33,133 bases of DNA from Opitutia bacterium Tous-C1TDCM (GTDB lineage Bacteria > Verrucomicrobiota > Verrucomicrobiia > Opitutales > Opitutaceae): positions 1 through 33,133 of the forward strand of contig NEUS01000039.1 in the NCBI GenBank assembly GCA_002288455.1, given 5' to 3'. A program made the translations under genes and the position numbers. Position 1 is the stretch's first letter. Each line of letters starts with the position of its first letter. Positions 1 through 33,133 of the stretch are shown here, in pieces. The notes beneath the pieces were generated by a model. That model was not told where the DNA came from, did not search any database, and saw only the letters and a list, made by a program, of their open reading frames with translations.

Positions 1-99
1 GTCGTCGCCGCCCTCTTCGTCGTGATGCTCGCCGGCGCCGCCGGCCTCCTCCTCACCGCGCGCGCCGTCCGCGCCGGAGGAACCACTGATGCACGCTGA
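1..99 (+). CDS. C-terminal fragment of a probable membrane protein
   Basis: Frame 1 is open from the window edge to a TGA at 97-99, giving 32 residues. The sequence is very hydrophobic (Val/Ala/Leu/Gly-rich) over about the first 20 residues, then becomes basic and polar, as at the end of a last transmembrane helix with a short tail. The family cannot be named from this fragment. The final codons, including the stop, lie inside the first copy of the fold-back repeat that starts at 81, so the native C-terminus may have been rewritten by the repeat. Confidence 0.55.
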   Translation, partial: VVAALFVVMLAGAAGLLLTARAVRAGGTTDAR

Positions 100-434
100 T
101 CCTCGCGGATGTCGGAAATCCCAATCTCCGGATTCCCCCTCCATTGGTGTCCATCAGTGCTGATCAGTGGAAAAAGCAGTTCGGTGTTTGGTGTTCGGAG
201 TTCCAAAGCAGTGAACCACTGATTTCCACTGATGCTCACTGAATCTTGGGAATCCGAACCTCCGAATTCCCCCCTCCTTCAGTGTCCATCAGTGCCCATC
301 AGTGGTTAACCCGGTTCGGAGTTCGGAGTTCGAAGACCGTGAACCACTGATTTCCACCGATCTTCACTGATCCCGGAAAATCAAAACCTCCGGATTCCCT
401 CCTCATCAGTGCATATCAGTGCCCATCAGTGGTT
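81..434. repeat. Three tandemly arranged fold-back repeats (CACTGAT / ATCAGTG family)
   Basis: Three copies lie at about 81-170, 214-307 and 342-434 (90-94 bp each), with start-to-start spacing of 133 and 128 bp. Each begins with AACCACTGAT, repeats the word CACTGAT or a near variant, has a middle of the type AATCCGAACCTCCGAATTCC, and ends with the reverse complement, ATCAGTGCCCATCAGTGGTT in copy 2. Each copy could fold into one long imperfect hairpin. The spacers share TTCGGAGTTC words. This fills the 364-base gap between the partial gene and the FAD oxidoreductase; I see no other gene in it. Confidence 0.85.
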
Positions 435-463
435 CAAAAATCCGAACCTCAAACTCCTGCTCC

Positions 464-2158
464 TCATTCGCCTTTCTTCCCCGCCTGCGTTTCCGCCGGG
501 GCCTGGATCGCGCCCGCCATCGTGAGGATCTGGCCGTCGGCCAGCAGGCGTTCCTTCAACTTCGCGTACGGCACGTCCTGCACCGCCATCTTGCCGTCGA
601 TCGCCAGCACCGCCGCCGTCGCCGCCGATTGCCCGAGAATCATGAACACCGGCTCCATCCGGATTGAGCCGAACGCAATGTGCGAGCTCGAGACGCACAC
701 CGGCACCAGCAGGTTTTCCGCCTGCCCGCGCTTCGGCACCAGCGACCCGTAGGCGATCTCGTACGGCCCCTTCGTCGGCACCCCGATGTCGCCCTCGTTC
801 TGCACGTAACCCTCGGGCGTGATATAGCGCTGCACGTTGTGCGAATCGATCGTGTAGCTGCCCATGCCCACCGACTCCGGCGTCGGCCGTTTCTGGAGCA
901 GTTCGTTTTCCGTCATCACATAGCGGCCGATCATGCGCCGCGCTTCGCGCACGTAGATCTGGTGCGACCAGCCGCCGTTGTCCTTGAATTCGTCCTTCGG
1001 CAATCCCCACGCGCTCATCTTCGCGCGCACATCCGCCGGCACGCGCGGATCCGTGGTGATGAAATACAGCCAGCCTTTCTGGTACGTTTCGTGTTCTTTC
1101 AGGATCTGCTTCCGGCGCTCGTAGCTCGCCTCCGGGTAATCGTAGTTCATCCCGATGTTGTCCGTGCTGAAGGGCCCGTGGTTGTTCGTGTCCGTCTTGT
1201 GATTCGGGATCGGGTCGAACTTCCCGAAAGTCTCCGTCCAACCCGCCGCATAGATCCGCGCGAGCAACTCGTACTGCTTCGGGTCGTAACCTTCGGGTTT
1301 GGCAAACGGGATCCGGTTCTCCGGTACGTTCGTCAGGCACATGCGGTAGCAGTAGGCCTGCACCTTGTTGTCGCCGGCGCCGTATTCGCCCGGATGCGCG
1401 GGATTGATCCGCGGCAACACCCCGCTCTTCGGATCCCCGGGCACGACGTACGGGCTGATCTTTTCCTTCAACACGCCGAAGTGGTGCCGGTGGTGCAGCA
1501 CGCCCGTCTGCACGCCCGCCCAATCCTCGCCGTACGTCGCCTTGCCTTCGCGGCCCACGTGGTAGTCCACGCCCGCCGCCGCCATCAGGTCGCCCTCGTA
1601 GGTCGCGTCGATGAACATCTTTCCCGTGTAGGTCTTGCCGCTCAGCATCGTGATCGACGCGATCCGCGCCCCGGTCTTCCGCACGCCCTTCGCGCGGTCC
1701 AGCCACTCGTCGCGGTGCACCGGGATCCCCCGCTCGCGCACCAGATCGTCGAAAATCTTCTCCGCCACGCTCGGTTCGAAAATCCACATCGTCCGCTGCG
1801 CGCCGTCGATCGCCGCCGTGCCCTGCCCTTTGTTGCCGTATTCCGTTTTCTTCTGGAAACGCCACGCGCCCTCGCCGTCGTAATGTTTCCACACGCGCTG
1901 GTAAAACTCGCGCGCCAGGCCGCCGATCACGGCCTTGTTGCCCGTATCCGTCCAACCGAGACCGCCGCTCGTCAGGCCCCCGAGGTGCTTGTCCGGCCCC
2001 ACCACGACGACGCTCTTGCCCATCGCCTTCGCCTGCACCGCCGCGATCACACCGGCACTCGTGCCGCCGTAAACCACGACATCGAACTCCGCGGCGCGCA
2101 GCCCGACCGTGCCGAGACAAAGCGCCGCCAGCCACCGACCGAATTTGGGGTAATTCAT
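464..2158 (-). CDS. Secreted FAD-dependent oxidoreductase (FAD_oxidored family)
   Basis: A 564-residue protein. Residues 1-23 look like a signal peptide (basic Lys/Arg, then AALCLGTVGL, ending near RAA), so the enzyme is probably periplasmic. The Rossmann start follows directly: FDVVVYGGTSAGVIAAVQA at about 25-43, then the GGLTSGGLGWTD segment near 60-71. Near the C-terminus, SSSHIAFGSIRMEPVFMILG is the second conserved FAD-binding region of this family. Relatives are common in Verrucomicrobiota, Planctomycetota and Bacteroidota polysaccharide-use regions, often annotated as FAD-dependent oxidoreductases or xanthan-lyase-associated proteins. The substrate is unknown. It is divergent from the PhoD gene with 135 bp between the starts, which must hold both promoters. 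The 3' end abuts the last fold-back repeat. Confidence 0.88.
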   Translation of the reverse strand: MNYPKFGRWLAALCLGTVGLRAAEFDVVVYGGTSAGVIAAVQAKAMGKSVVVVGPDKHLGGLTSGGLGWTDTGNKAVIGGLAREFYQRVWKHYDGEGAWRFQKKTEYGNKGQGTAAIDGAQRTMWIFEPSVAEKIFDDLVRERGIPVHRDEWLDRAKGVRKTGARIASITMLSGKTYTGKMFIDATYEGDLMAAAGVDYHVGREGKATYGEDWAGVQTGVLHHRHHFGVLKEKISPYVVPGDPKSGVLPRINPAHPGEYGAGDNKVQAYCYRMCLTNVPENRIPFAKPEGYDPKQYELLARIYAAGWTETFGKFDPIPNHKTDTNNHGPFSTDNIGMNYDYPEASYERRKQILKEHETYQKGWLYFITTDPRVPADVRAKMSAWGLPKDEFKDNGGWSHQIYVREARRMIGRYVMTENELLQKRPTPESVGMGSYTIDSHNVQRYITPEGYVQNEGDIGVPTKGPYEIAYGSLVPKRGQAENLLVPVCVSSSHIAFGSIRMEPVFMILGQSAATAAVLAIDGKMAVQDVPYAKLKERLLADGQILTMAGAIQAPAETQAGKKGE

Positions 2159-2293
2159 GCGTTTCTGAATGCGGCCCGCGCCCGGCCCTGTCGAGCGGGA
2201 GTTCGCGGGCCGTCACGCAATCTTCACGCGCCGGCATAACCATCCGGGGCCCGGCCGCTTGACGCGTCTTCCGCCGCCTCGCTTGCTCGCGCC
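2159..2293. promoter_or_regulatory. Divergent intergenic region between the FAD oxidoreductase and phoD
   Basis: The two genes start in opposite directions from this 135 bp gap, so promoters for both must lie here or inside the opposite gene. I see no convincing -35/-10 pair, operator or riboswitch. Confidence 0.4.
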
Positions 2294-3874
2294 ATGGACC
2301 CGCTCCTCTTCCCCCTCGCGGCCAACCGCCCCCTCGGCCGCCGCGCCTTCCTCGGCGGCTCGGCGTCGTTCGCCGCCGCCGCCCTCTTCTCGTCCTCCCG
2401 CCTCGGCGGCGCCGTCGCCGCCGCCCCCGTTTTCCGGGCGTATCCGTTTTCCTTGGGCGTCGCGTCCGGCGATCCGACCCCCGACGGCGTCGTCCTCTGG
2501 ACCAAGCTCGCCCCCAAGCCCCTCGAACCCGGCGGCGGCCTCGCCCCGGAACCGATCGAGGTCTCGTGGACGATTGCCGAAGACGAAGGTCTCTCCCGCG
2601 GCGTGCAATCCGGCAAGGTCGTCGCCTCCCCGCAATGGGGGCACTCCGTCCATGTCGAGGTCGCGGGCCTCCGCCCCGACCGCTGGTACTGGTACCAGTT
2701 CAAGGCCGGCGCCGAGCTCAGCCCCAAGGGCCGCACCCGCACCTTCCCCGCCGCCGACAGCCTGCCGGAGAAGCTGCGCTTCGCCTTCGCCTCCTGCCAG
2801 CACTACGAGTCCGGCCTCTTCACCGCCTACCAGCACCTGGCGCGCGAGGACCTCGATCTCGTCGTCCACCTCGGCGACTACATTTACGAAGGCGCCGCCC
2901 GCGACAAACAGGTCCGCCGCCACAACGGTCCGGAGATCTTCACCCTCGACGACTACCGCGCCCGCTACGCGCTCTACAAATCCGACCCTGCCCTGCAGGC
3001 CGCGCACGCGATGGCGCCCTGGCTCGTGACCTGGGACGACCACGAGGTCGCCAACAATTACGCCGACGACATCCCCGGCAAGGCCGCGCCCCGCGACGAA
3101 TTCATGCGCCGCCGCGCCGCCGCCTACCAGGCCTACTACGAGATGATGCCGCTCCGCCGCGCCCAGCTGCCGACGGGCCCCGACCTCCTGCTGTATCGGG
3201 GTCTCGAGTACGGCCGGCTCGCCCGCTTCAACGTCCTCGACACCCGCCAGTACCGCACCGACCAGCCCCAGGGCGACGGCCGCAAGCCGCCGTCCCCGGT
3301 GCTCATGGACCCGAAGGGTACGATCCTTGGCAACCGCCAGCGCGATTGGCTCTTCGACCACCTCGCCCGCTCGCGCACCGATTGGAACATCCTCGCCCAG
3401 CAGGTCATGATGGCCCGCGTCGATCTGGCCCCGGGCAAAGAAATCCTCCACTCGATGGACCAGTGGCCCGGCTACGAATTCGAACGCCGCCGCTTCCTGA
3501 ACCATTGCCTCGCGCAAAAGGTGAAGAACCCCGTCGTCCTCACCGGCGACATCCACACCCACTGGGCCAACAATCTCGTCGCCGATTTCGACCGCCCCGA
3601 CTCGGCTCCCGTCGGCGTCGAATTCGTCGGCACCTCGATCTCCTCCGGGGGCGACGGCACGCAGATGCCGAAGGGCCGCGAGCACACGCTCGGCGAAAAT
3701 CCCTTCGTCAAATTCCTCAACGGCGAGCGCGGCTACGTGCGCTGCGAGGTCACGCCGCGGCAGTGGCGCACCGACTACCGAACCGTCCCCTACGTCGAGA
3801 AACCCGGCGCCCCCTTGGTGACCCGCGCCAGCTTCGTCGTGGAATCCGGCAAACCCGAACTCCAGCGCGCCTGA
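2294..3874 (+). CDS. phoD: Alkaline phosphatase D family protein (PhoD), Tat-exported
   Basis: A 526-residue phosphodiesterase/phosphomonoesterase of the PhoD family, which uses metal ions to release phosphate from organic phosphates outside the cytoplasmic membrane. Residues 12-45 form a twin-arginine signal (GRRAFLGG, then an Ala-rich hydrophobic stretch to AVAAAP). The PhoD N-terminal Ig-like domain follows (FSLGVASGDPTPDGVVLWTK at 52-71). Metal-site motifs are FASCQHYESG (165-174), HLGDYIYEG (192-200), TWDDHEVANNY (246-256) and LTGDIHTHW (416-424). Length and motif order are normal for PhoD. It converges on the di-haem gene, with a strong shared hairpin between them. No Pho box was recognised upstream. 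Confidence 0.92.
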   Translation: MDPLLFPLAANRPLGRRAFLGGSASFAAAALFSSSRLGGAVAAAPVFRAYPFSLGVASGDPTPDGVVLWTKLAPKPLEPGGGLAPEPIEVSWTIAEDEGLSRGVQSGKVVASPQWGHSVHVEVAGLRPDRWYWYQFKAGAELSPKGRTRTFPAADSLPEKLRFAFASCQHYESGLFTAYQHLAREDLDLVVHLGDYIYEGAARDKQVRRHNGPEIFTLDDYRARYALYKSDPALQAAHAMAPWLVTWDDHEVANNYADDIPGKAAPRDEFMRRRAAAYQAYYEMMPLRRAQLPTGPDLLLYRGLEYGRLARFNVLDTRQYRTDQPQGDGRKPPSPVLMDPKGTILGNRQRDWLFDHLARSRTDWNILAQQVMMARVDLAPGKEILHSMDQWPGYEFERRRFLNHCLAQKVKNPVVLTGDIHTHWANNLVADFDRPDSAPVGVEFVGTSISSGGDGTQMPKGREHTLGENPFVKFLNGERGYVRCEVTPRQWRTDYRTVPYVEKPGAPLVTRASFVVESGKPELQRA

Positions 3875-3881
3875 CGCGGTG

Positions 3882-3912
3882 GCGCCGGACGGGGCTCGGC
3901 CCCGTCCGGCGC
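3882..3912. terminator. Perfect 14-bp hairpin between convergent genes (possible bidirectional terminator)
   Basis: The arms GCGCCGGACGGGGC (3882-3895) and GCCCCGTCCGGCGC (3899-3912) pair perfectly around a TCG loop. The hairpin sits in the 46-bp gap between the convergent phoD and di-haem genes. There is no T-run on either side, so it is not a classical intrinsic terminator. It may act as a 3'-end stabiliser or terminate weakly in both directions. Confidence 0.6.
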
Positions 3913-3920
3913 GGGCCGAT

Positions 3921-5249
3921 TCACAGCGAACCCAAAAAGGCCAGCAACTGCTGGCGCTCGACCGGATCCAGCTGCGCATAGTTGTCGCGCGCCACCGCGG
4001 CTTCGCCGTCGTGCGCGCGGATCGCGGCGTCCACGGTGTTGGCGCGACCGTCGTGAAGCAGCGCGTTGCGGGCCCGCAGGCCCCAGAGCGGCGCCGTCCG
4101 CATCTCGCGGCCGCCGGCCGGTCCCTGCACGATGCCGTCGCCGAGCGATCCCATGTCGTGCAGCAGCAGGTCGGAGTAGAGCGCGACGGGTTTCTCGCTC
4201 AACGCCGCCACCGCATGCCGGCCGGTCGTGAGCACCGGCGTGTGGCACGAGGCGCAGCCCACGGTGCGGAAGGTCTGCTCGCCGGCGAGCACGCCGGCGG
4301 TGATCGCCCCGCGGGGCGGCGGCGCCAGCAACTGCATGAAGTCCGCGGCGCGGTCGATGCCGTCCTTGCCGTCGACGGGATCGATCACGTCCTCCAGCTC
4401 CGTCCGGACGAAACCCGCGATCGCCGCCGTGTTCCCGTTGGGCGCGTTCTCATGCGGGAACAGCCGGTTCGTGATGCCCATCTCGTTGTTGTAAGCGTCG
4501 CCCGAGAAGGCCAGCAGGCTCGCGTGCTGCGCCTTCCAGCCGAAGCGTCCGGCCCGGATCGTGCCGGAAGCGGCGTCCTCGATCCAGGCCACCTTGCCGC
4601 CCACGCCCGCGGCCGCGCCGGCCAGCGCGTTGTTTTCGAGCGTCGCATCCGGAATCGCCTCGATCAACCCGGCGCCGAAGAGCGGCGTCGTCACGCGCCG
4701 CGCGACCACGTTGGCCTCGGCCGGCACGCGTTCCTGCGGCACGCCGCGGACCGAACGGTTCTGCAAGAGGGATCCGCCGAGCCCGGCGAGCGGATCGAAC
4801 CCGTCGGCCGTGATCCGGCCGAAACGCGTCACCGTGCTGCGGCTCGCGCCGCCGACCGCCGGGGCCCGGTGGCACGCGACGCAGGACACGTCGTTGAAGA
4901 TCGGGCCGAGTCCGTCCGCCGGAGTCTCCGCCTCGACGAAATCCGCGCGTCCGTCGGTGAACGCGATCAGCTGCGCGTCGGTGAGGCCGGCTAGCGGCTG
5001 GCCGAAGCCCGGCCCGGGCTGCGCCGGCGGATTCGCGGCGGGCGGATTCCGATTCTGGGGTCCCGGGTTCTGCGGTCCCTGATTTTGCGCCGGCGCAGCG
5101 GGGGTCGGCGGCAGGGGCGGGGCGACGGGAGCTTGGGCCGGAGGACGGTCCCGGCGATCCGGCGGCTGTTGGGCGAAAGCGGCCGGAGCGACGGCGAGCA
5201 GGACCAGCGGCGCGAGCCGCGCGAAGGACGGAATCGGGATGAATTTCAT
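3921..5249 (-). CDS. Periplasmic di-haem oxidoreductase / putative peroxidase (DUF1111 family)
   Basis: A 442-residue protein with a signal peptide (residues 1-26, ending AFAQ), then a Pro/Gln/Asn-rich linker (about 27-80) and the catalytic part. Two c-type haem motifs are visible: CVACH at 123-127 and CASCH at 332-336. The family's conserved C-terminus is present: DLLLHDMGSLGDG (360-372) and APLWGLRARNALLHDGRANT (386-405). Proteins of this type are annotated as di-haem oxidoreductases or putative thiol oxidoreductases; the substrate is not established. The Pro-rich linker may tether the haem domains away from the membrane. The ATG is preceded by CCTCCCC rather than a purine-rich Shine-Dalgarno. 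No haem-maturation gene lies nearby. Confidence 0.88.
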   Translation of the reverse strand: MKFIPIPSFARLAPLVLLAVAPAAFAQQPPDRRDRPPAQAPVAPPLPPTPAAPAQNQGPQNPGPQNRNPPAANPPAQPGPGFGQPLAGLTDAQLIAFTDGRADFVEAETPADGLGPIFNDVSCVACHRAPAVGGASRSTVTRFGRITADGFDPLAGLGGSLLQNRSVRGVPQERVPAEANVVARRVTTPLFGAGLIEAIPDATLENNALAGAAAGVGGKVAWIEDAASGTIRAGRFGWKAQHASLLAFSGDAYNNEMGITNRLFPHENAPNGNTAAIAGFVRTELEDVIDPVDGKDGIDRAADFMQLLAPPPRGAITAGVLAGEQTFRTVGCASCHTPVLTTGRHAVAALSEKPVALYSDLLLHDMGSLGDGIVQGPAGGREMRTAPLWGLRARNALLHDGRANTVDAAIRAHDGEAAVARDNYAQLDPVERQQLLAFLGSL

Positions 5250-5594
5250 GGGGAGGATCGGGTAAACCGCAGCGCAGGTTGCGTTGCGTTGGCCTGATCC
5301 TGCCCCGGCCGCGTAAAGCCCATGTTTCGGCGCGCTCCCGAAATGTTAAGCCCGCGTTAGCGCGGCCGGCGGGAGCCCGGCGCGGCTCCGTGCTTTCCTC
5401 GGTCGACTCCGCGACTCCTTTCGACGGCCGGCCCCGCCCGGCTCCGCCGGACTCAGGCAGTTGAGAGAGCTTGGCTGAGAGTTGAGAGCAAAGCCGTTCG
5501 GTTCATCCGGTTGCTGGCTTCGGCTGCGCTTTCCGTGCCGCGGATCGATCTCTCAACCCTCAACTTTCAACTCTCAACTGCATCAGCTCTTGGC
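5250..5594. other. 345-bp gap: leader of the di-haem gene plus one 123-bp repeat element
   Basis: The left part (5250 to about 5400) should hold the promoter of the minus-strand di-haem gene. No clear -35/-10 was recognised. The right part (5458-5580) is the repeat element described separately. No conserved ORF, tRNA or riboswitch is visible. Confidence 0.5.
5458..5580. repeat. 123-bp dispersed element with CAGTTGAGAG / CTCTCAACTG ends, copy 1
   Basis: The element begins CAGTTGAGAGAGCTTGGCTG and ends CTCTCAACTG, so its termini are inverted repeats. A second, clearly homologous copy lies at 32893-33018 in the same orientation, with the same ends and a conserved centre (GCCGTTCGGTTC / ACCGTTCGGTTC, then GATCGATCTCTCAACCCTCA). 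Internally it repeats GAGAGTTGAGAG on the left and TCTCAACCCTCAACTTTCAA on the right. It has no ORF and resembles a short non-autonomous mobile or REP-like element. Confidence 0.85.
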
Positions 5595-8500
5595 TCAGAA
5601 GCTCGTGCTCGCGGTGAAGCGGAACGAAATCGGGTCGTAGTAGCGCACCGCGCGTTCCGGCACCGTGATCTTCCGCGCGCCCGCGGTGCTGCTGGAGACC
5701 AGCGCACCCGTGGCGGGCAGGATGTACAGCGTGCTCTCGCCCGTCGCGACCTTCTTCTGCTCGTTGAGCAGGTTGTTCACGTTGAGGCGGAAGTTCCAAC
5801 GGCGGTCGCCGAGGTTGGCGCGGTAACCGAGGCCGAGGTTGAGTTTGTAGTCGGCCTTGAACTTCGGCTTGAAGCGCACGTTCTCGACGCCCTCGGTCGT
5901 GCGCGCGCCGTTCGTCAGCAGCACCTGGCTCTGGCGCTCGCCGTTGAACTGGGCGCCGAGGCCGATATCGAGGCCCTTGAGCGGGCCCGCGGCGACGTCG
6001 TACTTGGTCCAGACCGACAGCTGGTTCCGCGGGTTGTCGAGCGTGCGGCGGCCCTGCGTCTGGCCCGAGAAGTCGTAGGACGCCTCGTCGAGGTTGGCGC
6101 GGCGGGTCTCGAGGGGCACGCCCATGTAGTTCCACCAGGAGTCGTACTCCGTGCTCTTGGGCTGGTCGACGACGCGGAAGCCGCCGGTCACCCACTGCGT
6201 GAGGTACTGGTAGGTCACGACCGCGGACAAGTTGTCCGTGAGGTTCAGATACAGCTGCAGGTCGATACCGCGGGTCTGGTCGTTGTAGGAGGTGTCGGAA
6301 TTGCGGTTCATGTACGCGTTGTTCGCGTTGAACCCGGCGGCGCCGGTGCCGACCGAGATGGTCTGCAGGGCCGTGAAGTTGTTGAGGTCGTTGGCGGCGG
6401 CGTCGAGGGCGCGGCGCAGCGGGTCCGCGGCGGCGGAGCCGAGCGAGGCATAGTCGACGAGAATGAAGCCGCCCTGCTGCGGCGCGCCGGTGACGCGCGG
6501 GTTGTTCAGATCGGCGGGCGCGACGTAGGAGGTGGAAACGAGGTACGTCACGGGTCTGTCGGTCTGGAAAGTCGTGTAGCCGGAGTTGGTGACGGAGTAG
6601 GCGCCGGGGCCCGTGCCGGACACCTGGGTGTTGCCGCTGAAGCCCGCGCGCAGCGTCGCCTGGTTGTTGCTGCGGGGCTGGGGCGCCCAGAACAGATTGT
6701 AGATCGCGTTCTTCCGTTCGATCTCGAAGCCGGCCACGGTGGCCGACACGCGCGAGCGGCCGCGGCTGTCTTTCCAGATATCGAACTTGAAGCCGATTTC
6801 CTTGCTCTTGGTCTTCTCGGCCTCGAACGGACTGCCGGCGCCGTCGCGCTGGCCCGTGTTGGGGAAGATGCCGCCGGCGCTGACGGCGTAGAGCGAAATG
6901 TCCGGCGTCAGCGCCACGCTCGCGCCCGCGGTCGGGCTGGTGTCGCGCTGCACCTTGCCGCCGAAACGGTAGCCGTTCACGACGGGGACGGCGCCGCGGG
7001 GGCTGTTGAGGCTGTTGGCGTCGGGCGCGGCGGGCTTGACCCAGTTGGCGACGTTGCTGTCGGGCTGGGTCGGGTCGGCCTTGACGAAGGTGTTGTTGAA
7101 GGTGCGCACCATATAGCGGTTCCAGCGCACGCCGCCGATGGTCGTGAGGCGGTTGCGGAACCACTTGCCCTGGTAGGTCGCGTAGTGGCCGGTGTTCCAT
7201 TCCCAGAACGGCACTTCGCGGAAGACACGCGTCTGCTCGCCGCGGTAGCGGATGCCGTTTAGGTCGCCGAAGGCGATGAAGGAGCGGTTGGTGCTGCCGG
7301 CGACGTTGCCCGAGACCTGCGCGGTTTGCGTGTCGGTCTGGTTGATTGTCTGCTCCTGGCGGCCGAGGAGGAGCACCTGCTTGTTGCCGAGCAGCGAAAA
7401 CTCGTAGGTCAGCTCGGCGCGCACCTGGCGGATGAACTTGTGCGTGACGCCCCGGCTCCACTGGTAGTTGATCGTCTTCCAATAGGTCTGGCTCGGATTC
7501 GTGGGGTTGGGCCCGACGCTGGTCCAGACACCGAGGCCCGTCGGTGCAACCGCGGGCGACGCCGTATTGGCAGTGACGACACCCTGCGAATCGATCGTGC
7601 GGCGCTTGGTCAGCACGTCGGTGTAGTTGGCCCCGAGGATCGCGGTCAGACCCGGCAGGATCCGCTGCGTGATCTCGACCGTGCCGGTGAAATAATCGTC
7701 TTCGGAAAACGTATCCCCGCCGCTGAGACGGAAGTGGCGGTCGCGGCCGAAGCGGTTGCGGGCGACGCCGGCACCCTCGTTGAATTCGTTGACATTCTCC
7801 GCCACGCGCAGGCCGAAGCGGTTGATCACGTTGCCGGCATTGGCGTCGTTCACGTCCTTGAAGCCCGTGCCCTCGGAGCGGAATTTGCCGTACTCGATGT
7901 CGACGAAAACGTTGGTGTTCTTGAACGGCCGGAAGTCGAACGCCGGCGTCACCAGGAAACGGCTGCGATCGTCGTAGTCGTCGCGGCTGCTGAGGGTCTG
8001 GTAAACCACGCCGATGCCGTAGTTGAGGCTGCGTTCGCCGCCCTTGAGGATCGGGCCGGTGTTGTAGGCCTCGAAGCGGTAGAAGTCGTCGGAGCCGAAG
8101 CCGATGCGCGCGGTGGAACGCGGCGTGTTGCGGGGGTACTTCGGCGTGATGTTGACGATGCCGCCGAGGGCGGCGACGCCGTAAAGCAGGGCCTGCGGGC
8201 CGCGGGCGACCTCCTGGCGGTCGATGTTCACGACGTCGGTCACCGTGTCCTGGCGGAAGCCGTTGCGCAGGAAGGAACGCGTATTGAAACCGCGGATATT
8301 GATCTGGACGCTGTCGCGGTTGACGGAGTTGGCGTTGCCGGAACCGGAAGGGCTGAAGGTGAAGTTGTTCCCGGCGGTCACCGTTTCCTGGACGATGCCG
8401 GCGCTGTAACGGAGCGACTCCTTCACGTCCACGGCACCGATGTCGTCGATGAATTCGCGGGTGATGACCTCGACCGGGAGCGGGATCTCCTTGATCGACA

Positions 8501-9221
8501 TGTTGAGGCGCGTGCCGGTGGTGGCGTTGGTCGCGAGATAGCCGCGATCCTTCGTCGTATCCACGCGGAATTCGGAGAGCACGATCGGCGTTTCCTTGGT
8601 CGGATCGGCCGGCGCCGCCGGCGGGGTCTGGGCGGGCGCGGAGCCGATGCCCAAGAGGGCACCCAGCACGGCAAGAGGGGTTCTGCGGTTCATGGTTTGG
8701 CGTGGTTCGGTGGTGGTGGTTTCCGTTTTCTGGGGCGCCGGCGCCGCTCCCGGGGGCGGGGCGACGACGGCGCGGTAAATCATCAGCGCGCCGCTGCGGG
8801 CATCCTCGACCACACTGAGCCCCGTGTGCGCCAACAGCCGGTCGAGGGCTGCACGCGGGGTATGTTCACCCGCGACGGCATGGGTTTTCACGCCGGCGAC
8901 GGCCTCCGCCGGAAAAAGGATTTCGCGCTGCGCCTGCTGGCCGAAGCGCCGGAGGGTTTCGCCCGCGTCGCCGGCCGGCAGATCGAAGCTCCGCATCGCC
9001 GGCTCCGACCGCAGGACCGGCATCCCCCCGGCCAAGGCCCAGCCGAGCACAGCCCAGACCCACAACCGGCGCCGCAGGGCGGCCGGCAGGGAACGGAAGT
9101 GGGCTGGGAAAAACGAAGAAATACGCCAAGGGGAAGCGGACTTACCGGCAAGATGCGCCAGCCGCCGTTTTCCGTTAAAAAAAGTTCCGCCTCCGGCGCA
9201 TTCTCCGCCGCTCATGCGCAT
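5595..9221 (-). CDS. TonB-dependent outer-membrane receptor with N-terminal STN signalling domain
   Basis: A 1208-residue transducer-type receptor that would import a ligand across the outer membrane and signal to FecR. After a hydrophobic export segment (LWVWAVLGWALAGG, about 53-66), an STN domain spans about 75-150. A second signal-peptide-like stretch follows at Met177 (nt 8693): MNRRTPLAVLGALLGIGSAP, ending at AQ (197-198). Next come a Ton-box-like segment (PIVLSEFRV, 212-220), the plug (GTRLN..., VQINIRGFNTR) and a beta-barrel ending in Phe. The two export-type segments suggest a fusion of an STN protein to a complete receptor; alternatively Met177 is the real receptor start. The start at 9221 lies 9 nt after the FecR stop, so the genes are probably co-transcribed. 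An A7 run at 9177-9183 falls in the N-terminal coding part. The ligand is unknown (siderophore or glycan). Confidence 0.9.
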   Translation of the reverse strand: MRMSGGECAGGGTFFNGKRRLAHLAGKSASPWRISSFFPAHFRSLPAALRRRLWVWAVLGWALAGGMPVLRSEPAMRSFDLPAGDAGETLRRFGQQAQREILFPAEAVAGVKTHAVAGEHTPRAALDRLLAHTGLSVVEDARSGALMIYRAVVAPPPGAAPAPQKTETTTTEPRQTMNRRTPLAVLGALLGIGSAPAQTPPAAPADPTKETPIVLSEFRVDTTKDRGYLATNATTGTRLNMSIKEIPLPVEVITREFIDDIGAVDVKESLRYSAGIVQETVTAGNNFTFSPSGSGNANSVNRDSVQINIRGFNTRSFLRNGFRQDTVTDVVNIDRQEVARGPQALLYGVAALGGIVNITPKYPRNTPRSTARIGFGSDDFYRFEAYNTGPILKGGERSLNYGIGVVYQTLSSRDDYDDRSRFLVTPAFDFRPFKNTNVFVDIEYGKFRSEGTGFKDVNDANAGNVINRFGLRVAENVNEFNEGAGVARNRFGRDRHFRLSGGDTFSEDDYFTGTVEITQRILPGLTAILGANYTDVLTKRRTIDSQGVVTANTASPAVAPTGLGVWTSVGPNPTNPSQTYWKTINYQWSRGVTHKFIRQVRAELTYEFSLLGNKQVLLLGRQEQTINQTDTQTAQVSGNVAGSTNRSFIAFGDLNGIRYRGEQTRVFREVPFWEWNTGHYATYQGKWFRNRLTTIGGVRWNRYMVRTFNNTFVKADPTQPDSNVANWVKPAAPDANSLNSPRGAVPVVNGYRFGGKVQRDTSPTAGASVALTPDISLYAVSAGGIFPNTGQRDGAGSPFEAEKTKSKEIGFKFDIWKDSRGRSRVSATVAGFEIERKNAIYNLFWAPQPRSNNQATLRAGFSGNTQVSGTGPGAYSVTNSGYTTFQTDRPVTYLVSTSYVAPADLNNPRVTGAPQQGGFILVDYASLGSAAADPLRRALDAAANDLNNFTALQTISVGTGAAGFNANNAYMNRNSDTSYNDQTRGIDLQLYLNLTDNLSAVVTYQYLTQWVTGGFRVVDQPKSTEYDSWWNYMGVPLETRRANLDEASYDFSGQTQGRRTLDNPRNQLSVWTKYDVAAGPLKGLDIGLGAQFNGERQSQVLLTNGARTTEGVENVRFKPKFKADYKLNLGLGYRANLGDRRWNFRLNVNNLLNEQKKVATGESTLYILPATGALVSSSTAGARKITVPERAVRYYDPISFRFTASTSF

Positions 9222-9230
9222 CGCCCCGGC

Positions 9231-10268
9231 TCAGCGCGCTTTGCGCAGCACGATTTCGCCCTCGCCGCGCCGCTCGGCGCCCGCGCCGAAACCCAGCTCG
9301 AGCAGGCGCACGAAGCCTTCGACGTTGTCGGAGCGGAACGACGTCGTGATCCGCACGGCCGCGAGTTCCGGGTCGGCCACGACCAGCTGCAGGGCGTTGC
9401 GCCGGTTGAACTCCGCGACCACTTCCACCAAGGGCACGGCGTTGAATTCCAGGAGACGGTGCTGCCACGCGAGCACGCGCTCGATCTCCCCCGCTGTCAG
9501 CACCGCGATACGCACGGGCTCGGGCTGCGGCGCCAGCGAGACGACCGCGCGTTCCCCCGCCTCGAGCACGGGCACGACCGCCGGCTTCGCCTCCGGCGCG
9601 ACCGGACCCGGCCGCACGTCGTCGACGCGCACCCGGCCTTCGGTGACAAGGACTTCGACGGCGGCGCGGCCGAGCCGCACATTGAAGGCCGTGCCCACGG
9701 CCCGCACGTCCATACCCTGCGCGGCGACCACGAAGGGCCGCGCCGGATTCTTCGTCACGGTGAAATGGGCCTCGCCCGCCGTGAGCCGCACCCGTCGCTC
9801 GGCCGGCGTGAAGTGCTCGGTCAACACCGCGCCGCGGTTCAGTTCCACGACCGTGCCGTCCTCCAGCACCCGGCGCAGCACCGCGGCTTCGGCGACGGTG
9901 GCGGCCGCCGCCGGGACCCGCGGTGCCGTTTCCCAGGGATGCAGCCACAGCATCACCGCGACCGTCGCCGCTGCGGCCAAGCCGATCAGGAGCCAGCCGG
10001 GCGAGCGCCGGATCGCGGCCTTCGGCGCCAGCAAATCGGCATTGGGCCGCGCGCTGTGCTCCGGCCGCCAGTCCGCAAGCGGATCGAGCCGTTGCCAGTG
10101 CCGGCGGAAACGCGCCAACTCGGCGCCGTGGCGCGGATCCCGCGCGAGCCATTGCGAAAACGCATCCTGCTCCGCCGCCGTCAGCCCGCGGTCCTGCCGC
10201 AACACCCAGCCCGCCGCCTCGTCGGCCCGACGCTCCGCCCCCGCTTCCTCTGCGCCGCGCTCACTCAT
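9231..10268 (-). CDS. fecR: FecR-type anti-sigma factor / sigma regulator
   Basis: A 345-residue inner-membrane protein. Its cytoplasmic N-terminus (about 14-60, EAAGWVLRQDRGLTAAEQDAF, LARDPRHGAELARF) is the DUF4880-like sigma-binding part. One transmembrane helix lies at about 91-109 (GWLLIGLAAAATVAVMLWL). The periplasmic FecR domain follows (VLEDGTVVELNRGAVL, GEAHFTVTKNPARPFVV, VRAVGTAFNVRL, VLVTEGRVRV). The C-terminal STN-like domain is about 270-340 (LEFNAVPLVEVVAEFNRRN). In the FecA/FecR/FecI scheme it senses receptor occupancy and controls the sigma factor. Its start overlaps the sigma-factor stop by 8 nt, and the receptor follows after 9 nt, which indicates one operon. Confidence 0.92.
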   Translation of the reverse strand: MSERGAEEAGAERRADEAAGWVLRQDRGLTAAEQDAFSQWLARDPRHGAELARFRRHWQRLDPLADWRPEHSARPNADLLAPKAAIRRSPGWLLIGLAAAATVAVMLWLHPWETAPRVPAAAATVAEAAVLRRVLEDGTVVELNRGAVLTEHFTPAERRVRLTAGEAHFTVTKNPARPFVVAAQGMDVRAVGTAFNVRLGRAAVEVLVTEGRVRVDDVRPGPVAPEAKPAVVPVLEAGERAVVSLAPQPEPVRIAVLTAGEIERVLAWQHRLLEFNAVPLVEVVAEFNRRNALQLVVADPELAAVRITTSFRSDNVEGFVRLLELGFGAGAERRGEGEIVLRKAR

Positions 10269-10806
10269 GGCGACGCGGTCCCTGCCGTTCGAGCCGCTCG
10301 AAAAACTCCCCCAACTTCCGCAGGCCGATGGTGCCCTGCGCCTCGACGGTGTGTTCCGAGATACCCAACTGTGCGGCGACTTCCTTCTGCGAAAGCCCGT
10401 AGATGCGGCGCAGCGTGATGATCTGCCGGCAGCGGGTCGGAAGGGACTGGATGGCCTGGGTCAAAAGTTCGAGTTCCTGCGCGCGGGCCACCGCCCGGGG
10501 CACGTCGGTCTCGTCTTCCAAGACGCCCGGCGCCGTCGTTTCCGTTAAAGCAAAGTTCTCCGTCACGCGCCGGTGCCGCAGCCGGCCCAGCGCCAAATTC
10601 CGCGCCGTCGCGAACAGGAAGGCCTTCGGCGAGTCCAGCGCCTGCGTCTCCCGCGCCTGCAAGACGCGGACGTACGCTTCCTGCACGATGTCGTCCACCT
10701 CGTCCGCGCTCGTCACCTGCCCGCGCAACCACGCCCGCAGCATCGCCTCGTGGGGCTGCAGGTGCTCGGCGAACCAACGGGCCGGTTCGGAATTCTCGGG
10801 GGGCAC
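10261..10806 (-). CDS. ECF RNA polymerase sigma factor (FecI-like)
   Basis: From a GTG at 10806 this is 181 residues. Sigma region 2 is at about 20-80 (DEVDDIVQEAYVRVLQ at 35-50, KAFLFATARNLALGRLRHRR at 61-80). Region 4 is at about 113-168 (AIQSLPTRCRQIITLRRIYG, then the helix-turn-helix LSQKEVAAQLGISEHTVEAQ). An upstream ATG at 10893 is in frame, but its first ~15 codons lie in the GTAGGGGCG palindromic repeat and add a basic, unconserved extension, so I prefer the GTG, which also gives the usual ECF length. The sigma factor probably directs transcription of this operon and a ligand-uptake regulon. Confidence 0.9.
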   Translation of the reverse strand: MPPENSEPARWFAEHLQPHEAMLRAWLRGQVTSADEVDDIVQEAYVRVLQARETQALDSPKAFLFATARNLALGRLRHRRVTENFALTETTAPGVLEDETDVPRAVARAQELELLTQAIQSLPTRCRQIITLRRIYGLSQKEVAAQLGISEHTVEAQGTIGLRKLGEFFERLERQGPRRHE

Positions 10807-10848
10807 GGGAAAAATCTCTGCGCCGATTCCGCGATTTGTCCACTCTCC

Positions 10849-10922
10849 GTAGGGGCGCGGCTCGCCCGCGCCCGTCCGGCCGCGACCGTCCACCCCAAGG
10901 CGCGCACGAGGCGCGCCCCTAC
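10849..10922. repeat. 74-bp repeat with GTAGGGGCGCG inverted ends
   Basis: The ends GTAGGGGCGCG (10849-10859) and CGCGCCCCTAC (10912-10922) are perfect 11-bp inverted repeats; the interior is GC-rich with CGCGCACGAGGCGC near the right end. It lies between the RNase HIII stop and the sigma-factor start, both on the minus strand. It therefore probably carries or disrupts the signalling operon's leader. Confidence 0.8.
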
Positions 10923-10934
10923 CTTGCCCCTAAG

Positions 10935-11939
10935 TCACCACTCGATCTTCGCTTTCGGTTCCTTCAGCGGCAATTCGTCCAACTTGCCCGCGGCGGAAAC
11001 CACTTCGTACGCCGTCCGGAAATGCAGTTTCGCAAATTCCGTCAGCGCCCGCGCCCCGTGCTGCGCGATGATCCGCGTCGCCTGTTCCTTCACCAACGGC
11101 CCCGCACCCTTCTGCAATTTCTCCCCGAGCTGTTTCGAAAGCAGCACGATCTGCCGCTGGAACTCCGCGCGCGCGATCACCGAGGCAGCGGCCACCACCG
11201 GATCCTCTTCCGCCTTCGTCCGCATCCGCAGCTCGAAGCCGGTCACGCCCTTCTTCGCCAATTCCTTCTGCACGAGCGGCTGCTCCGTAAATTGGTCGAG
11301 CAACCCCCACGGCACGGGCTTCAGCGCCAACGCTTCCTTCAACGCCGACGCATGCATCCACGCCAGCAGCAGGTTCAGGTTCGCCCGCGGCCGCGCCATC
11401 AGCTCGTTGTAACGCGGCATGCCGCAGAACCAGGTCCGCACCGCCACGCCGCGCGTGTTCCGGATCGTGTCCTCCAGTTTGAAGATCTGCAGTTCCGAAA
11501 TCTTCTTCGAATCCTTCACCCCGGCCTTGATCCAGCCCTCGATCGCGCCGCGGTCCGCGATCACCGTCGCCGCCACCACCGGCCCGAAAAAATCGCCTTT
11601 GCCGCTCTCGTCGAGCCCCGCGTGCGACTCGAACCAATCCGGGTGCAACACGTCGTCGTAGCCCAGCTTCGCCGCCCCCGTCACCTCGGGCTCGAGCACG
11701 TCGCGCACGAAATCCTCCGTCCCCTTGCCGGCGATCACGACCTTGCCGCTGGTGTACGCGGACACGTTGACCTTCAGGTGATCGGCTTTGAACGCGTAGT
11801 GCGTGTAGCCGACTTCGAACGGCGTCCACCCGCGCTCCTCGAGGATGCCGCGCAGCTTCGCGATCTGCGTCGCGTCGAGCTTCACGGTATAGGACGCGAG
11901 CTTCTTCGGCGCATCGGCATCATCGGCGGACTTGGGCAT
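10935..11939 (-). CDS. rnhC: Ribonuclease HIII
   Basis: A 334-residue enzyme that cleaves RNA in RNA/DNA hybrids. The N-terminal substrate-binding domain (DUF3378/TBP-like, about 15-85) includes GWTPFEVGYTHYAFKADHLKVNVSAYTSGKVVIAGKG. The catalytic RNase HII-type domain starts at GLDESGKGDFFGP (108-120), with D110 and E111 as metal ligands. Further acidic residues are D215 (GLLDQFTEQ) and D246 (AEEDPVVAAASVIARAEF). The N-terminal domain separates HIII from HII. The ATG at 11939 (MPKSADD) is preferred to an in-frame ATG at 11975, which adds 12 unlike residues and reaches into the divergent mutY region. Confidence 0.93.
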   Translation of the reverse strand: MPKSADDADAPKKLASYTVKLDATQIAKLRGILEERGWTPFEVGYTHYAFKADHLKVNVSAYTSGKVVIAGKGTEDFVRDVLEPEVTGAAKLGYDDVLHPDWFESHAGLDESGKGDFFGPVVAATVIADRGAIEGWIKAGVKDSKKISELQIFKLEDTIRNTRGVAVRTWFCGMPRYNELMARPRANLNLLLAWMHASALKEALALKPVPWGLLDQFTEQPLVQKELAKKGVTGFELRMRTKAEEDPVVAAASVIARAEFQRQIVLLSKQLGEKLQKGAGPLVKEQATRIIAQHGARALTEFAKLHFRTAYEVVSAAGKLDELPLKEPKAKIEW

Positions 11940-12022
11940 CCCGGGAGTTGGCCACAAAACGCCGCCGCAGCACAAAACGATTCTGGCGGCCGGCGGGATT
12001 TTGCGCCCAGTGTGGGCCTTTC

Positions 12023-13072
12023 GTGGCCTCCTCCGCTTCCGCTTCCCTGACCCGCCGCGCGCCGGAATTCCAGGCCGCCCTGCTCGCCTGGTACCGCACC
12101 CACGCCCGCGTGCTCCCCTGGCGCACCGCGCCCTCCGTCTACAAAACCGTCGTCAGCGAATTCATGCTGCAGCAGACGCAGGTGAAAACCGTTTTGCCGT
12201 ACTTCGCGCGCTGGCTTGCCGCCCTGCCCGATTTCGCCGCCCTTGCCGCCGCCGACGAAGCCGTCGTCCTGAAACTCTGGGAGGGCCTCGGCTACTATTC
12301 CCGCGCCCGCAATTTGCACCGCCTCGCCCGCGCCGTCGCCGCCCTCCCCGAAATCCCGCGCACCCCGGAAGCCTGGCGCGAACTGCCCGGCGTCGGCCCC
12401 TACACCGCCGCCGCGATCACCAGCATCTCGTTCGGTGCCCCGGTGGCCTGCGTCGACGGCAACGTCGTCCGTATCCTCTCCCGCCTTACGGCCGACGCCA
12501 CGCCCTACCGCGATTCCGCCTCCGCCTCGAAAGCCTTCGCCCCGCTGGCCGACGCCCTCGTCCCTGCCGCGCAGCCCGGCGACCACAACCAGGCGATGAT
12601 GGAGCTCGGCGCCACCGTGTGCTTCCGGCAAAAACCGCTCTGTCTCACTTGCCCGGTCCGCGGCTTCTGCGCCGGTGCCGCCCGCGGCGACCCGGAACAA
12701 TTCCCGCGCCTCGCCGCCAAGGTCATCGAGCAACGCGCCGTCACGCGCCTCTGGTGCCGCCGCGGCGACGCCCTCCTGCTGCACCGCACCCCCGCCGACG
12801 CCCGCCGCTTGGCCAACGTGCACGAATTGCCGCTGGCGGAACACCTCGGCCTGGGCGAAACCGCGGCACAAACCGGCGCGTTGCTCGCGAAAAAACGCCG
12901 CGGCATCACGCGTTTCCAAATTACGGAATCGATCTACGCCGCCCCCGCGCCCGCCGCGAAAACCAAACTCGCCGCCGGCCTCGTCTGGGTCCCGCTCGCC
13001 GAACTCCCGCAACTCACCCTCTCCGGCCCCCACCGCCGCTGGGTCGCGGAATTGCTCGCGCGCGAAAAGTGA
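12023..13072 (+). CDS. mutY: A/G-specific adenine DNA glycosylase MutY
   Basis: A 349-residue base-excision repair glycosylase that removes adenine opposite 8-oxoguanine. Visible features are the catalytic-Glu segment VSEFMLQQTQVKTV, the helix-hairpin-helix ELPGVGPYTAAAI, the catalytic-Asp segment CVDGNVVRILSR, and the 4Fe-4S cluster loop CFRQKPLCLTCPVRGFC with the classical C-X6-C-X2-C-X5-C spacing. The C-terminal NUDIX-like 8-oxoG recognition domain covers the last ~120 residues (VHELPLAEHLG, RRGITRFQITESIY, WVPLAELPQLTLSGPHRRW). I prefer GTG 12023 because the in-frame ATG at 11948 would leave only 8 nt to the divergent rnhC start and adds a Cys/Arg/Trp-rich, unfamiliar extension; the ATG remains possible. 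Confidence 0.92.
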   Translation: MASSASASLTRRAPEFQAALLAWYRTHARVLPWRTAPSVYKTVVSEFMLQQTQVKTVLPYFARWLAALPDFAALAAADEAVVLKLWEGLGYYSRARNLHRLARAVAALPEIPRTPEAWRELPGVGPYTAAAITSISFGAPVACVDGNVVRILSRLTADATPYRDSASASKAFAPLADALVPAAQPGDHNQAMMELGATVCFRQKPLCLTCPVRGFCAGAARGDPEQFPRLAAKVIEQRAVTRLWCRRGDALLLHRTPADARRLANVHELPLAEHLGLGETAAQTGALLAKKRRGITRFQITESIYAAPAPAAKTKLAAGLVWVPLAELPQLTLSGPHRRWVAELLAREK

Positions 13073-13082
13073 GCCCCGACCC

Positions 13083-13318
13083 GGGGACAGGAAGGACAGG
13101 ATGCGACCACAGGATTGACGGGACGAAATTCCTTCGGCCGAACGCGCTCCGGCCCGCACCAACTCAAAACCCAAAGCGCAAAACTCAAAACCCCGAGCCC
13201 AGGGCGAGCCCCGCCCTCCGTTTCCGCGTTTTCCAATTTCCCGCTTCCCGAATTTCCCGCTTTTCCAATTTCCCGCTTTTCCGGTTTCCGGTCTCCGGTT
13301 TCCCAACTCCGGTTTTAT
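13083..13318. repeat. Composite repeat gap: GACAGGA words, then AACTCAAAAC words, then CCGGTTTCC words
   Basis: The 250-bp gap between the convergent mutY and isomerase genes is nearly all repeats. GACAGGAAGGACAGGATG lies at 13085-13102. An AACTCAAAACCC / AAAACTCAAAACCCC stretch lies at about 13160-13196. A pyrimidine-rich run of TTTCCAATTTCCCGCTTTTCC and CCGGTTTCCGGTCTCCGG words covers about 13221-13313. The same families recur in other gaps of the window. No terminator with a T-run was found. Confidence 0.75.
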
Positions 13319-13322
13319 ACCT

Positions 13323-14264
13323 TCACCGGATCAGCGCCTCGACCCGTAGCTTCGACGCCATCACGTCCGCGACGGTCAGCCGCGGGCCGAATTCCAAAGT
13401 CAGCAGGTGTTCCGGCCGCCAGAAGGAACTGATCATTTCGAAATCGATGTGGCCGCTGCCGATCGGCTGATGGTCGTTCCCGCCGGCGTTCACGTCGTGG
13501 AGATGGAATCCGATCGTCCGCGGGGCCAGTTTCTCGAGGTGCTCGCGGTGCCTCAGCAGGCCCATGCCTTCCTTGATGTCCGCGTGGCCGGTGTCGTGCC
13601 AGTAGCCGACGGGCGCGTCCGCCGCATAGCTGCCCACGAAGTCCGCGTAGTCGGCATCGATCGGCAATTCCTCGAACTTTTCCCGGTTCTCGAAGCCCAG
13701 CTTGATCCCGCGCTGCTTCGCGTAATCGAGCACCTCGGCGATGCTCGCCTTCACCTGGTCCCAGAACTTCGGCATGCGTTTGCGCAGCTTCGCGACGGAT
13801 TTCTTCACCAGCGCCGGATACACCTTGTCGTCCGGATTGCGCCCGGCCTCGGGATGGTCGCGCAGATAGTTGCGGACCGCCCGCGCCGGATTGAACCAGA
13901 AGAAATTCACGCTCCCGAGGTGGCAGACCAGCACCTTGGCCTTTACCTGCGCCGCAAAGTCGATCGACCGCTTCGTGTGCCGCAGCCATTGGTCGTGCTC
14001 GCGGTGCTCAGAGGCGGACGGCTCGAACAGATTCGGCGCCGCCTGCACCACCCCCGTCGGCAACGGGCAGAAATTGTGCGTCGAGCTCACCTTCACGACG
14101 CCTTCCTCGACCCCGCGCAGAATCCCCGGCACCAGCGTGATCCGGATCCCGTGGCTCAGCTCCACGTACTCGAAACCGAGGTCCGCCATCTCCTTGAGCA
14201 TGGCGTAACCATCTTGATGACGGTGCGAACACCAACTGGAGGAGAGAGCAAGAATCGGCTTCAC
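13323..14264 (-). CDS. Sugar phosphate isomerase/epimerase-like TIM-barrel protein
   Basis: A 313-residue protein of the xylose isomerase-like/AP endonuclease 2 superfamily, starting at a GTG (14264) that reads V-KPILALSSSWCSHRHQDGY. Strand and ligand signatures in order are DLGFEYVELSHGI, VKVSSTHNF, AKVLVCHLGSVNFF, GIKLGFENREKFEELP, GYWHDTGHADIKEGMG, TIGFHLHDVNAGGNDHQPIGSGHIDF and LLTLEFGPRL. The His, Asp and Glu residues in the last four are the usual metal-binding positions. The substrate cannot be deduced. The reading frame extends upstream through repeats and over rpsU to 14882, but that extension is not a real N-terminus. It converges on mutY. Confidence 0.85.
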   Translation of the reverse strand: MKPILALSSSWCSHRHQDGYAMLKEMADLGFEYVELSHGIRITLVPGILRGVEEGVVKVSSTHNFCPLPTGVVQAAPNLFEPSASEHREHDQWLRHTKRSIDFAAQVKAKVLVCHLGSVNFFWFNPARAVRNYLRDHPEAGRNPDDKVYPALVKKSVAKLRKRMPKFWDQVKASIAEVLDYAKQRGIKLGFENREKFEELPIDADYADFVGSYAADAPVGYWHDTGHADIKEGMGLLRHREHLEKLAPRTIGFHLHDVNAGGNDHQPIGSGHIDFEMISSFWRPEHLLTLEFGPRLTVADVMASKLRVEALIR

Positions 14265-14348
14265 GCAGGAAAACGCCAGAGACGAAAGGGATGGCCAACG
14301 GGTTGCACGCCGAAAAACCGCCCCCGGGAAATTTACCCGCCCCCGCCG

Positions 14349-14416
14349 TATCCGGTTTCCCCATTCCGGTCTCCGGCCTTGGCACTCCGGTCTCCGGTTT
14401 CCGAATTCCGGTTTTC
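14349..14416. repeat. CCGGTCTCCGG / CCGGTTTCC pyrimidine repeat between the isomerase start and rpsU
   Basis: This segment carries TCCGGTTTCCCCATTCCGG, TCTCCGGCCTTGGCACTCCG and TCTCCGGTTTCCGAATTCCG words. They match closely the repeats at 13284-13313 and 18781-18932. It lies in the 251-bp space between the isomerase start and the rpsU terminator. Confidence 0.75.
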
Positions 14417-14438
14417 TTCCATCGCCGCTCCGGACACG

Positions 14439-14473
14439 AAAAAACCGCGCTCCCTCCGGCAAGGGGGCGCGGT
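14439..14473 (-). terminator. Rho-independent terminator of rpsU
   Basis: Read on the minus strand, ACCGCGC (14473-14467) pairs with GCGCGGT (14450-14444). Inside these arms CCC/GGG pairs extend the stem around TTGCCGGA. The stem is followed directly by a run of six Ts. It lies about 43 nt after the rpsU stop and is the only classical intrinsic terminator I recognise in the window. Confidence 0.88.
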
Positions 14474-14515
14474 CAAAGAGGTTGCCAAGTCTTTGCGACC
14501 CGGAAACCCGTCGCC

Positions 14516-14713
14516 TTACTCGGCGTAACGGCGGCGCAGCATCTGGGTGAAGGCCTGGACCTTCTCCTTGCGGCGGCGCTTTTCGCACGGCTTCTCGAAG
14601 TAACGCTTCGCGCGCGTGCCTTTGATGATGTTCTCGCGATCGAGCTTCTTCTTCATGCGCCGCAGCGCACGGTCGATGGGCTCGTTTTTGCGAATCTTGA
14701 TTTCGATGGACAT
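14516..14713 (-). CDS. rpsU: 30S ribosomal protein S21
   Basis: A 65-residue, very basic protein beginning MSIEIKIRKNEPIDRALRRM and continuing through KLDRENIIKGTRAKRYFEKP. It matches the S21/bS21 family from its first residue. It binds the small ribosomal subunit near the platform and helps translation initiation. The frame is open upstream to 14845, but the ATG at 14713 gives the family's natural N-terminus. There is no evident Shine-Dalgarno sequence. The gene has its own terminator and is divergent from dnaE, so it is probably a single-gene unit. Confidence 0.95.
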   Translation of the reverse strand: MSIEIKIRKNEPIDRALRRMKKKLDRENIIKGTRAKRYFEKPCEKRRRKEKVQAFTQMLRRRYAE

Positions 14714-14890
14714 GGATGCAGGCGTGACGGGACCGGTTGGAGAAAGAGGAAAAGAAACGAACAAGCCGTCCCGCGTCGCCGGCGTCAATGGCATTTTTGG
14801 CCGTTTTCCCCGCCCGCCTTCCCCGCTCCGCCCGCGCCGCGGCATTCGCCCTTGCGCGGTCCCTTCGCGGCGGTTGTTTCAACCCGACCC

Positions 14891-17800
14891 GTGGCCACCG
14901 CCGATTCCAACTTCGTCCACCTGCACGTCCACACCGATTACAGCCTCCTCGACGGCTGCTGCCGCATCGACCGGCTGATGGACCGCGCCCACGAACTCGG
15001 CATGAAGGCCATGGCCCTCACCGACCACGGCAATCTCTACGGCGCGATCGAGTTCTACAACCAGGCCAAGACCAAGGGCATCAAACCCCTCATCGGCTGC
15101 GAACTCTACCTTGTCGAAACCTCCCGGCTCGAGAAACACGGCCGCTCCGACGAAGGGAAATCCATCTTCCACCTCGGCCTCCTCGCCAAGAACCTCACCG
15201 GCTACCAAAACCTGCTCAAGCTCGTCTCCGACGCCCACCTCAAGGGCTTCTATTACAAGCCCCGCACCGACCTCGAGACCCTCGCCAAATACGCCGGCGG
15301 CCTCATCGGCTTCACCGGCTGCCTCGCCTCCCTCGTCCCCCAGCACCTGCTCTTCGATCGCTACGAGGAGGCCCGCCGGGCCTGCGGCCGTTTCGTCGAG
15401 ATCTTCGGCAAGGAAAACTACTTCGTCGAAATCCAGGATCACGGCATCCCCGAACAGATCAAAATCATCCCCGGCCTGCTCAAACTCGCCGAGGAATTCG
15501 GCCTCAAGGTCATCTGCTCGAACGATGTCCACTACGTGCGCAACTCCGACTCCGGCCCCCACGACGCGATGCTCTGCATCCAGACGGGCTCGAAGATCGA
15601 CGACGAGAAACGCATGCGTTTTTCGGGCAACCAATTCTACCTCAAGTCCCGCGACGAGATGGCGAAGCTCTTCGCCGAGGTCCCCGAATCCGTCCTCAAC
15701 ACCCAGCTCGTCGCCGAGATGTGCGAGCTCGCGATCCCGTTTCCCAAAGGCAGCGAACGCTACCCGCGCTACCCGCTCCCGCCCGAAATCAAGACGCAGT
15801 TCACCTCGCCCTCCTACCTCCGCGAACTCTGCGTCCAGGGCCTGAAAGCCCGCTACGGTTTCGATTTCGAGGAGGTCCGCCTCCGGCCGATCGTCGCCGA
15901 ACGCCTCGCCAAGCTCACCGATCTCCCGCCCGGCCAAAAGCCCTCCGCCCCCGACTACTCCGGCCTCCCCCTCGCCGAGGAACTCGCCGTCCGCATGGGC
16001 TACGAGCTCGCCATCATCAATGTCACTGGCTTCGTCGACTACTTCCTCGTCGTCTGGGACTTCATCGCCTGGGCCAAGGCCCACGGCGTCCCCGTCGGCC
16101 CCGGCCGCGGCTCCGGCGCCGGCTGCCTCGTCGCCTACCTGCTCGGTATCACCAATCTCGATCCGATCCGCTTCAAGCTGCTCTTCGAGCGTTTCCTCAA
16201 CCCCGAGCGCGTCTCGCCGCCCGACTTCGACATCGATTTCTGCATGCGCCGCCGCGAAGAGGTCATCAACTACGTGCGCGAGAAGTACGGCCGCGACTGC
16301 GTCGCCAACATCATCACCTACGGCACCCTCGGCGCCAAGATGGTCATCCGCGACATCTCCCGCGTCCACAACCTCGCCTTCGCCGACGCCGACCGCCTCG
16401 CGAAGATGATCCCCGACGAGCTCAACATCACCCTCGAGGACTCCGTCGCCAAATCTTCCGAACTCCGCGACGAGGTGAACAAAAACCCCGTCGCCAAGAA
16501 AATCTTCGACCAGGCCCGCGTCCTCGAAGGCATGGTCCGCAACACCGGCAAACACGCCGCCGGCATCATCATCACCGACCAGGCCCTCGACGACTTCGTC
16601 CCCCTCACCCTCCAGGAAGGCGACGTCACCGTGCAGTTCGACATGAACGCCGTCGGCAAGCTCGGCCTGCTGAAGATGGATTTCCTCGGCCTCAAGACGC
16701 TCACCGTCATCTCCGACGCCGTCGAAAACGTCCGCCGCACCGCCGATCCGAAATTCGACATCGAGTCCCTCCCCCTCGACGACCCCAGGACCTACACCAT
16801 CCTCAACGCCGGCAAAACGGTCGGCGTGTTCCAGCTCGAATCTCCCGGCATGCAGAACGCCTGCAAGCAGGTCGGCGTCTCCAATATCGACGATATCAAC
16901 GCCATCTGCGCCCTCTACCGCCCCGGCCCGATGGCGTTCATCCCCGACTACGCCCGCGGCAAGAAAGACCCGTCCTCCGTCAGCTACCCGCACAAGCTGC
17001 TCGAGCAGTCCCTGCAGGAAACCTACGGCATCATCGTTTACCAGGAACAGGTGATGGAGTGCGCCAAGATCATCGCCGGCTACACGCTCGGCGGCGCCGA
17101 CATGCTCCGCCGCGCCATGGGCAAAAAGGACGCCGAGGCCATGGCCAAGGAACGCATCAAGTTCGTCGAAGGCGCCAAGCGCGTGAACAACATCGAAGAG
17201 AAGAAGGCCAACGAGATCTTCGACCTGCTCAACAAGTTCGCCGCCTACGGTTTCAACAAATCGCACTCCGCCGCCTACGCCCTCGTCAGCTACCAGACCG
17301 CGTATCTGAAAGCCAACTACCCGGTCCAGTTCATGGCCGCCGTGCTCACCGCCGAACTCGGCAACGCGGAAAAAGTCTCCCACTTCATCGCCGAAGCCGA
17401 AGCCATGGGCATCGTCGTCCTCGGCCCCGACGTGAACGAATCCCGCGAGACGTTCACCCCGGTCGTGCGTCGCCCCGGCGACGCCGTTTCCGGTCTCTCG
17501 ACTCTCAACTCTCAACTTTCAACCGACCGAAGCGAATCGCAGATTCGCTTCGGTCTGGCAGGCATCAAGGGCGTCGGCGAACAGGCCGCCGCCAAGATCC
17601 TCGAGGAACGCGAACGCCGCGGCCCCTACGCCGATTTCCGCGACTTCATGATCCGCGCCGATGCCCGCGCCATCAACAAACGCGTCCTCGAAAACCTCGT
17701 CGCCACCGGCGCCTTCGATTTCAGCGGCGCCCCGCGCGAGGAACTCTTCGCCCAGCTCGACGAAGCCATCTCCGCCCTCGGCGAACTCCACCGCAAATAC

Positions 17801-18772
17801 CCCGCCCTGCGCAAAGACGCCCCCGTCGCCAAGGCCGAGGAACCCGCCGAATCCATGCTCTTCGACATGGCCGCCGCGGACACCCCCGCCGCCCTCCCCG
17901 ACCGCCAGGTCCTGCGCGACGAGTTCGCCAACTTCCTCCGCCACACCCGCCGCGCCCCCGTCGCCGCCGCCGCGGCCGCGAAATCCGACGACGCGATGTT
18001 CGACCTCGGCTCGGCTCCGAACTCCAAACTCCAAACTCCGAACTCCAAATCGGCGTCTACCGCCGCCGCCGAGCGCCGCCTCACCTCCGCCAACGTCCTC
18101 CAGTTCGAGAAAGAATTGCTCGGCTTCTACGTTTCCGGCCACCCGATGAACGCCTACGTCGGGCTCGCCGAGGCGATCAACACCTACGCTATCGACGAAC
18201 TCCTCCTCCAGGGCGACCGCGTCGAATTCCGCCTCTGCGGCATCGCCGCCAACATCGTCAAACGCCTCTCGAAAAAGGACAACCGCCCCTGGGCCGCCTT
18301 CACCCTCGCGACCAAGCACGGCTCCATCGGCCTCAACATTTTCGCCGACGGCTACGAAGCCTACGGCAAGAGCCTCGCCGAAAACGCCTTGGTCCTCGTC
18401 CAGGGCAACATCATCGTCAATCAGGAGGGTCCGCGCATCAACGTGAAGGAAATCTACCCGCTCGACGGCCAGGTCGCCGGCCTCGTCAAGCGCGTCACCT
18501 GGCTTCTCCACCCGTCGCACCCCGCGGTCCCGGCCTTCCTGCAGCAGCTGCGCTCCACCCTCGACAAACAGGCCGGCGACACCCGCGTGAGCCTCGGCTT
18601 CGTCTTCGAAAACCGCGTCGCCTCCGTCGCCGAGGCCAGCAACGCCCTCTCCTGGAAACTCAACGCCCCCGCCTTCCAGACCCTCCGCGCCCACCCCGCC
18701 GTCGCCGGCGTCCAAGTCGAAACCCGCCCCCTCGAACTCAAAGAGGACCGCCGCTGGAAGAAACGCAGCTAG
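14891..18772 (+). CDS. dnaE: DNA polymerase III subunit alpha (DnaE1)
   Basis: A 1293-residue replicative polymerase from a GTG that places the PHP domain at the N-terminus (FVHLHVHTDYSLLDGC, ALTDHGNLYGAIEFYN). The polymerase core has GPGRGSGAGCLVAYLLGIT, the catalytic PDFDIDFCMRRREEVINYV (D445, D447) and the third acid in KMDFLGLKTLT (D597). Also visible are LYRPGPMAFIPDYARGK, GIIVYQEQVMECA and the finger segment KFAAYGFNKSHSAAYALVSY. Then come the helix-hairpin-helix part (IKGVGEQAAAKILEERERRG) and the OB fold (VEFRLCGIAANIVKRL). It is longer than E. coli DnaE (1160). Part of the excess is two repeat-like in-frame stretches at residues 869-883 and 1043-1053. A longer open frame from 14291 crosses rpsU and its terminator and is rejected as the start. 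Confidence 0.96.
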   Translation: MATADSNFVHLHVHTDYSLLDGCCRIDRLMDRAHELGMKAMALTDHGNLYGAIEFYNQAKTKGIKPLIGCELYLVETSRLEKHGRSDEGKSIFHLGLLAKNLTGYQNLLKLVSDAHLKGFYYKPRTDLETLAKYAGGLIGFTGCLASLVPQHLLFDRYEEARRACGRFVEIFGKENYFVEIQDHGIPEQIKIIPGLLKLAEEFGLKVICSNDVHYVRNSDSGPHDAMLCIQTGSKIDDEKRMRFSGNQFYLKSRDEMAKLFAEVPESVLNTQLVAEMCELAIPFPKGSERYPRYPLPPEIKTQFTSPSYLRELCVQGLKARYGFDFEEVRLRPIVAERLAKLTDLPPGQKPSAPDYSGLPLAEELAVRMGYELAIINVTGFVDYFLVVWDFIAWAKAHGVPVGPGRGSGAGCLVAYLLGITNLDPIRFKLLFERFLNPERVSPPDFDIDFCMRRREEVINYVREKYGRDCVANIITYGTLGAKMVIRDISRVHNLAFADADRLAKMIPDELNITLEDSVAKSSELRDEVNKNPVAKKIFDQARVLEGMVRNTGKHAAGIIITDQALDDFVPLTLQEGDVTVQFDMNAVGKLGLLKMDFLGLKTLTVISDAVENVRRTADPKFDIESLPLDDPRTYTILNAGKTVGVFQLESPGMQNACKQVGVSNIDDINAICALYRPGPMAFIPDYARGKKDPSSVSYPHKLLEQSLQETYGIIVYQEQVMECAKIIAGYTLGGADMLRRAMGKKDAEAMAKERIKFVEGAKRVNNIEEKKANEIFDLLNKFAAYGFNKSHSAAYALVSYQTAYLKANYPVQFMAAVLTAELGNAEKVSHFIAEAEAMGIVVLGPDVNESRETFTPVVRRPGDAVSGLSTLNSQLSTDRSESQIRFGLAGIKGVGEQAAAKILEERERRGPYADFRDFMIRADARAINKRVLENLVATGAFDFSGAPREELFAQLDEAISALGELHRKYPALRKDAPVAKAEEPAESMLFDMAAADTPAALPDRQVLRDEFANFLRHTRRAPVAAAAAAKSDDAMFDLGSAPNSKLQTPNSKSASTAAAERRLTSANVLQFEKELLGFYVSGHPMNAYVGLAEAINTYAIDELLLQGDRVEFRLCGIAANIVKRLSKKDNRPWAAFTLATKHGSIGLNIFADGYEAYGKSLAENALVLVQGNIIVNQEGPRINVKEIYPLDGQVAGLVKRVTWLLHPSHPAVPAFLQQLRSTLDKQAGDTRVSLGFVFENRVASVAEASNALSWKLNAPAFQTLRAHPAVAGVQVETRPLELKEDRRWKKRS
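17494..17555. repeat. Repeat fragment and perfect 14-bp palindrome inside dnaE
   Basis: TCTCGACTCTCAACTCTCAA and the following CTTTCAAC (17495-17523) repeat the CTCAACTTTCAACTCTCAAC words at the right end of the 123-bp element at 5458-5580. They are followed directly by GACCGAAGCGAATC (17525-17538), a GCA loop and its exact reverse complement (17542-17555). The stretch is read in frame as LSTLNSQLSTDRSES, just before the conserved IRFGLAGIKGVGE. Confidence 0.85.
18017..18049. repeat. AACTCCAAACTCC repeat inside dnaE
   Basis: Four near-identical units (CCGAACTCCAAA, CTCCAAA, CTCCGAACTCCAAA) give residues PNSKLQTPNSK (1043-1053). This is a composition unlike the surrounding Ala/Arg/Asp-rich protein. 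On the opposite strand it resembles GGTTCGGAGTTCGGAGTTCG of the gap at 313-331. Confidence 0.7.
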
Positions 18773-18777
18773 GATAA

Positions 18778-18936
18778 AATCGGAATTGGGAAACCGGAGA
18801 CCGGAAACAAACACCGGCCTCGCCATCTTTCCGCCGGCTCCGTATCCACCTTTCTGTTTCCGGTTTCCGGTCTCCGCATTCCGGGTTTCTCCTTCCGCCT
18901 TTCCCACTCCGGTCTCCGGTTTCCGAATTCCGCATT
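18778..18936. repeat. Inverted CCGGAGACC / CCGGTCTCC repeat between dnaE and the rRNA methyltransferase
   Basis: CGGAATTGGGAAACCGGAGA continuing to CCGG (18781-18804) and the block 18909-18932 are 24-nt inverted arms with one mismatch. Further CGGTTTCCGGTCTCCG words lie between them at about 18860-18876. The element fills the whole 167-bp gap and ends a few bases before the next ATG. Confidence 0.85.
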
Positions 18937-18939
18937 TCA

Positions 18940-20079
18940 ATGGACCTCGCCGCCACGCTCAACCACGCCGCCCAGGTGATCTCGACGATCTCCGCCGACC
19001 AGCGCGCGGACTCCGCCCTCCGTTTCTATTTCGAGACCCACCGCTACCTGCAGCCCCCGGCCAAACGCGCGATCAGCCACGCCGTGTTTTCCTACTTCCG
19101 CTGGCTCTCCTGGCTCGACCCGCAGTCCTCCCCCCAGAAACGCGTCGAACAGGCCGGCACGATCCACAAGCGCTTCGCCGCCGACGAGAAATCCGTCAAA
19201 GCCGAGGCCCTCGCCGTCCGTGCCGTCCCGGATTGGCTCTGGAGCGAACTCGATTTCCCCGCCGATCCCGCCGCGGCCGCGACCGCCAAGGCCGCCTACC
19301 TCCGCCAGCTCCAGCGCGATCCCGCCCTCTGGCTCCGCGCCCGCCCCAACCAGGGCGCGAAACTCGCCGCGTCCCTCCGCGACTGCGACTTCTCGCAACG
19401 CGCCCCCGACGCCCTCCGCTTCACCGGCCGCCAGGATCTCTTCCGCACCGAGGAATTCAAACACGGCGACTTCGAGATCCAGGATCTCTCCTCCCAGCTC
19501 GTCGGCCACGCCTGCGCGCCCAAACCCGGCGAAACCTGGTGGGACGCCTGCGCCGGCGAAGGGGGCAAGACGCTCCACCTCGCCGACCTCATGGCCAACA
19601 AAGGCCTGATCTGGGCCACCGACCGGCATACCAAAAGACTGGATACGCTCAAACGCCGCGCCTCCCGCGCCCAATTGTTCAACTACCGCACCGCGGTCTG
19701 GGACGGCACCGCCAAGCTCCCGACCAAGGCCAAGTTCGACGGCGTCCTCCTCGACGCCCCCTGCAGCGGCGTCGGCACCTGGCAGCGCAACCCGCAGGCC
19801 CGCTGGACCACGACGCCCGCCGACGTGCAGGAACTCGCCGCCATCCAGCTCGGCCTGCTGAACCAGATCGCCGGCTCGTTGAAACCCGGCGGCCGCCTCG
19901 TGTACGCCGTGTGCACGCTCACCCGCCGCGAAACCGTGGCCGTGGCCGACGCCTTCGCCGCCGCCCACCCGGAATTCGAACCGCACCCGCTCTTCGACGC
20001 CGACTCTCGCGTCACCCTCTGGCCCCACGAACTCGACGCCAACGGCATGTTCATCGCCGCCTGGAAGAAAAAGCGGTAA
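18940..20079 (+). CDS. RsmB/NOP-family SAM-dependent RNA (cytosine-C5) methyltransferase
   Basis: A 379-residue protein. The N-terminal half (about 1-130) is helical and resembles the NusB-like part of RsmB relatives (SHAVFSYFRWLSWL). The catalytic domain has EIQDLSSQLVGHA, motif I WDACAGEGGKTLHLAD, an acidic SAM-ribose segment (IWATDRHTKRLDTL), motif IV LLDAPCSGVGTWQRNPQARW and motif VI VYAVCTLTRRET. The cysteines in PCSG and VCTL match the two catalytic cysteines of RNA m5C methyltransferases. The 16S rRNA is the likely substrate, though the exact cytosine cannot be fixed here. The ATG follows a repeat directly with no Shine-Dalgarno. Confidence 0.9.
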   Translation: MDLAATLNHAAQVISTISADQRADSALRFYFETHRYLQPPAKRAISHAVFSYFRWLSWLDPQSSPQKRVEQAGTIHKRFAADEKSVKAEALAVRAVPDWLWSELDFPADPAAAATAKAAYLRQLQRDPALWLRARPNQGAKLAASLRDCDFSQRAPDALRFTGRQDLFRTEEFKHGDFEIQDLSSQLVGHACAPKPGETWWDACAGEGGKTLHLADLMANKGLIWATDRHTKRLDTLKRRASRAQLFNYRTAVWDGTAKLPTKAKFDGVLLDAPCSGVGTWQRNPQARWTTTPADVQELAAIQLGLLNQIAGSLKPGGRLVYAVCTLTRRETVAVADAFAAAHPEFEPHPLFDADSRVTLWPHELDANGMFIAAWKKKR

Positions 20080-20182
20080 GCCGAAAGCGCTAAGCTTAAA
20101 GCCCCAAGCTCTGCCCTTACAGCTTAGTGCTTAAAGCCCCTGTGTTCAGCTTTCCGCTTATCGCTTAAAGCTTAAAGCTCCC
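20080..20182. repeat. AAGCTTAAAGC repeat leader between two methyltransferase genes
   Basis: The 106-bp gap is made of AAGC/GCTT words: GCGCTAAGCTTAAAGCCCC on the left, CAGCTTAGTGCTTAAAGCCC in the middle and GCTTTCCGCTTATCGCTTAA followed by AGCTTAAAGC on the right. The orientation is partly inverted. GCTTTCCGCTTA and AAGCTCTAAGC words recur at 32789-32880. Confidence 0.75.
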
Positions 20183-20185
20183 CCC

Positions 20186-21136
20186 ATGCCCCCCGGCAAG
20201 ATCACCGCCGCCACGGTCCGGGCCGATTTCAACGATCTCCTCGCGGTCGTGCACTACACGCGCGCCGCGCACGAGCTCGGCCTCTGGGCCTCGGAGCGGC
20301 TCCTGATCGAGCGCCACTTCACCGACCGCACCGCACCCCTGCTCGAAGCCGGCTGCGGCGCCGGCCGCGTGACCCTCGGCCTTTGGCAACTCGGCTACCG
20401 CGAGCTCGTCGCCTTCGACTTCGCCGAAGAGCTCGTCGACCAGGCCCGCAGCCTCGCCGCCGAGCGCCTCCCGGAGAATACACCACCCGACCCCGCCTCC
20501 GATATCAGTCCTATCCGTCCCATCCGTCCCATGGGACCCATAGGACCTATAGGACCCATAGACTCCCCCCCCGCCCCCCTCACCTTCCTCCACGCCGACG
20601 CCACCGCCCTCCTCTCGCCGCAAAGTAACCTATTGGGTTACTTTGCCGCGTCGCGCCCGCGCGGCTGCACCGACCCGCGCGGCTATTTCGGCGGCGCGCT
20701 CTTCCCCTTCAACGGCCTCATGCAGATCCCCGGCCGCGCGCACCGGCGCGAGGCGCTGCGCGGTCTGGCGGAGGTCTGCGCGCCCGGCGCGCCGCTGCTC
20801 TTCACGACGCACGACCGCGACGCCTCGCCCACCGAGCGCGCGCTCTGGCGCCTCGAGACGATCCGCTGGACGCGCGGCGAGCAGGACCCGCGCCTCGTCG
20901 AATTCGGCGACCGCTACTTCGAGGACGAAGCCGGCCGCACCTTCATGCACCTGCCCGACCGCCGCGAAATCCTCGAGGACCTCGCCGCCACCGGCTGGAC
21001 GCACACCTTCGACGCCCTCCGACCCGAAATCGCCAAAGAGTCCCGCGCCGTCCGCGACTTCTCCGACGAATGCCGCTTCTGGATCGCGACGAAGGAAAAT
21101 CGGGAAAGCGGGAAATCGAAAAAGCGGAAAACCTGA
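20186..21136 (+). CDS. Class I SAM-dependent methyltransferase with in-frame repeat insertions
   Basis: A 316-residue protein with SAM motif I LLEAGCGAGRVTLGLWQLGY (52-71), an acidic motif-II position in VAFDFAEELVDQA and an HADAT motif (137-141). The substrate is unknown. Three parts look foreign. D106-D126 (DISPIRPIRPMGPIGPIGPI, then D) is encoded by TCCGTCCCAT / ATGGGACCCATAGGA words. S144-F153 (SPQSNLLGYF) is encoded by a perfect 11-bp hairpin. The C-terminus (NRESGKSKKRKT) is encoded by the GGGAAAGCGGGAAATC repeat that fills the next gap. The body without these pieces looks like a normal small methyltransferase. The ATG is preceded by six Cs, not a Shine-Dalgarno. Confidence 0.85.
   Translation: MPPGKITAATVRADFNDLLAVVHYTRAAHELGLWASERLLIERHFTDRTAPLLEAGCGAGRVTLGLWQLGYRELVAFDFAEELVDQARSLAAERLPENTPPDPASDISPIRPIRPMGPIGPIGPIDSPPAPLTFLHADATALLSPQSNLLGYFAASRPRGCTDPRGYFGGALFPFNGLMQIPGRAHRREALRGLAEVCAPGAPLLFTTHDRDASPTERALWRLETIRWTRGEQDPRLVEFGDRYFEDEAGRTFMHLPDRREILEDLAATGWTHTFDALRPEIAKESRAVRDFSDECRFWIATKENRESGKSKKRKT
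20501..20646. repeat. Two palindromic repeat stretches inside the methyltransferase gene
   Basis: 20501-20563 has TCCTATCCGTCCCATCCGTC followed by ATGGGACCCATAGGACCTAT, giving a partly self-complementary stretch. 20620-20646 has GCAAAGTAACC, a 5-nt TATTG loop and GGTTACTTTGC, a perfect inverted repeat. Both keep the frame open and encode low-complexity or AT-richer peptide in an otherwise GC-rich gene. Confidence 0.85.
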
Positions 21137-21345
21137 TCCCCGCCGGATCCTATCCGGTCGATCCTGTCTCCGCCCTCCTGTCCCATCCTGTCCCGCCTTG
21201 GCCTCCCTCATTCCGATCCGGGACAGGATGCACAGGACACAAAACAACAGGACCAACAGGATTCCCCCCGGCCCGATTTCCCTATTTCCCGCTTTCCCGC
21301 TTTTCCCGCTTTCCCATTTTTCGCGTTTCTTCTTTCCCAATTTCC
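21094..21345. repeat. Nested inverted repeat: GGGAAAGCGGGAAA arms enclosing GACAGGA arms
   Basis: The outer left arm GGAAAATCGGGAAAGCGGGA (from 21094, running on to about 21130 inside the methyltransferase 3' end) is complementary to the CCCGATTTCCCTATTTCCCG and CTTTCCCGCTTTTCCCG run from 21272 onward. Inside, TCCTGTCCCATCCTGTCCCG (21176-21195) pairs with CGGGACAGGATGCACAGGA (21219-21237). Further CCAATTTCCCGCG words follow to about 21350. It lies between the convergent methyltransferase and flavin reductase genes. Confidence 0.85.
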
Positions 21346-21367
21346 CGCGTTTCTTCTTTTCCCCCGC

Positions 21368-21973
21368 CTACGGCCGTTCCAATTCGAACCGCTCCGTCGT
21401 CCGCGCGTAGCCGTCGCCGCCGAGCCGCGCGATGAGATCCATTTTACCGGCGTCCGGTTTGCCGTCCGCGCCGAGCACCGCGTCGGCCACGTGCACGCGT
21501 AGGATCTTTCCGAATACGACGTTCGCCGCCAGCGGCCCCTCGCCGATCGTCACGATCCGGTCGAGCTTGCACTCGAACGCCACCGGCGCCGCCGCCACCC
21601 GCGGCGGCCTGACCGTCGTGCTCGGCGCCGCCGCGATGCCGAACTTTTCGAATTCGCTCTCGCCGTAGGGCAAACTCGCCGAAGTCGCGCTCATCGCCTC
21701 GACGAGCACGAACGGCACGAGGTTCACGACGAACTCCCCCGTCGCCTCGATGTTGCGCACCGTGTCCTTCTTCGCGCCCTCGCGCGTGTTCACCGGCACA
21801 AACATCAGCGTCGGCGGATTCGCCGTCACGCCTTGGAAAAACGAGAACGGCGCCAGGTTCGTCTTCCCGTCCGGCGACACCGTCGCCACCCACGCCACCG
21901 GCCGCGGCAAAATCGTCGCGATCATCCACGCATAAGCCTCCCGCGCCTTCAGCCCCGCAAAATCGATTTCCAT
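21368..21973 (-). CDS. Flavin reductase family protein (FMN-binding split barrel)
   Basis: A 201-residue protein from an ATG at 21973 (MEIDFAGLKAREAYAWM). The fold's conserved parts are ILPRPVAWVATVSPDGKTNLAPFSFFQGVTANPPTLMFVPV, where the flavin-phosphate-binding region lies, then DTVRNIEATGEFVVNLV and AFECKLDRIVTIGEGPLAANVVFGKILRVHV. Such proteins bind FMN and reduce flavin or act as flavoredoxin-like proteins. The partner is not apparent here. A GGGTGGGGGG stretch just before the ATG could act as a ribosome-binding site. The frame is open upstream to 22264, but that ~97-residue Lys/Arg/Gly-rich extension is translated repeat and overlaps galM, so it is rejected. Confidence 0.88.
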   Translation of the reverse strand: MEIDFAGLKAREAYAWMIATILPRPVAWVATVSPDGKTNLAPFSFFQGVTANPPTLMFVPVNTREGAKKDTVRNIEATGEFVVNLVPFVLVEAMSATSASLPYGESEFEKFGIAAAPSTTVRPPRVAAAPVAFECKLDRIVTIGEGPLAANVVFGKILRVHVADAVLGADGKPDAGKMDLIARLGGDGYARTTERFELERP

Positions 21974-22030
21974 CCCCCCACCCTGCCGCTGCCCGATCCC
22001 GAAGCAACCTCCCGCCCCCCAGCCGGCCTT

Positions 22031-22168
22031 CGTTTCCCGATTTTCCAATTTCCCGATTTTCACCTTCCGCCTTCCGCCTTTCGCCTTTGGTCTTCGTTCC
22101 CCCTTTCCCAATTTTCCGCTTTCCGCCTTTTCCGATTTTCGCCTTCCGCCTTTCGCCTTTCGCTTTCT
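22031..22168. repeat. Pyrimidine repeat leader of galM (CCTTCCGCCTTTCGCC / TTTCCCGATTTTCC words)
   Basis: The 202-bp divergent gap between the flavin reductase and galM contains runs of TTTCCCGATTTTCCAATTTC, CACCTTCCGCCTTCCGCCTT and CGCCTTTCGCCTTTCGC. The plus strand is almost purine-free for ~140 bp. It ends 7 nt before the galM ATG. Promoters for both genes must lie in or beside it; none was recognised. Confidence 0.75.
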
Positions 22169-22175
22169 ATCCCCC

Positions 22176-23237
22176 ATGCCCACCCCCTTCGGCCTCCTCC
22201 CCGACGGCACCCCGACCCAGCTCTTCGTCCTGCAAAACGCGGCGGGCTTCCGCGCCGAGATCACCGACTACGGCGGGGCCGTCGTCCGCCTCTTCGCCCC
22301 CGACCGCACCGGCCGCCTCGCCGATGTCGTCCTCGGTTGCCCCGACGCCGCCGCCTACGCCACCCACGGTTCGTTCTTCGGCTGCCTCGTCGGTCGCGTC
22401 GGCAACCGCATCGCCCACGGCCGCTTCACCCTCGACGGCCGCACCTACGATCTCGCCCGCAACAACACGCCCAACGGCGTCCCCTGCCACCTGCACGGCG
22501 GCGTCCGCGGCTTCGACCGCTGTGTCTGGGCCGCCGAACCCTTCGTCTCCGCCGCCGGCCCCGCCCTCCGTCTCCGCCACCGCAGCCCCGCCGGCGACGA
22601 AGGCTACCCGGGCAACCTCGACGTCACCGTCGTCTACACCGTCACCGCCGACTCCGCCCTCCAGATCGACTACACCGCCGTCGCCGACGCCCCCACCCCC
22701 GTCAACCTCACCAACCACTCCTTCTTCAACCTCGCCGGCGAGGGCCGCGGCACGATCCTCGATCACGAAGCCGTTTTCCGCGCCTCGCGCTACACGCCCG
22801 TCGACGCCGGTCTCATCCCCACCGGCGAACTCGCCCCCGTCGCCGGCACGCCCCTCGATTTCCAGACTCCGCAGCGCATCGGCGCGCGCCTCGACGCCCC
22901 GCACGAACAGCTCCGCCTCGCCGGCGGCTACGACCACAATTTCGTCATCGACCGCGGCCCCGCCCCGCTCGCCCTCGCCGCCTCCGTCTCCGAACCGTCC
23001 TCCGGCCGCACCCTCGATGTCCTCACCACCGAGCCCGGCATCCAATTCTACACCGGCAATTTCCTCGCCGGCACCATCGTCGGCAAAACCGGCGCCGCCT
23101 ACCCGTGGCGCAGCGGCTTCTGCCTCGAGACGCAGCACTTCCCCGATTCCCCCAACCAACCCGCCTTCCCTTCCGTGATTTTGCGCCCCGGCCGCACGTT
23201 GACCTCGACCACGGTCTACCGCTTTGGCACGCGTTGA
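22176..23237 (+). CDS. galM: Aldose 1-epimerase (galactose mutarotase)
   Basis: A 353-residue enzyme interconverting alpha and beta anomers of aldoses such as galactose or glucose, feeding the Leloir pathway. Family motifs are DYGGAVVRLFAPDR (31-44), GCLVGRVGNRIAHGRF (69-84), CHLHGGVRGFDRCVW (104-118), the catalytic histidine in NLTNHSFFNLAG (H181), GGYDHNFVI (250-258) and the catalytic glutamate in CLETQHFPDSPNQPAFP (E318). No signal peptide is evident, so it is probably cytoplasmic. The cytochrome gene begins right at its 3' end. The start is preceded by five Cs and no Shine-Dalgarno. No other galactose gene is nearby. Confidence 0.93.
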   Translation: MPTPFGLLPDGTPTQLFVLQNAAGFRAEITDYGGAVVRLFAPDRTGRLADVVLGCPDAAAYATHGSFFGCLVGRVGNRIAHGRFTLDGRTYDLARNNTPNGVPCHLHGGVRGFDRCVWAAEPFVSAAGPALRLRHRSPAGDEGYPGNLDVTVVYTVTADSALQIDYTAVADAPTPVNLTNHSFFNLAGEGRGTILDHEAVFRASRYTPVDAGLIPTGELAPVAGTPLDFQTPQRIGARLDAPHEQLRLAGGYDHNFVIDRGPAPLALAASVSEPSSGRTLDVLTTEPGIQFYTGNFLAGTIVGKTGAAYPWRSGFCLETQHFPDSPNQPAFPSVILRPGRTLTSTTVYRFGTR

Positions 23238-23241
23238 CGTC

Positions 23242-25539
23242 GTGTTCGTCCCGTTTTCCCCGCTTCGCCTCGTCTTCGCCTGCGCCGCCCTCGCGCTCGC
23301 CGGCGGCTGCGCGAAACGCAATCCCGCGGAAAACGCGTCCTCCGCGCCCGCCTCCGCCGCTTCCGCCAAAGCCAATTCCCCCAACGCCAATTCCGCTTCC
23401 GCCAACGTCGCCGCCCAGCCCGCGCCCGTCCCGCCCTCGGCCGATTGCCGCTCCTGCCACGAGGATATCTACCAGAGCTGGGCAACTTCCCACCACGCGC
23501 TCGCCAACCGCCCCGTCGACGCGCAGGCCGACGCCGACGCCTTCGGTCGCGTCCAGGAATTCGAGGCCCACGGCATCGGCTACCGCGTCGAATGGAAAGA
23601 CGGCAAACCGACCTTCACCGAGAAACGCGCCGGCAGCTCCGCCCTCGAAACCTACATCGCCGAATTCGCCCTCGGCCACACGCCCCTCCGCCAGTACATC
23701 GTGCCCATCGGCGACGGCCGCTTCCAGGCCGCCGAGCTCGCCTTCGATCCCGCGAAAAAGGAATGGTTCAACGTCTTCGGCGACGAGCGCCGCCAACCCG
23801 GCGAATGGGGCCACTGGCGCGGCCGCGGCATGAACTGGAACGCCATGTGCGCCCACTGCCACATGACCGGGTATCGGAAAAACTATGACGCCGTCGCCGA
23901 CACCTACGCGACCAAGTGGACCGAACACGGTGTCGGCTGCGCCCAATGCCACGCGATGCCCGCCGACCACGCCGCCACCGCCAAGCCCGGCCAGAAAGCC
24001 GCCCGCCCCGCGCCCGCCCCCGCCGCCGTCTTTGCCCAACGCCAACGCGCCCAGGAAACCTGCGCCCCCTGCCACGCCCGCAACGAATTGCTCACCGGCG
24101 AACTCCGCGCCGATCTCTCCTACCACGACCACTTCCGCCTCACGCTCCCCACCGAAGCCAACATTTTCTACCCCGACGGCCAGGTCCGCGACGAAGACTT
24201 CAACTTCACCTCGATCCTCACCTCGCGCATGGGCGGCAAAGCCGGCGTCACCTGCCTCGACTGCCACGATCCGCATTCCGGCAAAACCATTCTGCCCGCG
24301 TCCAACAACGCGCTGTGCCTGCAATGCCACAGCCCCGGCGGCCGCCTCAACGCCCCCGTCATCGATCCGCTCGCGCACTCGCACCACGCCGCCGGCAGCA
24401 CCGGCAACCAATGCGTCACGTGCCACATGCCGACGACGACCTACATGCAGCGCGACCCGCGCCACGACCACGGTTTCACGAAACCGGATCCGCTGCTGAC
24501 CAAGGAACTCGGCATCCCCAACGCCTGCAACCGCTGTCATACCGACAAGGATACGGACTGGGCCATCGGCCACGCCGACCGTTGGTACGGCGCCAAACTC
24601 GACTCCCGCCAGCGCGCCCGCACCCGCGTCATCGCCGCCGCCCAAGCCGGCGCCGCCGATGCCCCCGACCGCCTCCTCGCCACCCTCGCGACCGAAGACA
24701 TTCCCGCCTGGCGCGCCACCCTCCTCCTCGTCGCCCGCCCCTTCGCCGCGCAATCCCCGCGCCTGGTCGAGGCCGCCCGCGCCGCCCGCAGCGACGCCGA
24801 TCCGATGGTCCGCTCCGCCGCCGCCCAGGTGCTCTCCACCGTGCCCGCCGAGGCCGCCAATCTCCGTCCGTTGCTCCAGGATTCCTCCCGCCTCGTCCGC
24901 CTCGACGCCGCGTGGCCCCTGTCCCCCGAGTTGCCCGCCGGCTCGCCGCTCCGCGCCGAACTCGACGCCTACCTCGCCGTCAGCGCCGACCAACCCACCG
25001 GCCGCCTCCGCATCGGCCAGGATCTCTTCAACCGCGGCCAAACCGCCGAGTCCGAGAAACAATTCCGCCTCGCCGTGCAATGGGATCCCAATTCCGCCGG
25101 TTTGCACGAAGCCCTCGGCCTGATGCTCAACGAGGTCGGCCGCAGCGCCGAAGCCGCCTCCTCGCTTTGGCGCGCCGCCCAACTCGCCCCGACGGAAGCG
25201 CCCCTCGCCTTCAACGCCGCCCTCGCCTTCGCCGGCGCCGGGAAGTTGCCGGATGCGGAATTGGCCCTGCGGGAAACCGTCCGCCGCAACCCGCGCCTCG
25301 ACCGCGCCTGGTACAACCTCGGCCTGCTCCTTGCGCAAACCGGCCGTCCGGCCGACGCCCTCGCCGCCCTCGACACCGCCGCCCAGGCCGCCCCCGGCGT
25401 CGCCGATTACCCCTACGCCCGCGCCACCGTCCTCTGGCAACGCGGCGAACGCGCCGCCGCCGTCGCCGCCGCCCGCCAAGCCCTCGCCCTCGATCCCAAC
25501 CACGCCGGCGCCCGCCAATTCCTCTCCGGCGCCCGCTGA
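23242..25539 (+). CDS. Eight-haem c-type cytochrome lipoprotein with C-terminal TPR domain
   Basis: About 765 residues. A lipoprotein signal ends in a lipobox LAGGC (Cys23), so it is membrane-anchored and exported. A Ser/Ala/Asn linker (about 30-65) precedes eight CXXCH motifs at residues 69, 203, 233, 274, 338, 359, 391 and 429, with SHH, HDH and HSHH segments as candidate distal ligands. A HEAT-like Ala-rich stretch (about 455-560) and roughly five TPRs (about 575-755, e.g. GLMLNEVGRSAEAASSLWRAAQLAP) follow. Electron transfer with TPR-mediated partner binding is inferred; no catalytic motif is recognised. The start is a GTG 4 nt after the galM stop; a TTG at 23224 would overlap galM by 14 nt. 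Confidence 0.87.
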   Translation: MFVPFSPLRLVFACAALALAGGCAKRNPAENASSAPASAASAKANSPNANSASANVAAQPAPVPPSADCRSCHEDIYQSWATSHHALANRPVDAQADADAFGRVQEFEAHGIGYRVEWKDGKPTFTEKRAGSSALETYIAEFALGHTPLRQYIVPIGDGRFQAAELAFDPAKKEWFNVFGDERRQPGEWGHWRGRGMNWNAMCAHCHMTGYRKNYDAVADTYATKWTEHGVGCAQCHAMPADHAATAKPGQKAARPAPAPAAVFAQRQRAQETCAPCHARNELLTGELRADLSYHDHFRLTLPTEANIFYPDGQVRDEDFNFTSILTSRMGGKAGVTCLDCHDPHSGKTILPASNNALCLQCHSPGGRLNAPVIDPLAHSHHAAGSTGNQCVTCHMPTTTYMQRDPRHDHGFTKPDPLLTKELGIPNACNRCHTDKDTDWAIGHADRWYGAKLDSRQRARTRVIAAAQAGAADAPDRLLATLATEDIPAWRATLLLVARPFAAQSPRLVEAARAARSDADPMVRSAAAQVLSTVPAEAANLRPLLQDSSRLVRLDAAWPLSPELPAGSPLRAELDAYLAVSADQPTGRLRIGQDLFNRGQTAESEKQFRLAVQWDPNSAGLHEALGLMLNEVGRSAEAASSLWRAAQLAPTEAPLAFNAALAFAGAGKLPDAELALRETVRRNPRLDRAWYNLGLLLAQTGRPADALAALDTAAQAAPGVADYPYARATVLWQRGERAAAVAAARQALALDPNHAGARQFLSGAR

Positions 25540-25864
25540 TTTCCCGGCTCCGTCGCCGCGAGCACCAGCGAGTGGATTTCAGCCCGAGCGCGCGCCTCCC
25601 CCGGACCGTCCGCCCCCGGAGAAATCGATTCTTCGCAACAATTGGGGCTTCTCCCGCGTCGGCCCCCCACCCAGCATGCCGCGTTGCCGTTCCCGCCCCT
25701 TCCCCTCCCCGGCCTGCCCCGGAGAAATCCCGTCACCTTTCGGTCATCGCTGCGTCTTTGCGCCCGCGCCGACCGTAGCCCCTAGGTTGTCTCGCTGACC
25801 GCCGATCGGCTGCCCAGTTTCGTTTCCCTTCCTTCACCTTCGTTTCCGCATCCTACCCTACGTC
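25540..25864. other. 325-bp gap before the exporter operon, with one GCCGCGAGC-type repeat
   Basis: The segment 25552-25574 (GTCGCCGCGAGCACCAGCGA, then GTG) matches the repeat words at 29468-29550. The rest is GC-rich without a conserved ORF. The promoter of the adaptor-ATPase-permease operon should lie here, but I could not pick one with confidence. No terminator with a T-run follows the cytochrome gene. Confidence 0.5.
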
Positions 25865-27403
25865 ATGGCCAAATCGAAAAGCTACGGTGGTCTCATTGCC
25901 CTTCTCGTCGTCCTCGGCGCCGCCGGCGGCGGCTCGTGGTACTTCTTCCGCGACAAGACCGAGAAGGCCCCTGAATTCCAGACCACCAAGGTCGCCCGCG
26001 GCGACATTGTCCAAGCCGTGACCGCCACCGGCGATCTCCAGCCCGTCGTCATCGTCGATGTCGGCGCCCAGGTTTCCGGCCAAATCAAGGAAGTGCTCGT
26101 CGACTACAACAGCATCGTCAAAGCCGGCGACGTCCTCGCCCGCATCGACGAAGCCACGCCCACCCAGCGCCTCCGCCAAGCCGAGGCCGACCTCGAATCC
26201 GCCAAGGCCTCGAACCAATTGATCAAGATCAACGTCGAGCGCACCCGCGAACTCCACGGCAAGAAGCTCGTTTCCCAGCAGGAACTCGACACCTCCGAGG
26301 CCCAGCTCGCCCAGTCCAACGCCGGCCTCCTCACCCGCATCGCCACCGTCAACAACGCCAAGGTCGACCTCGAACGCTGCACCATCATCGCCCCGATCGA
26401 CGGCATGGTCCTCGACCGCAAGACCGACAAGGGCCGCACCGTGAACGCCAACATGAACGCCCCCGTGCTGTTCACCCTGGTCAACACCCTCACCCGGATG
26501 CAGATCAACGCCGCCGTCGCCGAAGCCGACATCGGCAACATCTCCGAAGGCCAGGACGTGAAGTTCAGCGTCGACGCCTTCCCCAACCGCACCTTCACCG
26601 GCAAAATCCGCCAGGTCCGCAACGCCGCCTCCGCCAACCAAAGCGTCGTCTCCTACGCCACCATCATCGACGTCGCCAACGATGACCTGAAGCTCAAGCC
26701 CGGCATGACCGCCAACGTCTCCATTATCGTCGCCCAAAAGGTCGGCGTCGTCCGCGTCGCCAACGGCGCCCTCCGCGTCCGCGTGCCCCAGGACCTCATC
26801 GTCAAGGCCCCGGAAGCCCCCGCCGCCGCCAAAGCGCCCGAAGCCAAGGCCGCCGAAAAGGGCGCCGAAAAGGGCGCCTCCACCATGACCGACGAAGAAC
26901 GCATGACCGCCACCATGGCCATCATGCGTGAAATCGGCTACGAACGCGGCGCCCCCGCCACCGCCGAACAAATCGAAAAAGCCAAGGCCCTCGCCAAGGA
27001 GAAGGGCCTCGACCCCGAGCTCCTCGCCGCCCGTCTCGCCACCCCCGGCGGCCGCAAGGGCGGCGGTCCCGGCGGCTTCAGCGGCGGCAGCCGCCGCGGC
27101 GGCGGCCCGACCAGCGCCGGCGGCGCCGGCGAACGCGGTTTCAACAACACCGTCGTTACCCGCACCCTCTACAAATTCGAAGATCCCAACGCCCTCGCCA
27201 AAAAGCTGGTTCCGGTCCAGGTCAAACTCGGCATCTCCGACGGCTTCTCCACCGAGGTCCTCGAAGGCTTGGCCGACGGCGATACCGTCGTCACCGGCGT
27301 CATCATGCCCGGCGCCGCCCCCGCGGCCCCCGCCGCTTCCAATCCCTTCTCCGGCCGCAGCAGCATGGGCTCGCCCATGGGCGGCTCCCGCGGCGGTCGC
27401 TGA
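25865..27403 (+). CDS. MacA-like periplasmic adaptor of an ABC exporter (HlyD/RND-MFP family)
   Basis: A 512-residue membrane-fusion protein. Residues 8-28 are the N-terminal membrane anchor (GGLIALLVVLGAAGGGSWYFF). Next come the first barrel/lipoyl half (VTATGDLQPVVIVDVGAQVSGQIKEVLVDYNSIVKAGDVLARID, 52-95), a coiled-coil hairpin (about 98-165), the second lipoyl half (CTIIAPIDGMVLDRKTDKGRTV, 172-193) and the beta-barrel (MQINAAVAEADIGNISEGQ onwards). The unusual part is an insert at about 316-428: Ala/Lys-rich, then a DEERMTATMAIMREIG helix, then a Gly/Arg-rich run, placed before the final membrane-proximal strand. It is followed by the ATPase after 38 nt. The outer-membrane partner is absent here. 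Confidence 0.9.
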   Translation: MAKSKSYGGLIALLVVLGAAGGGSWYFFRDKTEKAPEFQTTKVARGDIVQAVTATGDLQPVVIVDVGAQVSGQIKEVLVDYNSIVKAGDVLARIDEATPTQRLRQAEADLESAKASNQLIKINVERTRELHGKKLVSQQELDTSEAQLAQSNAGLLTRIATVNNAKVDLERCTIIAPIDGMVLDRKTDKGRTVNANMNAPVLFTLVNTLTRMQINAAVAEADIGNISEGQDVKFSVDAFPNRTFTGKIRQVRNAASANQSVVSYATIIDVANDDLKLKPGMTANVSIIVAQKVGVVRVANGALRVRVPQDLIVKAPEAPAAAKAPEAKAAEKGAEKGASTMTDEERMTATMAIMREIGYERGAPATAEQIEKAKALAKEKGLDPELLAARLATPGGRKGGGPGGFSGGSRRGGGPTSAGGAGERGFNNTVVTRTLYKFEDPNALAKKLVPVQVKLGISDGFSTEVLEGLADGDTVVTGVIMPGAAPAAPAASNPFSGRSSMGSPMGGSRGGR

Positions 27404-27441
27404 ACGCGTCCTCCGGCCTCGCCACCTTCGCACCACGACCC

Positions 27442-28218
27442 ATGCCTCCCGTTGTCCAAATCAAGGACATCCACAAGATCTACGAATCCGGCGAAGTTCC
27501 CGTGCACGCCGTCCGCGGCGTCTCGCTCGATATCCAGCGCGGCGAATTCGTCGCCCTCATGGGCGCTTCCGGTTCCGGCAAGTCCACGCTGATGAACATG
27601 CTCGGCTGCCTCGACCGGCCGACCAAGGGCACCTACCTCCTCGACGGCATCGACATCGACAAACTCGACCGCAACGAGCTCGCCGATCTCCGCAACCAGA
27701 AGCTCGGCTTCGTCTTCCAGGGCTTCAATCTGCTCTCCCGCACCACCGCCCTGGAAAACGTCGAGCTCCCCATGCTCTACGGCCGCCACCGCAAGGTCTC
27801 GACCGCCGAGATCCGCGAACGCGCCATGCACTGTCTCGACATCGTCGGTCTTTCCCAACGTTTCGACCACTTCCCCAACCAGCTCTCCGGCGGCCAACAG
27901 CAGCGCGTCGCCATCGCCCGCGGCCTCGTCAATTCCCCGCAGGTCCTCCTCGCCGACGAACCCACCGGCAATCTCGACTCCAAGACCTCCGTCGAGGTCA
28001 TGGGCGTTTTCCAAAAGCTCAACGAGCAGGGCATCACCATCGTGATGGTCACCCACGAGCTCGACATCGCCCACTACTGCAAACGCAACTTGATCCTGCG
28101 CGATGGCGTCGTCGTCCGCGACGAAGCCGTCAAAGATCGCCTCATTGCCGAACAGGAAATGGGGAAACTCAAACAGGCCGAAGCCGCCGCCAAACTCACC
28201 GCCGCCCCCGCGGCCTGA
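27442..28218 (+). CDS. ABC transporter ATP-binding protein (MacB/LolD type)
   Basis: A 258-residue ATPase of the MacB/LolD/FtsE branch. Motifs are Walker A GASGSGKST (41-49), Q-loop FQGFNLLSRTTALENVELP (92-110), signature LSGGQQQR (148-155), Walker B VLLADEPTGNLDS (168-180) and H-loop VTHE. The ATGs typical of this family (VVQIKDIHKIYESGEVPVHAVRGVSLDI) start at residue 4. It powers the permease encoded 13 nt downstream and works with the upstream adaptor; the likely role is export of small molecules, peptides or lipids, and the substrate is not determinable. In canonical MacB the ATPase and permease are fused; here they are separate. Confidence 0.93.
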   Translation: MPPVVQIKDIHKIYESGEVPVHAVRGVSLDIQRGEFVALMGASGSGKSTLMNMLGCLDRPTKGTYLLDGIDIDKLDRNELADLRNQKLGFVFQGFNLLSRTTALENVELPMLYGRHRKVSTAEIRERAMHCLDIVGLSQRFDHFPNQLSGGQQQRVAIARGLVNSPQVLLADEPTGNLDSKTSVEVMGVFQKLNEQGITIVMVTHELDIAHYCKRNLILRDGVVVRDEAVKDRLIAEQEMGKLKQAEAAAKLTAAPAA

Positions 28219-28231
28219 GTCCCGTCCCCCC

Positions 28232-29440
28232 ATGCGTTTCTCCAACACCCTCCGCGTCGCCCTCCGCGCCCTCCTGCGCAATACGATGCGTTCCATGCTC
28301 ACCGCCCTCGGCATGATCATCGGCGTCGGCGCCGTCATCACCATGGTCAGCATCGGCAACGGCGCCAAGGTCCAGGTCGAAGCCCAGGTCGCCTCCCTCG
28401 GCCAAAATCTCATCACCGTCATGCCCGGCAGCTTCAGCAGCGGCGGCATGCGCGGCGGCTTCGGCTCCGCCGTCACCCTCACGCCCGAGGACGCCGAGGC
28501 CATCGCCGCCGAAGTCCCCAATGTCGACGGCCTCAGCCCCGAGGTCCGCGACCGCACCCAGGTCCTCGCCGGCGGCCTCAACTGGTCCACCAACGTCAAC
28601 GGCGTCGGCCCCGACTACCCCTACGTCCGCAATTGGCCCCTCACCTCCGGCGCCATGTTCACCGACCAGGACGTCAAGTCCCTCGGCAAAGTCGCCGTCA
28701 TCGGCAAAACCGTCGCCGACCAACTCTTCCCCAACGAAGACCCCATCGGCCAGACCATCCGCATCCGCAATCTGCCCTTCCGCATCGTCGGTTTGCTCAG
28801 CCCCAAGGGCTTCAGCGTGTTCGGCTCCGATGAAGACGACGCCGTCCTCATCCCCTACACCTCCCACATGCGCCGCGTCTCCCGCCGCACCAATATCAGC
28901 ATGATCCGCATCCAGGCCGCCTCCGCGGACAAAATCGACTCCGTCAAACTCGGCGTCGAAGACCTCCTCACCCAGCGCCGCCGCGGCCGCGAACCCGACT
29001 TCACCGTCCGCACCCAGGAAGAACTAGCCACCGCCGCCACCCAGGCCAACAAAACCATGACCGGCCTCCTCGCCGGCATCGCCGGCGTCTCCCTCATCGT
29101 CGGCGGCATCGGCATCATGAACATCATGCTCGTGTCCGTCACCGAGCGCACCCGCGAGATCGGCATCCGCCTCGCCATCGGCGCCCACGGCGGCGACGTC
29201 CTCACCCAATTCCTCATCGAGGCCATTCTGCTCAGCTCCCTCGGCGGCATCATCGGCGTCGCCGCCGGCATCGGCGCCTCGCAATTCATCTCCAATTACA
29301 ACGGCTGGCCCGTCGTCGTGCCCACAGTGTGGATCTTCATCTCCGTCGCCGGCTCCGCCTTCGTCGGCATCCTCTCGGGCTTCTACCCGGCCTACAAAGC
29401 CGCCCAGCTCGATCCGATCGACGCCCTGCGCTACGAGTAA
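28232..29440 (+). CDS. MacB-like ABC transporter permease (FtsX domain)
   Basis: A 402-residue permease with four predicted membrane helices. The first is near residues 20-42 (SMLTALGMIIGVGAVITMVS), followed by a large periplasmic MacB_PCD domain. Three helices close the protein: LLAGIAGVSLIVGGIGIMNI, FLIEAILLSSLGGIIGVAAG and VWIFISVAGSAFVGILSGF, ending PAYKAAQLDPIDALRYE. The GIGIMNIMLVSVTERTREIGIRLAIGA segment is a hallmark of the family. It starts 13 nt after the ATPase stop, with CCCCCC before the ATG. The frame is open further upstream over the ATPase gene, but that is a shadow. Confidence 0.93.
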   Translation: MRFSNTLRVALRALLRNTMRSMLTALGMIIGVGAVITMVSIGNGAKVQVEAQVASLGQNLITVMPGSFSSGGMRGGFGSAVTLTPEDAEAIAAEVPNVDGLSPEVRDRTQVLAGGLNWSTNVNGVGPDYPYVRNWPLTSGAMFTDQDVKSLGKVAVIGKTVADQLFPNEDPIGQTIRIRNLPFRIVGLLSPKGFSVFGSDEDDAVLIPYTSHMRRVSRRTNISMIRIQAASADKIDSVKLGVEDLLTQRRRGREPDFTVRTQEELATAATQANKTMTGLLAGIAGVSLIVGGIGIMNIMLVSVTERTREIGIRLAIGAHGGDVLTQFLIEAILLSSLGGIIGVAAGIGASQFISNYNGWPVVVPTVWIFISVAGSAFVGILSGFYPAYKAAQLDPIDALRYE

Positions 29441-29463
29441 GCCGAGGAAGCGGCCGTCCGCCT

Positions 29464-29552
29464 CCTAGTAGCCGCAAGCGCCAGCGAGCGGTCCGTCGCC
29501 CACTCGCCCCGTAGCCGCGCCCGTGCCGTAGCCGCGAGCGCCAGCGAGTGTT
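29464..29552. repeat. GTAGCCGCGAGCGCCAGCGA-type repeats downstream of the exporter operon
   Basis: Near-identical units lie at 29468-29490 and 29528-29550, with a partial one at 29511-29519 (GTAGCCGCG) and an inverted CACTCGCC in between. A related unit lies at 25552-25574. They sit between the permease stop and the next gene. Confidence 0.8.
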
Positions 29553-29637
29553 CCGTCCCGCCCGCCGCACCGGTTCCCCCGCCGGAATTCCGGCAAACCC
29601 GCTGGCCTGCCCGCCCGCGCTCGGCCACGGTGCCGCC

Positions 29638-30936
29638 ATGCGTTTCTCCCCCGGCTCGTTCCCGCTCCGCCTCGGCCTCGCCTTCGTCCTCGCGTGGGTC
29701 GCCGGCCCCGGCCGCGCCGCCGAGAAAACGCACCGGGATTTCCGCGCCGAAGCCGCCGCCGCGTATGGGAAAAAGGACTACGCCGCCGCCCTCGCCGCCA
29801 CCGCCGCCGCCCTCGCCCTGCGCCCCGACTCGCCCCGCTACCTCTATAATCTCGCCGCGATGCACGCCCTCCTCGGCGCCCGCGACGAAGCCCTCCGCGC
29901 CCTCGGCCGCCTCGCCGCCCTCGGCGTCTACCTGCCCGCCGAAACCGACAAGGATTTCGCCTCCCTCCAGGGCGAAGCCGAATTCCGCCGCCTCGTCCAA
30001 CAGCTGCAAGCCCACCGCGAACCGAAGGGCACCGCCGACGTCGTCGGCGAACTCCCCGGCCGCACCGGCATTCTCGAGGGCCTCGCCTTCCGCCCGCGCA
30101 CCGGCGACCTCTTCCTCGGCGATGTCCATCACCGCTGCATCTGGCGCCGCGACCGCGACGGCCAGGTCCACCGCTTCTCCGCCGAAGACGAAGAACTCTT
30201 CGGCTGCTTCGCCCTCGCGATCGACGAAGCCCGCAACACCCTCTGGGCCGTCACCACCGCCACGCCCGAGATGGCCGGCTACACCGCCGAAATGAAAGGC
30301 ACCACGGGCGTCGCCGAATTCAACCTCGCCACCAGCGAACTCCGCCGCGTCGTCTTCCTCCCCGGCGACGGCCGCGACCACTTCCTCGGCGATTTGCTTC
30401 TCCTCGAAGACGGCTCCGTCATCGCCACCGACTCCCGCGCCCCCGTCCTCTGGCGCCTGCCCGCCGGCGCCGAGGAATGGATCAAGGTCGCCGAATCGCC
30501 CGCCTTCGCCTCGCTCCAAGGCGTCGCCGCCTGGCGCCGCGACCTCGTCGTCACCGACTACAGCAACGGTCTCTTCGCCGTCGATCCCGTGCGCGGCTCC
30601 GTCCGCCCCCTCGCCGCCCCGCCCGGCACCACGCTGCTCGGCGTCGACGGCCTCGTCGCCCTCCCCGACAGCCTCGTCGCCATCCAAAACGGCGTCGTCC
30701 CGCAACGCGTGCTCCGCCTCACCCTCGATCCCGCCGCCGAGACGATCACCTCCGTCCAAGTCCTCGCCGCCGGCCTGCCCCACCTCACCGATCTTGCCCT
30801 GATCACGCTCGTGAACGAATTGCCCACCTTCATCGCCGGCTCCGGCTGGGACCTCTTCGACCCCGCCAAAGCCAAGACTCCCCCCGCCCACACCGTCCGG
30901 ATCTTCCAACTCCCGCCTTCCGCCCCGATCCCGTAA
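29638..30936 (+). CDS. Secreted protein with N-terminal TPR and SMP-30/gluconolactonase-like beta-propeller
   Basis: A 432-residue protein with a signal peptide (about 1-27, FPLRLGLAFVLAWVAGPGRAA). One or two TPR-like helices follow (about 33-78, YGKKDYAAALAATAAALAL and YLYNLAAMHALLGARDEAL). The remainder has repeated beta-propeller blades with phrases such as GILEGLAFRPRTGDLFLGDVHHRCIWRRDRDG, DLLLLEDGSVIATDSRAPVLWRLP and LQGVAAWRRDLVVTDYSNGLFAVDP. These resemble NHL/SMP-30-type propellers, but I cannot assign an active site or substrate. The ATG at 29638 is preferred over an in-frame ATG at 29548, which lies inside a repeat. It is a single gene flanked by repeats. Confidence 0.75.
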   Translation: MRFSPGSFPLRLGLAFVLAWVAGPGRAAEKTHRDFRAEAAAAYGKKDYAAALAATAAALALRPDSPRYLYNLAAMHALLGARDEALRALGRLAALGVYLPAETDKDFASLQGEAEFRRLVQQLQAHREPKGTADVVGELPGRTGILEGLAFRPRTGDLFLGDVHHRCIWRRDRDGQVHRFSAEDEELFGCFALAIDEARNTLWAVTTATPEMAGYTAEMKGTTGVAEFNLATSELRRVVFLPGDGRDHFLGDLLLLEDGSVIATDSRAPVLWRLPAGAEEWIKVAESPAFASLQGVAAWRRDLVVTDYSNGLFAVDPVRGSVRPLAAPPGTTLLGVDGLVALPDSLVAIQNGVVPQRVLRLTLDPAAETITSVQVLAAGLPHLTDLALITLVNELPTFIAGSGWDLFDPAKAKTPPAHTVRIFQLPPSAPIP

Positions 30937-31012
30937 CGTCCAGCCCCCGCGAATCGAAGTCGCCGCCTCAGTCGTATCAGTCCCGAGCCGAAGTCCGCGT
31001 TCGCCCTCCCTC

Positions 31013-31190
31013 CTGTCCATCCCCCTCCTCCCTCCTGTCCATCCTGTCCCCTGTATTTCGTCCCCGTTTCTTCCTTCTTCTTTCCCCCTTTCTTCCCTCG
31101 TCTTCCCCTCCGCCTTTCCCCCGTTTTCCAATTTCAGCTTTCCCGCTTTCCCAATTTTCCACCTTCCGCCTTCCGCCTTCCGCCTTTTCC
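31013..31190. repeat. Composite leader repeat: CTCCTGTCCATCCTGTCC then TTCCGCC words
   Basis: CTCCTGTCC / CCTCCTGTCCATCCTGTCCC words (31011-31050) are followed by a pyrimidine-rich run with TTTTCCAATTTCAGCTTTCC, CCGCTTTCCCAATTTTCC and CACCTTCCGCCTTCCGCCTT, ending about 8 nt before the ABC ATPase ATG. The order, CCTGTCC words then TTTCCCGC words, is the same as at 21148-21345. Confidence 0.75.
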
Positions 31191-31197
31191 GTCCCCC

Positions 31198-31980
31198 ATG
31201 TCCCCTCCGCTGGTCGAATTTAACAAGGTCACCAAGCGGTTTGGCGCCGGTCCCGTCGTGCTCGACCGCGTCTCCTTCCGCGCCGCCGCCGGCGATTTCG
31301 TTTCCCTCATCGGTCCCAGCGGCTGCGGCAAATCCACCGCCCTCCGCCTCCTCGCCGGCCTCAGCCCCGTTTCCTCCGGCCAACTCCTGATCGAGGGCCG
31401 CACCCCGGCCGACGCCGCCGCCGACCTCGCCTTCGTCTTTCAGGAACCGACCCTCCTGCCCTGGCTCAACGTCGCGCAAAACGTCGAGGTCCCCCAGCGC
31501 CTCCGCGGTGTCGACGCCGCCGTCCGCGCCGCCACCCGCACCCGCGTCCTCGAGCTCGTGCGTCTCTCCGAAAAAGCCGCCGCCTTCCCGCGCCAACTCT
31601 CCGGCGGCCAGAAAATGCGCGTCTCCCTCGCCCGCGCCCTCGCCCTCTCGCCGAAACTTCTCCTCCTCGACGAACCCTTCGGCGCCCTCGACGAAATGAC
31701 CCGCGAGCACCTCAACGAGGAACTGCTCGCCATCCGCCAGCAGGCCGCCTGGACCGCCTTCTTCGTCACCCACTCCGTCGCCGAGGCCGTCTTTCTCTCC
31801 AACCGCATTCTCGTCCTCGCCGCCAGCCCCGGCCGCATCCACACCGAGATCCCCGTCCCGCTGCCGTATCCGCGCACCGAGGACACGCGCGTTTCCCGCG
31901 ACTACCTCGACCTCGTCGCCGACGTTTCGCGCGTCCTCCGCTCCGTCGAAAAAGCCGCCGCTCCGGCCGCCCGCCCATGA
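31198..31980 (+). CDS. ABC importer ATP-binding protein (SsuB/TauB/NrtD type)
   Basis: A 260-residue ATPase with Walker A GPSGCGKST (39-47), Q-loop FVFQEPTLLPWLNVAQNVEVP (79-99), signature LSGGQKMR (134-141), Walker B LLLLDEPFGALDEMT (154-168) and H-loop VTHSVAEAVFLSNRILVLA. The phrases EPTLLPW and DEPFGALD are typical of the nitrate/sulfonate/taurine/pyrimidine-precursor import branch. The permease start overlaps its stop by 4 nt (ATGA), which indicates translational coupling. The ligand cannot be named. Confidence 0.92.
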   Translation: MSPPLVEFNKVTKRFGAGPVVLDRVSFRAAAGDFVSLIGPSGCGKSTALRLLAGLSPVSSGQLLIEGRTPADAAADLAFVFQEPTLLPWLNVAQNVEVPQRLRGVDAAVRAATRTRVLELVRLSEKAAAFPRQLSGGQKMRVSLARALALSPKLLLLDEPFGALDEMTREHLNEELLAIRQQAAWTAFFVTHSVAEAVFLSNRILVLAASPGRIHTEIPVPLPYPRTEDTRVSRDYLDLVADVSRVLRSVEKAAAPAARP

Positions 31981-32768
31981 ACCGCCCGTGGCTCCGCATT
32001 CTGCTGCCCGCCGCCGCCGGCTCCTTGCTCGTCGCGGTCTGGTACGGCGTGCACTTCTGGCTCGATGAGGAATTGCGTTTCCTCCTCCCGACGCCCGGCG
32101 CCGTGCTCGAGGCCTTCTCCGCCCACGGCCCGTCCCTCGCCCGCGCCGCGTGGAACACCACCCAGGGCGCCCTGCTCGGCTTCGGCCTCGCCATCGTCGT
32201 CAGCTTCACGCTCGCGATTTTCCTCTCCCTCTCGGCCCTCGTCCGCCAAAGCCTGTATCCGTTCTTGATGGCGCTCCAGATGACGCCCCTGCCCGTCCTC
32301 GCGCCGATCTGCGTGATCTGGTTCGGCGCCGGTCTCCCCAGCGTCACCCTGCTCACCTTCGTCATCGCCTTCTTCCCCCTCGTCGTGAACACGACCCAGG
32401 GCCTCATCTCGACCGACCGCCACCTCGTCGAACTCTTCGGCCTCTACCGCGCCAACCGTTTCCAGCAGCTCTTCCTCCTGCGCGTGCCCGCCGCCCTGCC
32501 GTACTTCTTCACCGGCCTGCGCATCGCCGCCACCCTCGCGCCGATCGGCGCCGTCGTGGCCGACATGAACGCCGGTTCCTCCGCCGGCGACGGCGGCGGC
32601 CTCGGTTTCCAGGCCGTCATCTATTCCAGCCAAGCCAAGTACCCCGCCCTCTTCGCCACCGCCGCCACCACCTGCGTCCTCGGCTTCGTGCTCAACGCCA
32701 TCGTCCTCACCATCGCCTGGCTCGCCCTCCACCACTGGCACGATTCCTACGAACGCAGCGACCGGTAG
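31977..32768 (+). CDS. ABC importer permease (SsuC/TauC type, BPD_transp_1)
   Basis: A 263-residue integral membrane protein with about six helices (first at 8-25; then GALLGFGLAIVVSFTLAIFLSL, MTPLPVLAPICVIWFGAGLP, VTLLTFVIAFFPLVVNTTQG, a central PAALPYFFTGLRIAATLAPIGAV, and the last ATTCVLGFVLNAIVLTIAWLAL). The coupling segment (LVELFGLYRANRFQQLFLLRVPAALPYFFTGLRIA) carries the EAA-like loop that contacts the ATPase. NTTQGL and VLAPICVIWFGAGLP are typical of the SsuC/ThiX-like branch. The gene overlaps the ATPase gene by 4 nt, so they form one transporter. Confidence 0.92.
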   Translation: MNRPWLRILLPAAAGSLLVAVWYGVHFWLDEELRFLLPTPGAVLEAFSAHGPSLARAAWNTTQGALLGFGLAIVVSFTLAIFLSLSALVRQSLYPFLMALQMTPLPVLAPICVIWFGAGLPSVTLLTFVIAFFPLVVNTTQGLISTDRHLVELFGLYRANRFQQLFLLRVPAALPYFFTGLRIAATLAPIGAVVADMNAGSSAGDGGGLGFQAVIYSSQAKYPALFATAATTCVLGFVLNAIVLTIAWLALHHWHDSYERSDR

Positions 32769-33095
32769 CCGCGCGGCTCCGCCGCGCGGAGCTTTAAGCT
32801 CTAAGCTCTAAGCTTGGAGCCTGAATTCATCAGCCGCGCCGCGTCCGGTCCGTCGCTTTGAGCTTATTGCTTTCCGCTTAGCCGAACTCATGCAGTTGAG
32901 AGAACTTGGCTGAGAGTTGAGAGCAAAACCGTTCGGTTCGTCAGGCTGCTGGCTTTGGCTGCGTTTCCCGTGGCTCGGCTGATCGATCTCTCAACCCTCA
33001 TCTTTCAACTCTCAACTGAATGATCCCCGCTTAGCGCCCCGAATCTTTGCTCCCCGTTTGCCGCCCCGCCGATTTCCCGTCCCGTTCCCCGTTCC
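32769..33095. other. 327-bp gap: GC hairpin, AAGCTC repeat and copy 2 of the CAGTTGAGAG element
   Basis: CCGCGCGGC (32769-32777), a TCC loop and GCCGCGCGG (32781-32789) form a perfect 9-bp hairpin right after the permease stop. There is no T-run, so termination is uncertain. AAGCTCTAAGCTCTAAGC and GCTTTCCGCTTAGC words follow (32789-32884), then the repeat element at 32893-33018. No ORF or tRNA is visible. The gap separates the permease from the next gene, making strict co-transcription less certain. Confidence 0.7.
32893..33018. repeat. 126-bp dispersed element with CAGTTGAGAG / CTCTCAACTG ends, copy 2
   Basis: It is homologous over its whole length to 5458-5580, with the same ends (CAGTTGAGAGAACTTGGCTG and CAACTCTCAACTG) and the same orientation. 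Differences are scattered substitutions and a few-base indel near TGGCTCGGCTGATCGATC. Both copies are also preceded by a similar ACTCAGG / ACTCATG hexamer-like context. Confidence 0.85.
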
Positions 33096-33133
33096 ATGAC
33101 GTCCCGCATTCTGCTGCTCGCCCTCATCGGTTC
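33096..33133 (+). CDS. N-terminal fragment of a probable exported protein (window edge)
   Basis: An ATG at 33096 opens a frame MTSRILLLALIG that runs off the window. One Arg followed by a Leu/Ala-rich run looks like the start of a signal peptide. Its place after the SsuB/SsuC-type ATPase and permease suggests the periplasmic substrate-binding protein, but the 327-bp repeat-filled gap and the short fragment leave this open. Confidence 0.4.
   Translation, partial: MTSRILLLALIG

Follow-up and report, generated by a model that had tools for sequence, protein, structure and literature searches.

An in-frame insert in dnaE of an Opitutaceae bacterium as a probable part-copy of a dispersed heptad-repeat element

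Introduction

STRR sequences are dispersed heptamer repeats of cyanobacteria. Heptamers of other kinds are also found scattered over bacterial genomes, i.e. GGGAATC repeats in Xanthomonas and the kin of Nostoc (PMC4692102) and TAACTGA repeats in the Beggiatoaceae (PMC4679880). REPs of the GTAG and CGTC types are located downstream of genes, and intragenic REPs are known too; those of the GTAG type are most numerous in Opitutus terrae, where both uvrA genes are hit, and one intragenic REP was reported in dnaE of R. conorii (PMC3733652). Within genes of Rickettsia, palindromic elements are inserted in frame (PMC10969869). Mutations in which template switching acts on quasipalindromes are known in E. 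coli (PMC7202029) and were reported in coding genes of yeast (PMC8604942).

The DNA analyzed here (the window) is a stretch of 33,133 nucleotides of contig NEUS01000039.1 of Opitutia bacterium Tous-C1TDCM. An original prediction, made from the letters of the window, had compared an in-frame repeat in its dnaE gene with the Rickettsia palindromic elements, and this parallel is a fair one, as a palindromic repeat lies in frame in a conserved gene and such repeats recur in unrelated genes (here dnaE, proA, uvrA and metH). The differences are the other phylum, the genome-specific flavours of the repeats and the hairpin on target codons, which was not found described for Rickettsia in the available text. 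The same prediction knew of no such system in this phylum, which has to be corrected: in-frame GTAG REPs in genes of Opitutus terrae have already been published (PMC3733652) and the kind of phenomenon is known. Those REPs are likewise multi-copy palindromic repeats in genes, many of which serve replication and repair, including uvrA. However, REPs are described as short GTAG-tagged palindromes, whereas the present repeats are untagged heptad arrays next to a hairpin, the outer arm of which consists of host codons, and, unlike in O. terrae as far as that text goes, one dnaE site is used by many unrelated repeats.

With the heptamers of Xanthomonas and Nostoc kin, of the Beggiatoaceae and of the STRR type, the present repeats share tandem 7-bp units at many, mostly intergenic loci; they differ from what is described there in being inverted arrays with hairpins, placed in frame in conserved genes. 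As in the reported quasipalindrome mutations, imperfect inverted repeats may have been made more perfect by copying, within codons too, but here the putative event is coupled to a dispersed-repeat insert and recurs family-wide. The two intergenic copies in the window are MITE-like in having terminal inverted repeats. We found no prior description of in-frame heptad arrays with host-codon hairpins in Verrucomicrobia in searches of the open-licence literature.

Results and Discussion

Architecture of the dnaE insert

The following features were recognized in the dnaE region (coordinates are those of the window).

14291-18772, + strand: dnaE open reading frame (DNA polymerase III alpha), with a PHP motif near ORF residue 206
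17465-17542, + strand: in-frame insert in dnaE, delimited by loop comparison, E. coli alignment and a low-confidence model stretch
17467-17484, no strand: left inverted repeat of the insert, GCGTCGCC CC GGCGACGC, with 8-base arms and 2 bases between them
17495-17523, + strand: heptad array of the CTCAACT type within the insert, CTCTCGACTCTCAACTCTCAACTTTCAAC
17525-17555, no strand: right hairpin, with perfect 14-bp arms and a 3-nt loop, GCA
18015-18049, + strand: second in-frame heptad array in dnaE, of another flavour (CTCCRAA, five times), encoding the peptide SKLQTPN

The ORF matches the DnaE family NCBIfam NF004226 at 1314 bits. Its insert comprises 26 codons, versus approximately 3 in the short form of the family (net gain of 23 residues), and is bordered by native codons on both sides, FTPV (17453-17464) at the 5' end and IRFGLAG (from 17543) at the 3' end, the second of these motifs being IRFGLAGIKGVG. 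The site is a polymerase loop just upstream of the IRFGLAGIKGVGE segment. In the alignment, E. coli alpha lacks the insert and has the short stretch HVNDDGEIVYGIGAIKGVGE at the same place. A model of this DnaE segment (31 sequences) had a mean pLDDT of 67.8, with values below 50 for residues 162-180, inside the insert (159-184), which are located between two strands.

The original prediction had reported an in-frame repeat stretch together with a perfect 14-bp palindrome with a 3-nt loop, extending over the first codons of the conserved segment, and this is what was seen: the right arm of the hairpin is made of native DnaE codons (IRFGL) and the left arm is an inverted copy of them. Two features had been missed, namely the left inverted repeat, which flanks the heptads on the side opposite to the 14-bp hairpin, and the second heptad array. 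The insert peptide LSTLNSQLST begins at residue 1069 of the ORF; given the position of the PHP motif, the residue number 869 assigned earlier fits a later start. A pure CTCAACT array leaves all three frames open on the + strand at dnaE and has stops in all three frames of the other strand. The pyrimidine-rich strand is the coding one in the in-gene arrays, yet this is no independent evidence, because the opposite strand, closed in every frame where the array is pure, could never be called as coding.

Heptad-repeat elements of the source genome

Heptads are present at dozens of sites in the source genome, mostly intergenic. A 69-nt query from dnaE gave at least 45 matches (E of up to 10; 40 of 157 candidates scored), and there are 26 exact copies of the 13-mer CTCAACTTTCAAC. 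Within the window there were 11 heptad-type matches against 0.90 expected, and none of 100 shuffles reached 11; a control with the reversed pattern (18 and 11 matches versus 18 and 8) was uninformative, because a heptad array reads almost identically backwards. Rfam gave no match at gathering scores anywhere in the window. Two intergenic copies of a larger inverted-repeat element were delimited.

5452-5586, no strand: copy of this heptad element, intergenic
32875-33036, no strand: another copy of it, likewise intergenic, close to the end of the contig

Both have terminal inverted repeats with imperfect arms, of 37 nt (73% complementary) and of 49 nt (71%), respectively. A consensus of 16 intergenic copies, picked by eye, is approximately 150 bp long and carries heptad arrays as inverted ends; its 3' part agrees with the dnaE array at 28/33 positions and with the metH array of the source genome at 42/44. 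The likeness of the dnaE block to the element at 5458-5580, originally put forward as similarity of words, is therefore real and exceeds the word level.

The original prediction had called for a genome search with the block and with the palindrome, and further copies were seen of the heptad block. Among the matches listed for the dnaE query (40 of 157 candidates scored), no other copy of the 31-bp palindrome was found: of at least 45 matches, two correspond to the query locus itself, and none of the other 43 goes past query position 42, which keeps them inside the heptads or at most 10 bases beyond. Within the scope of these 40 scored candidates, the palindrome was rejected as a dispersed repeat; its right arm is native DnaE sequence.

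Whether further copies lie in frame in genes had also been asked. Coding context was assessed for 39 array loci of the source genome. Of the five that were flagged, those in the conserved genes dnaE, proA, uvrA and metH are in frame; the fifth (L017), flagged as coding at first, later looked intergenic and was dropped. The 36 arrays outside clear genes lie between convergent (11), tandem (11) or divergent (2) gene pairs, at contig edges (11) or in an unclear setting (1). Heptad arrays were seen less than about 250 bases from the contig end in C81, C79, C128, C90, C54, C157, C14 and C111, so these repeats may break the assembly.

The dnaE loop across the family

The dnaE segment was found in 98 of 100 family genomes searched and the DNA of all 98 was taken, yielding 93 parsed loops (5 unparsed). 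Of these, 32 have an empty form of 28 aa and 41 have at least 40 aa. On the question raised by the original prediction, whether the stretch is an insertion, the empty form of these 32 family loops and the absence from E. coli alpha show that it is. From 80 named records, 49 further distinct loops were added (31 left out as duplicates), which gave 142 loops in total: 52 of up to 32 aa (short), 20 of 33-39 aa (mid) and 70 of 40-88 aa (long). As the named loci were picked by likeness to an insert-holding query and favour long loops, family frequencies were taken from the 93 family loops. All long loops sit between the same two motifs. Outside the family, 124 of 127 genomes of class relatives match the segment; 109 of these are aligned over the full length, spanning 279-318 nt and exceeding the 28-aa form by at most 13 residues, and the other 15 are partial alignments, uninformative on loop length.

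The site is reused and its content turns over. On a quick flank tree, in which 54 of 139 inner branches have support below 80, the long/short label of 122 loops requires 33 changes, and starred branches force at least 11 of these; shuffled labels require 39.4 on average, and 17 of 500 shuffles were as low as 33. The nearest record on the tree (L154, distance 0.05) has a different heptad insert in dnaE, L165 (0.25) has an insert of the CTCAACT kind with both arms, and in L169 (0.45) the site is empty. L154 and L165, the nearest named records, bear the name Opitutaceae, the family to which O. terrae also belongs. Other close pairs of empty and filled sites include G026 versus G067 and G091.

The inserts vary in heptad flavour or are made of other repeats, and several are multi-copy in their own genome. 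A joined query of eight dnaE inserts, whose counts include matches to inserts of other genomes (40 candidates scored per genome), gave at least 57 matches in genome G003, 52 in G074, 47 in G037, 34 in G002 and 18 in G022, at least 4 each in G085 and G056, and 7 weak ones among those listed in the insert-free genome G004. Some dnaE and metH inserts (L069 of G002, L166 and L257) were seen to hold palindromic repeats of the GDSPV or GTGV-PPV type, and that of L069 is multi-copy in G002.

Hairpins over native codons

A host-codon hairpin was defined as a perfect hairpin with arms of at least 8 bp, the right arm lying over at least 6 bases of the native IRFG codons. It was present in 15/70 long, 0/20 mid and 0/52 short dnaE loops (the count of 15/70 supersedes first counts of 9/41 and 16/70), against a background of 0.29% of 44,776 control positions at the same loci. 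A loop of 3 nt is present in six of the 15; the 14-bp hairpin of L155 falls one base short of the definition.

Inserts are more complementary to the synonymous native codons of their own genome than to those of other genomes. The native 16-base stretch at the hairpin exists in 34 versions among the loops. In permutation tests, which kinship among the genomes inflates, the summed longest match of inserts to their own version was 451, compared with 391.4 on average after permutation (0/5000 as high), and 13 inserts had a complement of at least 8 nt to their own stretch against 7.16 permuted (17/5000). Same-strand matches of at least 8 nt to the native stretch were found in none of the dnaE inserts examined. 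Among the 20 inserts with a complement of at least 7 nt, the own version was the best one in 6, and another version was equal or better in 14. Paired changes also occur: between the window and L165 the second hairpin pair from the outside is changed on both sides (A-T versus C-G), as is one pair between L064 and L182 (A-T versus G-C). The loops of G091 and G067 are otherwise near-identical, with perfect 10-bp arms in the former and two mismatches in the latter, a difference that may have arisen in either direction.

Inserts in metH, uvrA and other genes

The metH sample comprised 88 loci, of which 12 were unparsed and one was mis-anchored, which left 75 usable loops, of which 35 are long and 40 short. 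At the conserved codons, 15/35 long and 0/40 short loops have a hairpin with an arm of at least 7 bp (background 3.0%). The residue before F/YIDW in MetH is Pro in 29/40 short loops, in none of the 15 hairpin loops and in 4 of the 20 long loops lacking a hairpin, the other 16 of which have lost it. Covariation between the hairpin arms is weak in metH. In the main register, 188 paired cells were counted versus 183.7 permuted (448/5000 reaching this value), and in the other register 118 versus 105.8 (1/5000); short loops showed a similar excess in the latter (120 versus 105.5, 20/5000), and a partial palindrome is native to the metH site even where there is no insert. Because of this native palindrome and the weakness of the pairing test, the change in metH may have been one at the protein level, with the hairpin as a by-product.

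For uvrA, DNA was taken from 30 out of 98 matching genomes and 23 loci were parsed (7 unparsed); hairpins of at least 9 bp were present in 3/16 long and 0/7 short loops. The uvrA genes of the family (L332, the source genome's own, and its kin) mostly lie in open frames of approximately 1900-2100 aa, which is long for UvrA.

Heptad flavour, compared within and between genomes by shared 10-mers, matched for dnaE and uvrA (p=0.0014, 4 genomes) and for dnaE and metH (p=0.004, 3 genomes); scored by the number of genomes sharing, the values were p=0.12 for dnaE-metH and p=0.013 for dnaE-uvrA (3 and 4 genomes, respectively). A match of metH and uvrA flavours within genomes was not found (4 genomes).

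In G003, a genome of one contig with 41 array places, 7 of the 30 examined were flagged as coding. For metH, dnaE, pyruvate carboxylase and PurL the array is clearly internal to the family match. One more is in the RecD2 ORF and one in that of a GspE/PilB-like ATPase, where it precedes the matched stretch; these two were not counted as clearly internal. An array at an aldo-keto reductase gene was dropped, since it precedes the family match.

Origin of the inserts

The dnaE stretch is, in our opinion, probably an in-frame and predicted-translated part-copy of a dispersed inverted element built of 7-bp repeats, which is tolerated in a loop and has a hairpin made or perfected by template switching. 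Copies of the element would have spread by some copying route, and those landing in genes would persist only in a stop-free orientation, in frame and in tolerant loops. The flanking hairpin may owe its origin or its perfection to template switching at a quasipalindrome, where the nascent strand would copy its own adjacent host codons backwards. The protein presumably tolerates the enlarged flexible loop, which would need no function. In the dnaE inserts, the arm repeats adjacent host sequence in inverted form, as template switching would require. Against this reading speaks the insert of G006, which has no repeats in its own genome (among the matches listed, the joined query gave only the insert itself). 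The same holds for the 55/70 long loops that lack a host-codon hairpin, the 23 of 41 family long loops with a fold z above -2, the 14 of 20 inserts that match a foreign version equally well or better, the weak covariation in metH and the low share of hairpins in long uvrA loops (3/16).

Mobile repeats of a described kind, that is, REPs or REPINs moved by a RAYT (Y1 transposase) or relatives of the Rickettsia palindromic elements, are an unlikely source. Y1 transposase matches were present in 9/9 genomes searched, with one PF01797 match in the source genome, GTAG...CTAC doublets form the dnaE inserts of G037 (in many copies) and L214, and a GTAG-tagged inverted pair resembling a REP doublet was seen at 10849-10922 of the window. 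Moreover, 22 of the 24 resolved intergenic arrays lie between convergent or tandem genes, as published for REPs (PMC3733652). However, neither the ends of the window's insert nor those of the 16-copy consensus bear a GTAG tag, and both are built of heptads. There is somewhat less reason still to believe that the heptads and the hairpin are under selection for an mRNA or DNA structure regulating or protecting dnaE, metH and uvrA. Long dnaE loops do have more stable folds than control windows from these loci (median z of -1.80 versus 0.23), hairpins recur at one place in dnaE and in metH, and two hairpin pairs are changed on both sides; such selection nevertheless fits poorly with the many empty family sites, close relatives differ in the presence and sequence of the insert, and the host-codon hairpin is missing from 55/70 long loops.

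A purely local origin, the chance expansion of a low-complexity linker by replication slippage, seems very improbable. Although heptamers are over-represented among the simple repeats of many bacteria (PMC4692102), the genome has the same heptads at many loci unrelated to each other, including intergenic copies that are alike over approximately 150 bp, and the inserts of other genomes match repeats of their own genome. An assembly artefact of the metagenome bin would be suggested by the several arrays at contig ends in a genome of 160 contigs, but its probability is close to nil, since the dnaE copy is internal to its contig and in frame, and a similar dnaE insert is present in the one-contig genome G003.

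Beyond the single copy read here as a part of the dispersed element, a wider and more speculative picture can be drawn. It is conceivable, though we would not expect it, that heptad elements insert in frame into fixed loops of enzymes for replication, repair and metabolism, where they rebuild an end hairpin from adjacent host codons, so that copies become target-matched and can rewrite conserved residues (e.g. the Pro before FIDW of methionine synthase), with the soft spot being emptied and refilled with different repeats in short evolutionary times. In the Opitutaceae, the in-frame entry of dispersed repeats is traceable at one replicative-polymerase site over more than 100 loops that are empty, filled or refilled. 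This makes two questions testable: how small gene-less repeats spread, and whether template switching naturally changes conserved residues.

Other inverted arrays in the window

Inverted arrays of further flavours (TCAGTG, GGAAACCGGAGACC and GGGAAAGC types) were seen in the window at 114-436, 18771-18937, 20503-20560 and 21094-21322.
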